Assembly: GCA_018992685.1 (NCBI GenBank)
Contig: JACVGT010000002.1
Location: forward strand, 16,294-80,293
Direction: 5' to 3'
DNA: 64,000 nt
DNA from: Theionarchaea archaeon
Lineage (GTDB): Archaea > Methanobacteriota_B > Thermococci > Methanofastidiosales > SZ-28-30
In this document: positions 1 through 64,000 of the stretch, piece by piece
Layout: each line of letters starts with the position of its first letter
How positions within the stretch are numbered: position 1 is the first letter of the stretch
Position numbers and translations under genes: made by a program
The notes under the pieces: model-generated
The model's database searches: none
Told to the model about the DNA's origin: nothing
Seen by the model: the letters and a program-made list of their open reading frames with translations, nothing else

Positions 1-1202
1 TAGATATATACACCGGGAGCTGTGATATCGGGCTTTATTCTGTCGTCAGTAGTAGGACCTCTGGAAGAGAAGCTGGCAAGAGCATCTGACTTGTCAGAAG
101 CACCAACAGTGATGACATCTGTTGCATCACCAGGTGTGCTAATGGTGCAGCATGCTGAACCATCATTTCCAGCAGCACATACGACGACAACACCCTGACC
201 TACAGCCCAGTTGCACTCCTTAGCCAATGCGCTAGTACCGTCGCCACCGCTTCCACCTAAAGACAGTGACTCCACATCTGCTCCCTGGGCAACTCCGAAG
301 TCAATACCCTGGATGATAGCACTGTCAGTGCATTGTCCGCCAGAAGTACATACTTTGGCCATCATGAGGTCTGCACCAGGTGCAACACCCTCAGGACTGT
401 CTTCGCCAGCGGCAATGGATGAGCAGTGGGTACCGTGTCCATGGTCATCGTAAGGTGTGGATTGACTGTTGACGTAGTCTGCCCAGGCAATGATCTTCCC
501 AGAGGGGAAGTCACAGTGGTTGGGGTCAATACCAGTGTCGATGATACATATTTTAATTCCAGTACCATCGTATCCAGCATACCAGCAGTCATCTGCGTTG
601 ATCAGCGGGATACTGTCAGATAAGGTGACGTAGGCGACACCGTCAGCTTCTACGAACTCAACCTCAGCGACCTCAGACAGAGCTTTGATGTTGGACACAC
701 GAATGTCCACAACAGCACCCATGCCACTGAGGAAGTTGTAGTAGACACTGCCGAATTTTTCCAGTTTGCTGGCAGCGTTGGGATTCTTGAACCATACTAG
801 AGTTCTTACAATGTCGTTTCCGTTCATGCCATTGATCTGGTCCTTGATTGACCACTTCATTTTGGCCACGTTGTTCGGTACGACGGCGACATATTCGTTA
901 GAACCTACTTCAGTTAAGTAGGCCATTGGTATCATGAAATCGGTATCACTGATCTGGACAATGGGAAGGTATTCTACATTGATTTCCTTCGTCACTCTGT
1001 TCAGAACACCAGAGCCAACCGATATGTACAGGAAGTCAGAATCTTCCCCTGTAATATCCATGTTGAGCTTCAGCAGGTCTCTTCCCTCGTATCCAAAAGT
1101 CTGGACGTGAATTACTCCCTTGGTGGGCTTAGCACTCACGGCAACTAGTGAGAAAACAAGCATACTTATTGTGGCAAGCACGAAGATCTTTCGACTCTTC
1201 AT
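1..1202 (-). CDS. Subtilisin-like serine protease, secreted (partial, C-terminus beyond the window)
   Basis: Secreted S8-family endopeptidase; 400 codons are visible and the reading frame is open to base 1. The start is the ATG at 1200-1202, preceded by a GGAGGTGA ribosome site. An N-terminal signal peptide ends near SAKP. A prodomain-like region of about 180 residues follows, then the catalytic core with the Asp motif IDTGID and the His motif HGHGTHC. The oxyanion Asn (AAGND) is present; the nucleophile Ser (GTSMA) lies outside the window. It is a close paralogue of the protease at 5727-7277, and about 100 bases of their 3' halves are identical. It is monocistronic as far as visible, with its own TATA box near 1271-1282. 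Confidence 0.95.
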   Translation of the reverse strand, partial: MKSRKIFVLATISMLVFSLVAVSAKPTKGVIHVQTFGYEGRDLLKLNMDITGEDSDFLYISVGSGVLNRVTKEINVEYLPIVQISDTDFMIPMAYLTEVGSNEYVAVVPNNVAKMKWSIKDQINGMNGNDIVRTLVWFKNPNAASKLEKFGSVYYNFLSGMGAVVDIRVSNIKALSEVAEVEFVEADGVAYVTLSDSIPLINADDCWYAGYDGTGIKICIIDTGIDPNHCDFPSGKIIAWADYVNSQSTPYDDHGHGTHCSSIAAGEDSPEGVAPGADLMMAKVCTSGGQCTDSAIIQGIDFGVAQGADVESLSLGGSGGDGTSALAKECNWAVGQGVVVVCAAGNDGSACCTISTPGDATDVITVGASDKSDALASFSSRGPTTDDRIKPDITAPGVYI

Positions 1203-1270
1203 TTCTTCACCTCCTTTTTCCTTGTTATGCAGCTGCACAAGGCAGGCACACATTTCTGTTTGCCCTCATG

Positions 1271-1301
1271 TATATAAATTTTTCGGTTAGACAATTGTCT
1301 A
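1271..1301 (-). promoter_or_regulatory. Promoter of the first subtilisin gene with a palindrome next to the BRE
   Basis: Read on the minus strand the site is CCGAAAAATTTATATA, a good BRE plus TATA box, about 70 bases before the start codon. The perfect 14-bp palindrome TAGACAATTGTCTA (1288-1301) lies immediately upstream of the BRE, a position where archaeal activators often bind. The core promoter is shared with the paralogous protease (7353-7373) but the palindrome is not. A regulatory role is inferred. Confidence 0.6.
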
Positions 1302-1454
1302 GTAGGTGATATTATAAGAAAAGGAGAAATATTTCTGACCTTCTAGGATTATGTACATTATCCCATGATAAGAAATAAGAATGAGAGCCGCTTTTCTATT
1401 GGGCAATAACTGGATCGAGATTGCACATTCACTACAATCTGGGCGTGTGAACTC

Positions 1455-2690
1455 TCACCGAACTACCCACGACACGATGAGGACAATCAGGAAGGTCACA
1501 GCAGTCAGTATTCCAAAGAAAACCAGAACGGCAAAGAAGATCAGTGCACTCATTTGCGGGCTGCTCAGAGGATTGGAAAGGAATGCAAGGAGTAAAGCAG
1601 GAACCACAAGATACTCATAGTCTTTGAGCCAGGACTCGACTCTGGTACCCCATCGTTCACTGTCCATTCTCACAGTGTTTATCATGAGAACACTTCCCGT
1701 ATATCCCAGGAGAAGACCGAAGGCTGTGTAGCTATACGTGATGACCTGCAACTGGAATGCGCTGAGAGCTCCAGCATCCAGGATTCCAAGAAAATCAGCA
1801 ATGTTCAGCCCAAAAAACATGAATATCTGGGGAAGCAGTCCAGGGACGTAGAACTTCCAGGTGTGCAGCTTCTCGAAAAGGGTTTTCTCGAAGAGGAGGA
1901 AAGCAATGAATACTCCCAGGAATATGCCAGTGCACCCCGAACAGGTTACAAATTGCTTTCCTGCAAAGAAATAGGAAGAGGCTCCCCACTGGTCACAGAA
2001 CACTCCACCGAACCTGAACAGGTATTTGTACAATGCTTCTGTCCATTCAGGTGCTGTCACAATCCATGACGGCATTGAGGTCATATTACTGTATACCAGA
2101 ACGTCCCAGATGACATGACTTATGGCAGGGGCCAGCAGATTCCGTATCTTCTCCATTTCTATGCTCAAGATCACTGATCCGATGCAACTGATGACCACAA
2201 TCTCGGCCAAGGACAGGGGGGAACGCAGGGAATAGAATACTGACACTTTGTACAGTCCAAACAGTGCCGTAACAATGATGACCTTGCTCACAAATCCAAA
2301 GCTCTCGGACAGTTTCCCCTGAAGATATCCTCTGAAGAAGAACTCTTCCGCAGCAGCTACCACTGTAACAGCAGCCACAATAGATGCATTAAAAGCAATG
2401 GTGGACAGACTCAGTCTCTCATAGACTACATATATGAGGAACATTGCCAGTCCAAGCACCAATCCCACTCCAATGTTCAGGGGCAAATCCTGATTCTTGA
2501 GTTGAAAGTCGTCAAACCCTCTTAGGGTACTGCTCCACACATATAGGACACCCAAGAATAGTGCAATTGACACCAGTTGTGCCCAGCTATCTCCGGTGTA
2601 GTACAGATAGATGACGGCGCACAGGCCGAGGGTGGCTATGATAGCCTGATTCGAAATCGAAATTGAACGTATCTTTTCAGTCACATTCAT
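1455..2690 (-). CDS. CPBP-family intramembrane protease fused to a DUF2085 membrane domain
   Basis: Polytopic membrane protein of 411 residues. The N-terminal half has the CPBP (Abi) protease signature: AEEFFFRG supplies the EExxxR motif near residue 115, and a later SHVIWD supplies the His/Asp element. CPBP proteins include CAAX-prenyl endopeptidases. The C-terminal half carries CDQ...CSGCTGIFLG, the Cys motif of DUF2085 membrane proteins, whose function is unknown. I prefer the ATG at 2690: a GGAGG sits 7 bases upstream, and this ATG overlaps the TGA of the UbiA gene as ATGA. A longer form starting at 2741 is open but less likely. The tight coupling with a prenyltransferase suggests a linked membrane or prenyl function; this is inference. 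Confidence 0.8.
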   Translation of the reverse strand: MNVTEKIRSISISNQAIIATLGLCAVIYLYYTGDSWAQLVSIALFLGVLYVWSSTLRGFDDFQLKNQDLPLNIGVGLVLGLAMFLIYVVYERLSLSTIAFNASIVAAVTVVAAAEEFFFRGYLQGKLSESFGFVSKVIIVTALFGLYKVSVFYSLRSPLSLAEIVVISCIGSVILSIEMEKIRNLLAPAISHVIWDVLVYSNMTSMPSWIVTAPEWTEALYKYLFRFGGVFCDQWGASSYFFAGKQFVTCSGCTGIFLGVFIAFLLFEKTLFEKLHTWKFYVPGLLPQIFMFFGLNIADFLGILDAGALSAFQLQVITYSYTAFGLLLGYTGSVLMINTVRMDSERWGTRVESWLKDYEYLVVPALLLAFLSNPLSSPQMSALIFFAVLVFFGILTAVTFLIVLIVSWVVR

Positions 2691-3571
2691 GATATTCCTC
2701 CTGCATAGGTGATTCCTGAGAGCAGAATGCTTGCTGTGCAAAAAAAGAAGCAGTTTATATAAGCTTTTTCATAAGAGTTGGTGTTGCCCATGAGTATGTG
2801 GATGTAGGCCATCCAGGGCACCAGGCCCAGATATACGAGGAACCATGGAGAGAATAACCCTGCAACAGCCAGTATTGGAAATCCCACCACAGGCACAGCA
2901 AGGCCCCCCATGACCACAGCGCGCGATGTGTTGATCCCCATGGTGAGAGGAACAGTGTCCACGTCAAGAGCGTCATCACCTTTGAGATCAATGAAATCTT
3001 TGCTGATACTGGCCCCTGCGGTTTGTGCAGTGAGAAGGGCAGCAATGATCATAATATCAGAATTCAGTGAGGAGTAGATGTCAAACCCACCGACGAGAGG
3101 TATCAAAACATACCCAGCTGCAATTGCCAGCGGTGCAGCCGCACCACGTGCCTTTATGCGGGTTGGCCGGATGGAGTAGGTTGTTGCCAAGATGAGACCT
3201 GCTATCACAAAGAGGGAACGGGTCAGGTCGAGGAACACTATTGACAAGAGGAGACCGCCCACAAAAAGGAATGCGGAAAAGTATAAAACTGTCTCTTTCT
3301 TTACGATGCCTTTGGGTATTGCCCTATCAGGACGTGTAATCCTGTCGATTCTGTAATCTGTGTATGCATTGAGGCTGTTGGCGTACCCCAGTATGAACAC
3401 AGGGAATAAAACGGCAATAAAGACAATGTCCTGGAGAGGAGGTATTCCCCGTAACGCAATCATCATTCCGGCCAGGATCGTGACGATTACAGAAACCCAG
3501 GTCATAGGGCGCATGGTTCGAATAAGTGCGACTGCTTTCGTAATCATGCTATGTGGAACCCCAGCCTCCAT
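2687..3571 (-). CDS. UbiA-family prenyltransferase
   Basis: Integral membrane prenyltransferase of 294 residues. The first Asp-rich motif is NxxxDxxxD (N68, D72, D76 in NAYTDYRID) and the second is SKDFIDLKGDD, which together bind Mg-diphosphate. About eight hydrophobic segments fit the family. Archaeal UbiA proteins make ether lipids (digeranylgeranylglyceryl phosphate synthase), quinones or other prenylated products; the sequence alone does not decide which. It is the first gene of a two-gene operon, overlapping the CPBP-DUF2085 gene by 4 bases. A TATA-like TTATATACT lies near 3615-3624. The start could be the ATG at 3571 or one eight codons later (3547). Confidence 0.9.
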   Translation of the reverse strand: MEAGVPHSMITKAVALIRTMRPMTWVSVIVTILAGMMIALRGIPPLQDIVFIAVLFPVFILGYANSLNAYTDYRIDRITRPDRAIPKGIVKKETVLYFSAFLFVGGLLLSIVFLDLTRSLFVIAGLILATTYSIRPTRIKARGAAAPLAIAAGYVLIPLVGGFDIYSSLNSDIMIIAALLTAQTAGASISKDFIDLKGDDALDVDTVPLTMGINTSRAVVMGGLAVPVVGFPILAVAGLFSPWFLVYLGLVPWMAYIHILMGNTNSYEKAYINCFFFCTASILLSGITYAGGIS

Positions 3572-3715
3572 AAAAGGTTTTCGATATGAAAGAGATTGAC
3601 CCAGGTGTGTGATAGTATATAAGAGGTACGTGATTTGATGACTGGTACTTTCTAACTTCTGAAGAAGAAGACCATGAATACCCGAAAAATCTTCAGGCTA
3701 GATTCGGGAAAGGTA

Positions 3716-3740
3716 GGAGAAAAAGAAAAAGGAAATAAGA
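3716..3740 (-). terminator. T-rich terminator of the carboxypeptidase gene
   Basis: On the minus strand, just after the carboxypeptidase stop, there is a run of T clusters broken by single C residues, typical of archaeal oligo-T termination. Confidence 0.5.
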
Positions 3741-3751
3741 GAGAAGTTGAC

Positions 3752-5608
3752 CTATCTCTTTCTGAACACTTCTACAGAACCAAAGAGCAGCAGTATTCCC
3801 AGGAGGACTGTTCCAAGGCAGCTTCCGCTGTTATCAACAGTCACAGTTATTGTATCGTCATCCACCAACTGACTGCTGGCATTGTATCCTTCAGCCTTCA
3901 CCGTGTGGCTGGCGTCAGAGTACTGGGTTGTGTCCCAGCTCCACGAGAATGGGGATGTACTGTCTGTGGCCACGTTCGTGCCGTCTATGTAAAACTTGAC
4001 GGATGTGACTTCTGTGCTGGTGTCTACGGTGACGCTAACTGTGCCAGAAACGGTCTGGCCCTGCGAGGGGTTGGTTATAGAGACTGCTGGAATGACCTTG
4101 TATGGATTGTCTGCGCAGTCGATAAAGTAGAGGGCACCTTGGTAGTTGTTTGCACACAGTGTGGGCAGCACTGAAGGCGGTGGGTAGAATTCTCCTCCCT
4201 CCAACTCAACTGTGAAGGAGAAGCACGGCATAGCGTCATTCTGTGTTACTCCGTAACTCCAGTCATCAGTAGTCCCAGAAGCCAGGTACAAATCTGCAGA
4301 CTGCTGAGCTGTGTATCCAACGTAGCTAGCATACTTGGCACCCATGGTCTCGTGAACCTTTCGGTCGCTTGCATCTGAAATAGCATCATAAGTGTAACCC
4401 CACGGCCAGAGTACTAGCTCGCCGTAAGAGTGGTAGGTCAGTAGCACATTGATATCAGGATGAGCATTGAAGAAGTCCCTTACAACTGCCGTCTCGGGAG
4501 CGTCAAAGGCCTCATACCCCCGGAAGGTGTCACTGGTGCAGTAGCCTGAAGAGCCGCTTCCACCCCATCCGTAGGAGTAGTTTCTGTTCAGATCAGTCCC
4601 AATGCCACCATCGCATGGCTGTCTGTTCTTTCTCCAGCTGAGTCCGCTGCCTGAGTAGCCACCAGAGTCATCATATACTTTACCATCTGGATTGATGATG
4701 GGCACAATGTAGATTTCTCTGTTATTCACCAGATCAGTGATTGTCTGATTCGAACCGTAGTTGTCAGTCAGCTGATTTATGATGTACATGGCAACTTCTA
4801 CTGTAGCACATTCTCTTGCGTGGTGCAGGGCACAGAAGAAGATCTCGGCTTCAGATTCTTCAGTTGCAACGTTGTCTGAAATTTTGAGGTATGGGATGGT
4901 TCTGCCTTCATATGAAGTCCCGAGAGAATATACTTTGGCAATGGACGAGTGATCCGATTCAATCTGACTGAGTTCACTGACGACTTCAGCGTAGGTGTGG
5001 TACTCATCTTCTATTACCAAGATCGACGGGCTGTCCACCACCTCAACGGTAAACCCAGAGAGGCAGAGTGCTATCAGACCTTCATAGGATACTAGAACAT
5101 TCATGTATCCCTCTTTAAGGTTCACTCCTGCAACGTCTACACCACTGATTGCCACCAGGGTTCTCAGGTACTTGTTGTTGGCGTACACTTTGACTTGAAG
5201 CTGCTCTGCTCCAATGTATTGATCGAACTCGGATGTGTCAATTTCCTTCTTCAGCACTGAGTGGGGCAGTTTGATCACGTAATCATTGAGTCCTTTCTGT
5301 TTGAGATCACTCTTGGCGATAGTCACTACAAAATAGCCTTGTCCAACTCCGGTGACTGTCAAATCAACGTATTTGACAGCTGAAGCTATGGCAAAATGAT
5401 ACTGGAACATTGCCATGTCCAGGTCAGTGAACTTACAGGTGATTGTCTTTTTGTCTTCCGAAATCTTTTCCAGTTGCAGGACGACAATATCCTCTTTTTC
5501 TCCTGCAATCTGAACGTGGACGGTAACTGTGTTTCCGAGTCCAGTGGCTGCTGCAGATAAAGCGAGTATAGCTGTTAGGAATACTAGAGCTCCGATTTTA
5601 CCTTTCAT
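3752..5608 (-). CDS. Secreted M14 zinc carboxypeptidase with Ig-like domain and C-terminal anchor
   Basis: Secreted metallocarboxypeptidase of 618 residues. A signal peptide covers residues 1-25. A region to about 200 begins with a VHVQ segment resembling the prodomain of the neighbouring subtilisins. The M14 domain spans about 205-500: zinc ligands H263 and E266 in HHARE and H393 in TYHSYGE, NPDG near 307, DLNRNY near 340, and catalytic E468 in FTVELEGG. A bacterial Ig-like domain follows (SGTVSVTV...VKFYIDG), then a C-terminal CLGT motif, a hydrophobic span and RKR. I chose the ATG at 5608 because GGAGGTGA is 5 bases away; a GTG three codons earlier is part of that site. It cleaves C-terminal residues of extracellular peptides, complementing the subtilisins. 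Confidence 0.93.
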   Translation of the reverse strand: MKGKIGALVFLTAILALSAAATGLGNTVTVHVQIAGEKEDIVVLQLEKISEDKKTITCKFTDLDMAMFQYHFAIASAVKYVDLTVTGVGQGYFVVTIAKSDLKQKGLNDYVIKLPHSVLKKEIDTSEFDQYIGAEQLQVKVYANNKYLRTLVAISGVDVAGVNLKEGYMNVLVSYEGLIALCLSGFTVEVVDSPSILVIEDEYHTYAEVVSELSQIESDHSSIAKVYSLGTSYEGRTIPYLKISDNVATEESEAEIFFCALHHARECATVEVAMYIINQLTDNYGSNQTITDLVNNREIYIVPIINPDGKVYDDSGGYSGSGLSWRKNRQPCDGGIGTDLNRNYSYGWGGSGSSGYCTSDTFRGYEAFDAPETAVVRDFFNAHPDINVLLTYHSYGELVLWPWGYTYDAISDASDRKVHETMGAKYASYVGYTAQQSADLYLASGTTDDWSYGVTQNDAMPCFSFTVELEGGEFYPPPSVLPTLCANNYQGALYFIDCADNPYKVIPAVSITNPSQGQTVSGTVSVTVDTSTEVTSVKFYIDGTNVATDSTSPFSWSWDTTQYSDASHTVKAEGYNASSQLVDDDTITVTVDNSGSCLGTVLLGILLLFGSVEVFRKR

Positions 5609-5632
5609 GTCTTTCACCTCCTTTTGATTTGT

Positions 5633-5652
5633 CTCATTAGTGAGCTAATGAG
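5633..5652 (-). promoter_or_regulatory. Inverted repeat in the carboxypeptidase leader
   Basis: Perfect 8-base arms CTCATTAG and CTAATGAG are separated by TGAG, about 24 bases before the start codon and just upstream of the ribosome site. It could be an operator or an RNA hairpin. No clear TATA box is visible between it and the terminator of the upstream gene. Confidence 0.45.
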
Positions 5653-5690
5653 CGTGATGCATGATATGATACGGTATGATGTGGTGAGCG

Positions 5691-5717
5691 TAAAAGAGAA
5701 ATAAAAAAGAAAAAAAG
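5691..5717 (-). terminator. Oligo-T terminator of the second subtilisin gene
   Basis: Ten bases after the stop, the minus strand reads as several T runs (up to seven T) in a row, an archaeal-type terminator separating the subtilisin from the carboxypeptidase gene. Confidence 0.6.
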
Positions 5718-5726
5718 ATGAATGAT

Positions 5727-7277
5727 TTATCTCCGCTTGAGTGCTACACCCAGCAATACGAGAGCAGATACAAAGGCAGTTCCAAGGCAGGTACCGCCAC
5801 ACTCACAACCACAATCTCCATCAGCTGGTGGAGACACACTGGGGTTGCTGATGATCTGCTGTACCGCAGCGTATGCATCTACACGGCCCCATCCCCACAG
5901 GCAGTCTTTGTTGACATTGCCCTTGTCGATGGCAGTTGCACCCATGCAGTTCTTGACCTGCAACGGGGTGGCTGTACCACGGGCATCCAGCATCAAGGCA
6001 GCAACACCTGCAATGTGCGGTGTGGCCATTGAAGTACCAGACATGGCAACATCACTGCATGAGGTTCCTGCATCGGCAGCGTAGATTGACACACCAGGAG
6101 CTGTGATGTCGGGCTTTATCCTGTCGTCAGTGGTAGGACCTCTGGAAGAGAAGCTGGCAAGAGCATCTGACTTGTCAGAAGCACCAACAGTGATGACATC
6201 TGTTGCATCACCAGGTGTGCTAATGGTGCAGCAAGTTGAACCATCATTTCCAGCAGCACAAGCAACGACAGCGCCCTGACCTACAGCCCAGTTGCACTCC
6301 TGAGCCAAGGTGCTGGTACCGTCGCCACCGCTTCCACCTAAGGACAGAGACAATACATCTGCTCCCTGAGCGACTGCCCAGTCAATACCCTGGACGATAG
6401 CAGTTGTGGTACCGGACCCGGAAGAGTTCAGCACCTTTGCACCCATCAATGAAGCAGCCTTGGCTACACCATATGGTGATGCAGCACCTGCAGCAATGGA
6501 TGCGCAGTGAGTACCGTGTCCATGGTCATCGTAGGCTGTGGTCTTGCTGTTGACATAGTCCACGAATTTCACAATCTTCCCAGAGGGGAAGTCACAGTGG
6601 TTGGGGTCAATACCAGTGTCAATGATGCAGATCTTAATTCCAGCACCATCGTATCCGGCATTCCAGCAGTCATCTGCGTTGATCAGAGGTACACTGGAAG
6701 ACAGTGTTGCGTAGACAATGGCGTCATCTTCCAGGAACAGAATTCCAGCATCCTCAGACAGTGCCTTGATGTTGGAAACAGCGATGGTCATGGATGCTCC
6801 CAGTCCACTGGCAAACTCGTAGGTGACTGTACCGAATTTGGTGAGGTCGACAGCTCCGCCCTTGTACATAACCATGATGTCCATCAGATCATTGCCGTTC
6901 TTTCCAGCGATCTTGTCCTTCAAGTTCCACTTGATCTTGGTGACATCGTTGGGGACGACAGCGACGAATTCATTGTCACCCACCTCAGTCAGATATGCTT
7001 TGGGGATGCCAAAGGTCGTCTCATTGATCTGGACAATGGGCAGCTTGTCAACGTTGATCTCCTTCTCGATTCTGTTGAGCATTCCGGGGTTGACGTTAAC
7101 ATAAATGTAGCCGGAGTCTTCACCAGTGATGTCAACGTTGAGTTTCAGAACGTCTCTTCCCTCAAATCCGAAAGTTTGAACGTGAATTGTTGCGTTGGTG
7201 GGCTTAGCACTAACAGCAATCAGTGAGAAAACAAGCATAGCCACTGTAGCAAGCACAAATACCTTTCGCGTTTTCAT
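5727..7277 (-). CDS. Subtilisin-like serine protease, secreted
   Basis: Complete S8 endopeptidase of 516 residues. It has a signal peptide at 1-24 and a prodomain-like region to about 195. The catalytic triad is D220 (IDTGID), H254 (HGHGTH) and S416 (SGTSMATP), with oxyanion N344 (AAGND). After the protease domain come a short Pro/Ser linker, a Cys/Gly cluster (DCGCECGG), then TCLGT, a hydrophobic span and a KRR tail. That ending resembles the carboxypeptidase tail and suggests a common surface-anchoring signal. The start ATG has GGAGGTGA 6 bases upstream. The promoter at 7353-7373 matches that of the paralogue at 1-1202. It likely degrades extracellular protein. Confidence 0.96.
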   Translation of the reverse strand: MKTRKVFVLATVAMLVFSLIAVSAKPTNATIHVQTFGFEGRDVLKLNVDITGEDSGYIYVNVNPGMLNRIEKEINVDKLPIVQINETTFGIPKAYLTEVGDNEFVAVVPNDVTKIKWNLKDKIAGKNGNDLMDIMVMYKGGAVDLTKFGTVTYEFASGLGASMTIAVSNIKALSEDAGILFLEDDAIVYATLSSSVPLINADDCWNAGYDGAGIKICIIDTGIDPNHCDFPSGKIVKFVDYVNSKTTAYDDHGHGTHCASIAAGAASPYGVAKAASLMGAKVLNSSGSGTTTAIVQGIDWAVAQGADVLSLSLGGSGGDGTSTLAQECNWAVGQGAVVACAAGNDGSTCCTISTPGDATDVITVGASDKSDALASFSSRGPTTDDRIKPDITAPGVSIYAADAGTSCSDVAMSGTSMATPHIAGVAALMLDARGTATPLQVKNCMGATAIDKGNVNKDCLWGWGRVDAYAAVQQIISNPSVSPPADGDCGCECGGTCLGTAFVSALVLLGVALKRR

Positions 7278-7352
7278 TCTTTTTCACCTCCTTTGCGTAT
7301 TTTGACAGCCTGCGAATAGATTCTTACAGGCAATCATACATCTTCTGTTCAC

Positions 7353-7373
7353 CTATATAAACTTTTCGGTTAG
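7353..7373 (-). promoter_or_regulatory. BRE/TATA promoter of the second subtilisin gene
   Basis: The minus strand reads CTAACCGAAAAGTTTATATA followed by G, about 75 bases before the start codon. The block TAACCGAAAA-TTTATATA is nearly identical in the first subtilisin promoter. Confidence 0.65.
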
Positions 7374-7433
7374 TGGGCAAATGAAATCCTCTCCAGTACT
7401 GAAAGAAAGAAATTCCGAAAGAATTGATGAATA

Positions 7434-8636
7434 TCACAGAGATATCCCAAGATGATAGATCAGGATCGGAAGGAGGAGAGCACCCATACAATGTGATCGG
7501 CGTATGGCCAGAAAAAGCGGAAGAAGTCCGATAAGGCAACCAACTCCCATCAGTGCAACCCCTCTTACCCCGGTCATTACCCATACCAGTATGACCAGCA
7601 TGCAACAAGTGCCAGCCACTACCGCGGTGTAGTGGACACGAGATAAGAGCTTCAGCATCTGTCGAGCAATAAAGAGAGCAGCAACAGATGCTATTCCAGC
7701 TGCAAGGAGTCCACAAGATAGGAGTTGCGCCAGCGCTGCTCTATCTACTTGGATCAGGTTCTGGATGGCAGCTACTGCCCCACTCCGTGCCTTTCCAACA
7801 GTATATGCTACAATGAGAGCATACACAGCATTTGCGGTGTTGACCCCAGAGACTGCCACCAGAAATGCCCTGGGAGAAGATCTCACGGAAATGACAGCAG
7901 TCGCATGAGCAGGGCCGATTCCTGGAAAGAGTGACACAAAAATGCCTGCCACTGCTCCCTTTGCCATATTCAGCATGATTTGAATCTGGCTCAGGTGGAT
8001 TCTGGAGTCAACGGGCTGAAGGGGAAGGGTTGCTGAACAAGTTGCGCTTACCAGTAAAGTACTCATTCCAAATAACCCACAGAACATAGGAAATAAGACA
8101 AGATCACTGCTGACCAAAGGAGAGTTCAGGGCGATGTATCCATAGATTCCTGATATCAGAAAGACCACACAGGCTGCCGAAATCCTGTAGAGAGTCCTTT
8201 CAGAACCAGCCATTAGAACCACAAATCCCAGCAGGATATATGCCAGGTACGGATTGATGGCCACATAGATGCAAGGAATTACCAGGACCAGCAGTGGGAC
8301 CAATGCACATGATATCATCAATGATCCCAAACTTCCTATTATCGTGAGCTTGATTGCTTCGTATCCCCTTCCCTGGAGAAGCAGCCGATGTGCTGGCAGA
8401 ATACTCAGGGCAGTGTCTTCGTCGGGGACCCCAAATAATGTGGATGGAATGAAGTCTAGAAATGTATGGGTCACAGCCAGGGAGAAAATGAGGACAGCGC
8501 CCATGGTTCCGGAAATAGGAAGCAGCACCACAAATGGCAACAGCGTATTGACGTGTAATCCTGGAGTCAATCCGGTAATAATTCCGAGACAGACCCCCGC
8601 TCCGCACATACTGGTAAATACTAGAACTTCATGCAC
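7434..8636 (-). CDS. TctA/DUF112-family membrane permease
   Basis: Polytopic membrane protein of 400 residues with about ten hydrophobic segments. The family signature appears twice as an internal repeat: GIITGLTPGLHVNTLLP near residue 20 and GIFVSLFPGIGPAHA near 235. TctA is the large subunit of tripartite tricarboxylate transporters, but archaeal members of about 400 residues usually occur without TctB and TctC, and none are seen here. The start is a GTG at 8636 that overlaps the upstream OB-fold gene by 8 bases, so the two are cotranscribed. The substrate is unknown. Confidence 0.8.
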   Translation of the reverse strand: MHEVLVFTSMCGAGVCLGIITGLTPGLHVNTLLPFVVLLPISGTMGAVLIFSLAVTHTFLDFIPSTLFGVPDEDTALSILPAHRLLLQGRGYEAIKLTIIGSLGSLMISCALVPLLVLVIPCIYVAINPYLAYILLGFVVLMAGSERTLYRISAACVVFLISGIYGYIALNSPLVSSDLVLFPMFCGLFGMSTLLVSATCSATLPLQPVDSRIHLSQIQIMLNMAKGAVAGIFVSLFPGIGPAHATAVISVRSSPRAFLVAVSGVNTANAVYALIVAYTVGKARSGAVAAIQNLIQVDRAALAQLLSCGLLAAGIASVAALFIARQMLKLLSRVHYTAVVAGTCCMLVILVWVMTGVRGVALMGVGCLIGLLPLFLAIRRSHCMGALLLPILIYHLGISL

Positions 8637-9564
8637 AGATGGTCACCGGTATAAGTTCCACCTTCCCATTGTACAGATGAACGATCCCGGTCACCGTGAG
8701 GGACTGATCTTCATGAAATGAGTTCACATCCACCTGCAACTGAGACTGCAAATCAGAGAAAATAGGGACAAGAATCGATCCTGTAGAATCTTCAATCACC
8801 ATGAAAATGTGTCCATTGGATGCAGTCACTGATTCAATGATGCCCGATATGGTTATGGGGTATCCTTCAGGCATTCTTCTTGCCTGCGCAATAGAGTCTA
8901 CTGCCAGGGGTTCCCAGGTGTAGTAGAGAACTCTTACCGTTTGGCCACTCTGGACGCCGAACCCCTTGACGGTACCTGGAGAAAGTGGACAGAAGGAGAC
9001 AAATGTGCGGTAGTCTCCGTACAGGAGAAATGTACTGGAGCTACCTCCAGTTGAAATGTCACATATTCTTCCTTCCAAAGACACCAACGGGATCTGGAGA
9101 CACCTTTCAATAAGGAGCTGACCTTCCTTCGTTGATCCTGCGAGAGCGTAGTCGCCGTCCGCCAGTGGGACAGAGAATGTACCCTGTTCTGTGTACAATA
9201 CTGAATTGACACATCTTCCATAAATGACGTTGGCTGCGCTCCATTTCTTGGGGATAAGTTCGAGCCTTCCTTTGTACAACGATACTGTCCCCTCGACCTG
9301 GAGTAAATCTCCCACCGATATCTTGTCTGAAAAATTGAATAAAGGTACCAGAATAGGAGAACCATCAAAAAGCGTAACAAAGGTGTGCTCTTGATTCTGG
9401 AACGTTTCCCACACAATGCCTTCACAGGCAACGTATGAGCCGGGCTCACTCACAGATGATATCGGACATAGTACAGGATGTGACAGATGGACTGCAGCGG
9501 CCAGCCCGGCTAGGCCGCACACAGCACAGACTGCAGCCCCCATGGTAATGCCCATGTTTTTCAT
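8629..9564 (-). CDS. Exported or membrane-anchored protein with two OB-fold domains
   Basis: 311 residues. An N-terminal hydrophobic segment (about 7-27) is followed by two similar OB-fold modules (about 38-110 and 230-310). Each has the pattern EG-V...F-TL/VIED...ILVPLF...LQVEG/VTGTVSLY-GKVELIP, typical of tRNA_anti-like OB folds. The middle region is less clear. OB folds bind nucleic acid or oligosaccharide; an extracellular member coupled to a permease could act as a binding component, which is inference. It is the first gene of the operon with the TctA-like permease. Confidence 0.7.
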   Translation of the reverse strand: MKNMGITMGAAVCAVCGLAGLAAAVHLSHPVLCPISSVSEPGSYVACEGIVWETFQNQEHTFVTLFDGSPILVPLFNFSDKISVGDLLQVEGTVSLYKGRLELIPKKWSAANVIYGRCVNSVLYTEQGTFSVPLADGDYALAGSTKEGQLLIERCLQIPLVSLEGRICDISTGGSSSTFLLYGDYRTFVSFCPLSPGTVKGFGVQSGQTVRVLYYTWEPLAVDSIAQARRMPEGYPITISGIIESVTASNGHIFMVIEDSTGSILVPIFSDLQSQLQVDVNSFHEDQSLTVTGIVHLYNGKVELIPVTICA

Positions 9565-9670
9565 GAGGCGTCCCCTCTGTAAGAGGCTATAACCCTTTGG
9601 TGTGCACTTCAGAGTGCTGACTGATAGATACTGATAGTAGGAAAGGAAAACCTTTTAACGGTTTAGTGGA

Positions 9671-10435
9671 ATGTCTGTACATCATGAGCTCTTCACATTC
9701 AATGAGATATTGCTTGAAGAGTTCTCTCGCGGAAGTGGGATCGTGAAATACCAATGGGTCATTTCTGTTCTGGTAGGGATGGTGCTTCTTACACCACTTG
9801 GCCAGGCCGGTACCGAGTATGTGTGGACTGAGAGAGGGTGTAATGCATCATATACTGTTGGAGAGAAGATCACAGTCTATTTTGTAACGATCAAGGATGT
9901 AGAATTTGAATTGTGGGCCTATGACGTTCTTATGAGAGAAACCGTGCTTGCATCAGGAGTAGGTGACGGAAGTACTTTCTTCGTTGAAGTAACTGCATCC
10001 ATGCCGTCTGGCCCGTTCACCTTTGTGCTGAAGATGCCCTGCAATGAGGAATGCGAGGCATGTCTGTGTGATCTTGACCAGTGTACGCTGCACATCCAGG
10101 AGGAGGAGTGCGAAGGCCACTGCTCCAACGGCAAGCAGGACTGCGGAGAACGCGGTATAGACTGCGGCGGGGGATGTCCCTTCACGGATTCTGATGATGA
10201 TGGAATAGAAGATTGCAGGGACCAATGTCCTGATACTGAGTGCAGAAGTATTAGTTTGAATGGATGCGAATTGGATTCAGATGGTGATTCCATCGGCGAT
10301 TGTTCGGACCAGTGTCCTTTGAGGAGAGGAGACTTATCCAATGGTGGATGCCCCACCGGGATGAATTATCCCCTGTATCTGGTAGGGGGTGTAGCAATTG
10401 TGGCAGCAGGCATTGCCGTGTGGAAGCTCAGATAG
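9671..10435 (+). CDS. Membrane-anchored surface protein with thrombospondin-type-3-like calcium repeats
   Basis: Up to 254 residues. A hydrophobic signal segment (VISVLVGMVLLTPLG) is followed by a beta-rich domain of about 80 residues and a Cys-rich linker. Two Asp-rich repeats (DSDDDGIEDCRDQCP and DSDGDSIGDCSDQCP) have the calcium-binding thrombospondin type 3 pattern. A C-terminal transmembrane helix ends in KLR. The start is uncertain: the ATG at 9671 is only about 15 bases after a TATA-like CTTTTAA (9651-9657), so a GTG at 9743 just before the signal segment may be the real start. It is convergent with the iron operon. Confidence 0.65.
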   Translation: MSVHHELFTFNEILLEEFSRGSGIVKYQWVISVLVGMVLLTPLGQAGTEYVWTERGCNASYTVGEKITVYFVTIKDVEFELWAYDVLMRETVLASGVGDGSTFFVEVTASMPSGPFTFVLKMPCNEECEACLCDLDQCTLHIQEEECEGHCSNGKQDCGERGIDCGGGCPFTDSDDDGIEDCRDQCPDTECRSISLNGCELDSDGDSIGDCSDQCPLRRGDLSNGGCPTGMNYPLYLVGGVAIVAAGIAVWKLR

Positions 10436-10439
10436 CAGG

Positions 10440-10862
10440 TTATTTCTGTTCAGGGCAGCATTCTCCTCTAGGTATGCCGTTCCCGTGTGGGCATTCCCGC
10501 GGATGATCCAGGAATATGCACAGCTTTGTGGCAACTTCGCTTGAAATTGAATGCTCGCAAGAACAGGCAATTTCCTCAATATCTCTCCTGTCGATGTGAA
10601 CTACTCTGTTCAGAAGCACTTCCATGAGTCTGTGGGCTCTTACTATTTGTTTGGCCTCTGTCTCCCCCTTTTCGGTCATAATAATCCCCTTTTGCCTTCT
10701 GTACGTGACCAGCCCCTTTTTCTCCAGTTTTCTCAACATTTCTACGGCACTGGGGGGCTGCACATCCAGCAGCTGGGCTATATCCCTGATTCGACAGATA
10801 CTGTCACCGCTTTCCCTCAGGTACCACAGAGCTTCCAGATATTCTTCCCCGCTTTCACTCAT
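10440..10862 (-). CDS. DtxR/MntR-family metal-dependent repressor
   Basis: 140 residues. A winged helix (MSESGEEYLEALWYL to LVTYRRQKG) is followed by the dimerisation/metal domain with ExxxxxxxAHRLMEVLL and the CSCEHSIS segment carrying Cys and His ligands. The C-terminal HPRECPHGNGIP motif is typical of the family. The ATG at 10862 overlaps the feoB TGA as ATGA and has GGAGGG upstream; the longer open frame to 10988 lies inside feoB and is not used. Cotranscription with feoAB indicates an iron-responsive repressor, probably autoregulating the operon. Fe versus Mn specificity cannot be read from the sequence. Confidence 0.9.
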   Translation of the reverse strand: MSESGEEYLEALWYLRESGDSICRIRDIAQLLDVQPPSAVEMLRKLEKKGLVTYRRQKGIIMTEKGETEAKQIVRAHRLMEVLLNRVVHIDRRDIEEIACSCEHSISSEVATKLCIFLDHPRECPHGNGIPRGECCPEQK

Positions 10863-12760
10863 ATCAAAATCCCTCCTGCTCTCACCAAGAGAGCCAGAAT
10901 CACCGCCAGCCCAGTTGTCAAGAATACAATGGACACCGTTCTTTGGATCCCAAATTCCTTTAACAGAACGCCAATGGTAGCAACACATGGAACATAAAAC
11001 ATGACGAACACCGTGAATGTCAAGACCTGTACTCGTGTCAGAACGTTGAGCACCTGAGATGTACCCAGAGCCTGGATCAACATGACCAGAGAGAGTTCTT
11101 TCTTCAATACACCAAATACGAGAGTCACTCCCACTGCAGCGGGGAGGCCCAGCACCATTGTGATTGGGCTGAGAGCCTGGTTAATGGAGAAATCAACTCC
11201 TACGTAGGTCATGAGACTGAGCACAGAACTTCCTCCTATGAGAAGAGGCCATGCAATGTATATAAACTCTCTCACCCGAAGCCAGGTTTTCAACAACACG
11301 TTCTTTACAGAAGGAACGTGGTACGTTGGAATTTCAAGGATGAGTCCCGGGGTAACCTCCGGCATGAACCGAGACATGACAAGACCCAGTGCTACGACCA
11401 CTACTATATTGAAGGCGTAAAGACCTAAAGCAGCATTGGGAGATATGAAAAAGGCTACCAACCCTAAAATTACGGTAGTCCGGGCAGCACAGGGTATAAG
11501 AGTTGATAAGGTGGCTGTAATGAAACGATCCCGTTCAGATTCCAGAATTCGAGTGGCCATTATTGCAGGAACAGTACACCCATACCCCAGTATGACGGGT
11601 ATTACAGCCTTCCCGTGGAGACCAATCCTGTGCAGGAACGTATCCATGAGAAAAGCTATCCGGGGCAAGTACCCGATATCTTCTAGAATGGCAAGTCCAA
11701 TCAGGAAAGGGACCAGGTAGGGCAGGACAATACCCACCCCTCCAGAGAATCCTTCCAGCACGCCTTCAGCCATTTCCAGTGGCAGCCCGCTCAGATACTC
11801 CGACAGGTGAGGCATGAGGTGTTCAAACGCGTGAAGAACGTAAGATTCCACGATTTGGCCAATTCCGAAAACCACATTAAAAAAGACGTAGAGGATAACA
11901 GCCAGGGCAACATATCCTCCGTACCTGTGCATTAGTACATCATCGAGCCGGTCTCTCAGAGAGATCTCGGGCTCTGTGACTACTCCTACTTTTTCGAAAA
12001 TATTCATAGCCTGGGCGTGCCTTTCTGAGGAGATTACTACATCTGCAGCTCTTCCGTGGGATTTTTCCAGTCGGCTTTGAAAGGTTCGCACCTTCTCCAG
12101 GATTTGTGAGTCTCCAATCGATTCTATGAAAAACTGGTCATTCTCCAGGAGTTTCAGTGCCAGAAGTCTGGATGGCACGTTTAAGGTTTCACTCTCTCCT
12201 ATGAGTTCTCTTTCCAGTTCTGTTATAACCTTCTCGATATCTTTGCTGAACTCAATCTTGTGAGACAGGGTTCCTGCTCGAGCAGTGGCTATGGCAGCCT
12301 GGAATACTTCTCTGATTCCCTTTCCCTTGACTGCAACAGCAGTTACCACTGGGATTCCCAAAATTCTCTTCAGCTGCTCTGTGTCTATATGTATTCCCTT
12401 TCGTTCTGCTTCATCCATCATGTTCAAGACAAGTACCAGAGGAATATCCAACTCTGCGATCTGAATGGTTAGTTCCAGGCTTCGTGACAGCCGGGAAGCG
12501 TCAACTACATTGACGACCACGTCTGCTTCCTTTCGCAACAAGTACGTGCGGGCTTCAAGTTCTGCAAGATCAAAAGAAGTCAAGGAATACGTTCCCGGAA
12601 GATCCACCACATCCAGGATCTGACCTGAAAACTGAACACGGGATTCGTTGTATTTCACCGTTTTTCCAGGGAAATTGGAGGTCACTGTCTTGTATCCAGC
12701 GATTTGGTTGAAAAGGGTACTCTTGCCGGAATTGGGTTGTCCTGCCATGGCCACGATCAT
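10859..12760 (-). CDS. feoB: Ferrous iron transport protein B
   Basis: GTP-dependent Fe(II) importer of 633 residues. The N-terminal G domain has G1 GQPNSGKST (7-15), G3 DLPGTYSL and G4 NMMD. A helical GDI-type spacer follows, then a polytopic membrane domain with two Gate-like halves (for example YGCTVPAIMATR, and PCVATIGVL near the end) that carry the Cys residues of the pore. The length is slightly shorter than many bacterial FeoB. It overlaps feoA by 4 bases (ATGA) and the dtxR-type gene by 4 bases. Confidence 0.97.
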   Translation of the reverse strand: MIVAMAGQPNSGKSTLFNQIAGYKTVTSNFPGKTVKYNESRVQFSGQILDVVDLPGTYSLTSFDLAELEARTYLLRKEADVVVNVVDASRLSRSLELTIQIAELDIPLVLVLNMMDEAERKGIHIDTEQLKRILGIPVVTAVAVKGKGIREVFQAAIATARAGTLSHKIEFSKDIEKVITELERELIGESETLNVPSRLLALKLLENDQFFIESIGDSQILEKVRTFQSRLEKSHGRAADVVISSERHAQAMNIFEKVGVVTEPEISLRDRLDDVLMHRYGGYVALAVILYVFFNVVFGIGQIVESYVLHAFEHLMPHLSEYLSGLPLEMAEGVLEGFSGGVGIVLPYLVPFLIGLAILEDIGYLPRIAFLMDTFLHRIGLHGKAVIPVILGYGCTVPAIMATRILESERDRFITATLSTLIPCAARTTVILGLVAFFISPNAALGLYAFNIVVVVALGLVMSRFMPEVTPGLILEIPTYHVPSVKNVLLKTWLRVREFIYIAWPLLIGGSSVLSLMTYVGVDFSINQALSPITMVLGLPAAVGVTLVFGVLKKELSLVMLIQALGTSQVLNVLTRVQVLTFTVFVMFYVPCVATIGVLLKEFGIQRTVSIVFLTTGLAVILALLVRAGGILI

Positions 12761-12996
12761 CTGATAACCTCAACTGTCACCTTCATGGCAACCCCTCGTC
12801 CCAGAGCGACCTCACACGAGTTGACCTGCACTCTGACTGGACCTCTCCACAGGCTAGAGTTGGCCATGGTCACGACCTGTCCCGGGAGTATCCCCATCTC
12901 ACACAGTCTCTGTCTGAGACCCCATCCTCCCTGCACTTCTACCACTGTTGCCTTTTGGCCAGGTTCCAGAGTATCCAATGTCTGAATTAGGCTCAC
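12757..12996 (-). CDS. feoA: Ferrous iron transport protein A
   Basis: 79-residue SH3-like protein with LEPGQKATVVEVQGG, LCEMGILPGQ and VALGRGVAMKVTV, all standard FeoA features. It supports FeoB at the membrane. The start is a GTG at 12996. The TATA box (GTTTATAAG, near 13018-13026) lies about 25 bases upstream, so the message is probably leaderless. First gene of the feoA-feoB-regulator operon. Confidence 0.93.
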   Translation of the reverse strand: MSLIQTLDTLEPGQKATVVEVQGGWGLRQRLCEMGILPGQVVTMANSSLWRGPVRVQVNSCEVALGRGVAMKVTVEVIR

Positions 12997-13015
12997 CTAA
13001 CTTTCTAGTGAGGGC

Positions 13016-13036
13016 AAACTTATAAACCTTACGGTT
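13016..13036 (-). promoter_or_regulatory. Promoter of the feoAB operon
   Basis: On the minus strand AACCGTAAGGTTTATAAG provides BRE and TATA box about 25 bases before the feoA GTG. No palindromic DtxR-type box is obvious next to it. Confidence 0.6.
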
Positions 13037-13278
13037 GCTGAAGTGCTTGGAACTGAGGTGGCCTTTGAGGTGACTTTGTCAGTATAATCTCCACACAACA
13101 CAAGGTCTCAGGTAGAATTGGGCTGGTAAAGAGGTATTATTCAGGTTCAAGCTTAGAATACCTTCAAAAGGAATGTAAGAAGAAAAGTATTTAAGGAAAG
13201 CAGAGGAAAAAGAGAAAGAGAGTCTTGGAGTTATTGTCTTGCATCAGAATGAGTCCTATGAATGTGGAGGGAAACAAA

Positions 13279-14034
13279 ATGAGAGAACGAAACCCGAGAG
13301 ACTGGAAGACTCCGGAATTCTGCTTGGTTGTGGTCATGTTAGCGGTGCTTGTTCTTCTGGTTGGAATAGTGCTGTGGATGCCAATCAATATCCCTGCTGC
13401 GGACAAAACAACGACAGGGAAGGACCTTCTTGAATATCGGAGAACTATCCTGACTGTCATAATCACTGCCTTTGGTGCATGGGTAGGGGCAGGAGCTGCG
13501 TATTTTTTTGGGCGTGAGAACCTTCGTGAGGCTGCGGAAAGTCTGCTGGAAATGCGGCAGCTCACACCGAGAGAATTTCTCCGCAGAATCCAAGTTCAAG
13601 AGATCCCGCCCAGAAAATTGACGTGGCGTGTCAAAAAAAGTGACAACATCAGGGACATCTTGGAAAGGCTCAGAAAAGATCCCAGCTACTGGTTTATTCC
13701 GGTTGTCACAGATAAAAACACTCTGGAAACTGTCATCCATGAAGAGGCTGTGTGGCGATTCATAGACAGTAAGACCGAAGAGAAGATTGAACGTGACAAG
13801 ATTGTGGGTGCGACAGTCTCGGATGTGCTTGACTACCTTAAGGGAAATGAGGATCTCAATAAGGTCGTTTCAGGGGCGTACGTACTAGTCAGTATGGATC
13901 AGAGTCTTGCAGACGCCGCAGACCTCATGGATGATAGAAATGTGAGTCTTGCCATCGTGAGAGATGAGGCAGGTATCCCCGTGGGATTTATCACTACAAA
14001 GGACGTGAGGGAAGCGCTCTTCCGATCCAGATAG
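13279..14034 (+). CDS. Membrane protein with a cytoplasmic CBS-domain pair
   Basis: 251 residues from the ATG at 13279, which has GGAGG 7 bases upstream; an in-frame start at 13225 is weaker. Two transmembrane helices (about 14-34 and 50-72, the second ending FGAWVGAGAAYFFGRENL) are followed by a linker. A CBS pair comes next: one degenerate copy around SYWFIPVVTD, and a clear one with VLVSMDQSLADAADLM and SLAIVRDEAGIPVGFITTKDV. CBS pairs bind adenine nucleotides, so this is a likely energy or ligand sensor. Its partner is unknown. Confidence 0.75.
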   Translation: MRERNPRDWKTPEFCLVVVMLAVLVLLVGIVLWMPINIPAADKTTTGKDLLEYRRTILTVIITAFGAWVGAGAAYFFGRENLREAAESLLEMRQLTPREFLRRIQVQEIPPRKLTWRVKKSDNIRDILERLRKDPSYWFIPVVTDKNTLETVIHEEAVWRFIDSKTEEKIERDKIVGATVSDVLDYLKGNEDLNKVVSGAYVLVSMDQSLADAADLMDDRNVSLAIVRDEAGIPVGFITTKDVREALFRSR

Positions 14035-14245
14035 AGTCTTTGACGTCTCAGCTGAAGTCTTTCTGTGCCTGACGAATTGCTCGTTCGGTATACGCAAGTA
14101 GTGTTACGCTTGAAGAGTTGGCAATAATTCTTTAAGCGGCAAAGGTCGAACGATTCAAAACTTATTTATTGGGACACGTCATTGAATGAATAGTGCACAG
14201 AGAACGTGACATCGAGGAGAAGGAGGAAAAGAGGGAGAAAGGATC

Positions 14246-15328
14246 ATGGACTTAACAACATCTGAAAAGAAACTCCTCACACTCATTGGAAAGAATCCCT
14301 CACATACCAGGTCGGAATTGCTGCATGAGCTCAATTACAAACGGGCCACTACACTGAGCAGTAAAATGAGTGAATTGAAAGAGTCTGGATATATCAAGGG
14401 GCCATACTACCACGTCAATCTGAATGCTGTATGTGAGACTCCCGTATTCAGCATGTTGGTTGAAATTCGATTCAGCCCCCACAACTACGATGTGGTCTTC
14501 AAGAGTATTCTATGCATTGACTGCTGGGAGTGGATTTTTCCCGCCATACAGGGAGAGACACTCTTCGCATTTTTCAGATCCTGCGACTGTTCTCATCTCC
14601 ACAGGTTGCTGAACTTTCTGAGGAATAGGGGGTTCATTGAGTACCGCTCATATTCTTCTCAGAACAGGTGGTTTGTGCAGAACCCAGACTTCTCAGGAAA
14701 CATTTTTCCACAGACGTCTGATCTTTTTCGTCCTGTAGACATTGAGCTCTGCTATCCACATAAGGCTCATGACACCACGTGGCAATTTATCGATCTAAAA
14801 GTGATGCAATACCTCCAGGTGAGAACCAGCAGCATAACAGAAATACAGAAACTGGAAATGAACCTGCATAAGAGGTTCTGGAGGCGCCATCAAATCAAAT
14901 ACAGCATTAGGAAGATTACTGAAGCGGGAATTGCGGAAAGAAAACATTACAACATTTCTCCCTATCCTCGAGGTGAGGAGTATGCATTTCTGTTGATGAT
15001 TGAAGGTGACAGCATGGATGTTCTGCAGTTCATTTCGAATTTTGGCGAAGGATGCAGACTGTATAAGGCCTTCACGATAAGTGGTGAGACAGGGTTTCTA
15101 TGGTGCTGGTGCAACCCCCAGGTCGGTCCAACGTTGATGAAGAGGCTTGATGGTCTTCGTCCGCGAATCGAAGCCCGCTGCCTCCCATTGAAATCCAGGG
15201 GATACGATGATACCCTGAAGAAATCGTTTAACGAAGAGTATTTTGATCTTGAAAAGCAGAAGTGGACGTTTCGCTTCAAGAAATGCGAAGATGAAATAAA
15301 AAAGATAATGGAAAGAAAGAACGAATAG
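14246..15328 (+). CDS. Winged-helix transcriptional regulator (two wHTH modules)
   Basis: 360 residues. An N-terminal wHTH (about 1-55: TTSEKKLLTLIGKNPSHTRSE, then ATTLSSKMSELKESGYI) resembles the Lrp/AsnC type, but the rest is unlike Lrp. A mid-protein domain rich in Cys and Trp follows. A second helix-turn-helix-like segment (DLKVMQYLQVRTSSITEIQK) is near 190, then a ferredoxin-like C-terminal region. A purine-rich GGAGAAGGAGG tract and a TATA box (ACTTATTTATT near 14160) precede it. The target is unknown. Convergent with the TPR regulator at 15642. Confidence 0.6.
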   Translation: MDLTTSEKKLLTLIGKNPSHTRSELLHELNYKRATTLSSKMSELKESGYIKGPYYHVNLNAVCETPVFSMLVEIRFSPHNYDVVFKSILCIDCWEWIFPAIQGETLFAFFRSCDCSHLHRLLNFLRNRGFIEYRSYSSQNRWFVQNPDFSGNIFPQTSDLFRPVDIELCYPHKAHDTTWQFIDLKVMQYLQVRTSSITEIQKLEMNLHKRFWRRHQIKYSIRKITEAGIAERKHYNISPYPRGEEYAFLLMIEGDSMDVLQFISNFGEGCRLYKAFTISGETGFLWCWCNPQVGPTLMKRLDGLRPRIEARCLPLKSRGYDDTLKKSFNEEYFDLEKQKWTFRFKKCEDEIKKIMERKNE

Positions 15329-15641
15329 ATGCTTTTCAGCAGGGAGTGTCTTTATCATCACCTTCAACTCCCCCACAGGGGGTTATTCTCCAGATGATGT
15401 CCGGAAGAACTGATTTCTGTATTGTATTGTACATTCTAGACCACCTAGTGGGTGGATTGAGCAGGTACTTAAGAATCGTTTCGCCTTTATTACATATGCG
15501 AGGGATTCTCAAAATTTAAGAATTCACTGGGTTCAGATATGGGAACCCTCTCATATCTTTGGGAACCGGTGCGAGCAGAACCCGAGGGAACCCGGCGGAA
15601 GAGAAATCAGTCTGAGACTGGAGAGAGCCCTGCAACCATGA
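15329..15641. other. Intergenic region between convergent genes
   Basis: 313 bases between two convergent stops. It holds several copies of the word GGGAACC (15540-15590) and a short inverted element CCACCTAGTGGGTGG (15440-15454). No ORF, tRNA or clear promoter is visible. Confidence 0.5.
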
Positions 15642-17003
15642 TCATCCCTCTGGAGGGGTGATGAGATCCATTTCGAAACTGACAAGTGCATTGTATGCCC
15701 TTCTGACATCTTCTGAGGTCCCTGTTTGCAGCGCCTCCCTGTATTTTTCTTCAAGGAATTCTCTCTTTTCTTTCGCACTGATCTCTCTGACGTTTCGTTT
15801 CACTTTTCTGATCTCTACAGAGTCACCCAGCTGTTCATAGAGATGAAGACTTCTCTCCCAGTGTTCCCTGGCTCTGGCCAAGTCTTCTTTCCGGGCATAG
15901 CACAGTCCTTCATTATGAAGCGTGCCTGCAGTCCTGAATGCACAATTTCCTGCCAGGGCCAATGCTTTCTCAAACAATGCCAGAGCATCATCAATGTCAT
16001 CATTCATGTAGAGGCAGGAACCCAGATTGTTCAACACATCTGACAGCAGTGGGATATCCTGCACATCTTGAGCAATTCCTTGGCACCTTCTGTAGTAGTG
16101 CTCTGCCACTAGGAAGCTCGATCTCTTGTATGACACGTTTCCCAGTCCCTTCAATGCGTATGCCCTCCCTCTGTCGTCTCCTGTCTCTCCACATATCCCC
16201 TCCATGCGGAGAAATGTTGCCTCTGCCTTGGCCAGGTCACCCTTCAATTCATAGACGTTTCCTAAAGTATAAAGTGCCCAGATACTCTGAGAGTTGTCCA
16301 ACCCATCAGGGAGGACAGCATCCAAGGCATGAAAAAGTGCTGTGTCATCCTCCTCTCGTTCTCGCGTTACTTTCTCAAGTATCTTCTTGAGAGCAGTATC
16401 CCATTCCTCAGACGTTCGCAGCCGGGAAGCTGCATCCGCCTTTGTCATGTAAAAGATTTCTTCCCCTTTTTTCGAAAGTCTGTACTGACTCTGATCAATG
16501 TGGCTCTTTTTCTCATATGCTATGTACCCTTTCATTCTCAGGTGTTTCAAGTTCCGGTAGATGCTTGCTCTTGATACACCCTTTATACCACCAAGATATG
16601 TGTTGAAATAAGCTTCAATTTCTCCTGTTGTAACGAACTGCCTTTTTCCGACCACATGAATGATGTGAACCATGATCTCCCAAGGTTTCACCTCCAATTC
16701 TTCCATTACTTTGATGATTTTCTTTCCAATCTCTGTCTTGAGCTTCTCTGGGGCTGGCTGGGATTTCCTCACGTCTCCGAAGAGGTTTAGCCCTCTTGAC
16801 GTGATTGTGTAGAAAGGAGGAATATCCTGCTTTTCGACTTTCAGGAGGTACTCCTGGGCAAGAAGCTTGAGCAGAATAGACTGGGCGCTGCCACCCCCAA
16901 GTTTTCTGGCTTGATCTTCTGTGATTTTTCTCCCGTGGCGACGTGCGAAGTCCAGCACCTCAACCATGAGCTCAACCTCCTGTTTGTCACTGACAAGAGT
17001 CAT
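15642..17003 (-). CDS. Winged-helix regulator with C-terminal TPR array
   Basis: 453 residues. One wHTH lies at about 5-75 (DFARRHGRKITEDQARKLGG). A second, PadR/MarR-like wHTH lies at about 105-180 (GVSRASIYRNLKHLRMKGYI). From about 235 there are four to five tetratricopeptide repeats (for example ALYTLGNVYELKGDLAKAEA and NNLGSCLYMNDDIDDALALF). TPRs mediate protein binding, so DNA binding is likely controlled by a partner or by self-association. It lies next to the CHAT-STAND-TPR gene, which has related TPRs. TATA-like CATATTAAAG about 25 bases upstream suggests a leaderless or short-leader message. Confidence 0.75.
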   Translation of the reverse strand: MTLVSDKQEVELMVEVLDFARRHGRKITEDQARKLGGGSAQSILLKLLAQEYLLKVEKQDIPPFYTITSRGLNLFGDVRKSQPAPEKLKTEIGKKIIKVMEELEVKPWEIMVHIIHVVGKRQFVTTGEIEAYFNTYLGGIKGVSRASIYRNLKHLRMKGYIAYEKKSHIDQSQYRLSKKGEEIFYMTKADAASRLRTSEEWDTALKKILEKVTREREEDDTALFHALDAVLPDGLDNSQSIWALYTLGNVYELKGDLAKAEATFLRMEGICGETGDDRGRAYALKGLGNVSYKRSSFLVAEHYYRRCQGIAQDVQDIPLLSDVLNNLGSCLYMNDDIDDALALFEKALALAGNCAFRTAGTLHNEGLCYARKEDLARAREHWERSLHLYEQLGDSVEIRKVKRNVREISAKEKREFLEEKYREALQTGTSEDVRRAYNALVSFEMDLITPPEG

Positions 17004-17222
17004 GAAGTGTCTGGGGAATTCACTTTAATATGCGTTTTGGAGAGCTGGGCTGCGTTCCCATTACTAGTGATCTGTTCGTTCTTTGCCATAGGGACCCCCT
17101 TTCTTTCAAGTAACAGCTCTAGTGTGGGAAAACGCTGCTTGATAATGAAGCGTCATGACCTCGTCAAAAATCGCTGTATGTACCGTCTCGTACAACCTTT
17201 TTCCACGGTTGAATCAATAGCA

Positions 17223-17639
17223 TTATTGAAAATCCCTTTTATCCATGAGAAAGTCGACAATCTCCATGGAGAACTCAAGGGGAAATTCATTCTCTGACAA
17301 GAGCTTGAGCATCTTTTCTTCGAGGCCCTTGTTGCTTTCAGAATCCACCATGCGAGTCATCCCCGTGAAAAGGACATAAAAGGCTCGAACCACTTTGGGA
17401 GCCATGACGCCCCTGTTCCCCTGGTGTGTTGATGGTTTTCCTGCATCCCTGACTGAGGGTCCCTCGAAATCCCACACTGCATTCCTGGCTGCATGGGCGA
17501 CATTCTTCCGTTCCCCGATGGCTTCCATAAACGTCTCCCATATAATATGGAGGTAGGGGACTTCCTCGGGGTATTCTCGTTCTATGAATTCTTCTGCATA
17601 CTGTCTGACCTTGTCCACGATATCCTCTTTTGTGTTCAT
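17223..17639 (-). CDS. Hypothetical protein, divergent from the CHAT-STAND gene
   Basis: 138 residues, soluble, highly charged, with predicted helices at both ends and a central GKPSTHQGNRGV loop. No family is recognised. The start ATG has GAGG upstream. The promoter is the palindromic TATA CTTATAAG (17679-17686), shared with or adjacent to that of the divergent CHAT protein. Genes beside CHAT proteases are sometimes their substrates or regulators, so this is a candidate partner; nothing in the sequence proves it. Confidence 0.6.
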   Translation of the reverse strand: MNTKEDIVDKVRQYAEEFIEREYPEEVPYLHIIWETFMEAIGERKNVAHAARNAVWDFEGPSVRDAGKPSTHQGNRGVMAPKVVRAFYVLFTGMTRMVDSESNKGLEEKMLKLLSENEFPLEFSMEIVDFLMDKRDFQ

Positions 17640-17678
17640 GAATAATCCTCATCCCTCTCTTCTAACGTTCATTGATGC

Positions 17679-17766
17679 CTTATAAGACTTTATGGTGCTT
17701 CTTCATCTTTCATTTTTTCGTGCCACATCAGGAATGGTGCTGCACGATTCGTGCCAAACCTATAAG
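17679..17766. promoter_or_regulatory. Divergent promoter region of the CHAT-STAND gene and the small unknown gene
   Basis: A self-complementary TATA box CTTATAAG (17679-17686) lies 40 bases before the minus-strand start. A second TATA-like CCTATAAG (17759-17766) lies about 62 bases before the plus-strand start. Divergent control of both genes is plausible. Confidence 0.5.
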
Positions 17767-17827
17767 AATGTGGGCATGCATGGTAATGGTAGACACTATC
17801 GGGAATTGCACAGAAACGGAGGTTACG

Positions 17828-20686
17828 ATGATCACCCATCCAAAGATCCTCTACTTGTTCTCTGGACCTCTGGTAGCCTTGGACGGCAGCCCTCTTGACG
17901 TGCTGGATTTGAAAACGGAACGTGATATCATTGTGAGAGAGGTTTCTGCCTGTGAGATGACATGTTCACTCCGAATCGGGTATGCAACCATAGAAGAACT
18001 TGCCAAAGGCATTGAAGATGGATTCAACATTCTGCATATAAGTACACATGGCAGAGCGGAATGTCTCCTATTTGAAGATGGGAAGGGCGGAAGTCAGCCT
18101 GTCACAGGCGAGTACCTCAAGAGAGTGATAAGCACAAAAGGGTTACTTGAGTTGATCATCATCAGTGCCTGCCATTCAGAAGAGATTGGTGCAATGCTGG
18201 CAGACGCAGGTGTTCCACATGTTGTGGCTATCAGGCGCGATTCCTCTGTAGTAGATCAGTCAGCCATTCTCTTCACAACCCACTTCCTTCGCAATCTCTT
18301 TCGGGGAAGTTCTGTACAGAAAGCCTTTGAAATGGCTTCCCTGCTCGTAGAAGGGAACCCTGAATTGATGAAGATGAAACAACGTCTTGAGGTCATTGCC
18401 TACAGAAAAAAAGGGACATTCATTCCAGAAGAAAAGAAATTCATTCTACTTCCCACAGATGCTGCCCACCACGATCCTCTCCTCTCTCAAGAAGTCCCCT
18501 CAGGTACCGTGACAATTGAAGAGCCCCCGGTTTCACCCTCGAATCTTCCCACAAAGCCGCAGTTCTTTGCAGGTCGACTTGAGGAGATGCATACCATCAT
18601 CAACGAACTCATTCAGGGTAGGTTTGTCACCCTGACAGGAGTGGGAGGCATTGGAAAAACAACGGTAGCTCTTGAGGTGGCACGATGGTTTTCTTCCAGG
18701 AGGGTTTTTCCTCATGGAATCTACTACATAGACCTCCGGCAGACTGATACTGCAGATGGAGCCCTTGATCTCTTGTGTTCAGCTCTCAAAGTACAGGTTT
18801 CTCGGCTCCAGAACGTTATCACCTACCTGGCGGACCGTCGCTGCTTGCTGCTTTTTGATAATGCAGAGGATGTTCTCTGGCACAATGAGAAAGACCTGCA
18901 GCATCTCTTCAACACAGTCCTGAAGACTACTCCCCACTCCACGATGTTGATAACAAGTCAGAGACCGGTTGGAGGCAACCTGCATGAACCCGAACATGTG
19001 TGCAGAATATTTCCACTGGAACAGACATATGCTTGGATGCTTTTCTGTGCCACCACAAAGAGGAGGATTTTGCCCGATGAATGTGAATCGCCCCTCTTTT
19101 CTGCCCTCCTTGCCCGATTGGGGGGACACCCCTTATCAATTGTATTAACAGCACGTCAACTTGCTCCCGGGGTGACTCTGGAGGACATATACGAAAGGAT
19201 TGAGACATACAAGGCCGCAGCAATCAAAATAAAGCATCGTACAGATAGAATCCTGGACCACGGAGAAAGCCTCATGACAGCTCTGGCTTCTGCCTACCAC
19301 ATCTTGTCAGATCGAGCACAGATACTCTTTCAAGTGCTTTCCCTTCTTCCAGCGGGTGCCAGACGTGATATACTGGAAGAAATCTGGGGCAACCCAGTCT
19401 GGGAGCACGTACAAGAACTCAATGATGCTTCCCTGGCAGAAGTGAGAAGCAGACGGGTGACTCTGCTGCCTCCAGTGCAACTATTTGCATTCACTGTTCT
19501 TGCTGAGGAAGTCAAAGAGTACTATGGTCCCAGAATCGTGGAAGCTATGGGGACATATGCCAAGACGCTGTACAAGGGCCACACCACAGAGGATTCGAGA
19601 GAATACCGGATTCTCTTTACTGTAGAAGAGCCAACCTTCCGAGCTATTCTAGACCTTCCCGATGAATCATTTCAAGCAGGGAAGAATGGTTCATTCCTTG
19701 GGTTCTTCGGAGCTGAACTCATTTACTTATATATTTTCCATAATCGGTGGAAAGAAGCAGAAACCATTGGTTCTAGGATACTGTCTCATCTTGGACGATG
19801 TGAGGATTTTCAGGGTGAAGCACATGTTCTTGTAGCCCTGGGGGTCCTTGCTTTTCGAACAGGAAACCTTGAAGAAGCTAGGACAAGGTATGAAAAAGCT
19901 CTCAAAACATACCAGAATATCCACGCGAGAATGGGAGTCGCAAATGCGTTTTGGGCACTGGGCGATCTTTTCTTTAGAACAGGAGATTTCGAAGAGGCTC
20001 AAAGGCGATTTGAAGAAGCTCTGGATATATACCAGGAGATTGATGTGAATCTTGGTAAAGCAAATGCCTTCTTACGTTTAGGGATGCTTACTTTTCTAAC
20101 AGGCAATTCTGAAGAAGCTCAAGAACGGCTTGGAAAGGCCCTGATGATCTATCGATATATTCACGTCGAAATCGGTGAAGCAAACACTCTCCGCATACTG
20201 GGAGATGTCGCCATGTGGACAGGTGATGTGGACGCAGCCCACATCCAGTACCAGAAAGCCCTGAGAATCTATGTGCACAACAGCGTGAAGGATGGTGAAG
20301 CGCGTGCCCTGGTTCACCTAGCCCGGTGGGCCGCTCTTACAGGCAGAAGTGAGCACATGCAGACGTATCTTGATGATGCATTCACAATATATAGGGAGAT
20401 AGAAGACCTTGATGGACTGGCCCACGCGCACTTGGTAAAAGCGCTTCTCTTTCTCAAGACTCACAATACGATCAAAGCAAGGCGCCAACTCGATTTTTGT
20501 TCATCTATCCAGGAAAAAACGTGCCAACATTCTGAAACAGCCCAATGGCTCATTACGTATGCAGACCACTTCATGTACTGTAAAGAAGAAGCAGTATTGT
20601 GTTTGGAATATGCAGAGGAATTTGCCATGATGGCACGAAATCTCTACCTTCTTGGCAGAATAAGAGAAAAACAGGCATTGCTGTGA
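17828..20686 (+). CDS. CHAT protease / STAND (NB-ARC-like) ATPase / TPR protein
   Basis: 952 residues from the ATG at 17828, which has GGAGG 5 bases upstream; the frame is open from 17672 but that extension looks non-coding. Residues 1-170 form a CHAT caspase-like domain with the His in ISTHG (H74) and the Cys in SACHS (C115). A STAND NTPase spans about 245-560: Walker A GVGGIGKTT (271-279), Walker B RCLLLFDNAED, sensor TMLITSQR, and GGHPLS in the GLPL position. The rest is a tandem TPR array with repeats of about 40 residues (LGDLFFRTGDFEEAQRRFEE and similar). The architecture matches prokaryotic NLR-like proteins in which TPRs sense a trigger, the ATPase oligomerises and the CHAT protease cuts a target. 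A defence or stress role is inferred. Confidence 0.85.
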   Translation: MITHPKILYLFSGPLVALDGSPLDVLDLKTERDIIVREVSACEMTCSLRIGYATIEELAKGIEDGFNILHISTHGRAECLLFEDGKGGSQPVTGEYLKRVISTKGLLELIIISACHSEEIGAMLADAGVPHVVAIRRDSSVVDQSAILFTTHFLRNLFRGSSVQKAFEMASLLVEGNPELMKMKQRLEVIAYRKKGTFIPEEKKFILLPTDAAHHDPLLSQEVPSGTVTIEEPPVSPSNLPTKPQFFAGRLEEMHTIINELIQGRFVTLTGVGGIGKTTVALEVARWFSSRRVFPHGIYYIDLRQTDTADGALDLLCSALKVQVSRLQNVITYLADRRCLLLFDNAEDVLWHNEKDLQHLFNTVLKTTPHSTMLITSQRPVGGNLHEPEHVCRIFPLEQTYAWMLFCATTKRRILPDECESPLFSALLARLGGHPLSIVLTARQLAPGVTLEDIYERIETYKAAAIKIKHRTDRILDHGESLMTALASAYHILSDRAQILFQVLSLLPAGARRDILEEIWGNPVWEHVQELNDASLAEVRSRRVTLLPPVQLFAFTVLAEEVKEYYGPRIVEAMGTYAKTLYKGHTTEDSREYRILFTVEEPTFRAILDLPDESFQAGKNGSFLGFFGAELIYLYIFHNRWKEAETIGSRILSHLGRCEDFQGEAHVLVALGVLAFRTGNLEEARTRYEKALKTYQNIHARMGVANAFWALGDLFFRTGDFEEAQRRFEEALDIYQEIDVNLGKANAFLRLGMLTFLTGNSEEAQERLGKALMIYRYIHVEIGEANTLRILGDVAMWTGDVDAAHIQYQKALRIYVHNSVKDGEARALVHLARWAALTGRSEHMQTYLDDAFTIYREIEDLDGLAHAHLVKALLFLKTHNTIKARRQLDFCSSIQEKTCQHSETAQWLITYADHFMYCKEEAVLCLEYAEEFAMMARNLYLLGRIREKQALL

Positions 20687-20689
20687 TAT

Positions 20690-21601
20690 TCAACTCCCTG
20701 GATCGTCCCTGTCTGAGGGAGGCTGGGGGAACGGCTCTGAAAGATTCTCTATGAACTTTCTAACATCCTCAACCAGCTCTGGTGCACTATCAATCTTGTC
20801 ATTGATGCTGAAGAGTCCCACTGCTTCTTCGAAACAGTGGAGAATCAACGTAACCTGGGTGGGATCATCATCTTTCGCTTGTTTCCAGAGAATATTGGCC
20901 TCTGTCCAGAGCCTGTTTGCCCTTCTTCTCAGTCTGTTCGCACGATTCCGGAATTGTTTCTTGAATTCTACTGGAATGCTTCTTTCTTCTCTTGTATCCC
21001 TTGTACCCTCCTGCAGACACTTGGTTTCATGGGCCAGGAGGATATCATACACATGACCAACTATGCCATCTGGATGGGTTTCACCTTCAGCCTTCCAGTT
21101 GTTCTTCGTTACTGCTGTTATCTCTAATCCACACGCTTCCTTAACCAGATCGGCAGAATTCTGTATCATGGGCCTGGAAGCAGACGGGTTATAGCTTGAA
21201 AGGTTGGCCAGTCTTTCAGCAGGTGCTGTGTATCCCTGATACCCGTTGCACAGATACTCCCAGTGTGTTCCCAGCAAATTGAAGTGAGTGGGGATTATAT
21301 CAGGCTGCCCCCATCCCTCACGCGCGTAGGAGTCGGTGAGGAATCTTGAAAGAACTTCTGTCATCTCAATGACAATTTCCAGTAGTTCTTTCTCTTTCCC
21401 TACTAGTGTAGAAGTAAGAACCACCATTTCGTCTCTCTTTTCGTCAATGGCACCCATATTGAAAAGCACGGCGTCACCTGTCTTTAATGCTGCAGCAGCC
21501 GCTCCTTTGAGTGCTTCGTCAAAACTCCTCTTGATCTGCTGTTCTATACTGATGATCCTATTTATTTCCAGTTCAATGCTGTTTTCTTTTTGCCTTTCCA
21601 T
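20690..21601 (-). CDS. Hypothetical protein convergent with the CHAT-STAND gene
   Basis: 303 residues. The N-terminal 100 residues are largely helical (IELEINRIISIEQQIKRSF, ALKGAAAAALKTG). The central part contains NNWKAEGETHPDGIVGHVYD, and a basic helical stretch (FRNRANRLRRRANRLWTEA) is near 225. The C-terminus is acidic and Pro-rich. No transmembrane span and no recognised family. The stop lies 3 bases after the CHAT-STAND stop. The ATG at 21601 has GAGGCG upstream. The basic repeat RANRLRRRANRLWTEAN could bind nucleic acid or membranes. It is a candidate partner of the CHAT protein by position only. Confidence 0.65.
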   Translation of the reverse strand: MERQKENSIELEINRIISIEQQIKRSFDEALKGAAAAALKTGDAVLFNMGAIDEKRDEMVVLTSTLVGKEKELLEIVIEMTEVLSRFLTDSYAREGWGQPDIIPTHFNLLGTHWEYLCNGYQGYTAPAERLANLSSYNPSASRPMIQNSADLVKEACGLEITAVTKNNWKAEGETHPDGIVGHVYDILLAHETKCLQEGTRDTREERSIPVEFKKQFRNRANRLRRRANRLWTEANILWKQAKDDDPTQVTLILHCFEEAVGLFSINDKIDSAPELVEDVRKFIENLSEPFPQPPSDRDDPGS

Positions 21602-21756
21602 GAGTTCGCCTCATATCGAATTGTTCTGATACATTCTCATAATAACAAGTGAGTATTCCTTTAAGAATCTTGGGTTGGAGGAGGTATTCTCATCCTCCCA
21701 AGGATTTCAGAGAACCAACCTGTACAAAAGTCTCAAGGAAAAGCATGAGACATTGG

Positions 21757-21776
21757 TGAAAAAAGGAGAAAAAAGG
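21757..21776 (-). terminator. T-run terminator of the radical SAM gene
   Basis: Two six-T runs on the minus strand separated by CTCC, about 11 bases after the stop codon. Confidence 0.5.
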
Positions 21777-21786
21777 ACTCCCTGGT

Positions 21787-22833
21787 CTAATCAGTCACCA
21801 AGATGTGTTCCAGTTCCTGCCAGCACCGCGGATCTTCTCCAAGGAAGTCGCCCGTTGCAGAAGCAGCTCCTCTACAGCCTCCGCAGGCGAATTTGTACTT
21901 ACAGCCACCACATTTCCCTTCAAGTGCTGATCTGGAATGGCGAAAATTATCTAGAAGTTCATTCTCAAACCAGATTCTTTCCACGTTCTCTCTTGTGGCA
22001 TCAGCCACAGAGATGGGGAAATAAGGACAGAGCTGCACAATCCCCTGAGGGTTGATGTAGAGCAGCGTAAAAGCAATCGAGCAACCAGTAACTGCTATCC
22101 CCTGCATGAGATCTGAATCAATGTCTATCTCTTTCTGTCTGGTCTCGTTCACGAACATCTCAGGGAAGGGGTCACTGAACCCAACCCTCATATTCAATTC
22201 TTCACCCGTTTCCCATATTCTCTCGCACAGCCTCCGGTACTGATCCGCATCCACCATCCTATTTGTAGCTCGTCCCACTGGAACGAGATACCGGAAATTG
22301 AATATCCTGACGCCAATGCTATCTACAAATCGCATGAGAGCTTCAGGTTCATCTTCTCCCTGATGAAAATATGTCATCCGGACAGCCACTGTGGCATCAC
22401 TTTCCACGAGAAGGTTTAATGCCTGGACAGTCTTTTCAAAAGATCCTCTGCCCCGTACAGAATCGTGTATTCCTGGAGTTGCCCCTTCCATGCTGACATT
22501 GAACCCCCGGACTGTTTCTAAGAGCCAGTCAATTCTCTCAGGAGTTATCAAGGTTGCATTGGTGAGAAGCTCAACGTGATTTCCAGGCAGGTTGTCTCTA
22601 ATGTAGGAGAGAATCTCCTGGAGGTCAGCTCTCATGAGAGGTTCCCCTCCTGCCATCGCAAGGGCTGCATGTGGTGAAAGAGAGTGTATCTGATTCAGCA
22701 GTGATACAATTTGCTGATATGTCAAGTCTGCCGCAGTCTTGTCCAGGACACTTGCCCGACAGTGTTTGCATGCCAGGTTACACTGGCTTGTAATGTCCAT
22801 CTGGACAATTCTTGGTGGGTATTGCCATTTCAT
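21787..22833 (-). CDS. Radical SAM / SPASM-domain protein (candidate peptide-modifying enzyme)
   Basis: 348 residues. The radical SAM cluster motif is CNLACKHC (C18, C22, C25), followed by the SAM-binding AGGEPLMR near 62 and the rest of the partial TIM barrel. A SPASM-type C-terminus has Cys residues for auxiliary Fe-S clusters (LCPYFP, then GKCGGCKYKFACGGCRG). Such enzymes often modify ribosomal peptides (sactipeptides, PQQ- and mycofactocin-like maturases) or act in heme and cofactor synthesis. It follows a small gene encoding a peptide with two GPCGGCD motifs, separated by a hairpin/T-run, which favours a RiPP maturase. The start ATG has GAGGTGAT upstream. The chemistry and substrate are not proven. 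Confidence 0.85.
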   Translation of the reverse strand: MKWQYPPRIVQMDITSQCNLACKHCRASVLDKTAADLTYQQIVSLLNQIHSLSPHAALAMAGGEPLMRADLQEILSYIRDNLPGNHVELLTNATLITPERIDWLLETVRGFNVSMEGATPGIHDSVRGRGSFEKTVQALNLLVESDATVAVRMTYFHQGEDEPEALMRFVDSIGVRIFNFRYLVPVGRATNRMVDADQYRRLCERIWETGEELNMRVGFSDPFPEMFVNETRQKEIDIDSDLMQGIAVTGCSIAFTLLYINPQGIVQLCPYFPISVADATRENVERIWFENELLDNFRHSRSALEGKCGGCKYKFACGGCRGAASATGDFLGEDPRCWQELEHILVTD

Positions 22834-22857
22834 TTCATCACCTCTGGTTGTGTGGAT

Positions 22858-22883
22858 AAAAAAACGGGGGCATGAAGCCCCCC
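22858..22883 (-). terminator. Hairpin plus T-run between the peptide gene and the radical SAM gene
   Basis: On the minus strand, 6-base G/C arms (GGGGGC and GCCCCC at 22866-22871 and 22877-22882) enclose a 5-base loop and are followed by C and seven T. It looks like an intrinsic terminator placed after the small gene and 25 bases before the radical SAM start. It would make the peptide message more abundant than the enzyme message. Confidence 0.65.
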
Positions 22884-22890
22884 ACTCTAG

Positions 22891-23139
22891 TTACTTCGGC
22901 AAAATGCAGATATCGCATCCGCCACATGGCCCCTGCAAGTCGGGATAGAATGGCCGTAGAGGATGAATCGTCTTCAGTTTCTGCAACCTGTCTTCAATAT
23001 CCATCTTCTTTGGCTCTCCTATGACAAGGTCGCATCCTCCACATGGACCTTGAGCTGCGTACACCGGGATCTTGTTTTGTTTCGCATGTTCCAAGGCATC
23101 TATCAACTCTGATACAGAGTAGTGTTTGTTTGTATCCAC
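22891..23139 (-). CDS. Small protein with duplicated GPCGGCD motif (candidate RiPP precursor)
   Basis: 82 residues from a GTG at 23139, preceded by GGAAGTGAT; the frame extends 15 codons further to a TTG, which is less likely. The N-terminal 25 residues are charged and helical (leader-like: HYSVSELIDALEHAKQNK). QGPCGGCD then occurs twice, at residues 30-37 and 69-76; the second copy is followed by ICILPK at the very C-terminus. A charged linker of about 30 residues joins the copies. The six Cys and clustered Gly suit Cys-centred crosslinks made by a radical SAM-SPASM enzyme, whose gene is next. The alternative is a small metal-binding protein with paired CxxC sites. Confidence 0.7.
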   Translation of the reverse strand: MDTNKHYSVSELIDALEHAKQNKIPVYAAQGPCGGCDLVIGEPKKMDIEDRLQKLKTIHPLRPFYPDLQGPCGGCDICILPK

Positions 23140-23184
23140 GTTAATCACTTCCTTTCTTGCTGTGAGGTTGCTCTCTTTCCACAA

Positions 23185-23546
23185 TGCAACCTCATACAGA
23201 CACGTATCTGGGTTCCTCTTCTTTCATGAATGTTATTATGGAGGATTAGACAACTCTTGGACAAAAAGGTTAGATTCATCAGGCCAGTTTTGACATTTTT
23301 CAGCAAAAATCATACATCTGAGGTATTGAAAATTCAAATAACCTGTTTCTAGAGACATAATGAACTAGATAATTCAATTGCCTGGATTGAGCATTGAGAA
23401 CGAATGTCTAGGAATGTTAATTGTGAGGCCCTCGCTCGACTGTCATTTGAAAACATCAAGGCTTTCTGGGGACAACATCGAGGGATCATGGTATCATTAG
23501 GCGAGTTCCGGTGCCAGAAGCAGGTCTTCAATTGCAGGAAACACAG
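23185..23546. other. Intergenic region upstream of the GPCGGCD peptide gene
   Basis: About 400 AT-rich bases separate the FemAB-like stop from the peptide start. No strong TATA box or ORF stands out; a weak candidate on the minus strand is CATAATAAC near 23232-23240. The length suggests the peptide gene has its own promoter. Confidence 0.4.
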
Positions 23547-24635
23547 CTAATCCACATCTTCTGCAGCAATGCTGTCCCGATAGTTCTTCTTGATCCAGAG
23601 GTTCCGCACAGGAATCAAGAGCCGAAATGCACCATTCAGGACTGGATTCGAAAATCTAATTGAAGCTTTTTTTTCCAGAAGAGTGCAGCCAATACGACGT
23701 TTCACAATATAGGTTGTTGGACCGAAGTACATTCGTTTGCATCCTCGTCTGATCATTTCTCGAACTACCTCATAGCAAATGTTGAAGTAGGCATTATATT
23801 CTCTTCCGTATGTCTTTTCCACTCCAGAAATTGCCATAGATGCCAGATCGCCATCAAAGAAATAAATCCAGTATCCAAGCAATTTGTCCTCAAGGTAACA
23901 GCGCAGGATGAACGCATAGTCACCAACATACTTTTCAAGTCCCTTGTAGAAATTCGAAGTGAAAGAAAGAGGATAGTTGTGTCCGTGTTCCAGAAGGTTG
24001 TCTCTGTGGAAACTAAATAGGAATTCTGCATCTGAGAAATCCTGGGAATGTTCCAGCCGAATTCCTCGTCTTTCTCCCTGGTTCAGAGTGTGTCGTATGT
24101 TCTTCTTTGATTTCCTCGGTAGTGATTTCAGGTAGTCCTTGAACGTCTTCCACCGGACATCAAGATATGTTGAGGGCGAGACCTCCAAGAGAGAGGTTTT
24201 TTTCTTGAGAAAGGACACATACGGCTCGTTGTCCACGTTGGCAATGACGATGGCTTTGGTGTGTTCCTTCCGTGCGGCATCCATCATGCTACCGTACAAA
24301 AGCGAGAGGATTGGTTCAGCAGGTTCCCCCTCTTTCACATGAATGCCGATTTCATCTGAGAAGGGGCACAAACAGGCGAGGCTTGACACATACACCCCTA
24401 GGATCGCCCTGTATGACAGAAAACAGACTGCAGATCCCACAAGCTGATCGTCCCGAGTGACGGTGAGGAAGTATGGGGAAATGCCTTCCCGGAGAGAATG
24501 CTCCAGGAGCTCCATCCACCTGTAGGTGTGGAAGGTTCTATTATTGACCACATTGTCCCATTCCTCTCGGGGAATCTCACTAATGTGATGGTGAACATGG
24601 GCTGTAAGGTTCATGGCTCTTTCACTATCCTTCAT
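23547..24635 (-). CDS. FemAB/GNAT-superfamily acyl- or aminoacyltransferase-like protein
   Basis: 362 residues, soluble. The layout resembles FemAB-like GNAT proteins: an N-terminal GNAT-like half (NRTFHTYRWMELLE, then ISPYFLTVTRDDQLVGSAVC), then a basic KSKKNIRHTLNQGERRG segment, then a second half with AFILRCYLEDKLLGYWIYFF and the terminal GCKRMYFGPTTYIVKRRIGC. Such proteins transfer acyl or aminoacyl groups, for example in cell-wall peptide or lipid modification; an archaeal substrate is not predictable. It lies upstream of the candidate RiPP genes in the same orientation, but a 400-base gap argues against one operon. A second ATG at 24614 is also possible. Confidence 0.65.
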   Translation of the reverse strand: MKDSERAMNLTAHVHHHISEIPREEWDNVVNNRTFHTYRWMELLEHSLREGISPYFLTVTRDDQLVGSAVCFLSYRAILGVYVSSLACLCPFSDEIGIHVKEGEPAEPILSLLYGSMMDAARKEHTKAIVIANVDNEPYVSFLKKKTSLLEVSPSTYLDVRWKTFKDYLKSLPRKSKKNIRHTLNQGERRGIRLEHSQDFSDAEFLFSFHRDNLLEHGHNYPLSFTSNFYKGLEKYVGDYAFILRCYLEDKLLGYWIYFFDGDLASMAISGVEKTYGREYNAYFNICYEVVREMIRRGCKRMYFGPTTYIVKRRIGCTLLEKKASIRFSNPVLNGAFRLLIPVRNLWIKKNYRDSIAAEDVD

Positions 24636-24817
24636 GGAAGACTCTTCTCATTTCTCCTCTTAAAAGGTTTGGTCTCAGCCATTCAGGGCAACCTACCCGC
24701 ATTCTCTGTGGATAGAACGCTCAGGTCTGCAGTGAACCTAGTTCTGACGAAAAGGTGAGAGGAGTGGAATGAAAAAGGTTATTATATGCCAAGGCCAGCT
24801 TTTGTCGGAGGAATCAC

Positions 24818-26350
24818 ATGATACGCACAGCATCATTTACTCGTGCTTTCCTTGAAACAGGACTGCCTGTCTGGCTACTTTTTGCTGCATTGCAGGTGGT
24901 TCAGGAAAATCGATCCCCCGGGATTATCGTCTTTTTCGCTCCTGTGTGGGGTGCTATTCGCCTTACCCAGCCCGATGGCTCATCCTGGAAGCGGCTGGAA
25001 TACTACGTCAGATTCTGTTTGCTTCATGTTGCTGCAATGCTTGTGGTGATGTATGCAGCTGGATACGTCTCCTACGTGGCGGGGGCAATTCCAGAGCCAC
25101 CCTCATGGACTTCTTTTAGCACTAACACATTTCTCTTGCTGACGATGATTATTATTCCGTTCGTTGCAGTGCGTGGGCTGCTATTCTTATGTGATTCATC
25201 TAGAGAACCAGGATTTCCAGCGCAGTCCTTCTCAGAAGAAAGAGGAGAAAGAACCAGAATATTCGCTTTTGATGCAGTACGTGGGTGGGTGATGATCTTC
25301 ATGGCCCTGGATCATGCGATGTACTTCTGCTATGTGCACATTTTTGCTGAAGGGTTTCAGAATTTACGGCCAGATCCCCTGCCTGATGCCATCCACTATT
25401 TGACCCGATTTGTCACCCACTACTGTGCCCCGACATTTATCTTCTTGGCTGGCGTGAGCGTAGCTCTCTATGGTGCATCACGCAGATCATATATGACAGA
25501 GGGGCGCATCACGAGACATCTGGTGACCCGGGGTGTTCTTCTCATCCTCTTACAGATGGTACTTGTGAACTGGGCATGGGGGTTCACCATCAGGGCCGGG
25601 CAGACTCTTGTGTACTTTGGAGTCCTGGCATGCATTGGATCAGGACTCGTCATACTGGCTCTCATAAGACGCGCCCCCTGCTCTCTGGTGATCATTGGCT
25701 CCGTGATGTTACTGTTGATGATTCCGGTATTACTGAGTACCTTCGCTGTGCAGCCGGGAGCTGATCAGCCGCTTCTTGAAATCCTCCTGCAACCTGACAC
25801 TGAAGGATGGATTAGTTCTCTCTACCCAATTCTTCCCTGGTTCGGCGTTATGGGGCTGGGATACGGGGTCGGAGTGGTAGTAAGCAGAAAGCCCGAAAAG
25901 ACCACGAGAGTGTTCCTGGTACTGGGGATTATTTTGCTGGTATCCTGGATTCTATTACGATTGGGTGGCGGCTACGGAAATCTGACCGTGTATCAGGGTG
26001 GAGACTGGAGGGATTTCATGCTCATGTCCAAGTATCCGCCCAGTCTCGTTTTCCTATGCTGGAATGTGGGGGGCATGGCACTGGCTATAGCTGTGCACAA
26101 CTATTTCGGGAGGAGATTGCCTTTCAGAAGATTCTGGGACAGCGTTGTCCTCTTCGGTCAAACACCTCTATTCTTTTACGTGGTTCACCTGTACCTATAC
26201 AGGACGCTTTCCCTGATCCCCGTTCTCAGAGGTTCCCTGGCTGCAGGATACGTGGCGTGGCTGGTGGGATTGATGGTGATGATCCTCCTTTGCAGACAGT
26301 ACCAGAGGCTGCAGAAAGCTCACCCTGATAGTGTCCTCAAGTATGTATAA
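24818..26350 (+). CDS. DUF1624-type multi-pass membrane protein (acetyltransferase-like)
   Basis: 510 residues with many hydrophobic segments. After an N-terminal membrane region of about 130 residues, the DUF1624/heparan-alpha-glucosaminide acetyltransferase-like part begins at FAFDAVRGWVMIFMALDHAM. It continues with FVTHYCAPTFIFLAGVSVAL and LYPILPWFGVMGLGYG, the family hallmarks. The conserved His and Asp in LDHAM fit an acyl-transfer role across the membrane. The ATG has GGAGGAATCAC upstream and a TATA-like TTATTATATG near 24779. Substrate unknown. Confidence 0.8.
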   Translation: MIRTASFTRAFLETGLPVWLLFAALQVVQENRSPGIIVFFAPVWGAIRLTQPDGSSWKRLEYYVRFCLLHVAAMLVVMYAAGYVSYVAGAIPEPPSWTSFSTNTFLLLTMIIIPFVAVRGLLFLCDSSREPGFPAQSFSEERGERTRIFAFDAVRGWVMIFMALDHAMYFCYVHIFAEGFQNLRPDPLPDAIHYLTRFVTHYCAPTFIFLAGVSVALYGASRRSYMTEGRITRHLVTRGVLLILLQMVLVNWAWGFTIRAGQTLVYFGVLACIGSGLVILALIRRAPCSLVIIGSVMLLLMIPVLLSTFAVQPGADQPLLEILLQPDTEGWISSLYPILPWFGVMGLGYGVGVVVSRKPEKTTRVFLVLGIILLVSWILLRLGGGYGNLTVYQGGDWRDFMLMSKYPPSLVFLCWNVGGMALAIAVHNYFGRRLPFRRFWDSVVLFGQTPLFFYVVHLYLYRTLSLIPVLRGSLAAGYVAWLVGLMVMILLCRQYQRLQKAHPDSVLKYV

Positions 26351-26427
26351 GGGTATCATGGCAATATCACTGCCATTTTCCAGTATGTACTGGAAAACTA
26401 TTTCAGGTAGGAATCAGAGAGAACTCT

Positions 26428-27306
26428 ATGACCGAAAAATCTCTTCCATCGCAGCATGAGACGCTGGCCCTCAAGTACTCACCGGAGCTGTACTACGCGG
26501 AGACAAGAGATCCTTTCAAAGATGTTTGCTCTGACGATTTTGGAGGGATTTACTGGAGAGCTGTAGAGAGCTCGGTTGCTTGGGCTGACGTGTGTATCCA
26601 GTACCTCCTGTATTTCAAAGAGCAGCACTGGGTCCCCAGTCCCCTTGATGGAATTCTGAGTAAGCTAGCGGGGAAGGGGGGAAAACTGCCTGGTAATCAC
26701 CCCAATGACTATGCTCCCATTTTTCTCTACTTCAAGGATGGACATCCAGTCAGAGCCGTCTTTGACGTCTGCCACTATGAGGCTGTGGGAGTTCTGGCTG
26801 AAGGCTCTGGATTTCTTCCTCCTGATTCGAAGCTGAAATTCCAGATAACAAACTTCTACAGAGGGCTCAGGCCATTGACAGAGAGTGAAGACCTTACCTA
26901 TCTTCAAGAAAGTTTTGTTCCCCGTCTTTTGAGTCAGGAGCGTCTCGAAGATTGGTGGGAAGGGCTCACAGTTTCTGGAACATTTCAGGAGGCTGCAAAG
27001 CTCATAATCAGAGAGAAGATCCATAATCCGTTCCAGGAAATATCCACCTTTCGCGACATTGGAAGTAAGCTTGGAAAAATCTTTGATTTAATATTCCGTT
27101 CGACAGAGAACATACCTGTGATTAGAGTCTCGACTGGGGATACAGGAATTGTTTCCGAGATACAGGAAAAAATGCCTGATAGAGACGATATTTCTGAAGA
27201 AGATATCAAAGGAGTACTGAGATTTGCAGAAGAGCATGTCTTGGAGGATCCTCATGCATCAAACTATCTCCCTGTGGGGAGACACGACAAAGCATACCCT
27301 ATGTGA
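26428..27306 (+). CDS. Hypothetical protein with a VPS62-like N-terminal motif
   Basis: 292 residues, soluble. The opening LALKYSPELYYAET and the later NDYAPIFLYFKDGHPVRAVFDVCHYEAVG resemble the beta-rich VPS62/DUF946-type fold, where a YAP-L-F motif recurs, but the match is weak. The C-terminal third is helical and acidic. It starts 77 bases after the DUF1624 gene and may be cotranscribed. Function unknown. Confidence 0.55.
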   Translation: MTEKSLPSQHETLALKYSPELYYAETRDPFKDVCSDDFGGIYWRAVESSVAWADVCIQYLLYFKEQHWVPSPLDGILSKLAGKGGKLPGNHPNDYAPIFLYFKDGHPVRAVFDVCHYEAVGVLAEGSGFLPPDSKLKFQITNFYRGLRPLTESEDLTYLQESFVPRLLSQERLEDWWEGLTVSGTFQEAAKLIIREKIHNPFQEISTFRDIGSKLGKIFDLIFRSTENIPVIRVSTGDTGIVSEIQEKMPDRDDISEEDIKGVLRFAEEHVLEDPHASNYLPVGRHDKAYPM

Positions 27307-27355
27307 CGCTCTCAGAGCCAGCAGTGATCAAGAAACCACGCAGAAAACCTTCACT

Positions 27356-28048
27356 CTACTCGTCATCCCTGAAAGCGATCCTTTTGTATGGGTTCCCCCA
27401 CCGTTCGCAATAGAACACTGATTCTAGCGGAAATCGGGAAGGGCCCAACATTCTCGGGATTTTGGGAACACCAATGGACAAGGTGGCTACAGGTATCCAT
27501 GTGCGAGGGACACCAATTTTCTCACAGAGTAGTTCACACCGTCTCGGTTCCATGACAGGAAGGGCCTGGTATCCAGCGCCATACCCTAGTGCATGGGCAG
27601 CATACCACATGTTCAGAATCCCCATGGCGACTACAATAGACCCGAAGTACTCCAGCTCATAAATCAACGGGGAGTCATGGAACGTCTCACTTCCACAGCC
27701 GATAATCACGACGTCTGCATCTTGTGGGTACTCGAAGAGGTCGCCACGTCGCATGTCCTCAAACGTAGCTGGCCTGTTATGATCCGGCACATACCATATC
27801 CTGCCCTGAGTTATCTCATAGGGGGCTGACCCGAATAATTCGCTGGCTGCCTGCCTGGACACATCTGCCACGAATTTCTTTAGCTCCTGGTCTTCCCTAA
27901 TAACAACGTACCGCCACATTTGCATGTTTTCTGGGCTGGGAGCATATCGAGCAGCATCCAGGATTTTCTCCAGATCATCATCAGGGATCTTCTCTCCCGT
28001 GAAGTCCCGAATACTTCTTCTTGTTCTGACAGCTTCAAAGACATCCAT
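27356..28048 (-). CDS. Nitroreductase-family flavoprotein
   Basis: 230 residues. Family signature at the N-terminus: VRTRRSIRDFTGEKIPDDDLEKIL, then AARYAPSPENMQMWRYVVI for FMN binding. Later GILNMWYAAHALGYGAGYQ and TLSIGVPKI follow the usual nitroreductase layout. These enzymes use FMN and NAD(P)H to reduce nitroaromatics, quinones or other substrates. The ATG has GGAGG 7 bases upstream. Convergent with the VPS62-like gene. Confidence 0.92.
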   Translation of the reverse strand: MDVFEAVRTRRSIRDFTGEKIPDDDLEKILDAARYAPSPENMQMWRYVVIREDQELKKFVADVSRQAASELFGSAPYEITQGRIWYVPDHNRPATFEDMRRGDLFEYPQDADVVIIGCGSETFHDSPLIYELEYFGSIVVAMGILNMWYAAHALGYGAGYQALPVMEPRRCELLCEKIGVPRTWIPVATLSIGVPKIPRMLGPSRFPLESVFYCERWGNPYKRIAFRDDE

Positions 28049-28319
28049 AATGAATCCTCCTGTCGCTTGCTTGCAGGTGGCTCACAGACAATCCAACACT
28101 ATATAATAGTATGCATGACTCCGGTCGTGTCACGTACTTCCACAGTCATCCACTCCACAGCAACCCAAGAGGGAGGGAATGCGATCCGCTGAAAAGCCAG
28201 GAAGACAACTGCCACCTAGAAATGACCTGGGTCCTTCTCAGGGTTAAGAAAAGGAATCGACAGCATGCCAGAATCGTACCAACCCTTTTCTTGGATGCCC
28301 ACCAATAGCAGATGATACC

Positions 28320-28724
28320 ATGAATGATCAGGAACTGATGAGCGCAGCGAGAAAGGCAGTTGAAACCTCCTACTCCCCATACAGCATGATTCAGGTAGGT
28401 GCAGCCCTGATAACCAAGGGTAATGAAGTTTTCACCGGCTGTAACGTCGAAAATGTCTCCTACTCACTTTCCATGTGCGCAGAGAGGATTGCTGTCTTCA
28501 CCGCGGTTCTGCACGGAATGAAACCAGGAGAACTCACGAAGATTGCGGTGGCGGGAAAGACCTCAGATGGCCAATGGCAGTCCTGTCCCCCCTGCGGGGC
28601 GTGCAGGCAGGTCATTTGGGAATTCGCTGAAAGCCCTGAAACTCCCATCATATACCAGGATAGAGAAGAGGTGAAATCTAAGTCCATTGGCGAACTGCTC
28701 CCCGATGGGTTTGACCTCAGGTGA
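28320..28724 (+). CDS. cdd: Cytidine deaminase
   Basis: 134 residues, the normal length for the tetrameric family. Zinc site: CAERIAVF supplies the Cys and the catalytic Glu, and CPPCGACRQV the other two Cys. The substrate loop GCNVENVSY is present. It converts cytidine/deoxycytidine to uridine/deoxyuridine in pyrimidine salvage. Convergent with hutI, the stops being only 6 bases apart. Confidence 0.96.
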   Translation: MNDQELMSAARKAVETSYSPYSMIQVGAALITKGNEVFTGCNVENVSYSLSMCAERIAVFTAVLHGMKPGELTKIAVAGKTSDGQWQSCPPCGACRQVIWEFAESPETPIIYQDREEVKSKSIGELLPDGFDLR

Positions 28725-28730
28725 TCCAGC

Positions 28731-29921
28731 CTATCTTTCATATACTACTTTACCTTTCTTTACTACCATGTCGACCAGGTTGATCCCAAAGTGGTATCCC
28801 ATGTGTTTGTAATTGGGTATATCCAGAACAATGATATCAGCTTGGGTTCCCACTTCCAGCGACCCGATGTCCTCTCTGCCTACCGAATACGCAGCATTCA
28901 CCGTGGCTGCTGCAATAGCTTCAGCGGGAGTCATTCTCATTTTTATGCAGGCCAGACTGATCATGAACTGCATGGACTCTGTCATACAGTTGGGATTGAA
29001 GTCAGTAGCTAATCCCACAAGGGCTCCTGCTTCAATCATCCGCCGAGCATCAGGGTACTTCCCGTTCAAGACAAAAGGTGTTCCAGGCAGCAGTATCGCA
29101 GCAGTCTGGCTCTCTGCCAGGGTCTGGATGCCGGCTTCAGTGGTGTTCTCCAGATGATCTGCTGACAGACACTTCAGGTCAGCTGCCAGTTCAGCCCCTC
29201 CAGAAGAGAATTCATCCACGTGCAGACGAGGACGCAACCCATGATGTCGGGCAGCCTCAACAATCTCTCTTGTCTGTGCAAATGAAAATACTCCTTCTTC
29301 ACAGAAAACATCCACAAATTCTGCCAGTGGAGCTGCATGTGGAAGGATATTCTCAATTACGTACTGCGTATAGTCTCCAGAGTACCCTTTTGGTACAGCG
29401 TGGACCAAATAAGTAGGTATGCGTTCGACACAGTGCTCAATCTCGCCAATGCATTCCAGTGATTTGACTTCTGTTTCCAGATCAAGGCCATACCCTGACT
29501 TTGCTTCAATCGTGGTGGTTCCGTACTGCAGCATGCGGGTCAATGTCTTCACTGCACGCTTCTTCAGTTCCTCTTTGGTGGCCTTCCGTGTCTTATCAAC
29601 GGTATAGTAGATTCCTCCTCCAGCTTTCATAATTTCCATGTATGGCTTCCCTTCAATCTTCATTTGGAACTCTTCTTCACGAGTTCCATCGAAAATCAAG
29701 TGAGTATGGGGGTCTACAAATCCTGGCATGACTACTTTTCCCTCTGCATCAATGACCTCTCCTGCACAATCAATGCGTGACGACTTTCCTACTGCAGCTA
29801 TGGTCTCTCCTTCTACAGCGACTGCACCCTTCTGTATGATAGACAGGTCTCTCATTCTCTCTTTTCTTCTGGGTCCACCTCTTAGCGTGAGGAGCTCTGA
29901 TGCATTCTTGATGACGAGCAT
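28731..29921 (-). CDS. hutI: Imidazolonepropionase
   Basis: Amidohydrolase of 396 residues. Metal motif DPHTHLIFDG near 75, family block AGGGIYYTVDKTRKAT, TTTIEAKSGYG, LHVDEFSSGG, LSADHLENT and ATDFNPNC, all matching HutI. It hydrolyses 4-imidazolone-5-propionate to N-formimino-glutamate in histidine breakdown. The ATG at 29921 is chosen: an AGGTGG is 5 bases away, and the upstream extension to 30044 looks non-coding. No hutH, hutU or formiminoglutamate hydrolase lies in the window, so the pathway must be completed elsewhere. Confidence 0.93.
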   Translation of the reverse strand: MLVIKNASELLTLRGGPRRKERMRDLSIIQKGAVAVEGETIAAVGKSSRIDCAGEVIDAEGKVVMPGFVDPHTHLIFDGTREEEFQMKIEGKPYMEIMKAGGGIYYTVDKTRKATKEELKKRAVKTLTRMLQYGTTTIEAKSGYGLDLETEVKSLECIGEIEHCVERIPTYLVHAVPKGYSGDYTQYVIENILPHAAPLAEFVDVFCEEGVFSFAQTREIVEAARHHGLRPRLHVDEFSSGGAELAADLKCLSADHLENTTEAGIQTLAESQTAAILLPGTPFVLNGKYPDARRMIEAGALVGLATDFNPNCMTESMQFMISLACIKMRMTPAEAIAAATVNAAYSVGREDIGSLEVGTQADIIVLDIPNYKHMGYHFGINLVDMVVKKGKVVYER

Positions 29922-30012
29922 GATTCCACCTACAAACCAGGTACCTATAACAGTTTTGCCGGAGCCAAAGCCAGAGATTCGATCATCTGCAGATGTGACT
30001 CTTCCAGCAGAG

Positions 30013-30576
30013 TTACACCTTCGTGGTCTCGGGCATGAATTCATTCTCCAGAATGCTCATCATGATAAAATCATGATAGTGATGGTCGTAGTAGTACCCA
30101 TCCCTTTGAATACCTTCCGTTTCGAACCCAACTTTCTGGTAGAATTGTACCGCTCTCTCGTTGAAGCCTACCACCCCAACAGCTACCCTGTGGAAATTCA
30201 AGTATCCAAACGCATAGTCAAGCAGAAGGAGTATGGCTTCTGTCCCGTATCCCTTTCCCCAGCAATCTTTCTCTCCAATAATGAGTGTTAGATCCGTAGT
30301 CCTCCAGAAATGGAACATTCTCAAAAGGCCTGCTTCTCCGATGACGCGATCATTTTCTTTCAAGACTACAGAAAACCATACTCTCTCTTTTTCGGTGGAT
30401 ATCTTTTTCAAGAATTCTGTGGCCTGGCTCATGTTCATGGGCAGAACCTCACCAGTTAGCTTCCGTATCTCAGAATCATTTGCCCACTGACACAATAGCG
30501 GGAGGTCATCTGGCTCCATGGCTCTGAGGAAGATTTTTTCTCCCACAAGAAAAGGATTATGAATGTTCTCTGACAT
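30013..30576 (-). CDS. GNAT-family N-acetyltransferase (RimJ/RimL type)
   Basis: 187 residues. FLRAMEPDDLPLLCQWAND at the N-terminus, then VIGEAGLLRMF, LTLIIGEKDCWGKGYGTEAI (acetyl-CoA loop) and GFNERAVQFYQKVGF are standard RimJ/RimL features. The ATG at 30576 has AAGGGGAA upstream, better than the alternative at 30600. Substrate unknown: ribosomal proteins, amines or antibiotics in different relatives. Confidence 0.9.
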   Translation of the reverse strand: MSENIHNPFLVGEKIFLRAMEPDDLPLLCQWANDSEIRKLTGEVLPMNMSQATEFLKKISTEKERVWFSVVLKENDRVIGEAGLLRMFHFWRTTDLTLIIGEKDCWGKGYGTEAILLLLDYAFGYLNFHRVAVGVVGFNERAVQFYQKVGFETEGIQRDGYYYDHHYHDFIMMSILENEFMPETTKV

Positions 30577-30860
30577 GGATTCCCCTTGATTGCTGTACAA
30601 AAAAACCTTTAGTTCGTCACGTCAGCTATGCCTGATGACCCACATTGTAGATCAATACAACCGTAATCTCCCGGTTCTTTGCTGTTCACCCCTGAAACCC
30701 TTGACACTCTTTGTGGATTCTTTTCTTGAAATTGCTCATTCGATTCACGGTGGATAATTCTGGAGCACAAGAAAAACACTGGACGATTCTCAAGGGTTGT
30801 GACCTCCATCCTAGCAGGATGAACCAGAAGAGTCATATATAGTGGTGGAGAATATGCTGC

Positions 30861-31907
30861 ATGAAGAACAGGTTACGTGTGATCACATTCATTTTGATGG
30901 TTCTCGCGGTGGCAGCCGCATCTGATTTGTCTCTTGTACAAGGAGATTCTGTGGGAAAAAATGTGCCCAGAGAAGACAGATGGGGAATATACGCTTTAGA
31001 TCTTGCCACTGAGGAGATTTCTTTAATTTACAGCTCTCCCATGAAGATATCTGGACTCCAATTGAATGGGAAGGGAGATACTTTTGTCTTTTCTCAGGCA
31101 TTCGGTGATGCGAGTGGTCAGGAGGAGATTTGCAGCATACGAAGTGATGGAGAAAACGTCAGAAGATTGACCAACAACACTCTCATGGATACGTATCCTT
31201 GTTGGTCACCTGATGGCAAGAAGATTGCATTTCTTTCCTTCAGGGATACTCTGGACATCTATGTCATGAATCAGGACGGGAGTGAGGTGACCCTCCTGTA
31301 TGATTCGGGCTCCCATGACGGGGACATCCACTGGGCTGGTGAGACTATTGTCTTTACCAGGGACAACCGGATATGGATGATGAACCAGGATGGAACAGGT
31401 GCCCGTCCTGTAACTGATCCACCCCGTGCAGGGGAATGGGGAAAGGCTGTCCTTCCTTTTGGAGATTACGATCCCCGACTGAGTCCTGATGGTAAAAGAA
31501 TTGTCTTCGAACGGTTGGTTGATGATGAGACTCGCCACGGTAACTACAATCTGTACTGCATCAGTATTGATTCTTCTTCAGAACAGGCCCTGACCTCCAC
31601 AGGGTACACTCAGGGAATGGCAACCTGGTCTCATGACGGAAGCAGAATAGCCTATGTGGTCACAGCAGTTGGAGAAAAGGGCGTATACCGCATCTACATG
31701 ATGAACGCGGATGGAACGGACCAGAGTGATGTGACGCCTGAGTACTTCCCCGAGGCATTTCTCTGCCATGCAGGATGGTTTTCCCCTGATGACACGGTCT
31801 TCTTCTTCGTGGGAGAATGGTGGGAAGGAGAATCGGCATGGGGGATAGGGTTGACAGTAGCTGGATTGCTACTGTTGCTGATAATGAGGACTCATCTCGC
31901 ACGATGA
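30861..31907 (+). CDS. Exported TolB-like beta-propeller protein with C-terminal membrane anchor
   Basis: 348 residues. A signal peptide covers residues 1-28. The propeller blades carry the TolB/PD40 repeat, for example CWSPDGKKIAFLSFRDTLDIY, VMNQDGSEV, RLSPDGKRIVFERL and TWSHDGSRIAYVV. It ends in a transmembrane span (GIGLTVAGLLLLLIM) and a short basic tail. Probably surface-exposed and protein-binding. TATA box CATATATAG at 30834-30842. A TolB-like remnant of the same type lies at 61352-61543. Confidence 0.85.
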   Translation: MKNRLRVITFILMVLAVAAASDLSLVQGDSVGKNVPREDRWGIYALDLATEEISLIYSSPMKISGLQLNGKGDTFVFSQAFGDASGQEEICSIRSDGENVRRLTNNTLMDTYPCWSPDGKKIAFLSFRDTLDIYVMNQDGSEVTLLYDSGSHDGDIHWAGETIVFTRDNRIWMMNQDGTGARPVTDPPRAGEWGKAVLPFGDYDPRLSPDGKRIVFERLVDDETRHGNYNLYCISIDSSSEQALTSTGYTQGMATWSHDGSRIAYVVTAVGEKGVYRIYMMNADGTDQSDVTPEYFPEAFLCHAGWFSPDDTVFFFVGEWWEGESAWGIGLTVAGLLLLLIMRTHLAR

Positions 31908-31952
31908 GATGCAAAAGCGACAGGATACAACCGAGAAACAGAACGCATTCTA

Positions 31953-31966
31953 AGAAAAAGAAAAGG
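31953..31966 (-). terminator. T-rich terminator of the ThDP enzyme gene
   Basis: On the minus strand TTTTCTTTTTCTT occurs about 50 bases after the stop. Confidence 0.4.
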
Positions 31967-32016
31967 GAATACTTCCAGTGTATCTAACTCTGTGAATTCC
32001 TGATTCTCTAGACCTT

Positions 32017-33693
32017 TTAATGGACAACCCAGGGCAGCTTCTCGGGTGCAATCTCATGGAGTCTCATGGTGTGAGCATCAATAAAAGTTGGCTCGTCGGT
32101 CTTCAGTGCCATTTTCAAGGCTTCTTCAAATTCCCTGTCCGTCTCTGCAACAGAGGATGACAATCCCAGTGATTCTGCAACACCATCGTACTTCACCTCA
32201 GGCAAGTCCACTGAGAGGTACTTCTGTTCCTTCCGGTATTTCAAGTGGACCTTTATCCAGCCATACTCATTGTTATGGAAGAGAATGACCACAGCAGGAA
32301 TCTGTTCTCTCGCCACACTGGCGAGTTCAGCCATGCTGACCAACATGCTTCCGTCTCCTGTCAAAGAGATGATCCGCGACGAGGGACGTCCTTTATGTGC
32401 CCCTACGGCGCCCGGGATGGCATACCCCAGAGAACCAAACGCTCGGGGACTCAGGAACATCCTTCTCGCTCTGGAAGGATAAAATGAGGCAAAATACGGG
32501 GTAGGTGTTCCTGCATCAGCAACCAGAATCACGTCCTCAGGCAAAAGCTTCTTACATGTTTTCACAACAGTCAGAGGATGTATGGATCTCGAAACACTCG
32601 GATCTGCCAGTTCAGCTTCTTTCCATGCAGTGATGGTTTCATTCAGCCTTTCACTTCTTCCTGCATCTTTTCTCATTTTCGTCTCCAGCCCTCGTACCAG
32701 AATCTCTAGGACGCTTCGTGCATCTCCCACCAGTCCGCAGCTCACATCGTAGTTTCTCCCTATCTCTTGAGGATCAATGTCTATTTGGATGATCTTTCTC
32801 CTTCCATCATTTGGAGGTGTGTGCCAGTGACTGGTGACGACAGAACCCGTCTGTGTTCCTACAAAGATCACCAGATCGGCCTCATTCAACATCACATTCG
32901 CAGCAGGACTTCCTCCATTCTCTCCCACCACTCCCGCGCTGAGTGGATGTTCCTCATCCATGCTCCCTTTGCCAGTTATGCTGGTTCCCACCAGGCTGCC
33001 CGTGATCACAGCAAACTCCTCAAGTGCCTCATACGCCTGGGAAAGGTGAATACCTCCGCCTGCCACCACGAAGGGAGTCTCCGATTCCATAATGATGTTC
33101 AGTGCTTCACTTACATCATCAGTGGAAGGACAAATCCGGACTGCAGGAAGGGATGTATACAGCCTTCTGAATGCTTTCCTTTCTGCAGAACCCTCACAAC
33201 CAAGAACATCCATGGGAAAACTGATGTGGACTGCTCCTGGCTTTCCTGTGGTGGCTTCTCTGAAGGCATTTCTCACTGTTTCAGGTATCTTTTCCGCCTG
33301 AGTAACTACCGTGCTCCACTTGGTAGCATCTTCGAAAAAATGCACCTGATCCATTTCAGTGAGCACGGCCTTTCCTTTCCCTGCAACTGGTATGTCTGTG
33401 TTTATGGCAACCATTGGCAGTGATGAATAATGAGCTTCATACAACCCAGGTATAATATACGATGCTCCTCCGCCGGAAGGTCCTTCACACACGCCCGGCC
33501 TGTTGGTGATCCTGGCATAGGCATCTGCCATGTATGCTGCATTTCGTTCATCGGTGGCCAACACGTGGCAGATTTCATCCTCCGCATCATACAGGGCCTC
33601 GTAAAGATCCAGGCTGGTATCTCCTGGCAGTCCAAAAATGTACCTCACTTCGTGCTCTATCAACGATTCAACCAGAAGTGCAGCTCCTTTCAT
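32017..33693 (-). CDS. Thiamine-diphosphate enzyme of the acetolactate synthase family
   Basis: 558 residues in three domains: an N-terminal PYR domain with the catalytic Glu (ATDERNAAYMADAYAR), a central domain, and a C-terminal PP domain with the ThDP motif GDGSMLVSMAELASVAREQ...NN. The family includes acetolactate synthase, 2-oxo-acid decarboxylases and oxidases. No small regulatory subunit or other branched-chain genes are nearby, so a catabolic 2-oxo-acid role is as likely as valine synthesis. The ATG at 33693 has GGAGG 11 bases upstream; the frame is open to 33723. Confidence 0.85.
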   Translation of the reverse strand: MKGAALLVESLIEHEVRYIFGLPGDTSLDLYEALYDAEDEICHVLATDERNAAYMADAYARITNRPGVCEGPSGGGASYIIPGLYEAHYSSLPMVAINTDIPVAGKGKAVLTEMDQVHFFEDATKWSTVVTQAEKIPETVRNAFREATTGKPGAVHISFPMDVLGCEGSAERKAFRRLYTSLPAVRICPSTDDVSEALNIIMESETPFVVAGGGIHLSQAYEALEEFAVITGSLVGTSITGKGSMDEEHPLSAGVVGENGGSPAANVMLNEADLVIFVGTQTGSVVTSHWHTPPNDGRRKIIQIDIDPQEIGRNYDVSCGLVGDARSVLEILVRGLETKMRKDAGRSERLNETITAWKEAELADPSVSRSIHPLTVVKTCKKLLPEDVILVADAGTPTPYFASFYPSRARRMFLSPRAFGSLGYAIPGAVGAHKGRPSSRIISLTGDGSMLVSMAELASVAREQIPAVVILFHNNEYGWIKVHLKYRKEQKYLSVDLPEVKYDGVAESLGLSSSVAETDREFEEALKMALKTDEPTFIDAHTMRLHEIAPEKLPWVVH

Positions 33694-33738
33694 GCTATCA
33701 CATTCCTCCTTTGGGGATTCCATTTAGAGACAGCCCCC

Positions 33739-33951
33739 TTAAAATGTTATTGCCATACTATTTTGGGAAATCTCCAGGTCAGGTGATCTGACAGAGACGC
33801 AGCAACCACCCATTACTGGAATCCTCACGAATCGCGAGGCCTCTGTGATGAAAACCTCCTTCAAAGCATCCAGCATCTCTAAGGAAACTCTGGAGGAAGG
33901 AATACACACCATCACACACTCTAATCTGCAAAAGAACCTGAAGAAGAGCAT
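33739..33951 (-). CDS. Small hypothetical protein upstream of the ThDP enzyme
   Basis: 70 residues from the ATG at 33951, preceded by GGAGATGAG. After a Phe/Cys-rich start it reads SRVSLEMLDALKEVFITEAS and ends with MGGCCVSVRSPDLEIS. No family recognised. It ends 45 bases before the ThDP gene in the same direction and may be its operon leader gene. Coding status is uncertain because of the short length. Confidence 0.4.
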   Translation of the reverse strand: MLFFRFFCRLECVMVCIPSSRVSLEMLDALKEVFITEASRFVRIPVMGGCCVSVRSPDLEISQNSMAITF

Positions 33952-34029
33952 ATTCTCATCTCCATACAATCATGCCCGGGAATTTTTCCATGTTCTCACA
34001 AGATGACCCCTGCTGATACCTTTCACTGA

Positions 34030-34059
34030 GTTTAATATAGTGTTACCAGAATATTCTGG
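34030..34059 (+). promoter_or_regulatory. TATA box with adjacent palindromic operator before the symporter genes
   Basis: TTTAATATAG (34031-34040) is a TATA candidate. The perfect 14-bp palindrome CCAGAATATTCTGG (34046-34059) lies just downstream, where a repressor would block transcription start. The first gene begins at 34177, so the leader is about 115 bases. Confidence 0.5.
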
Positions 34060-34176
34060 GAAAATTCATAAGAACTTCCATTCCCTCTGCTGAATGAGGA
34101 TGATCCTGACAGTAAATGCTGCAGGTGACACAAACACCATAGTGTCAAAACACAGATGAGGAAAGGAGGACTGAAA

Positions 34177-34434
34177 ATGAAGGATTTTTGGTTTGCCAAA
34201 AAGAAAGCAGTGACGGCTATGATTATCTATGCTGTCGTTTTCTTCCTGGTATTGTATGAATATCCAATGCTGGGTTGGTTCGACAGTCCAACGCTGACTG
34301 CTGGAATGCCTACTTTTGTCCTGTACATTTGGATCTTGAATGTACTGTACATTGTCTTGACTGGAGCTGTGGTCATGTGGATGTTCAAGAACGCAGACAG
34401 GATTGAGTGGAAAGGAGCACCTAAGGAGGGATAA
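34177..34434 (+). CDS. Small two-helix membrane protein, symporter partner
   Basis: 85 residues from the ATG at 34177, with GGAGG 7 bases upstream. Two transmembrane helices (about 13-30 and 45-70) and charged ends (start MKDFWFAKKK, end DRIEWKGAPKEG). Small two-helix proteins (DUF3311/DUF485 type) often precede sodium:solute symporters and probably form a small subunit. The symporter ATG follows 2 bases after this stop. Confidence 0.7.
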   Translation: MKDFWFAKKKAVTAMIIYAVVFFLVLYEYPMLGWFDSPTLTAGMPTFVLYIWILNVLYIVLTGAVVMWMFKNADRIEWKGAPKEG

Positions 34435-34436
34435 GA

Positions 34437-35954
34437 ATGGAATCATGGGTTATTGTATTGCTCGGTCTTTTTGCTTACATCCTGGTGGCAGTCTACATCG
34501 GGCTCAGAGGCTATAAGACCACGAAGCACACGCTGGAAGACTACTTCCTGGGTGGTAGAGGAATTGGCGTCATTCTGCTGTTCTTCACCATGTACGCCAC
34601 GTACCAGAGTGCCTACATGTATATTGGTGTGACTGGATTCACGTATACGCATGGTATTGGTATCTGGTACTCGAATGTGGCCAACCTGATGTGGGGATTC
34701 CTGTTCCTCTTGATTGCCATCCCAATGTGGAAGCTGGGAAAGAACTTTGGCTACGTGACGCAGGCTGATTTCTTTGCCGACCGATTTGGCTCAGAGATTC
34801 TCAGACTGATCATTGCCTTGTGGATGATTCTGGGATTGACGCCATACATTGGTTCTCAAGTTCTGGCTACTGGAAGGACTCTGAATACCATCTCAGGTGG
34901 TGTTCTCACTCTTGGCGTGGCTGCTGCCCTTTACATCATTACAGTGATCATCTATACCAGTCTTGGAGGATTGAAAGGTGTGGTGTGGACTGATCTGATT
35001 CAGGGTCTACTCATGCTGATCTTTATCTGGCTGGGAGTCTTTGTACTGGTGGGAAAAGTAGGCGGGTTTGGAGCACTCTTTGAGCAGATCCAGGCTATCA
35101 AACCAGAACTGCTGACCATCCCGGGTCCAAAAGGACTCTTAACGCCGCGTGCATGGTTCGGGTTCCTGCTGGTGGATGCACTGGGAGGAATCATGTGGAT
35201 TCAAAACTGGATGCGATACTACGTCGGCAAGACCTGGAGAACAATGGCAATGATGTCATTCTTGGTTCCAATCGGGACAACCCTGACATTCCTGCCCGCA
35301 ATGCTGATCGGGCTGTCAGGTGTGATTCTGGAACCCGGACTGGCCTCAGGAGACGCAATCTTCCCCACTCTCATGGTGAATTACCTCCCCGTGTGGGTAG
35401 TCATGGGATTGATTGTGGGTCTGTTCGCAGCGTCCATGTCTACGGTGGATTCACTGTCACTGGCATTGTCAGCCAGTATATCCAAAGATATCTACGGACT
35501 GATCAAACCAGGTACTGACGAGGCGAAGTTGGTCAAGATGGGCCGCTTCTTGATTATTGCCGTGCTGGTGGCCGGTGGACTGGTAGGCTATGTTGCTGCT
35601 GGAACGTACATTGTGGTTCTGTTGACCTTGCTTTCTCTAGGCTTGAGTGCTGTGCTGTTCCCCGTGGCTGTGGCTGGTATCTACTGGAAGGGCGCCAACC
35701 GGTATGGAGCTATTGCAGGTATTCTCGTTGGTGCTGCAGTGGGTGTCAAGACCCTGCTCATTGGACCTGAGTTCTGGCTGGGTGTATACGGTGGATTGTG
35801 GGCTGTACTAGCCTGTGCTGTTGCACTGATAGTTGTCAGTCTCGTTACACCACACAGTGAGAAGGAGAAGAGAGCAGAGAGTAGGATTTCTGAGGCCCTG
35901 GCCTCTCCCGTCATAACCATGATGGACGTCTCAAAGGACTACAGTGCGAAGTAG
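34437..35954 (+). CDS. Sodium:solute symporter (SSS family)
   Basis: 505 residues, about 13 transmembrane segments. TLEDYFLGGRGIGVILLFFT near residue 30 is the family's N-terminal signature. Later LGGLKGVVWTDLIQGLLM and GLFAASMSTVDSLSLALSASISKDI give the sodium-site Ser residues and the SSS motif. It imports an organic solute with Na+. The substrate is unknown; the downstream amino-acid-type enzymes suggest an amino acid or small carboxylate. GGAGG lies 7 bases upstream of the ATG. Confidence 0.93.
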   Translation: MESWVIVLLGLFAYILVAVYIGLRGYKTTKHTLEDYFLGGRGIGVILLFFTMYATYQSAYMYIGVTGFTYTHGIGIWYSNVANLMWGFLFLLIAIPMWKLGKNFGYVTQADFFADRFGSEILRLIIALWMILGLTPYIGSQVLATGRTLNTISGGVLTLGVAAALYIITVIIYTSLGGLKGVVWTDLIQGLLMLIFIWLGVFVLVGKVGGFGALFEQIQAIKPELLTIPGPKGLLTPRAWFGFLLVDALGGIMWIQNWMRYYVGKTWRTMAMMSFLVPIGTTLTFLPAMLIGLSGVILEPGLASGDAIFPTLMVNYLPVWVVMGLIVGLFAASMSTVDSLSLALSASISKDIYGLIKPGTDEAKLVKMGRFLIIAVLVAGGLVGYVAAGTYIVVLLTLLSLGLSAVLFPVAVAGIYWKGANRYGAIAGILVGAAVGVKTLLIGPEFWLGVYGGLWAVLACAVALIVVSLVTPHSEKEKRAESRISEALASPVITMMDVSKDYSAK

Positions 35955-35972
35955 GACTCAGAATCTCTATCC

Positions 35973-35991
35973 ATATTTTTTTATTTTTTTG
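35973..35991 (+). terminator. Oligo-T terminator after the symporter
   Basis: Two runs of seven to eight T separated by a single A, about 20 bases after the stop. It separates the transporter pair from the genes that follow. Confidence 0.65.
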
Positions 35992-36016
35992 TTTCTTACT
36001 ATAAAAGGTGATTTCA

Positions 36017-36496
36017 ATGCAGAGAGAATTGTTTGACACGCTGTGCTTGTATGGACTGTCTGTTGGATATCCCAGAAGCTGGAAAATAATCATAGACTCA
36101 CGGCAGGTGACCTTCAAGGAGGGTAAGGTCAACGCACTGGGCAATGACATTCTCATGGGGGTTTTGTGGGAAAAAGTGGAGAAAGCCATAACCCTGGAAG
36201 AATATGAAGAACGGGTATTGACCAATCTGAAGAAAAAAGACAAGAAATTCAAGCTTATCAGGAAAGAGGTTGACGAGGTCTCTGGACACCGAGCGTTCAA
36301 GGAGACCATGGAAACCAGAGGGCGTTCCGGGTTCATCGGGCTACAGAAGGGAGCAGTTGAACACAACCACTGTATCTTCTTTTGTGAATATCACAGGCGA
36401 TTTGTCACCGTGTATGTGTCTCTGGTGCCCTCCTTGAGGACGGAGTATCAGTTTGTGATTGATGAGATATTCGATTCAATCACATGCATTCACTGA
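36017..36496 (+). CDS. Hypothetical protein
   Basis: 159 residues from the ATG at 36017, with AAGGTGAT upstream; an in-frame GTG at 36008 is part of that site. Soluble, mixed alpha/beta; visible segments are LYGLSVGYPRSWKIIIDSRQ, a Lys-rich middle (LKKKDKKFKLIRKEVDEVSG) and HCIFFCEYHRRFVTVYVSL. The pattern resembles small proteins that test a membrane or lipid-type fold (PsbP/DUF1795-like), but I cannot assign it. Confidence 0.6.
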   Translation: MQRELFDTLCLYGLSVGYPRSWKIIIDSRQVTFKEGKVNALGNDILMGVLWEKVEKAITLEEYEERVLTNLKKKDKKFKLIRKEVDEVSGHRAFKETMETRGRSGFIGLQKGAVEHNHCIFFCEYHRRFVTVYVSLVPSLRTEYQFVIDEIFDSITCIH

Positions 36497-36622
36497 CCGA
36501 TGGAAACCCTGTGATCCGAATACACGGAAAAGGAACCTCAGAACGTCTATTCACGAATCGGAACAGGAAAAAGAAAGGAGAGGAAAGAAAATCTGTGCCC
36601 AAGGTCGAGAGGAGGTAAGAAG

Positions 36623-37597
36623 ATGGATAGCGAAATAATACAGATGATGGTGGGAGCCAAGAAAGTGATCAAGGAATGTGCCCAGACGAAGCCAGGCGAG
36701 AAGGTTCTGATAGTGACAGATACAGAGATTGAACTCAGCATATCGACTGCACTGGCTGCAGCTGCTTACTATGAAGATGCTGAACCCTTGATCGCTGTCA
36801 TGACTCCTCGAAAAGGACACGCTGAAGAGCCCCCAGCACATGTCAGGGAGGCCATGCTGGCTTCTGATGTGATCGTCACCCCCACATCCAAAACACTGTT
36901 CCATACGAAAGCCACCAGGGATTCCTGTGCCAAAGGTGCACGTGTTCTCTCCATGACGGGTGCCCTCCCCCGCACTCTCATGCGGGGAGCAATTACTGCC
37001 AACTTTGAGGAGATAGAACCCATCTGCAGGAAACTGGCTGATCGGCTAACCGAGGCAGAAAAGATACATCTGACCACACCAGGGGGAACAGACATCACAT
37101 CCTCCCTAAAGGGGAGAGTAGGACAGTTCGAGCCTGGTATTGCCAGGAACAAAGGTGATCTTGTGGGAGTGCCCGATATTGAGGCAAATATCTCTCCTGT
37201 GGAAGACACCTCCCAGGGGGTCTTCGTAATAGATGTGACAGCCACCGACTTCGGGTTTGTGGACGCACCCATCAGAATTGAAGTGAAAAATGGAAAGGCA
37301 GTTAAAATTGAAGGTGGTGTCATAGCAGAGCGCCTGAAGAACTTGCTGGAGAGTGCACATGATCCCAACCAGTACTTTGTCGCAGAGTATGGACTTGGAC
37401 TGAATCCAAAAGCAGAGCTGCAGGGGCGCATTATTGAGGATGAATCTGCTCTCGGTACAGCACACATTGCCCTTGGTGACAACATCACCCTTGGTGGACA
37501 GAATAGGGCACCGTTTCACATTGACCTCATTATGAAAGATCCCACAGTAGAGCTGGATGGCAAGGTCGTCATTGACCGGGACAAGGTCATGGTGTAG
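36623..37597 (+). CDS. M29-aminopeptidase/NicX-like metal-dependent hydrolase or dioxygenase
   Basis: 324 residues. The N-terminal half has KPGEKVLIVTDTE and an ALAAAAYYEDAEPLIAVM Rossmann-like region. The C-terminal half has the metal site pattern: EANISPVED, VAEYGLGLNP, GTAHIALGDN and HIDLIM. This domain is shared by M29 leucyl aminopeptidases and NicX (2,5-dihydroxypyridine dioxygenase). The next gene is related to maleate isomerase, as in nicotinate degradation where NicX and NicE work together. Here the pair may act on another ring or amide compound. GGAGG is 7 bases before the ATG. Confidence 0.75.
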   Translation: MDSEIIQMMVGAKKVIKECAQTKPGEKVLIVTDTEIELSISTALAAAAYYEDAEPLIAVMTPRKGHAEEPPAHVREAMLASDVIVTPTSKTLFHTKATRDSCAKGARVLSMTGALPRTLMRGAITANFEEIEPICRKLADRLTEAEKIHLTTPGGTDITSSLKGRVGQFEPGIARNKGDLVGVPDIEANISPVEDTSQGVFVIDVTATDFGFVDAPIRIEVKNGKAVKIEGGVIAERLKNLLESAHDPNQYFVAEYGLGLNPKAELQGRIIEDESALGTAHIALGDNITLGGQNRAPFHIDLIMKDPTVELDGKVVIDRDKVMV

Positions 37598-37605
37598 GTG
37601 GATAC

Positions 37606-38322
37606 ATGTATGGCTGGCGGTGCAGAATAGGGCTGATCATACCTTCAGATAACACAGTCATGGAGAGTGAATTCAACAAGCTGTTCAGAGACATACCTGG
37701 TGTGAGTGTCCACGCAACCCGTGTCTTTCTGGAAGAACTCACTGTGGAAACATTGTTGCAGATGAAAGAGGGGTTGAAGAGAGCATGCGAAGAGCTCAAG
37801 AGTGCAGAGATGGATGTCCTTGCCTATGGTTGCACCAGTGGCAGCTTTGTTAAGGGATTGCATTTTGACCAGGAGATCATCCAGGAAATCGAAGAAGAGA
37901 CCCAGATAACTGCCACCACCACCTCCACAGCAGTTATTGAGGCATTGAGGAAGCTCAAGGTCAACAAGATCGCTCTGGGAACTCCCTATTCTGACGAAAT
38001 CAACGAGAAGGCAATCCACTTCTTTGAAGGAAACAACATTGAAGTGACCAATTCTCGAGGGCTGAATGTTGTGCCTGACGTTGATGTTGGAAAGCAGGAA
38101 CCCTACATTGCATACAACCTGGGAATCAAAGTGAATACAGAGGATTGCGACTGCGTTTTCCTGAGCTGTACTGATTTCAGGACGGTTGAGATTATAGACC
38201 TTCTGGAAACCCGATTGAAAAAACCTGTCATCAGTTCAAACCAGGCCACCTTATGGCACTGTATTGCTCTGAAGAACCTGGGGATGACTCTCCCCGGGTA
38301 TGGGACGCTTTTGGCAGGGTGA
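37606..38322 (+). CDS. Maleate isomerase / Asp-Glu racemase superfamily protein
   Basis: 238 residues. The paired Cys active site of the superfamily is visible: YGCTSGSFV near 80 and LSCTDFRTV near 190. GLIIPSDNTVMESEF at the N-terminus is typical of maleate isomerase and arylmalonate decarboxylase relatives. Probable reaction: cis-trans isomerisation of a maleate-like acid, or racemisation. It starts 8 bases after the M29/NicX-like gene and is followed 13 bases later by the first PLP decarboxylase, so it is cotranscribed. Confidence 0.8.
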   Translation: MYGWRCRIGLIIPSDNTVMESEFNKLFRDIPGVSVHATRVFLEELTVETLLQMKEGLKRACEELKSAEMDVLAYGCTSGSFVKGLHFDQEIIQEIEEETQITATTTSTAVIEALRKLKVNKIALGTPYSDEINEKAIHFFEGNNIEVTNSRGLNVVPDVDVGKQEPYIAYNLGIKVNTEDCDCVFLSCTDFRTVEIIDLLETRLKKPVISSNQATLWHCIALKNLGMTLPGYGTLLAG

Positions 38323-38335
38323 AGAAGGTGTAACA

Positions 38336-39670
38336 ATGTCAGAAGAAATCGAAATTGACGAAGCACGGTTGAACCAATTTGTCCCCGAACCAGGGTACCT
38401 GGACGTCAACCAGAAGGGACACCTTGAGTTTGACGGGGTGGACTGTGTGGATCTCCGGGATCAGTATGGGTCCCCCTTGTATGTCATGAGTGAGAGAAGG
38501 ATACGAGAAAACTACCGCAGTCTTGTGAACACCTTCACAGCACTGTACAGCAGGGCGAAGATTGCCTATGCCTACAAGGCAAACCCCATATTGGCAGCTT
38601 TGAGAATTCTCAATGAAGAAGGTGCTACAGCAGAAGTGATATCCACGGGTGAACTCTTCCTGGCAAAAGTGGTAGGTGTCAGGGGAGACAATATTGTGCT
38701 CAATGGGTGCTACAAGGACAGGAAGGGTATCAGACTGGCCATCAGAATGGGTGCTGTGATTAACGTTGATTCATTTCATGAACTGGACATGGTTGATGAG
38801 GAAGCATCTCATGTGGGGATACCTGCCAGGATTGGAATCCGCATAAACCCCATAGTCAGAACGGGTACATTGAGTGTCTGGGAGACTGCCTTGGACGAAA
38901 GCAAATTTGGGATCAGGTTGGAAAAGGGGTTGGAAGCCTACAAAAAGGCAAAGAGCTTGAAGAACGTGGAAATTGTTGGAATACACACTCATATTGGATC
39001 TCAGATTGAGAATACCAACCCGTACCGCGTAGCCAGTACTCGGATTATGGATTTTGTGGGAGATCTCAAAGAAAAGCTGGACATTGATCTTGAACTGGTG
39101 GATCTAGGTGGCGGGATTGCTGTCCCCTTCAAGTACATTGACCGTGCTCTCCTGGAGGAGTATGCTCATGCCATACTGGATCCTTTCATCCAGAAAAAGG
39201 AAGAGTGTGGATTGGGAGATTGTGACGTGGTCATTGAGCCGGGAGGGAGTATCATCGGCACCTCCACTATTCTGCTGGTGACTGTGGGAACTGTAAAGAG
39301 AGAGGAATCAGGCAGGAAGTGGGCCCTGGTGGATGGTGGTGCAAATATCAATCTGCGGGCTACCCAGGGGTGGTATGTGTACCAGTCTGTGTGCTGCAAC
39401 AAAATGAGGGAGACAAAAAAAGAGGTTGTCAATGTTGCAGGTCCTCTGTGTTATGCAGGAGACGTTCTGGGATACAACAGGGAGTTGCCCTACCTGGATG
39501 AAGGCGATGTCCTGGCATTTCTGGATTGCGGAGCATATACCATGGCTATTCTCAATAGGTACAATTCCTATCCCTTCCCTGCAGCTGTCCTCATCACAGA
39601 CAGTGTACCCAGGATTATCAAGAGAAGAGAAGCTCTAGTTGATCTTTTCATGGGAGAGGAACTTATATAG
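38336..39670 (+). CDS. Fold-III PLP-dependent decarboxylase-like protein (LysA-related, atypical)
   Basis: 444 residues. An N-terminal extension of about 40 residues precedes an alanine-racemase-type barrel. The PLP Lys is in AYAYKANP (near 80), with HTHIGSQI, DLGGGIAVPF and a C-terminal beta domain (ALVDGGANI, FLDCGAYTMAI). The usual EPGR motif reads EPGGSI here, and the substrate Cys motif CESxD reads LCYAGD. Both changes suggest a substrate other than meso-diaminopimelate. The ATG at 38336 has AAGGTG upstream. The true LysA-type paralogue follows directly. Confidence 0.75.
   Translation: MSEEIEIDEARLNQFVPEPGYLDVNQKGHLEFDGVDCVDLRDQYGSPLYVMSERRIRENYRSLVNTFTALYSRAKIAYAYKANPILAALRILNEEGATAEVISTGELFLAKVVGVRGDNIVLNGCYKDRKGIRLAIRMGAVINVDSFHELDMVDEEASHVGIPARIGIRINPIVRTGTLSVWETALDESKFGIRLEKGLEAYKKAKSLKNVEIVGIHTHIGSQIENTNPYRVASTRIMDFVGDLKEKLDIDLELVDLGGGIAVPFKYIDRALLEEYAHAILDPFIQKKEECGLGDCDVVIEPGGSIIGTSTILLVTVGTVKREESGRKWALVDGGANINLRATQGWYVYQSVCCNKMRETKKEVVNVAGPLCYAGDVLGYNRELPYLDEGDVLAFLDCGAYTMAILNRYNSYPFPAAVLITDSVPRIIKRREALVDLFMGEELI
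39659..39669 (+). promoter_or_regulatory. Internal TATA box overlapping a stop codon
   Basis: GAACTTATATAG forms the last codons and stop of the atypical decarboxylase and also a good TATA box, about 33-38 bases before the lysA start. The second half of the cluster may have its own leaderless-type promoter. Confidence 0.5.
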
Positions 39671-39699
39671 TTCTTCTTTCTATTATATTGTGTGATAGT

Positions 39700-40923
39700 A
39701 TGGATTTTCGCCAATTGACTGAGATCAGGACAACATATGGAACTCCGACCTATGTGTATGACAAGCAGGTCATGGTCACGCAGTATCAGACCCTGGCTCA
39801 GAGCATTCACTATACTCCTCTCAAAATATATTATGCCTGTAAAGCTAACACCAATTGCGTTATACTGAGAATATTTAAGGAGTTAGGGTGTGGGGTGGAC
39901 TGTGTCTCACCTGGCGAAGTCTTTCTTGCTTTGAAAGCAGGATTCGATTCTTCTGACATTTTATTTACAGGCAACAATCTCACAAATTCTGAAATGAAGT
40001 ATGCTGTTTCTCATGATGTTTTGATGACTGCAGATTCTTTGTCTCAATTGGAGCTGTATGGGCAGATAAACCCGGAATCTGACGTTTGTGTCAGGATCAA
40101 TCCCAACCTGGGGGCAGGGCACCACAAACACGTCATTACGGGAGGGCTTCAGAGTAAATTCGGCATATACCAGGCTGATGTTCCTTACATCAGGTCGCTT
40201 CTACATAAGTATAACCTCCATTTGAAAGGCGTCCACATGCATATTGGCTCGGGGATTCTAGAGCCCGGACTGCTTCTCAAGGGCGTGAGTTCTCTCTTGG
40301 ACGTGGCCAGTGAGTTCCCGGACCTGGAATTTGTAGACATTGGAGGGGGACTTGGGGTCCCATACGAGCCAGAGGAAGCACCCATGGATGTGCAGAAATT
40401 TGGCGAGCTGCTCACAGACATGATAACCCAGTGGGTTGAGCAGCATCACCAGATTGCCCTGGCCTTGGAACCAGGACGATTTCTGGTGGCAGAATCTGGC
40501 ATTCTTCTAACTACGGTGACTGCAGTCAAAGAGAATCCCAAGTACACCTTTGTGGGTGTGGACACAGGGTTCAACCATTTCATGAGGCCTGCCCTGTATA
40601 ATGCGTACCATGAAATCGTCAAAGTGGAGCCTTCAGAATCCAGAGGAGGACTTCAGGAACGTGTTGACGTCACGGTGTGTGGTGACATCTGTGAGAGTGC
40701 AGACATATTTGCCAGAAACAGAGCCCTCCCACCACTCAAAGAGGGTGATCTTCTGGCTATTTTGGATACGGGAGCATATGGATTCAGTATGGCATCAGAG
40801 TATAATTCCAGACCGCTCCCTGCAGAAGTCCTGGTTGATAAAACAACTGTTACCGAGATCAGAAAGAGAGGAACGTTCCAGGACTTGTTACGCAATCAAT
40901 GTGAGGTAGATACCAATGGATAA
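39700..40923 (+). CDS. lysA: Diaminopimelate decarboxylase-like enzyme
   Basis: 407 residues, fold-III PLP enzyme. PLP Lys in YYACKANTN, HMHIGSGI, DIGGGLGVPY, intact EPGRFLVAE, CGDICESADIFA with the substrate Cys, and DTGAYGFSMASEYNSRPLP are all LysA hallmarks. Probable reaction: meso-diaminopimelate to lysine plus CO2. With dapF in the same cluster a DAP-type lysine route is possible, but no dapA, dapB or dapL is present here. The start ATG follows the TATA box closely, with little ribosome site. Confidence 0.88.
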   Translation: MDFRQLTEIRTTYGTPTYVYDKQVMVTQYQTLAQSIHYTPLKIYYACKANTNCVILRIFKELGCGVDCVSPGEVFLALKAGFDSSDILFTGNNLTNSEMKYAVSHDVLMTADSLSQLELYGQINPESDVCVRINPNLGAGHHKHVITGGLQSKFGIYQADVPYIRSLLHKYNLHLKGVHMHIGSGILEPGLLLKGVSSLLDVASEFPDLEFVDIGGGLGVPYEPEEAPMDVQKFGELLTDMITQWVEQHHQIALALEPGRFLVAESGILLTTVTAVKENPKYTFVGVDTGFNHFMRPALYNAYHEIVKVEPSESRGGLQERVDVTVCGDICESADIFARNRALPPLKEGDLLAILDTGAYGFSMASEYNSRPLPAEVLVDKTTVTEIRKRGTFQDLLRNQCEVDTNG

Positions 40924-42043
40924 CCAGGAAATTAGGGCCCATTTCGAGCCTGCGGTGAGCAACTGGACATATTTGAACGCCGCAGCGTGCGGGCTTTCCC
41001 CGCAATTCAGTAAGACTGGATGCGATACGTGGTGGGACGATAAACTGACCCATGGATCAGTACATTACCATACATGGGAGGATGACACTCTCGAAATCAA
41101 AGCCAAGTTTGGGACCCTGATCAATGCAGAGAAAGAAGAGATTGCCTGCGTGATGAACACGTCAGAAGGGTTGAACTTTGCCATCAATGGTATGAGGTTC
41201 AAAAAGGGGGACAACGTCGTTGTGAATAAGTACGATTTTCCCTCCAATTTTCTGCCCTGGCTGGCCTTGAAGCAGAAGGGCGTCGAGGTACGGTTGATGG
41301 AGGTTACGGATAATAGGATCCCCGTGGAACGTATTCAGGAGAAAGTCGATGAGAATACCAGAGCTGTGTCTATCAGCAGCGTTCAATTCAAGAACGGATT
41401 CCGCAGTGACCTGAAAGCACTTGGAGCATTGTGCAAGGAGGTTGATGCATATTTTGTGGTAGATGCTATCCAGTCACTGGGAGCGCTTGAAATGGATGTA
41501 AAACGGTATGGAATTGACATTCTGTGTACCAGCAGCTACAAATGGTTGCTAGGCCCTGATGGTGTTGGCTTTCTGTACTGCAGCAAGGACATTCTGGATG
41601 AGATTTCCACCACGAATATTGGATGGATGAGTACACCTGATCCATGGAGTTTCCCCACTGAGCTGGAGTTCATGAAAACGGCTCAGAAATTCGAGTCTGG
41701 GACATTGCCCTGGGCCCTCCTGTACAGTATGGACCCTATCCTTGATTTCTTCCTCAAGGTAAAGGTGAAGAATATTACAGAACACGTTTTTGGGCTTCTT
41801 GATTACTTGATTGAGGAGCTGGAAGCCCTGCATGTGGACATTGTTTCATCCCTTCGAGAGAACGAGCGGAGCTGTATCCTGGTCTTTGATGTCAAGGACA
41901 GAGAGAAGCTTGTAGATCTCTATCAGAGCAAAAAGGTGAGAATCAGTCTCAGGGATGGAATACGGGTAGCCCCTCACATCTATAACAATGAGGATGATAT
42001 TACCCGGCTTGTATCCATTTTAAAGGAGTTTCTGGGTGGTTAG
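40916..42043 (+). CDS. Class V aminotransferase (cysteine desulfurase/epimerase-like fold)
   Basis: 375 residues, PLP fold type I. The PLP Lys is in TSSYKWLLGPDGVGF; FVVDAIQSLGALEMDV carries the Asp that holds the PLP nitrogen. YLNAAACGLSP at the N-terminus and RVAPHIYNNEDDI at the C-terminus fit the isopenicillin-N-epimerase-like and Csd-like subgroup. No desulfurase Cys loop is evident, so epimerase, aminotransferase or lyase activity is more likely. It overlaps lysA by 8 bases and ends directly against dapF. Confidence 0.85.
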   Translation: MDNQEIRAHFEPAVSNWTYLNAAACGLSPQFSKTGCDTWWDDKLTHGSVHYHTWEDDTLEIKAKFGTLINAEKEEIACVMNTSEGLNFAINGMRFKKGDNVVVNKYDFPSNFLPWLALKQKGVEVRLMEVTDNRIPVERIQEKVDENTRAVSISSVQFKNGFRSDLKALGALCKEVDAYFVVDAIQSLGALEMDVKRYGIDILCTSSYKWLLGPDGVGFLYCSKDILDEISTTNIGWMSTPDPWSFPTELEFMKTAQKFESGTLPWALLYSMDPILDFFLKVKVKNITEHVFGLLDYLIEELEALHVDIVSSLRENERSCILVFDVKDREKLVDLYQSKKVRISLRDGIRVAPHIYNNEDDITRLVSILKEFLGG

Positions 42044-42865
42044 ATGAAAATAGAAGGAATTACGTTCTATAAAATGTCTGGTGCAGGAAATGATTTCCTG
42101 GTTATTGACAATCGAGAAGGCATCATCCCTGAGAAAGAGAAGGGTGACGTTGCCAGAAGAGTGTGCAGGAGACGGCTTTCAGTGGGAGCAGATGGGATTC
42201 TTCTGGTGGAGCTATCACAGATTGCCACCTTCAGAATGAGATATTTCAATGCAGACGGGACTGAAGGGGAAATGTGTGGAAATGGAGCACGATGCATTAC
42301 CCGATTTGCTTTTGTGAAAGGGATTGCAGGCGAAGAAATGACAATTGAGAGTATGTCCGGGATACTGGAGGCACGCGTCATGGGTGAGAAGGCCACAATC
42401 ACGCTGAACCCAGTGACAGAAAAGGAACTTGACAGGGAGATTACGGTTGATGGCCAGAAGATACAGTTTGATTACATAGAAGAAGGAACACCCGGACTGC
42501 CGCACAGCGTGATATTCAAAGATGATCTGACTGAGGAGGAAGATATCGAAGAGATTGGCAGAAAAATAAGGTACCACAAAGCCTTTCAGAGGGGAACAAA
42601 TGCTAATTTCTGCAGAGTCCTGGGGAAGGATACAATCCTGAACAGGACCTACGAGAGGGGCGTGGAGAGAGAGACCCTGGCCTGTGGAACTGGGTCTGGA
42701 GCTGCTGCGTGTGCAGTATTCTTGCACGGAATCTGTGGACCTGAAATCGAGGTAAAAACCAAAGGTGGAACTCTCAAGGTCACCATAGGAGATGAAAACC
42801 TGCAGAAGATTTATTTGACTGGAGATGCTCGAATCGTGTATGAGGGGATCTTAAAGGAGGTATGA
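42044..42865 (+). CDS. dapF: Diaminopimelate epimerase
   Basis: 273 residues. Catalytic Cys pair in MCGNGARC (near 75) and LACGTGSGAAA (near 213), with KMSGAGNDFLVID at the N-terminus. PLP-independent epimerase for LL- to meso-diaminopimelate. The ATG follows the previous stop with no gap. The cluster context (two LysA-like enzymes, class V enzyme, Asp/Glu-racemase-like protein) leaves open that it acts on another amino acid. Confidence 0.93.
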   Translation: MKIEGITFYKMSGAGNDFLVIDNREGIIPEKEKGDVARRVCRRRLSVGADGILLVELSQIATFRMRYFNADGTEGEMCGNGARCITRFAFVKGIAGEEMTIESMSGILEARVMGEKATITLNPVTEKELDREITVDGQKIQFDYIEEGTPGLPHSVIFKDDLTEEEDIEEIGRKIRYHKAFQRGTNANFCRVLGKDTILNRTYERGVERETLACGTGSGAAACAVFLHGICGPEIEVKTKGGTLKVTIGDENLQKIYLTGDARIVYEGILKEV

Positions 42866-43036
42866 TCGGAGCTGGGTTGAACCAGGACGTGGACAGATTG
42901 TCTGGTGCAGAGTCAGGGAATCGGATAAAATTCAGTAGTATTAGTTCTTCCGGAAAAGAGAGACTTCTTTTGATACATTTCTGCAAACGTGGTATATAGA
43001 CCTTGCACTTGGAGAATTTTTTCAAATTTGCCATTT
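42866..43036. other. Intergenic region after dapF
   Basis: 171 bases without ORF. A small T-rich stretch (GGAGAATTTTTTC, 43012-43024) may end dapF transcription. The region ends at the left boundary of the duplicated segment. Confidence 0.4.
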
Positions 43037-43325
43037 GATTCACTGTATCCCTTCCAGGGATAACCTAAGGTTTCTCTACTCACACAGATCTAAATTGGTG
43101 TCATCGATCACAGTAATCGGCATATATCCATCGATATGACTTTCACGCTCAGGATAATACTTATATTGAACAAAACCACCGGGCAATCCATGGCTACAGA
43201 ATCCAGAAGAAGATTCACCTTCCCTGTAGGATACCATGAGTTCCACAGAGACCAGGTTTTCAATTTCCAGCTCAATCGCTGGTATTCTCTTGGATATACA
43301 CGATTCGAAGATTTGAAAGAGGCGG
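43037..43325 (+). repeat. Segmental duplication, truncated copy (pairs with 61494-61782)
   Basis: Direct copy of the end of the TolB-like remnant, the promoter and the first 136 coding bases of the alpha/beta hydrolase gene. The coding part differs at only 2 of 136 positions by eye; the upstream part is more diverged. Similarity stops abruptly after GAGGCGG at 43325. Confidence 0.85.
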
Positions 43326-43402
43326 TTTCCTCCAGAATTCTAGAGTTTAGAAAAGGGCCACGACTGCATAATCTCAGTTTGATTCGAAAGAGAACACTCT
43401 AG
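43190..43402 (+). pseudogene. Truncated 5' fragment of the alpha/beta hydrolase gene
   Basis: Matches the first 45 residues of the hydrolase at 61647-62798 (opening MATESRRRFTFPVGYHEF), then runs into unrelated sequence and stops. The catalytic part is missing. TATA ACTTATATTG is retained at 43159-43168, so the fragment may still be transcribed. Confidence 0.85.
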
Positions 43403-43798
43403 AACAGCTGATCACTTCTTGTATCTACTCCGTTCTTTTCCTCCATGAATGGGGAACCTTATGAAAAGAACTGAAGGTATCCATTCCCGCTTCGTATGAA
43501 CTACTATTTCTTCTACTGTATTTCAACGTTTTAGTTCCAGGCTTTTTTCAAGTCCTCAAAAGTACTTTTCTAGCTGTTTTTTAGAAAATATGTCCTTAAA
43601 ATATGAAGGCTCATAAACGTTCATAGTTCTACTATTCTTACCTTCAATTCTGCACTTTATGAATCATGTTTTTCTACCACGAACGCAAAGTAACAGTCAA
43701 ATACGACATTCCAGTCCCGACTCCAGAGACTTGGTGCGCGTCATGAGTGAATAGCTAGATTTTTATATAACAGGTTTCAATGTCAAAATGGCGATGAA
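43403..43798. other. AT-rich intergenic region before the helicase/nuclease/DpdA block
   Basis: About 396 bases, clearly AT-richer than the surroundings, without ORF. It ends with the TATA box TTTTATATAAC (43760-43770), about 30 bases before the helicase start, suggesting a leaderless or short-leader transcript. Confidence 0.5.
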
Positions 43799-46237
43799 AT
43801 GATACATTGTCCAGTATGCGGAGCAGAGAATCCTGTAGATTCTTTCTTCTGCGGAAGATGTGGAGAAAAGATAATTATTGAAAAGAGATCTCTGATTGAC
43901 TGGCCAGATTTTGAGAAGGCAGTTATTGACCGTTTGAAGAGAAACATTGGAAAAGAAGAAGATGATAATCAGAATAGAGCTATTGGAGCTCCTATCAACA
44001 GCTCTCTCTTCGTGGTTGCAGGTCCAGGGAGTGGCAAGACCACGGTTGTCGCTCTCAGAATACTGAAGTTGATATTTGTGGACGGTATAGATCCATCTTG
44101 TATCATCGCGACGACTTTTACACGCAAAGCAGCAGCTGAACTCCGATCTCGAATTCTTGGATGGGGAGATCAACTCAAACAATGGTTCATTACTGGCTCC
44201 ATCTCTGAGTCTGATAGAGAATGGCTGAAAAAGCTTGATTTGAATCGGATTATTACAGGAACTCTTGATGAAATTGCAGAAACAATTTTAGGGGAAAACC
44301 GTTTCCCCGGAGACACTCCCCCTATTATAATCGAAAATTTCGTGTCAAAAGTACTGATGTTAAAATGTGGTCTTCTTCAGACCAATCTGCATTCTGATAT
44401 GAACCTGGAAAACTTCATTATCTTTCTGAGAGATAGTAAATGGGAACTCACTATTTCGGAGAAGTGTTCCATTTTGCTCGAGTTGAAAGACAGATTTCTT
44501 CATGACCGTGTAGACGTTAGAGAATATCGTTCAGACTCCAGACACGCGGGAGCCAGACTAGCGTGTGAGGCAATAGGGGCATATATAGTTGAACTGAAGA
44601 AGAAAGATCTCTTTGATTTCGCATTATTGGAATTACGATTATTCAATGATCTTAAAAATGGATTGTTAAATGAATTCCTTGGCAGTATCAGGTTTCTTCT
44701 AGTTGATGAATACCAGGATACGAATTTGCTCCAGGAAGGAATTTATTTTGAAATTGCCAACGTGGTCACGAGAAATGATGGGAGCATTACTGTTGTTGGA
44801 GACGACGACCAGTCTCTGTACCGATTTAGAGGGGCAACAGTTGACCTTTTCAAGACATTTCAGGAGAGAGTGAGTGAACAGCTGGGTCTGAACCCGTCTC
44901 AGATATTTCTTTCCAACAACTATAGATCGACGTCGACTATTGTTAATTTTTGTAATGATTTCATCAGACTTGATCAAAATTATCAGAAGACAAGAGTCAA
45001 AGAGAAGCCTTCTGTAAGACCAGCTCGTGCTAGGAGAAATCCAGAGTTCCCAGTCATCGGAATGTTCAGGCCTAATGTTGATCAGCTTGCACAGGATATT
45101 GCCACGTTTGTCCACGAAGTCATCCGTGGGAAGGGCTTCCGTATCAGGGATAATCAGAACGACATGACCTACACTATAAGAGTTGACGCTGACAGAGGAG
45201 GTCCTGCAGATGTTGCCCTTCTCTTTCATTCTCCTCGTGAATATAGTTATGAAAGAAGGAGACTCCCCTTGCTTTTGCGAGAAGAATTCAGCAAGTTCTT
45301 GCCACCACTCCTGGTTTTCAATCCTCGAGGTCAGAATTTCGAGGAAATTCCTACTGTCAAAATACTCTGTGGCTTGTTACTGGAATGCATAGACCCAGGT
45401 AGTCGCGTCCAAAATGCGCTTAACCTCTCCTCTGCAGCACATGAGGTCATGGAAAAGTGGAGGGAGACTGCAAGGAGGTATGTTGAAACAAATCATGTAT
45501 CCTCATCAATGGGCAGCCTTCGTTCCTTCATAGATACCTGGCAGAAAAGATCAACCCCAGGAATGAAGCGAAAAGTCAACATGAACGTGTCTCTGATAGC
45601 ATTGGTGTACAAACTTATTACGTGGATACCACCCATGCAGGATGACATAGAGAATCTGGTCTATCTGGAAGCCATCGTAAGAACGATCAATCAACTGAAC
45701 CCTTCTGGTAGATATGGGGGGCACATTGTGCTCAACAGTGAGAAGCTCTGGTTGCAGCAGGATTCCATAGAAGAAGCGATATACAGTATATTTTTCCCCA
45801 TGGCATCTGGAGCAGTGGAGGTCAACGAGGATCTTTTTGAAACTCTTCCCAGGGACAGAGTCAACTGCATGTCCATTCATCAATCCAAGGGCCTGGAATT
45901 CCCTCTTGTTATCGTGGATGTGGGTTCTGAATTTCTAGGAGATAATGAAATGCAGGCATTCAAGAGATTCCCAAGACGAGGTGGAAGGACAAGTAGAATC
46001 GAAGATGAGACCAGAGACTATTCTGATCTGAGATTTTTCACAAGAACAGGCTTAGATAGGGAATTTGACGATTTGATTAGATTATATTTTGAAGCCTATA
46101 GTAGAGCCAAAGACTGCCTGATGCTCGTAGGCCTGGAAAGCGTCAAGTCTGGTCGAGTACCACATGTCGCCACCGGATGGGATCGAAACAGAACCTGGTT
46201 CTGGAGGCATACACTTGGAAATGTGCTCTATATCTAG
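43799..46237 (+). CDS. UvrD/Rep-family superfamily 1 helicase with N-terminal zinc ribbon
   Basis: 812 residues. A zinc ribbon lies at 1-24 (C4, C7, C18, C21). The SF1A helicase motifs follow: I AGPGSGKTT (74-82), Ia TTFTRKAAAEL, II LLVDEYQDTN, III VVGDDDQSLYRFRGA, IV NNYRSTSTIV, V MSIHQSKGLEFPLVIVD and VI YFEAYSRAKDCLMLVG. ATP-driven 3'-5' DNA unwinding. The next gene is a RecB-type nuclease, so the pair resembles a small AddAB-like machine, and the third gene is a DpdA-like DNA-modifying enzyme. First gene of the block. Confidence 0.93.
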   Translation: MIHCPVCGAENPVDSFFCGRCGEKIIIEKRSLIDWPDFEKAVIDRLKRNIGKEEDDNQNRAIGAPINSSLFVVAGPGSGKTTVVALRILKLIFVDGIDPSCIIATTFTRKAAAELRSRILGWGDQLKQWFITGSISESDREWLKKLDLNRIITGTLDEIAETILGENRFPGDTPPIIIENFVSKVLMLKCGLLQTNLHSDMNLENFIIFLRDSKWELTISEKCSILLELKDRFLHDRVDVREYRSDSRHAGARLACEAIGAYIVELKKKDLFDFALLELRLFNDLKNGLLNEFLGSIRFLLVDEYQDTNLLQEGIYFEIANVVTRNDGSITVVGDDDQSLYRFRGATVDLFKTFQERVSEQLGLNPSQIFLSNNYRSTSTIVNFCNDFIRLDQNYQKTRVKEKPSVRPARARRNPEFPVIGMFRPNVDQLAQDIATFVHEVIRGKGFRIRDNQNDMTYTIRVDADRGGPADVALLFHSPREYSYERRRLPLLLREEFSKFLPPLLVFNPRGQNFEEIPTVKILCGLLLECIDPGSRVQNALNLSSAAHEVMEKWRETARRYVETNHVSSSMGSLRSFIDTWQKRSTPGMKRKVNMNVSLIALVYKLITWIPPMQDDIENLVYLEAIVRTINQLNPSGRYGGHIVLNSEKLWLQQDSIEEAIYSIFFPMASGAVEVNEDLFETLPRDRVNCMSIHQSKGLEFPLVIVDVGSEFLGDNEMQAFKRFPRRGGRTSRIEDETRDYSDLRFFTRTGLDREFDDLIRLYFEAYSRAKDCLMLVGLESVKSGRVPHVATGWDRNRTWFWRHTLGNVLYI

Positions 46238-46249
46238 GATGTGAGAGGA

Positions 46250-47440
46250 ATGACATTATCACCACAAGTCCCGCCGTACAAGATACCTGAATACAGCCTG
46301 ACAGGAGATTTACTGGCATACTTGAATTGTGGACTTCAATACAGGTACCATAATAGAGGATGTCTGCCGCCTTCAAGGCCAATTCAGTTGTGGTTTGGTG
46401 AGTTCATTCATTCAGTCATGGAGGAAGCTTTCCTCCAATGGAAGCAAGATGCTCAGAAGAAGATATTTCCATGGATGTGGAATCCTGATATCCGCAACAT
46501 TGAGCAAGAGATAGGCAAAAGACTGAGAGCACGAGGACTGATTCCACCTGCGAGAATCTTCTGCCCGTATGACTCATCATACCGGAGACAGGGATGGTGT
46601 CCAGATGGAAAGCACCCTCATAAACTGATTGCAAGCCGGAGAGCTGAAGAAGCGATTAACACATGGGGGGTACATCTCTTTCCCTTAATTGACAGTGCTG
46701 AGGTCCGGCTGAAAGGTATTCGTGATATGCCTGGTTCTACGGGGGAAAGGAGGTGTGATTACTATGAGATAACAGGGATCATTGATGTGATAAGCTCTGT
46801 CAATCTTCGTAATTCACTGTCTGGAAACCTGATATTGCACTACATGCAGAGAAACCCCGCTGTGAAGAAGTACATTGACAGTCTGAAGGGGCCTGAGTAT
46901 GAGATTATCGTTGACTACAAAGGAATGGGGAGACCCTCTTTAGGAGACCCGAGAAGAACCTGGACGTATCATGAATGGCAAATACTCACGTATGCCTGGC
47001 TTCGCAGTCAGCAGCCCGATGCCAGGCCTGTAGCTGCGGGGATCATTTTCTATCTCAATGAATTGGCGCCGGTGAGGCGAGACATCAGAGAGCTGCGCGA
47101 GAGTGTAGAAAGAGGTTCAACAGATGTCGTACCTCAAGGACAGGATTTAGACGTCGTCCAGAGTCTGGGAAGGAACGTACCCTTCCCATTTCTCTCGAGA
47201 GAATTCAGGGAAGAAAGGTCTATAAGGATTATTCCAATGAGTGAAGAGAGAGTCCAAGCCTCTCTACATGAATTTGATACTGTGGTGAAAAACATCGAAT
47301 CTTGCGTGCACCTGGAGGTTTCTGGAAATGGCATTAGGTCGTCATGGCCTGCACAACCACTTGAACGTATGTGCACGCTCTGCGATTTCAGGACATTCTG
47401 CCCACATCCGGACGTCTCTGAGTATGGAGAAAGCAGATGA
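46250..47440 (+). CDS. PD-(D/E)XK nuclease with Fe-S-type Cys cluster (RecB/AddB/Cas4-like)
   Basis: 396 residues from the ATG at 46250, with GGATGTGA upstream; GTG 46241 is also possible. An N-terminal Cys (LAYLNCGLQYRY) and three C-terminal Cys (MCTLCDFRTFC) form the 4Fe-4S pattern of AddB and Cas4. The nuclease core has the His of GEFIHSVME and a D-x-K motif in EIIVDYKGMG; WQILTYAWLRSQ gives the QhxxY element. Starts 12 bases after the helicase stop, so they probably act together in end resection or restriction. Confidence 0.85.
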   Translation: MTLSPQVPPYKIPEYSLTGDLLAYLNCGLQYRYHNRGCLPPSRPIQLWFGEFIHSVMEEAFLQWKQDAQKKIFPWMWNPDIRNIEQEIGKRLRARGLIPPARIFCPYDSSYRRQGWCPDGKHPHKLIASRRAEEAINTWGVHLFPLIDSAEVRLKGIRDMPGSTGERRCDYYEITGIIDVISSVNLRNSLSGNLILHYMQRNPAVKKYIDSLKGPEYEIIVDYKGMGRPSLGDPRRTWTYHEWQILTYAWLRSQQPDARPVAAGIIFYLNELAPVRRDIRELRESVERGSTDVVPQGQDLDVVQSLGRNVPFPFLSREFREERSIRIIPMSEERVQASLHEFDTVVKNIESCVHLEVSGNGIRSSWPAQPLERMCTLCDFRTFCPHPDVSEYGESR

Positions 47441-47444
47441 TACT

Positions 47445-48701
47445 ATGGAAATGAAGTTCTATTTGCCAGATTGGGAAGACCGGCTGGATCCAGATTTTGA
47501 TTTCGCCAATGACGAATATTCGGAAGGGCACAAAGAGAACCCCTATACATATGATATGTATGCGCATCAGCTCTTTGATACACCTCTCTGTGATGGAATT
47601 CTCGTCAGTCTGAGTATTTTCAGATCGAAAATCTCTTTGAATAAGGAAGAGACAAGCTATAGTATACGAGATTGCAGGAACATAAAGGATTTCCTCAGAA
47701 TCCCGGGAGATTCCACATTGAGAGTCATGGGCGATTGTGGGGCTTTTGGATATGTCAAAGAAATAGAGCCTCCAAAGCCCTTTTATAGTGTTGAAAATGT
47801 GGTCAATTTATATGAGAAGCTTGGATTTGATTTTGGGGTGTCTGTGGATCATCTGGTTGTGGATTACGTGTTGACAAAGAATATTCGCAATGGAAAGAGA
47901 GAAAAGAGGGTTATGTCCATAGATGAGAAGAGAAAGAGGATTCAATTAACGCTGAAAAACGCGGAAGAATTCTTGAGGTTGCACAAGAAAGAGAAGTGCG
48001 ATTTCATTCCGGTGGGTGTTGCTCAAGGGTATGATCAGGACACATACCGGCGATCAGTGAGGAACCTGACGAGAATGGGGTACGAATATATTGGAATGGG
48101 CGGCCTGGTGCAGTACTCCTCGGAATTCATACTACATGTTTTAAGAAGTATTAATTCATTGATTAAAGGGAAAGATGTTCATTTATTTGGCACTGTAAGA
48201 CCAGATTATTTGAGGGATTTTGAAAGCCTGGGTGCAACGAGTTTTGACAGTGCTTCGTTTCTTCGCAAGGCCTGGCTCAGAGATGGACAGAACTATCTGG
48301 CACCAAATGGAAAATGGTACAGTGCAATTAGAGTCCCCCAATCCTCAAACTCCAGACTTATGAGGACCGCCCGTTTGAATGATTTCTCTCTGGATGATCT
48401 CAGGAGGATGGAACTTGATTCCCTGGAAGCGTTGATTGACTATGATCAGACTGAGAGTGATCTGGACCACGTCCTGGATGTCGTCCTGAGATATGATGGC
48501 CTCCTCTTGCGAAGCACCAAACATGGAAACCTTAGAAAGAATTACAGGAAAACATTGTTAGATATGCCATGGAAACACTGCAAATGTGATATCTGCAGGA
48601 AGATAGGAATACATGTGATCATTTTTAGAGGGTCGAACCGAAACAAACGCAGAGGATTCCATAATATATGGATCCTGAATAGGCTGAAGAATGACATTTG
48701 A
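47445..48701 (+). CDS. dpdA: DpdA-like 7-deazaguanine DNA transglycosylase (TGT superfamily)
   Basis: 418 residues from the ATG at 47445, four bases after the nuclease stop. The N-terminus (MKFYLPDWEDRLDPDFDF, then YDMYAHQLFDTPLCDGILVS) is that of DpdA proteins rather than of tRNA enzymes. TGT features: DCGAFGYV with the base-catalyst Asp (D97), VAQGYDQDTYRRSVRNLTRM plus YIGMGGLV, LFGTVRPDYL, the second Asp in TSFDSAS (D268), and a C-terminal zinc site CKCDIC with a following His. No PUA domain. Bacterial DpdA exchanges guanine in DNA for preQ0 in a modification-restriction system. The helicase and nuclease partners here differ from the bacterial dpd set. Confidence 0.82.
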   Translation: MEMKFYLPDWEDRLDPDFDFANDEYSEGHKENPYTYDMYAHQLFDTPLCDGILVSLSIFRSKISLNKEETSYSIRDCRNIKDFLRIPGDSTLRVMGDCGAFGYVKEIEPPKPFYSVENVVNLYEKLGFDFGVSVDHLVVDYVLTKNIRNGKREKRVMSIDEKRKRIQLTLKNAEEFLRLHKKEKCDFIPVGVAQGYDQDTYRRSVRNLTRMGYEYIGMGGLVQYSSEFILHVLRSINSLIKGKDVHLFGTVRPDYLRDFESLGATSFDSASFLRKAWLRDGQNYLAPNGKWYSAIRVPQSSNSRLMRTARLNDFSLDDLRRMELDSLEALIDYDQTESDLDHVLDVVLRYDGLLLRSTKHGNLRKNYRKTLLDMPWKHCKCDICRKIGIHVIIFRGSNRNKRRGFHNIWILNRLKNDI

Positions 48702-48887
48702 TGTCTGGTAGGACATGGGCCATCTTCGGGCACAGATCTGTGCATGCTTTGGTCAACAAGCATCCTTGAGGATAGACTGCGGACCTGGCGCTTGAGCTTC
48801 TTGGTGAGAAACTGATCTCAAGGAAGGAGGTGCTTTTTGCTGAAAACGGTAGCGTTTCAGTCGTTTAGGAGGAGTATAACCAGTAAT

Positions 48888-49565
48888 TCAGATATGCCAA
48901 TAAAGTGGATACTGCCCTAAAAGCACATTGTACTTTGGTCCCTTCTTATCCTCATTTTCAGAGGGATATTTTGTTATTGCTTCATAAAGAAGAGGTTCTA
49001 GCTTTGTTTCAACATATTCTGCTTGTTTTTCAGTCAAGTAACCTTTCCATACACGCGGGATGAACCCCTTCACATTATTCAGTTTGATGTTAATTCTTGA
49101 ATTTCTGGTAATTGACAGAATTTTCATATCTCCATCCTTAATTACCTCATGGCTGATCTCAGCAAGTGTTGCATAGAACTGATATTCAAGGAGAACCAGG
49201 TGTAAGTACTTTTTCAGCATTGTAACATCATTTGACTCAAAGATATCTTTGAAATCCACTCTTAACTGTAATCGGTCACATTCGGGCAGCGTATAGATCT
49301 TTCTAAAGCGTCCCGTTGCTGGTACTGATACTGATAGAATTTCAGTTTCAACCATTTTTGTCAGATGGTATGATAGAGTGCTTCTCTGTATGCGAGTGAG
49401 CTCCATGAGTTCTTCAGTAGTTGCCTGGTTTTCTCTCAGGATGAAAAAGTAGATTCTCGCTCTTTGAGGATCCTGAAGAACCTCCAACTGTTCTATTACT
49501 GTGTCTACATCAATTGTCGTGACTTTGAGTTCTTTCTCAATCCTATCGTGTGGTTCTCCAGTCAT
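48888..49565 (-). CDS. ArsR-type winged-helix transcriptional regulator
   Basis: 225 residues. An N-terminal wHTH (EQLEVLQDPQRARIYFFILR, then TTEELMELTRIQRSTLSYHL) is followed by a wing and a large C-terminal domain of about 130 residues (VDFKDIFESNDVTMLKKYLH) that may bind a ligand. Divergent from the beta-lactamase-fold gene. The intergenic region holds two palindromes, so it probably controls itself and its neighbour. The ATG at 49565 is only 5 bases from the 12-bp palindrome GGTCATATGACC. Confidence 0.8.
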   Translation of the reverse strand: MTGEPHDRIEKELKVTTIDVDTVIEQLEVLQDPQRARIYFFILRENQATTEELMELTRIQRSTLSYHLTKMVETEILSVSVPATGRFRKIYTLPECDRLQLRVDFKDIFESNDVTMLKKYLHLVLLEYQFYATLAEISHEVIKDGDMKILSITRNSRINIKLNNVKGFIPRVWKGYLTEKQAEYVETKLEPLLYEAITKYPSENEDKKGPKYNVLLGQYPLYWHI

Positions 49566-49569
49566 ATTT

Positions 49570-49631
49570 GGTCATATGACCTTCATTGCGATAGTTATAA
49601 AGTTTTCGATTACCGTCGAAACATTTTTATA
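49570..49631. promoter_or_regulatory. Divergent promoter with two palindromes
   Basis: GGTCATATGACC (49570-49581) is a perfect 12-bp palindrome next to the regulator start. TTTCGA and TCGAAA half-sites flank ACCG around 49604-49623. They lie between the minus TATA (CTTTATAAC, 49593-49601) and the plus TATA (TTTTTATACT, 49623-49632). Likely operator sites for the ArsR-type regulator. Confidence 0.55.
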
Positions 49632-49663
49632 CTCATCGAATTATAGAATCTCAGGTGATACGA

Positions 49664-51112
49664 ATGGACCTGGAAAGAGCCAAAGAGCAGCATGCCCTGA
49701 TAGCAAAAGCCCTGGAAGAACTGGATTTTGGAAAATTGTATTTACAATTCATGACCGAAATGCCAAAAAAAGGATGCACATGGTTACAGAAATTTATAAG
49801 AGAGCACAGGTACGAATTAGAAGACGAGGAAAAGAAGGAAACCCTTCTATTCATCTATATTTTTGGGAAATTACTCGCTGGAGAACAATTCTACTTTATC
49901 AATTCACGAAATATCTCAGAGAAACTAATAGAGGTGGATTTTTTTACCTCCAAGAGTAATGTAATCTTATTCTCAAAAATGAGCAGAAAATCAACAGAAA
50001 ATATGGATTTGGATCTACTGAAGATTACTTTTCCCGGGTTTGAAGACATGTATCAAGATAATACTCTCGTATCATTAGAAGAAGCAGTAACCAGACTGGA
50101 CAGAATCTTTGATGAGCTTGAGGAGAAGAACATCTTTTCGGGGAGTGTTGGCATCACCAAGAATGATGAATTCATTTTCAGACGATCGTTGGGAGAGGCA
50201 GACATGAGATATCATGTTCCCAATAACATAGACACCAAATTTAATCTGGGTTCAATGAACAAGATATTTACTGCTGTAGCGATTTTACAACTGTATGAAG
50301 AGAAGAAGCTCGATATCCTCGACACGGTTGCAACATTTTTGCCGGAATTTCCACATGGAGACGAAATATCTATTCATCACTTGCTATCACACACTTCAGG
50401 GCTGGGGTCTTTTTGGAATCAAAAGTTTGAACAGAGGTTCAAGAGCATTCGATCCATTGATGATTATATGGACTTATTTATTGAAGAAAGTCTTCTTTTT
50501 CAACCCGGAGAGCGCTTTGAATACAGCAACGCAGGATTTATTGTGTTAGGAAAAATAATTGAAGTAATCACAGGTAAATCATACGATGAATACGTTCAAC
50601 AGCATATCTATGATGTTGCAGGAATGCAGAATACCTGCTGCTACGAAATAGACCGAACCGTTCCAAATCTGGCAATGGGGTACACCCATGACCCCGATAT
50701 TGACAGGGGTTGCCAGGATCACTACATTAATAATTTCCTGATGATACCCGTGAAGGGCAGCTCTGCGGGGGGCGGTTATTCTACACTTGATGACCTCGTA
50801 TCATTTGCCAAAGCGCTGAAAAAAGGAGAATTAATCTCTGAGCATTCATTGAACATGATGCAAGAACCACGTATCACAAAGGGAATCGAATCCCGACCCT
50901 CAGAGGATTATGGTTATGGATGTCAAACGGGAAGTATAGGGAAAAATAAGTTTTACGGTCATGGTGGTGGTGCTCCCGGTGTAGCAACGATGCTAATGAT
51001 CTTCCCAGATATCGATGTAGTTGTAGCACTACTCAGTAATTGGGATCCCATGTATGAGATTTTTGCTGAACAACAGATTTTGAACATCGTCATGAGAGTG
51101 AGCTTTTCCTAA
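49664..51112 (+). CDS. Beta-lactamase-fold serine hydrolase (class C/PBP4*-like) with N-terminal domain
   Basis: 482 residues from the ATG at 49664, with AGGTGAT upstream. An extra N-terminal domain of about 135 residues (helical, charged) precedes the serine hydrolase domain. SxxK is S197-MNK200 in NLGSMNK, YxN is in FEYSNAGF, and HxG is in GHGGGAPG. Family members hydrolyse esters, amides or D-amino-acid peptides; true penicillin targets do not exist in archaea. No signal peptide, so it is probably cytoplasmic. Divergent from its likely regulator. Confidence 0.88.
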   Translation: MDLERAKEQHALIAKALEELDFGKLYLQFMTEMPKKGCTWLQKFIREHRYELEDEEKKETLLFIYIFGKLLAGEQFYFINSRNISEKLIEVDFFTSKSNVILFSKMSRKSTENMDLDLLKITFPGFEDMYQDNTLVSLEEAVTRLDRIFDELEEKNIFSGSVGITKNDEFIFRRSLGEADMRYHVPNNIDTKFNLGSMNKIFTAVAILQLYEEKKLDILDTVATFLPEFPHGDEISIHHLLSHTSGLGSFWNQKFEQRFKSIRSIDDYMDLFIEESLLFQPGERFEYSNAGFIVLGKIIEVITGKSYDEYVQQHIYDVAGMQNTCCYEIDRTVPNLAMGYTHDPDIDRGCQDHYINNFLMIPVKGSSAGGGYSTLDDLVSFAKALKKGELISEHSLNMMQEPRITKGIESRPSEDYGYGCQTGSIGKNKFYGHGGGAPGVATMLMIFPDIDVVVALLSNWDPMYEIFAEQQILNIVMRVSFS

Positions 51113-51233
51113 AATCCTGTAAAACCGGTTCTTGTCTAATTCATTTCTCCAGTAAGACTCTCGCCCACTGATGGTTAATCCGATCTTGAGGAAGGAGGAA
51201 GTATGTGGAAGAGACAAAATGTCTAAAGGTCTC

Positions 51234-52010
51234 CTACGATCTCATAAGTATCACAAGGGGGGAATTCTCCACTGGGTGACTCTGTACTATGGCTTCGACT
51301 CCAAAAATCTCTCTCATATTTTTCACAGTCAGCACTTTTTCAGGATTCCCAAAAGCAAGAACATTTCCTTCTTTTAAGACTATTAACCTATCAGAATACA
51401 AGGATGCAAGGTTTAGATCATGGATAGCACAGATCACAATCAGCCCCTCTTCTGTCAACCGTTTCACGAGATCGAATATCTCGATCTGATGGCGAATGTC
51501 AAGGTTGGCTGTGGGTTCATCAAGTAACAAAACCTTTGGAGATTGGGCGAGTGCCCTGGCAATAATAACCCTCTGTCTTTCTCCTCCTGAGAGATTCGTT
51601 ATCACCCTATCTCTCAAATGAAAGGTATCAGTAGCCTCCATCGCCTTTCGTGCAATCTCAATATCCTCCTTCCCCTCAAATTGGAACAGGGTTAAATGAG
51701 GATTCCTCCCCATTACTACAATATCAGATACAGTGAAGGAGAAGGTCATGGGAGAGTCCTGTGGTATCACTGCAAGAATTCGAGCCACCTCTTTCAACTT
51801 CATGGACTCAATCTCCACATCTCCCAGATAGACAGTACCACATGTTGGTTTCAATATCTTACTCATGACATGAAGCAGGGTTGATTTTCCGGAACCGTTA
51901 GGTCCAATGACTCCTATGAATTCCCCTTCTCTCGCAGTAAAATTGATATCCTGCAGCACATCGCCCAGGTTATACCCTGCATGGATGTGCTGTACTCTAA
52001 CCTTTTGCAA
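51234..52010 (-). CDS. btuD: ABC transporter ATPase, B12 uptake type
   Basis: 258 residues. Walker A GPNGSGKSTLL, Q-loop VIPQDSPMTF, signature LSGGERQRVIIARAL, Walker B LLLDEPTANLD and the H-loop AIHDLN. I prefer a TTG start at 52010, five bases after GAGGTGA; the frame also opens at GTG 52019, which is part of that ribosome site. It overlaps btuC by 14 bases. The genes sit beside B12 synthesis genes and share their operator, so cobalamin or cobinamide is the likely substrate rather than a siderophore. Confidence 0.92.
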   Translation of the reverse strand: MQKVRVQHIHAGYNLGDVLQDINFTAREGEFIGVIGPNGSGKSTLLHVMSKILKPTCGTVYLGDVEIESMKLKEVARILAVIPQDSPMTFSFTVSDIVVMGRNPHLTLFQFEGKEDIEIARKAMEATDTFHLRDRVITNLSGGERQRVIIARALAQSPKVLLLDEPTANLDIRHQIEIFDLVKRLTEEGLIVICAIHDLNLASLYSDRLIVLKEGNVLAFGNPEKVLTVKNMREIFGVEAIVQSHPVENSPLVILMRS

Positions 52011-52998
52011 ACATATCACCTCGCTTCTTTCTCAGTAAATAAATGAAGAATGGAGCCCCAAAAAATGCAGTCACCACCCCCACCGGCAATTCAGAAGGTG
52101 AAATTACCGTCCGTGCCACATTATCAGCCCATATCATGAAAATTCCCCCAAGGACAGCAGAGCTGGGTAGTAAAATCCTGTGGTCCGGACCCACAATGAT
52201 TCTCACCATGTGGGGGACAACGAGCCCGACAAACCCAATGATACCACTCACAGACACGGCTGCACCAGTCATCAGTGACGTCATCACCACCAGGACTCTC
52301 TTAACAGCATCCACCTCCACTCCCAGATGTTGCGCAGTTTCTTCTCCCAGGAGGATGGCATTCAAGTCCCGTGAAAAGAGAAGAGATACCATAATGCCAC
52401 CACCTGTAAAGGGGAGTAACAAGAAGACATATGTCCAGCTTGCAGTCCCGAACCCTCCCATTAGCCAAAAATACAGACTGTGAAGCCATTTTTCCGAGAC
52501 ATAAATCAGAAAAGAGAGAACTGCAGACAGAAACGTAGACATGGCAATTCCCGATAGCAGGAGGGTCTCAACCGACATGGTACCATTCGTCTGTGCAATA
52601 GTATACACAGCACAAATAGTGATTGTTGAAAAGAAAAAAGCAAGAAGAGGAACAAAATATATGGATGTGAGGGCAAGGCCAGACACGATGGCAACTGCTG
52701 CTCCCACTCCTGCTCCCGAAGACACTCCTAAAATGAAGGGATCTGCCATGGGATTTCTGAAAAGCCCCTGCATGATGCAGCCAGAAGTGCCAAGACATCC
52801 CCCCACCATCATGGCCAATAAGACTCTGGGGAGCCGTATCTTAAGAATGATGGCTTCCTGAGCCGCATTATAGTAGTGGGTATCGAAGAATATTCTCATA
52901 ATCGTTATGACATTGATCCGTATTGATCCAAGAGCAATAGACACAAGTACAGTTATGAGAAGAATTAGAAGGAGAGAAGAAAGTTTGAATCCCTTCAT
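51997..52998 (-). CDS. btuC: ABC transporter permease, FecCD/BtuC family
   Basis: 333 residues, about ten transmembrane segments. IRLPRVLLAMMVGGCLGTSGCIMQGLFRNPMADPFILGVSSGAG is the classic FecCD block (shown as separate motifs: IRLPRVLLAMM; GLFRNPMADPFILG), and GFVGLVVPHMVRIIVG-type motif VVPHMVRIIVG is the second. Forms the membrane channel for btuD and btuF. The ATG has GAAGGTGT upstream. Confidence 0.94.
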   Translation of the reverse strand: MKGFKLSSLLLILLITVLVSIALGSIRINVITIMRIFFDTHYYNAAQEAIILKIRLPRVLLAMMVGGCLGTSGCIMQGLFRNPMADPFILGVSSGAGVGAAVAIVSGLALTSIYFVPLLAFFFSTITICAVYTIAQTNGTMSVETLLLSGIAMSTFLSAVLSFLIYVSEKWLHSLYFWLMGGFGTASWTYVFLLLPFTGGGIMVSLLFSRDLNAILLGEETAQHLGVEVDAVKRVLVVMTSLMTGAAVSVSGIIGFVGLVVPHMVRIIVGPDHRILLPSSAVLGGIFMIWADNVARTVISPSELPVGVVTAFFGAPFFIYLLRKKRGDMFAKG

Positions 52999-53026
52999 TC
53001 AGAACACCTTCTTCTGAGAAAGCCAT

Positions 53027-53962
53027 TCATGCACATTCCCACATGGGAAGGAACACCTCACTGGACTCATAGACTGCATTGCTAATGAAGCCTGCGAGAA
53101 TCTCTAACCCTTCAACGATTCGCGGACCTGGTCTCAGCACCAAATCACCGTCAATGACATAGATCGCATTGTTCTTCACTGCAGCAATTGTGTCCCATCC
53201 GGGTCTGCTCACCAACTCTTCAATACCAACTCCTCCCATCCCCGATACAAGGATGATGAGAACAGGATTCTCAGCGATAATTGTCTCACTGGATATATTT
53301 GGATATGATGTATCAGCATCTGCTGCAATATTGCGACCACCTGCCAGGAAAATCAGGTCGTCAACAAAACTGCCAGGCCCGAAAGAACCATACCCACTGG
53401 TGGATACCCATCCTTCAACATATAGTGTCAGGGGTTCAGAGGGTGCATTCGTCTTCACAGCTTCTATCCGTGCTTCAAGATCAGCTCTCAGGTCCTGTGC
53501 AGCCTCTTCTTCACCCACTGCCACCCCAATCAATGTAATACTATTGAGGATATCAACCAGTGTTAAAGGATTGAGGATGATGACAGGAATTCCCAGTTCC
53601 TCGAGTCTCTCCGCGATCTCCTGGTGGTTACTGGTGGCAACCACAATATCGGGGTTCAACGAGATGATCTTTTCAATATTAACATCGCTGAATCCACCCA
53701 CTTTTTCTGTATGTAATGCATCCTGGGGATAGGTGCAGTATGATGTGGTTCCTACAATTTTCTCACCCGCACCAATCGCATACAAAATCTCGGTATTGGA
53801 GGGTGCAAGGGAGATAATTCTTTCAGGATGTTCTTCAATGAATACCTCTTTTCCCGTGTCATCCACAATGGTTTTGGGGAATTCACCTTCAGGTTGAGGG
53901 CTTTCCTGACCCAGACAACCCAGGAGTATGAGGACTATGAAAATTGCTACACCTTTTTTCAT
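53027..53962 (-). CDS. btuF: B12-type substrate-binding lipoprotein
   Basis: 311 residues. Signal and lipobox ILLGCLGQE put the lipid Cys at residue 16. The binding-protein fold has VDDTGKEVFIEEHPERIISLAPSNTEILYAIGAG at its start (motif used: ERIISLAPSNTEILYAIG), then KIISLNPDIVVATSNH. First gene of btuFCD. The promoter has a TATA box (GGTTTATATG, 53996-54003) with the B12 operator directly downstream at 53971-53991. Confidence 0.92.
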   Translation of the reverse strand: MKKGVAIFIVLILLGCLGQESPQPEGEFPKTIVDDTGKEVFIEEHPERIISLAPSNTEILYAIGAGEKIVGTTSYCTYPQDALHTEKVGGFSDVNIEKIISLNPDIVVATSNHQEIAERLEELGIPVIILNPLTLVDILNSITLIGVAVGEEEAAQDLRADLEARIEAVKTNAPSEPLTLYVEGWVSTSGYGSFGPGSFVDDLIFLAGGRNIAADADTSYPNISSETIIAENPVLIILVSGMGGVGIEELVSRPGWDTIAAVKNNAIYVIDGDLVLRPGPRIVEGLEILAGFISNAVYESSEVFLPMWECA

Positions 53963-53970
53963 TATATCAC

Positions 53971-53991
53971 TTGGATGGTCTATCCATCCAA
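53971..53991. promoter_or_regulatory. B12-regulon operator (btuFCD copy)
   Basis: Perfect inverted repeat: arms TTGGATGG and CCATCCAA with spacer TCTAT. It lies between the TATA box and the btuF start, where bound protein would block transcription. The same design occurs at 59845-59865 and 60074-60094. Confidence 0.85.
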
Positions 53992-54072
53992 CCGCATATA
54001 AACCTTTCCATTGATCAAAATTCGGGTAGTGGTTCTCTCATTCTTAAAAGAAAATGGTTGTTGCCATGCTCT

Positions 54073-54663
54073 TTAGACAGGTTCTGTGAGATATTTTTGA
54101 AGAGTATCGATGTCGTCTATAGTATTGACATTGAGAGCGACTTCAATTCTATTGAGGATCATCACCTCTTCCTCCTGTGCATCGTCAGGGTTTTCCATGA
54201 TCATTGCACCCGAGACTACATTGATCCCTGAAGGGGATAACAGCTCTTTTTTGACAATTCCATGCTTTTCACAAAAATCTTTTGTTATATACACAGCGAG
54301 AGCAGGGGTTTCTGATTTTTCATTTATAGTAACGACGTCATTCAAAATTCCTGGTGTGATCAGGGGCACATCGGAGGACAGAACAAGAACGGGTTCAGAA
54401 ATGTTCTTCTCACGAATGACTTCTCTCATGTCTTCAATGTATCCTCTCCCAGCTGTAACTATCTTTTGAACAGCTTCTGATTCTATAAATTTTCCTGTTT
54501 CTGGTGTATTTTCTGAGACTGCAACAATAATCTCTCCTATGTTGGCCTTTTTTACAGAATCAATGACTTTCTTTATCATTGGAGTTCCCCCTATGGAAAG
54601 GAGAGGTTTTTCTCCCATGTGCAGTCTCTCTCCTTTTCCACCAGCCATTATGAGCACCTTCAT
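54073..54663 (-). CDS. cobY: Adenosylcobinamide-phosphate guanylyltransferase (CobY)
   Basis: 196 residues. NTP-transferase start MAGGKGERLHMGEKPLLSIG, then VSENTPETGKF and VLSSDVPLITP. CobY is the archaeal, non-homologous replacement of CobU, activating adenosylcobinamide phosphate with GTP. Last gene of the operon, overlapping cobS by 4 bases. No kinase function, as expected for CobY. Confidence 0.93.
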   Translation of the reverse strand: MKVLIMAGGKGERLHMGEKPLLSIGGTPMIKKVIDSVKKANIGEIIVAVSENTPETGKFIESEAVQKIVTAGRGYIEDMREVIREKNISEPVLVLSSDVPLITPGILNDVVTINEKSETPALAVYITKDFCEKHGIVKKELLSPSGINVVSGAMIMENPDDAQEEEVMILNRIEVALNVNTIDDIDTLQKYLTEPV

Positions 54664-55385
54664 CTCATCACCACAATAAGAAGTATCATGGACATCATTC
54701 GCGTCGTATCGTGGGTTACTCCTATGAAATCTCCACCGATTCCACCGAGATTCCTTTCTGCACCTATTGTGAGGAGATACGCAAAGACTAATGTTGATGC
54801 GAATAATAATGCCCCAACTTCCAGGAAAACGGACAATAATATCCCGGAAATCAGGCAGCTTTTCAAAAATAATTTCCTGTCAGTAGCCTGGATAAACCAG
54901 CTTCCCATTCCCTTATGACTTGAGGTCCCGAAAAATGCTATACAGTTCATGGAGAATTTCGCAGACACTTCAGACCCTATCAACCCAACGAATAGTGAAT
55001 CTAGGGCCATAAGTTCCACAATACAATATACAGTCGTCAACAAGACAAAAAACGCCATAAAAAATCCTCCAATTCCTATAAAGTGGTCGTGCATTACGTC
55101 AATCTTCTTTTCTCTTGTCCCGGTGACCAGGAGTGCATCTCCCACATCCAGCAGCCCATCAGTATGGTGTAACCCTGTGAGAACCATCAAAAATCCCAGG
55201 GTGAATACCCCTGCCAGTGTATGTGGACATACCCTGAGAGCACACCATGAAAAGGCAAAACTCGCACATCCGACACATAACCCTATCAAAGGGAATATGT
55301 AGGATGCCTCTGCAGTTTCTTCTAGAGTTCCTCCTTTCACAGGAATCCGGGTGAGAAATGCCAGTGCGTATGTCACTCTTTTCAT
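54660..55385 (-). CDS. cobS: Adenosylcobinamide-GDP ribazoletransferase (cobalamin synthase)
   Basis: 241 residues, membrane protein. LAFLTRIPVKG at the N-terminus and GLHHTDGLLDVGDALLVTG followed by the MHDHFIGIGG motif are CobS signatures. It joins activated cobinamide to alpha-ribazole (phosphate). Overlaps cbiS and cobY by 4 bases each (ATGA). Confidence 0.95.
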   Translation of the reverse strand: MKRVTYALAFLTRIPVKGGTLEETAEASYIFPLIGLCVGCASFAFSWCALRVCPHTLAGVFTLGFLMVLTGLHHTDGLLDVGDALLVTGTREKKIDVMHDHFIGIGGFFMAFFVLLTTVYCIVELMALDSLFVGLIGSEVSAKFSMNCIAFFGTSSHKGMGSWFIQATDRKLFLKSCLISGILLSVFLEVGALLFASTLVFAYLLTIGAERNLGGIGGDFIGVTHDTTRMMSMILLIVVMR

Positions 55386-56416
55386 GTTCTGACCTCATGA
55401 AAAATCTTCGAAGAAATCCCAGCAAGTAACCCCCCCAGGATGTCATCAAGAAAAGGACCAGCCCTCCCAATGATGCCTGGTTTAACCCGTTCAACTCTTG
55501 AAAATTCATACACTGCCAGGGTCCCTCCAATGTAATTTGCTATTGCATTTCCCAGGATTTCATCGGCCACTAAATGTATGGGATCTTTTTCAAACTCTTC
55601 TCCAGAAAGTGAAGGAATGAGACCTTTTCTGCCATCTTCTTCTAATCTCAGTGCTCCAAGAATGAGAGAGGACACATTTATATCCTTTAATATAGAAATG
55701 AGTTCATCTCCAAATAATCTTCTGAAATCCTCTCTGGAGAGAGTGTCATTTTCAAGGAACATTTCCATCTCAGCATCCACTAGATCTTCAACAGAAATAG
55801 ATCTCTCAGCAAGTCTTTTCATGATTTCTCTTCCCGGTTGAATTTTCTCGAATGACATCAATGCTTCGAGAACACAGGTTTTCACAGAATCGAAGATGGT
55901 CCTCCCTAGATCTGTAGCTCTCCCGCAATATTTCACTTCTTTTCCTTTTCCAGTGCACGCAACAACTACTGAATCTGTTACTGTTCCCCACAGGCCTTCA
56001 TAGATACTTTCTCTTATATCCAGATCATGGAATGCTGCAGCTTTGGCTTCACATGCAACGAGGACAGCATTCACCATTCCCTGCAGGGTGATATCCCCAT
56101 CTATGATGAGGATTGTGTTCACCGTGTTAGCATATCCTGCAGTGACAATGCATAAGACTTCACCCTCCTCACGTGTGCGGTAGCTGTTCACATCCACTGC
56201 AGTCATCATACCAATAAAATGGGATATTCCATACAGCTGTGCAAAGGCTTTCAGGTCTGATTCAGGATTTCCATCGTATTCTTTGGGTACCTGGAGATTC
56301 AGGATGGTAGTGGTTGTAGCATACCCCCCGAAAGTGGCAGAACTCAATGAGGTAAGATCTCTCTCAGACTTCACAAAAATACAGTTATCTTTCACATATA
56401 CATCTACACCTTCCAT
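55382..56416 (-). CDS. cbiS: Bifunctional adenosylcobinamide amidohydrolase / alpha-ribazole phosphatase (CbiS)
   Basis: 344 residues, a natural fusion. Residues 1-200 are CbiZ-like (SATFGGYATTTTILNLQVP, VCIVTAGYAN-type core, VVACTGKGKE), which cuts the aminopropanol chain of cobinamide for salvage. From about 205 on it is PgpA/CobZ-like (LVDAEMEMFLEN, VADEILGNAIANY, GPFLDDILGGLLAG), the archaeal alpha-ribazole-5-phosphate phosphatase. This is the CbiS architecture known from Methanopyrus. GGTGG is 4 bases before the ATG; overlaps cbiB by 13 bases. Confidence 0.9.
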   Translation of the reverse strand: MEGVDVYVKDNCIFVKSERDLTSLSSATFGGYATTTTILNLQVPKEYDGNPESDLKAFAQLYGISHFIGMMTAVDVNSYRTREEGEVLCIVTAGYANTVNTILIIDGDITLQGMVNAVLVACEAKAAAFHDLDIRESIYEGLWGTVTDSVVVACTGKGKEVKYCGRATDLGRTIFDSVKTCVLEALMSFEKIQPGREIMKRLAERSISVEDLVDAEMEMFLENDTLSREDFRRLFGDELISILKDINVSSLILGALRLEEDGRKGLIPSLSGEEFEKDPIHLVADEILGNAIANYIGGTLAVYEFSRVERVKPGIIGRAGPFLDDILGGLLAGISSKIFHEVRT

Positions 56417-57312
56417 ATTGCCACCTCCACCAGGAGAAGGATAACCACAAAAATCAGTGTCGATCCCTTCATGACAGTCAATGTATCTGCAATGTGATGC
56501 GGGGCAAGGGCCTGACTATCATGCCCCAGGGTGTAACGCCCTCTCTTCTCAAACGTAACATGTAATACTCCTGCCATCATTGCCATGGTATTTCCTGCAT
56601 TTGGACTTTCTGTCTTATTCCTGTCCCGTAAGAAGATCTTGAGACCATTTCTCCAATCACATCCATGCACTACCCCGGAAAGCAAAACAAGAGCTGCAGC
56701 TAACCGTGAAGGAATGAAATTGAGGACATCATCAAGTCTGGCAGAGAGAGTTCCTATCCTCATGGATTTGTAGCCTACCATTGAGTCCAGTGTGTTCATA
56801 CCCCTGTACACGGCTGCACCATACAATCCCAGGACAGAATAGTAGAACAAGGGCGAGATAATAGAATCAGTGATGGACTCTGCAACTGATTCACACGCTG
56901 CAGAGATGACTTCTTTTTCAGAAAGGTCACTGGTATCCCTCGATACAATTTCTGACACTTTCTCTCTCCCCTTTTGAAGATCTCCCGCTTCTAACGCTAT
57001 TTTTACCTCAGAAGCAGCCTGATGTAAGAATCGTACAGAGAATGTGGTCTTCAATAGTAATGAGAGTGCAAGAATTCTCAAAATGAAAGGTACTGCTGAT
57101 GCGAGGTGAAGATAACAATAGACGAACATCACAGTCACAGACACTATCGAGAACACTATAAAGCATCCCCAGAGCATTTCATGATCTCTCGAATCAAAAA
57201 AAGATTTCTGGATGGAAACGAGGGTTCCAATATACCTGACAGGGTGGATGAACCCCGGTGGTTCCCCAAAAAGCACATCCACTGCCAGGGCAGTGAGAAT
57301 GATCTCAATCAC
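56404..57312 (-). CDS. cbiB: Adenosylcobinamide-phosphate synthase
   Basis: 302 residues from a GTG at 57312 with GGTGG five bases upstream. The frame is open to 57405 but that part lies inside cbiP. AVDVLFGEPPGFIHPVRYIG at the start, SVAESITDSIISPLFYY, YKSMRIGTLSARLDDVLNFI and ESPNAGNTMAMMAG are CbiB motifs; several membrane spans. It attaches aminopropanol phosphate to cobyric acid. Overlaps cbiP by 8 bases. Confidence 0.93.
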   Translation of the reverse strand: MIEIILTALAVDVLFGEPPGFIHPVRYIGTLVSIQKSFFDSRDHEMLWGCFIVFSIVSVTVMFVYCYLHLASAVPFILRILALSLLLKTTFSVRFLHQAASEVKIALEAGDLQKGREKVSEIVSRDTSDLSEKEVISAACESVAESITDSIISPLFYYSVLGLYGAAVYRGMNTLDSMVGYKSMRIGTLSARLDDVLNFIPSRLAAALVLLSGVVHGCDWRNGLKIFLRDRNKTESPNAGNTMAMMAGVLHVTFEKRGRYTLGHDSQALAPHHIADTLTVMKGSTLIFVVILLLVEVAIWKV

Positions 57313-58789
57313 GTGTACCACCAAAAATAATCTGTTGAAGGGTGTCAAAATCCACGTGGTCCAAAAACACTGCTGCCAGTCTTTCAATGCTCTCATCCCA
57401 TGCATCTTTTGCAGATTTTGTGCTTTTCACCTTCTTTATCCCCTTTTTCATCCTCAAATAGGTTAGAAATGCATTTTTTATGTTGAGGTTGTCAAAAATC
57501 CCGTGAAGATAGGTTCCATATGTATTATTGTGGGCTGATCCTTCTCCTCTGCCACCAATCATGAAAAGGGGGCTGCACTTTGTGACAGTTGTGCCCATGT
57601 GTATCTCATACCCTTTGAGTGACTCCCCACAAATCTCAGAGAATACTGGTGTATCTAAAATGGTTGCTTCGACTCTCTTTACAGATTTTTCATATGATGC
57701 AAAAGAGGTTTCTGCATCGAGAAGGGAGAGTCCTTTAACGCTCCCATATCCACTTTCCAGGTGAGGTTCGTCATTGATTCTGGTCCCCAGCATTTGATAT
57801 CCTCCACAAATCCCGAAAATGACAGCAGTGCTGGATAACTCCTTTATTCTATCCTCGAATCCTCTTTCCCTCAGCCACTGCAAGTCTTCAACAGTGTTCT
57901 TGGTCCCAGGGAGGATGACTGCATCAGGATCTCTCATCTCCTGAACAGTTTCCACAAATCTCACACCTTCCTCCTTCAGTGGTTCGAAATCAGTAAAATT
58001 AGAGATCCTGGGAAGTCGTATTACTGCAATATCTACTGTTTTTGGCTGGGAATCTTTAATTCCCAGTGAATCTTCCTCCGGGAGTGAATGATTCATGTAC
58101 GGGAGAATTCCCAAGACGGGTACCCCGGTTAGTTCTTCAATTTTTGTGATGCCACTTTCCAGAATTGATTCTTCCCCTCTGAATTTATTGATGATGAACC
58201 CCTTCACCCTTTTCTTATGGTGTTCTTTCAAGAGCTGGTATGTTCCATACATGGAAGCAAAAACTCCTCCCCTCTCTATGTCTGCAACGATGATGACAGG
58301 TGCATCTGCCATATCTGCTGTTATCATATTGGCAATTTCGAGTTCATGCAGGTTTACTTCTGCAGGAGACCCTGCACCCTCAATGACAACTACATCAAAG
58401 TCACTGAGTAATACGTCGAGAGAATCTTGAACAGAAGCCACGCCATACGTCTTCAAAAAAGATGAATAGTACTCATTCACATCCATATCCCTGAAAGGAG
58501 CCCCCAGGAGAACAATCTGAGATGTTTTTTCTCCTTTGGGTTTTAAGAGTATGGGATTCATCTCCTTTCTTAATTCGCAACGGGCAGCAAATGCCTGTAC
58601 AGCCTGTGACCGTGCCACTTCATGGCCTCCTTGAGTGACGTACGAGTTCAATGACATGTTTTGAGCTTTGAAAGGAGCAACAGTGAACCCTTTATTGGAG
58701 AGAATTCTCAGAATAACTGCAGTTACTAGTGATTTTCCCGCGTGAGATGCTGTCCCCTGGACCATGAGTACGTTATTCCGGTTCTTCAT
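57305..58789 (-). CDS. cbiP: Adenosylcobyric acid synthase
   Basis: 494 residues. An N-terminal P-loop-like ATPase part (MVQGTASHAGKSLVTA) with PFKAQNMSLNSYVT, and a C-terminal class I glutamine amidotransferase-like domain with FGICGGYQMLG holding the nucleophile Cys and TYLHGIFDN the His. It amidates cobyrinic acid diamide at four positions. Its presence means at least part of the corrin is finished in this organism or taken up as cobyrinate. Overlaps cobD by 17 bases. Confidence 0.95.
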   Translation of the reverse strand: MKNRNNVLMVQGTASHAGKSLVTAVILRILSNKGFTVAPFKAQNMSLNSYVTQGGHEVARSQAVQAFAARCELRKEMNPILLKPKGEKTSQIVLLGAPFRDMDVNEYYSSFLKTYGVASVQDSLDVLLSDFDVVVIEGAGSPAEVNLHELEIANMITADMADAPVIIVADIERGGVFASMYGTYQLLKEHHKKRVKGFIINKFRGEESILESGITKIEELTGVPVLGILPYMNHSLPEEDSLGIKDSQPKTVDIAVIRLPRISNFTDFEPLKEEGVRFVETVQEMRDPDAVILPGTKNTVEDLQWLRERGFEDRIKELSSTAVIFGICGGYQMLGTRINDEPHLESGYGSVKGLSLLDAETSFASYEKSVKRVEATILDTPVFSEICGESLKGYEIHMGTTVTKCSPLFMIGGRGEGSAHNNTYGTYLHGIFDNLNIKNAFLTYLRMKKGIKKVKSTKSAKDAWDESIERLAAVFLDHVDFDTLQQIIFGGTRD

Positions 58790-59846
58790 GAAGACGCCTC
58801 AACTCCTGTACAAGCATTTCATTGGTTTCGTGTGGTTTCACACACAGTCTCACGTGAGAGGAGTCCAACCCCCTGAAGTTTGAACAATCTCGTATTAGGA
58901 CTCCCCTCCCCAGGAGCAGTCTTTTCAACCTATGGGATTGGATTTTTGTCTTCAAGAGAAAGAAGTTAGTATCTGAAGGATAGGGATCAAGATAAGGGAT
59001 CTTTGAGAGTTCTGAATAGAGATAGTGCTTCTCTCTTTCTAAGAATCTTCGTGTATCTTCAATGAAGGATTCATTGCAGAGGGCCCTTCTCACTGCCTCC
59101 TGTGCGATGTAATTCACATTCCAAGGTGTGGCGACCTTTTCCATGTATGCAATGACATCTTTACTGGAGAATCCATATCCACATCGCAATGCAGGTATAG
59201 CGTACAGTTTTGTTGCTGACTTTAAGACAAACAGATTTGGGGTTGATTCCTGGACGAGAGATTTCCTACGAGAAAAATCAATGAATGCTTCATCTAGAAA
59301 TACGATAACGCCTCTTTTCTCAGCTTCATCCACCACAGACATGATGTCCTCTGAATAGAATCCTGTGGGATTATTGGGATTGCAGAGAAAGATAACCTTT
59401 GTCAGATCTCCTATTTTCTCTATGATCTCATGAGGGTCAATGAGCAGGTTCTTCATCTCTACAAATGTACACGTTCCTCCATGCAATTTCACCATCCTTT
59501 CGTATTCAGAAAACGTTGGAACAGGTATGAGTACTTCGTCTCCTTTCTTTAAAAAACACTGACAGAACAAGCGTAAGACTTCAAGAGAACCATTTCCAAC
59601 AATGATATTCTCCACGGGAACTGAATAGGTACATGAGAGTTGTTCTTTTAATCTGGTACAACCTGTATCAGGATAGTGACGTAATTGTACGGGGTCAAGG
59701 GTTTTGATGAATTCCACTATCTCTGCAGGAGGTCCCAGAGGATTCACATTGGCACTGAAATCGATGGCATCATAGTGAATGGCATCGTCACCATGAGAAT
59801 AATCAGGTAAGGAACGTATGTCAGGATTGGGACAGAAGATATGCAT
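58773..59846 (-). CDS. cobD: L-threonine-O-3-phosphate decarboxylase-like aminotransferase (CobD)
   Basis: 357 residues, PLP fold I (histidinol-phosphate aminotransferase-like). DFSANVNPLGPP at the start, LCNPNNPTGFY, FLDEAFIDFS, and the PLP Lys in LKSATKLYAIPALRCGYGF. In this operon it should make aminopropanol phosphate for CbiB. First gene of the operon; the ATG lies inside the B12 operator and about 22 bases from the TATA box, so the message is probably leaderless. Confidence 0.9.
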   Translation of the reverse strand: MHIFCPNPDIRSLPDYSHGDDAIHYDAIDFSANVNPLGPPAEIVEFIKTLDPVQLRHYPDTGCTRLKEQLSCTYSVPVENIIVGNGSLEVLRLFCQCFLKKGDEVLIPVPTFSEYERMVKLHGGTCTFVEMKNLLIDPHEIIEKIGDLTKVIFLCNPNNPTGFYSEDIMSVVDEAEKRGVIVFLDEAFIDFSRRKSLVQESTPNLFVLKSATKLYAIPALRCGYGFSSKDVIAYMEKVATPWNVNYIAQEAVRRALCNESFIEDTRRFLEREKHYLYSELSKIPYLDPYPSDTNFFLLKTKIQSHRLKRLLLGRGVLIRDCSNFRGLDSSHVRLCVKPHETNEMLVQELRRLHEEPE

Positions 59847-59865
59847 GGATGGTCAATCCATCCAT
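59845..59865. promoter_or_regulatory. B12-regulon operator (cobD operon copy)
   Basis: Arms ATGGATGG and CCATCCAT with spacer TCAAT. It covers the cobD start codon and lies directly downstream of the TATA box CCTTTTAAAGG (59867-59877). Confidence 0.85.
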
Positions 59866-60060
59866 TCCTTTTAAAGGTTCTGTCAGAGGGGTTCAGGGAT
59901 AGGAAATGAGATATGTTGAAGAGGGGAGTTGGGAATCCAAGGAGTCCTCGAATTCTTTGAGACATTTCAGGGGATAGGGACAGGAATTCTGAGTGAAGAG
60001 GCATCTGTTTTTAAAGTTCTTCCGAAGGAGATACTCCTGCGATTTCCCGGAGAATCACAA

Positions 60061-60094
60061 TGTTTATATATAGATGGATGGATAAGCCATCCAT
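60061..60094 (+). promoter_or_regulatory. Promoter and B12-regulon operator of the alpha-ribazole gene pair
   Basis: TATA box TTTATATATAG (60063-60073) is followed at once by arms ATGGATGG and CCATCCAT with spacer ATAAG (60074-60094). The start codon is 13 bases further on, with AAGGTGAT between. Confidence 0.85.
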
Positions 60095-60106
60095 CAAGGT
60101 GATATC

Positions 60107-60586
60107 ATGGAATTTTCATCTTCAGCAAAAGTTGCACGTATTGGTGTATTCGTGTCTCTGGCACTTGTTGGTTCATTCATTAAGATTCCAAGCCCCATAG
60201 GGAGTCCAGCACTTGATTCAGCCCCGGGATATTTCTGCTCACTTGCTTTTGGAGCATTTGAAGGGAGTATGGTAGCAGCATTGGGGCACGTTGTGACGGG
60301 TCTCACTGCGGGGTTTCCCCTGGGATTGCTTCACGGATTGATTGCTGTGGGAATGGGTGGATGTGCTGTATTGTTCAGGTACGTATATGAGAGAGTGAAC
60401 CTCACGTGTGCTGTACTTCTTGTTGTTATAATGAACGGAATTGTCCTCCCCGTCGTGGTGATTCCCGGGTTTGGAGTTCCTCTGTATGTCAGTATTGTCC
60501 CTTCGTTGGTAGTAGCATCAGTGGTGAACAGTGTACTGGCTGGGGGAATATACGTTAAAGTGAAAGAGAGGATAGTCTCCCGGTGA
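60107..60586 (+). CDS. ECF-type S component, probable B12-precursor uptake (CblT-like)
   Basis: 159 residues, about five membrane helices. VGSFIKIPSPIGSPALDSAPGY at the N-terminal side (motif IKIPSPIGSPALDSAPGY) and GAFEGSMVAALGHVVTGL are ECF S-component features. In Firmicutes CblT, an S-type protein, imports alpha-ribazole and CblS phosphorylates it. Here the next gene is a PurM/AIR-synthase-like protein and both lie under the B12 operator, so alpha-ribazole is the best substrate guess; cobalamin or dimethylbenzimidazole are alternatives. No EcfA or EcfT genes are nearby. Confidence 0.72.
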   Translation: MEFSSSAKVARIGVFVSLALVGSFIKIPSPIGSPALDSAPGYFCSLAFGAFEGSMVAALGHVVTGLTAGFPLGLLHGLIAVGMGGCAVLFRYVYERVNLTCAVLLVVIMNGIVLPVVVIPGFGVPLYVSIVPSLVVASVVNSVLAGGIYVKVKERIVSR

Positions 60587-60590
60587 TGGT

Positions 60591-61292
60591 GTGAAGATTC
60601 ATCAAGAGAAGGATGTGACAGTGATTGAAGAGTGTGAGAAAACCATAGTGGTATCATGCGATTCTGCTGGAGCGATTGGCTACAAAAAGCATGATATCTT
60701 ACAAGTTGATCCATATCTTGTAGGAAGGATCACTACACGAGTTGCGCTCATGGAACTGGCATGTGTAGGTGCAACTCCCTTGGTGATTGTTGATACCTTG
60801 TGTGTGGAAATGGATCCCACAGGTGAGAGAATTCTCGAGGGCATTAAAGAAGAAGCGAAAGAGATAGCAGTCATTACTGGAAGTACTGAAGAAAACATGA
60901 AGACCTGTCAGACAGGTGTGGGAATCATGTGCATTGGAATGTGTGATTCTCTGAGAGTTGGAAAGAGTAATCAGGGTGATCTTGTGGTTGCTGTAGGTAT
61001 TCCAATGGTTGGGAGTGATGTGTTGGGAAGTGGTGAGGCTATAGCTGATTTGCAGGATGTTGAGACTCTTCTATCACTAGAGTATATTGGAGCTATTCTT
61101 CCTGTAGGTTCAAAAGGAATTAGAAAAGAAGCAGTGTGTCTGGGTCCTGTAAAATTCCTTGACTCAGGCCTTGACTTAGATGGTTCATGTGGTCCCTCCA
61201 CCGTTGTTCTGATTACAATTCCCAAAGAAAGGGTGAGAGATTTGAAGAATGTCGTGAAAAAGCCGATAACTGCTGTGGCAGAATTGCTCTAG
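60591..61292 (+). CDS. AIR-synthase-like protein, probable alpha-ribazole kinase (CblS-like)
   Basis: 233 residues from a GTG start 4 bases after the S-component stop. VSCDSAGAIGYKKHD is the N-terminal Asp motif of the PurM/ThiL superfamily; MELACVGATPLVIVDTLC, GSTEENMKTCQTGVGI and VAVGIPMVGSDVLG follow. The protein is shorter than PurM or ThiL, as CblS is. Expected reaction: ATP-dependent phosphorylation of alpha-ribazole for cobalamin assembly by CobS. It is cotranscribed with the S component under the B12 operator. Confidence 0.72.
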   Translation: MKIHQEKDVTVIEECEKTIVVSCDSAGAIGYKKHDILQVDPYLVGRITTRVALMELACVGATPLVIVDTLCVEMDPTGERILEGIKEEAKEIAVITGSTEENMKTCQTGVGIMCIGMCDSLRVGKSNQGDLVVAVGIPMVGSDVLGSGEAIADLQDVETLLSLEYIGAILPVGSKGIRKEAVCLGPVKFLDSGLDLDGSCGPSTVVLITIPKERVRDLKNVVKKPITAVAELL

Positions 61293-61351
61293 CATTCTAC
61301 TCGAAATTGGCTTTCTCCTGAGAGATCCATCAAACAGACGAGCCAATGAAA

Positions 61352-61543
61352 GATTCGGTAGATGATGAGAACCCATCCTGGTCATCCGATGGGAAGAAAA
61401 TTGCATTTGAATCAGATCGAGATGGGAATAGAGACATATGTCATGAATGCTGATGGTACTAATCAGGTGAATATGTCCAATAATCCCGCTGATGATTCAT
61501 TGTATCCCTTTCAGGGACAGCCTAAGGGTTCTCCACTCCCATA
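61352..61543 (+). pseudogene. TolB-like beta-propeller gene remnant
   Basis: Encodes NPSWSSDGKKIAFESDRDGN in one frame, then after a small deletion near 61437 continues in another frame with YVMNADGTNQVNMSNNPADD. These are two parts of a TolB/PD40 blade like those in 30861-31907. The flanks have no further blades, so only a fragment remains. Confidence 0.75.
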
Positions 61544-61782
61544 GATCTGAATCGGTGTCATTCATTACAGTAGTCGGCATATATCCATCGATATGACTGT
61601 CGCGCTCAGGACAACACTTATATTGAACAAAACCACCGGGCAATCCATGGCTACAGAATCCAGAAGAAGATTCACCTTCCCCGTAGGATACCATGAGTTC
61701 CACAGAGACCAGGTTTTCAATTTCCAGCTCAATCGCTGGTATTCTCTTGGATATACACGATTCGAAGATATGAAAGAGGCGG
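61494..61782 (+). repeat. Segmental duplication, parent copy (pairs with 43037-43325)
   Basis: Covers the end of the TolB-like remnant, the TATA box (ACTTATATTG, 61616-61625) and the first 136 bases of the hydrolase gene. Same orientation as the truncated copy 18.4 kb away. Confidence 0.85.
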
Positions 61783-62798
61783 GTCAGCAGATTGAGACTT
61801 TCGATGATTGGAAACGAGTAATGGTGAACCTTGCCGAGAAAGCTGTCTCAGATGAAAGGCTCATGAATGCAGCGTTCTACTATCGGGCGGCTGAATTCTA
61901 CACATTTTCAAATGATCCCGACAAAGAGCTCCTGTATGATACGTTCATTAAGCTGTTTTGCGAGTGTTTCAGCAATGATGGAATTGAAAGACTCCGAGTT
62001 CCCTATGGTGAAACATTTCTGCCGATCATGAAAATACCTCATGAAGGACAGAAAAAAGGCACTATCGTCATGCATGGGGGATTTGATTCATATATTGAGG
62101 AGTTTTATTCCTGGATGAGATATTTCTCAGACCATGGCTATGATGTTTTCTCGTTTGAAGGTCCAGGCCAGGGTGCTGCTTTGAAGAAATACGGGCTTGT
62201 TCTGGACTACCAATGGGAAAAGCCCACAAGGGCCGTGTTGGATTTTATCGACCTGAATGACGTCACGTTGCTCGGAATATCAATGGGCGGCTATTTCTGC
62301 TTCAGGGCTTCAGCATTCGAATCAAGAATAAGAAGAGTCATCGCGTCAGGGATAGCCTATGACTACATGCAGTTTGAGAATATTGTAAACCGGAATATAA
62401 TGAACTTCTTTGCCAAATACTTCAGGAATTTCACCAATAAGATGGCTCTGAAGAAGATGGAAGAGGACAGAATGCATGCATGGACCATCAGCAACCTGAT
62501 GTACATCACCGGGACCAAAACACCCATGGAAGCACTGGATGTCGTCTATCAGCTTAGTGCTGAGAACCTTCACTCGGATCTGGTCAAGCAAGATGTCCTG
62601 CTTCTTACTGGAAGAGAAGATCACTTCATTCCTTTCAAGATGCATGAGAAACAGGTGAGAGCATTGACCCATGCCAGATCTGTAACAGGCAGGATCTTTA
62701 CCAGCAAGGAACACGCTCAGAACCATTGCCAAATAGGAAACGTAGGTCTTGCACTCGATGTTATGGTGCAATGGATTGAAGAAAAATCACATCCGTAA
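61647..62798 (+). CDS. Alpha/beta hydrolase (esterase-like)
   Basis: 383 residues from the ATG at 61647, about 25 bases after a TATA box; the in-frame start at 61593 lies upstream of that TATA. A helical N-terminal region of about 125 residues precedes the hydrolase core. TIVMHGGFDSY is the oxyanion region, GISMGGYF holds the nucleophile Ser, GREDHFIP the Asp, and EHAQNHCQIG the His. It resembles FrsA-like or dipeptidyl-peptidase-like hydrolases with an N-terminal helical domain. Substrate unknown. Confidence 0.88.
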   Translation: MATESRRRFTFPVGYHEFHRDQVFNFQLNRWYSLGYTRFEDMKEAGQQIETFDDWKRVMVNLAEKAVSDERLMNAAFYYRAAEFYTFSNDPDKELLYDTFIKLFCECFSNDGIERLRVPYGETFLPIMKIPHEGQKKGTIVMHGGFDSYIEEFYSWMRYFSDHGYDVFSFEGPGQGAALKKYGLVLDYQWEKPTRAVLDFIDLNDVTLLGISMGGYFCFRASAFESRIRRVIASGIAYDYMQFENIVNRNIMNFFAKYFRNFTNKMALKKMEEDRMHAWTISNLMYITGTKTPMEALDVVYQLSAENLHSDLVKQDVLLLTGREDHFIPFKMHEKQVRALTHARSVTGRIFTSKEHAQNHCQIGNVGLALDVMVQWIEEKSHP

Positions 62799-63086
62799 GG
62801 GGAGAATCCATTCGGCCTGGAAGTACTCCTCAGATTCTGCCTTCTCCTGGAAAACCTTTTACATAATGGGGGTTGGCTGTTCTTATTGTGTCCTGTAAGC
62901 GATCAGAGCTTTCTGCAAAAGCTACGCGGCACTAAAATTTATAAGAGAGGAAAAGGGCTTGAGGGCCAGCGTTATTGAGCTCCGCTGAAGTTCTCATTGC
63001 TGAAGAAAAATAAACGATCCCTGAGGAGTTCCCAAACCAGTCCAGGACGTATCTCAGGAGATCTTGTCTTAGATATGTTCTCTGTT

Positions 63087-63995
63087 TCAGGTAGGCTTTT
63101 CACCCTTCACGTTGATACTCACTATAGATTGCAGAACTTCAAAAGCTTTCTCAGGTGAGATGGAGAATTTCTCAGCAACAGCTCCTACAGCAGGATCCTC
63201 ACGTACGTGCTCAACCACAACTGGTGTCTCTTTCTCGATGGTGACATTGACAAACCCGGCATTCTTTACGAGCCCTACATAGCTGTCCTTCAGTACAGCT
63301 CCACCCATGCAGGAGACATATGCATCCACCGAATTCCTGATTGCTTCTGGAATCTCCTTCAGTAACACCATGTCTGAGATCATCAACCGTCCTCCTGGCC
63401 TGAGCACTCTGAAAGCTTCCTCAAAGACTTTCTTCTTGTCAGCAGACAGATTGATGACACAGTTTGATATTATCACATCAACGGAGTTGTCCCCTGCAGG
63501 TAAATGTTCTATTTCACCCAGTCTGAATTCAACATTTCCGGAGTCGAATCCTTCTGCATTCTCTCGTGCTTTGTCAATCATTTCAGGAGTCATGTCGACA
63601 CCAATCACTTTTCCAGTGGTACCAACCTTCTTTGCCGCCAGGAAGCAGTCAAACCCTGCACCCGATCCCAGGTCCAGGACAGTCTCTCCTTCACGCAAGG
63701 AAGCGAGAGCAACTGGATTTCCACACCCAAGTCCGAGATTGGAGTCGTCAGGCACATCTTTGAGATCTTCTCCAGAATACCCCAGCATCTTAGCAATCTC
63801 TTCCAGATTACTTGTACATGCAGCCCCCATTTCGAATTTCTTGGTCTTCTTCTCTTTTCCTGCTGAAGATCCGCAGCATCCTGACCGGACTTCCACAGCC
63901 TGTGCGTTCCCCTGGCAGCAGGAAGATCTAGCTTGTTTCTGGGCTACTCTGGCATAGCCTTCCCGTACGACTTTCTTAATTTCATTCTCTTTCAT
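63087..63995 (-). CDS. arsM: Arsenite S-adenosylmethionine methyltransferase
   Basis: 302 residues. The Cys-rich N-terminus (SSCCQG, SGCCGSS) and later Cys residues ([23 protein letters not shown]) are the arsenic-binding pattern. The class I methyltransferase core has [20 protein letters not shown] and [15 protein letters not shown]. It methylates arsenite to volatile or less toxic forms. The start is 5 bases from the window end, so the upstream context is unseen. Arsenite regulation by an ArsR-type repressor is plausible but not shown. Confidence 0.92.
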
Positions 63996-64000
63996 GTCAA

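Follow-up and report, generated by a model that had tools for sequence, protein, structure and literature searches.

The locus examined here raises the question of whether 3 adjacent archaeal genes, encoding a helicase, a nuclease, and a protein resembling DNA-guanine transglycosylases, form a compact system that marks and restricts DNA. The window that we analyzed is a stretch of 64,000 nt from a Theionarchaea archaeon (GCA_018992685.1, contig JACVGT010000002.1, positions 16,294 to 80,293 of the forward strand), and statements about the whole host genome (3.03 Mb in 45 contigs) rest on family searches. We identified 3 complete open reading frames (ORFs), all on the + strand, in the order helicase, nuclease, and dpdA (Table 1). 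The initial annotation had described gaps of 12 and 4 bases between them, and with the ORFs intact these gaps hold: 4 bases separate the nuclease gene from dpdA, and 12 separate the helicase gene from the nuclease gene when the latter begins at the ATG at 46250, the start used by relatives. The nuclease is 396 to 399 aa long, depending on the start chosen (46250 or 46241).

Table 1. Features of the helicase-nuclease-dpdA block and its surroundings, in positions of the window
Feature	Position	Strand	Remark
AT-rich leader with 290-bp truncated copy	42864..43798	.	G001 homology ends at 42863
TATA-box-like motif TTTTTATATA	43760..43769	+	Putative archaeal promoter, ~30 bases 5' of helicase start
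UvrD/AddA-type SF1A helicase, 812 aa	43799..46237	+	N-terminal zinc ribbon
AddB/Cas4-like PD-(D/E)XK nuclease, four-Cys cluster	46250..47440	+	ORF open from 46241
DpdA, DNA-guanine transglycosylase, 418 aa	47445..48701	+	
Second copy of 290-bp direct repeat	61493..61782	+	5' part of intact alpha/beta-hydrolase gene region (ORF 61593-62798)

The AT-rich leader reported in front of the block was borne out, with a GC content of 39.7% against 46.4% in the window, and it contains the motif TTTTTATATA, which has no other exact match in the window (0.08 expected) and may act as an archaeal promoter element. The broken duplicated gene noted beside the block proved to be a 290-bp copy (43036-43325), 93% identical, of the 5' part of an alpha/beta-hydrolase gene region, with the 2 copies forming a direct repeat. 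A genome of the same genus (G001, 88% complete) is homologous to the window (84%) up to base 42863, where dapF ends; this G001 contig rejoins the window at 63086 (76%), and another G001 contig matches from 48862 on (93-95%). No match to 42864-48861 was identified in G001, and neither the nuclease nor a DpdA over the cut-off was found among 100 relatives of the window's organism. Judged from these comparisons, the block is therefore accessory, inserted into or lost from a variable region.

The third gene matched the NCBIfam DpdA model (NF041059) with 418.7 bits (cut-off 200) and scored far under the cut-off on tRNA TGT models. Its product matched the solved DNA-guanine transglycosylase 7ui4 over the full length (E 1.1e-83), and D97, D268, and the Zn ligands C379, C381, C384, and H406 align with this structure, so that the TGT catalytic and zinc motifs initially read in a DpdA-like protein are complete. 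Phylogeny, which the initial annotation had proposed as a check of DpdA against tRNA TGT, grouped the protein with DpdA: in a tree of 37 sequences, 21 DpdA proteins formed one clade (95/99), arcTGT formed a separate clade (100/100), and haloarchaeal DpdA formed a separate branch. The window's protein fell in a six-member DpdA clade (100/100), each of the other 5 members being encoded either next to the helicase-nuclease pair or elsewhere in a genome that has it, and the host's own arcTGT gene was located on another contig. A tRNA TGT identity was rejected because the protein lies in the DpdA clade and not in arcTGT, and the third gene is, with strong support, a true DpdA.

We searched for preQ0 supply and for the other Dpd components. 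A queE-folE2-queC operon for preQ0 supply is present in the host genome. No match to PF14072 (Pfam DndB), representing DpdB, was identified in the host genome, and no dpdC (DUF6884) was identified within the window. One DUF6884 gene occurs elsewhere in the host genome (contig C2), and it was rejected as the missing dpdC since relatives without DpdA carry the same gene. A PADLOC scan of the 3 genes and 3 neighbors yielded DpdA as the sole match to a Dpd profile (for the helicase, among the best 25 of 50 matches), with none to dpdD-dpdK. Dpd islands encode dpdD-K with variable content (PMC11888242), and some clusters are reported to do without DpdB (PMC12839542). The block shares with the Salmonella-type islands a DpdA with all motifs and a preQ0 supply, whereas it has a UvrD/AddB-like pair instead of DpdB, a dpdC at the locus, and dpdD-dpdK among the neighbors scanned. 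The earlier claim that UvrD plus a Cas4/AddB-like nuclease falls outside the known dpd set is upheld. Relatives of the block have dpdB, dpdC, and queEDC beside the same pair.

The helicase matched Pfam UvrD-helicase (E 1.5e-43) with a full SF1A motif set, and its sequence relatives were UvrD, AddA, and Rep. The zinc ribbon of the initial annotation is present at its N-terminus, as CPxC/CGxC, and no other full-length relative retrieved showed one within its first 45 residues. Beyond this ribbon the protein has UvrD domains only, and the AddA-type nuclease domain is not among them. GajB profiles matched the helicase in PADLOC, and the best 25 of its 50 matches were all to GajB or RTasHel. Gabija GajB and ARMADA ArmD are also helicases of the UvrD family, and they serve in defense, but the block is without a GajA, methyltransferase, or YprA partner. 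Gabija was rejected, as the neighbors of the helicase are a PD-(D/E)XK nuclease and DpdA and not the OLD-family nuclease GajA.

The nuclease matched PDDEXK_1 (E 5e-11) and carries the RecB-family motif, and in an alignment of 24 sequences both its motif residues (H57, D182, D225-Y-K227, and Q247xxxY251) and its 4 cysteines (C30 and C378-x2-C381-x5-C387) are invariant, as expected of the four-Cys PD-(D/E)XK nuclease first described. No solved structure related to it by sequence was found. Its predicted structure (pLDDT 84.7, with poor modelling of the final 25 residues, among them the C-terminal cysteines) had AddB as top fold match (E 1.4e-5, with modest TM-scores), followed by Argonaute-associated Cas4 proteins. 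On the basis of this fold match and of the helicase's sequence matches to AddA and UvrD, the pair is AddAB-like. As in AddAB, an SF1A helicase is combined with an Fe-S nuclease of the PD-(D/E)XK type whose cysteines show the AddB spacing, C-x2-C-x5-C. In contrast to AddAB, the subunits of the block are small, the helicase being without a nuclease domain and the nuclease without AddB's inactive helicase part, and they are linked to DpdA.

The initial annotation had also proposed to look for the 3 genes elsewhere, and we identified them together in other genomes and on plasmids. Among 72,556 plasmid records, a close nuclease was found in 3 and DpdA in 28, with all 3 nuclease records among the 28 and all 3 also carrying the helicase; the chance of this overlap is ~5e-11 if records are independent, with relatedness ignored. 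In Rhizobium and Bradyrhizobium, the pair adjoins dpdC (or another gene at that position), dpdB, dpdA, a further dpdB-like gene, and queEDC. Scanning genomes with the nuclease yielded 144 loci, of which 80 were kept, most relatives being MAG contigs. The dpdA gene lies immediately 3' of the nuclease gene in Altiarchaeota (L048), Dehalococcoidia (L050), archaeon LFW-280 (L052), Pyrohabitans (L056), Anaerolineae (L104), and Methanoregula (L120) and near it in L122 and L125. A DUF6884/DpdC-like gene was identified 5' of the helicase gene in L050, L052, and L056, with only the end of one in L048. The nearest relatives have a four-gene form, dpdC-helicase-nuclease-dpdA, and the window locus is without its first gene; this fourth gene, and the occurrence of the pair without DpdA, correct the initial description. 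DUF6884 is also fused to DpdA, at the C-terminus in L120 (by profile) and in L135, L139, and L156 (by eye) and at the N-terminus in L122 (by profile) and in cyanobacterial proteins (by eye). A gene for a Vut_1 transporter of the YhhQ family lies downstream in L050, which has DpdA, and in L049, which does not; YhhQ itself transports preQ0 (discussed in PMC11888242).

A second, distant helicase-nuclease subtype was found with DpdA in Bacteroidota (G107) and Methanocalculus (G106). In the host genome this subtype was rejected, the only match being a weak one to the block's own nuclease. No close nuclease relatives were identified in phage records, and single-sequence queries with the nuclease or DpdA matched no viral contig. 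The alignment query matched one, the putative viral contig G129, which encodes helicase, nuclease, and dpdA of the second subtype, its DpdA sharing 59% identity with that of the window, and also dpdC, helicase, and nuclease of the close subtype. The same combination recurs here and there in bacteria and archaea, in genomes and on plasmids, so that the block resembles a mobile and so far undescribed variant of Dpd DNA-marking defense systems. The compact archaeal modification-restriction system proposed initially was refuted neither by the DpdA tree nor by the search for co-occurrence and stands in its core, with modification and restriction as inferences, but not as archaeal only, since Chloroflexota, alphaproteobacteria, cyanobacteria, and Bacteroidota are among the taxa with the combination.

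The block is fairly probably a Dpd-type modification-restriction system in which the UvrD/AddB-like pair takes the place of the dpdD-K arm, mobile and without DpdB. DpdA would swap guanines in host DNA for preQ0 (7-cyano-7-deazaguanine), which is probably made by the host anyway for archaeosine. Because DpdB is absent, the base exchange would have to be DpdB-independent, and because a dedicated dpdC is absent, the marked DNA would probably carry dPreQ0, or dADG if the DUF6884 protein of contig C2 works in trans. Together, helicase and Fe-S nuclease would form a two-subunit AddAB-like motor-nuclease that engages DNA ends, or DNA that is damaged or entering the cell, and degrades it. The 7-deazaguanine mark would stop or slow this degradation, and unmarked DNA would be destroyed. 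This explanation is favored by the identity and motifs of DpdA, the recurring linkage, the AddAB-like character of the pair, the signs of mobility, the occurrence of the pair or a distant form beside other DNA-modification genes, and the links to preQ0, namely Vut_1/YhhQ in L050 and L049, queEDC in the rhizobial versions, and the host's own queE-folE2-queC, and against it stand the missing DpdB and dedicated dpdC and the Methanobacteriaceae pair kept without DpdA, which fits repair. Only tentatively do we extend this to a DpdB-free minimal system in which 7-deazaguanine gates an AddAB-like end-degrader and which moves among archaea, bacteria, and viruses, the Methanobacteriaceae pair being either its descendant minus DpdA or its source.

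Somewhat unlikely, yet a real rival bearing mainly on the DpdA-free pairs, is a marked-DNA repair module, in which the pair would resect DNA ends for recombination as an archaeal AddAB-like enzyme, and DpdA would only modulate the point at which resection stops or protect the mobile element's own DNA. We identified DpdA over the cut-off in none of the 13 Methanobacteriaceae-clade genomes checked, which keep the pair in a conserved chromosomal neighborhood, vs 11 of the 15 other carriers of the pair (counting L048, although it is cut by a contig end). The pair lies immediately 3' of Mre11-like and Rad50-like genes in L115 and has HerA/NurA-like genes upstream in L120, and these neighbors, together with AddB as the best fold match of the nuclease, favor repair. 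In the helicase-nuclease tree, Methanobacteriaceae form one nested group (100/100), and the presence of DpdA needs 3 changes only. This pattern fits an old association of DpdA and the pair that was lost in Methanobacteriaceae, with gain and loss indistinguishable on an unrooted tree with biased sampling. Outside Methanobacteriaceae, however, the pair is sporadic, usually DpdA-linked, and found on plasmids and islands, which argues for a defense-like rather than a housekeeping role.

A type IV-like system, in which the pair would attack viral 7-deazaguanine DNA and DpdA would be a decoy, an antagonist, or a recent capture from such a virus, is improbable. Phages and archaeal viruses modify their own DNA via DpdA (PMC6884629), and the putative viral contig carries DpdA with the pair, but an operon encoding DpdA together with a nuclease that targets its product, in a host supplying preQ0, would be self-destructive, and the rhizobial versions have a full dpdA-dpdB-dpdC-que set beside the pair. 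That DpdA, as a member of the TGT superfamily, modifies tRNA in an incidental neighborhood is scarcely credible given its strongly supported clade apart from arcTGT, the arcTGT already in the genome, and a linkage that recurs in distant taxa.

The block was also compared with other defense systems. BRIGADE, a Dpd/ARMADA hybrid with YprA-like helicases and occasional PD-(D/E)XK nucleases, is reported only from halophilic archaea (PMC12458937) and shares with the block Dpd-like base modification with another restriction arm, sometimes including a PD-(D/E)XK nuclease. It was rejected because the helicase is of the UvrD family, no YprA-type gene was identified among the 6 proteins scanned at the locus, and haloarchaeal DpdA branches separately. 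BREX-related capture (BRC) systems with TGT (PMC12839542) have in common with the block that DNA is marked by a TGT-family enzyme in the absence of DpdB and DpdC, whereas their HerA/FtsK, PglZ, and BrxC-like components were not found in the block. Our literature search identified no paper joining DpdA, a UvrD helicase, and a PD-(D/E)XK nuclease; its coverage is incomplete, and priority is not certain. Most Dpd islands described are large clusters in bacteria, and a version with only 3 or 4 genes and a simple motor-nuclease would offer a tractable way to study how 7-deazaguanine distinguishes self from foreign DNA. It would suggest that a cellular archaeon, and not its viruses alone, marks its own DNA with 7-deazaguanine, and it would tie an AddAB-like repair machine to DNA-marking defense. 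At other loci, the pair, or a distant form of it, adjoins an N6 DNA methylase gene (L051) or DISARM genes (L045).

The putative viral contig IMGVR_UViG_3300006094_000039 carries 2 helicase-nuclease pairs of different subtypes, one accompanied by DpdA and the other by a DpdC-like gene, and also harbors a Mrr-like endonuclease gene. A Chloroflexota locus (L122) is a hybrid of the classical and new forms, with DpdK-, DpdD-, and DpdH-like genes encoded together with the helicase-nuclease pair of the block type; a second TGT-like gene and a DUF6884-DpdA were also identified there. In a Methanobacteriaceae MAG (L115), Mre11-like, Rad50-like, helicase, and nuclease genes are consecutive, possibly forming a composite end-resection operon, and at another Methanobacteriaceae MAG locus (L051), an N6 DNA methylase gene lies downstream of the helicase-nuclease pair known from the block, a possible methylation-based counterpart. 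On a Nostoc plasmid, DISARM drmA, a DUF1998 gene, and drmC directly precede a distant helicase-nuclease pair. The zinc ribbon of the window helicase was not detected in any other full-length relative retrieved.

Coordinates of the block-related features and loci
Feature	Location	Remark
Viral contig pairs	L181:428-4896; L128:5168-9185	
Chloroflexota locus	L122:170-18654	
Methanobacteriaceae MAG loci	L115:3734-11185; L051:2151-8230	
Nostoc plasmid locus	L045:3691-13179	
Helicase N-terminus	window 43799-43880	double-CxxC zinc ribbon
Stand-alone DUF6884 (DpdC-like) gene	L129:1435-1983 = own genome C2:80510-81055	
Second TGT-like protein	L002 = own genome C21:1187-2140	354 aa; adjoins arcTGT
Region downstream of block	window 48862-63085	genes for a winged-helix regulator, a beta-lactamase-fold protein and cobalamin uptake/synthesis

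Elsewhere in the organism's own genome, the stand-alone DUF6884 gene, matched in 18 of 20 relatives without DpdA, is apparently an archaeal housekeeping gene. The second TGT-like protein has relatives within the order and falls outside both the DpdA and arcTGT groups.

Downstream of the block, the cobalamin genes were assigned by eye. Part of this region was found at another place in the same-genus genome with 93-95% identity, higher than the 84% of the left flank (window up to base 42863).
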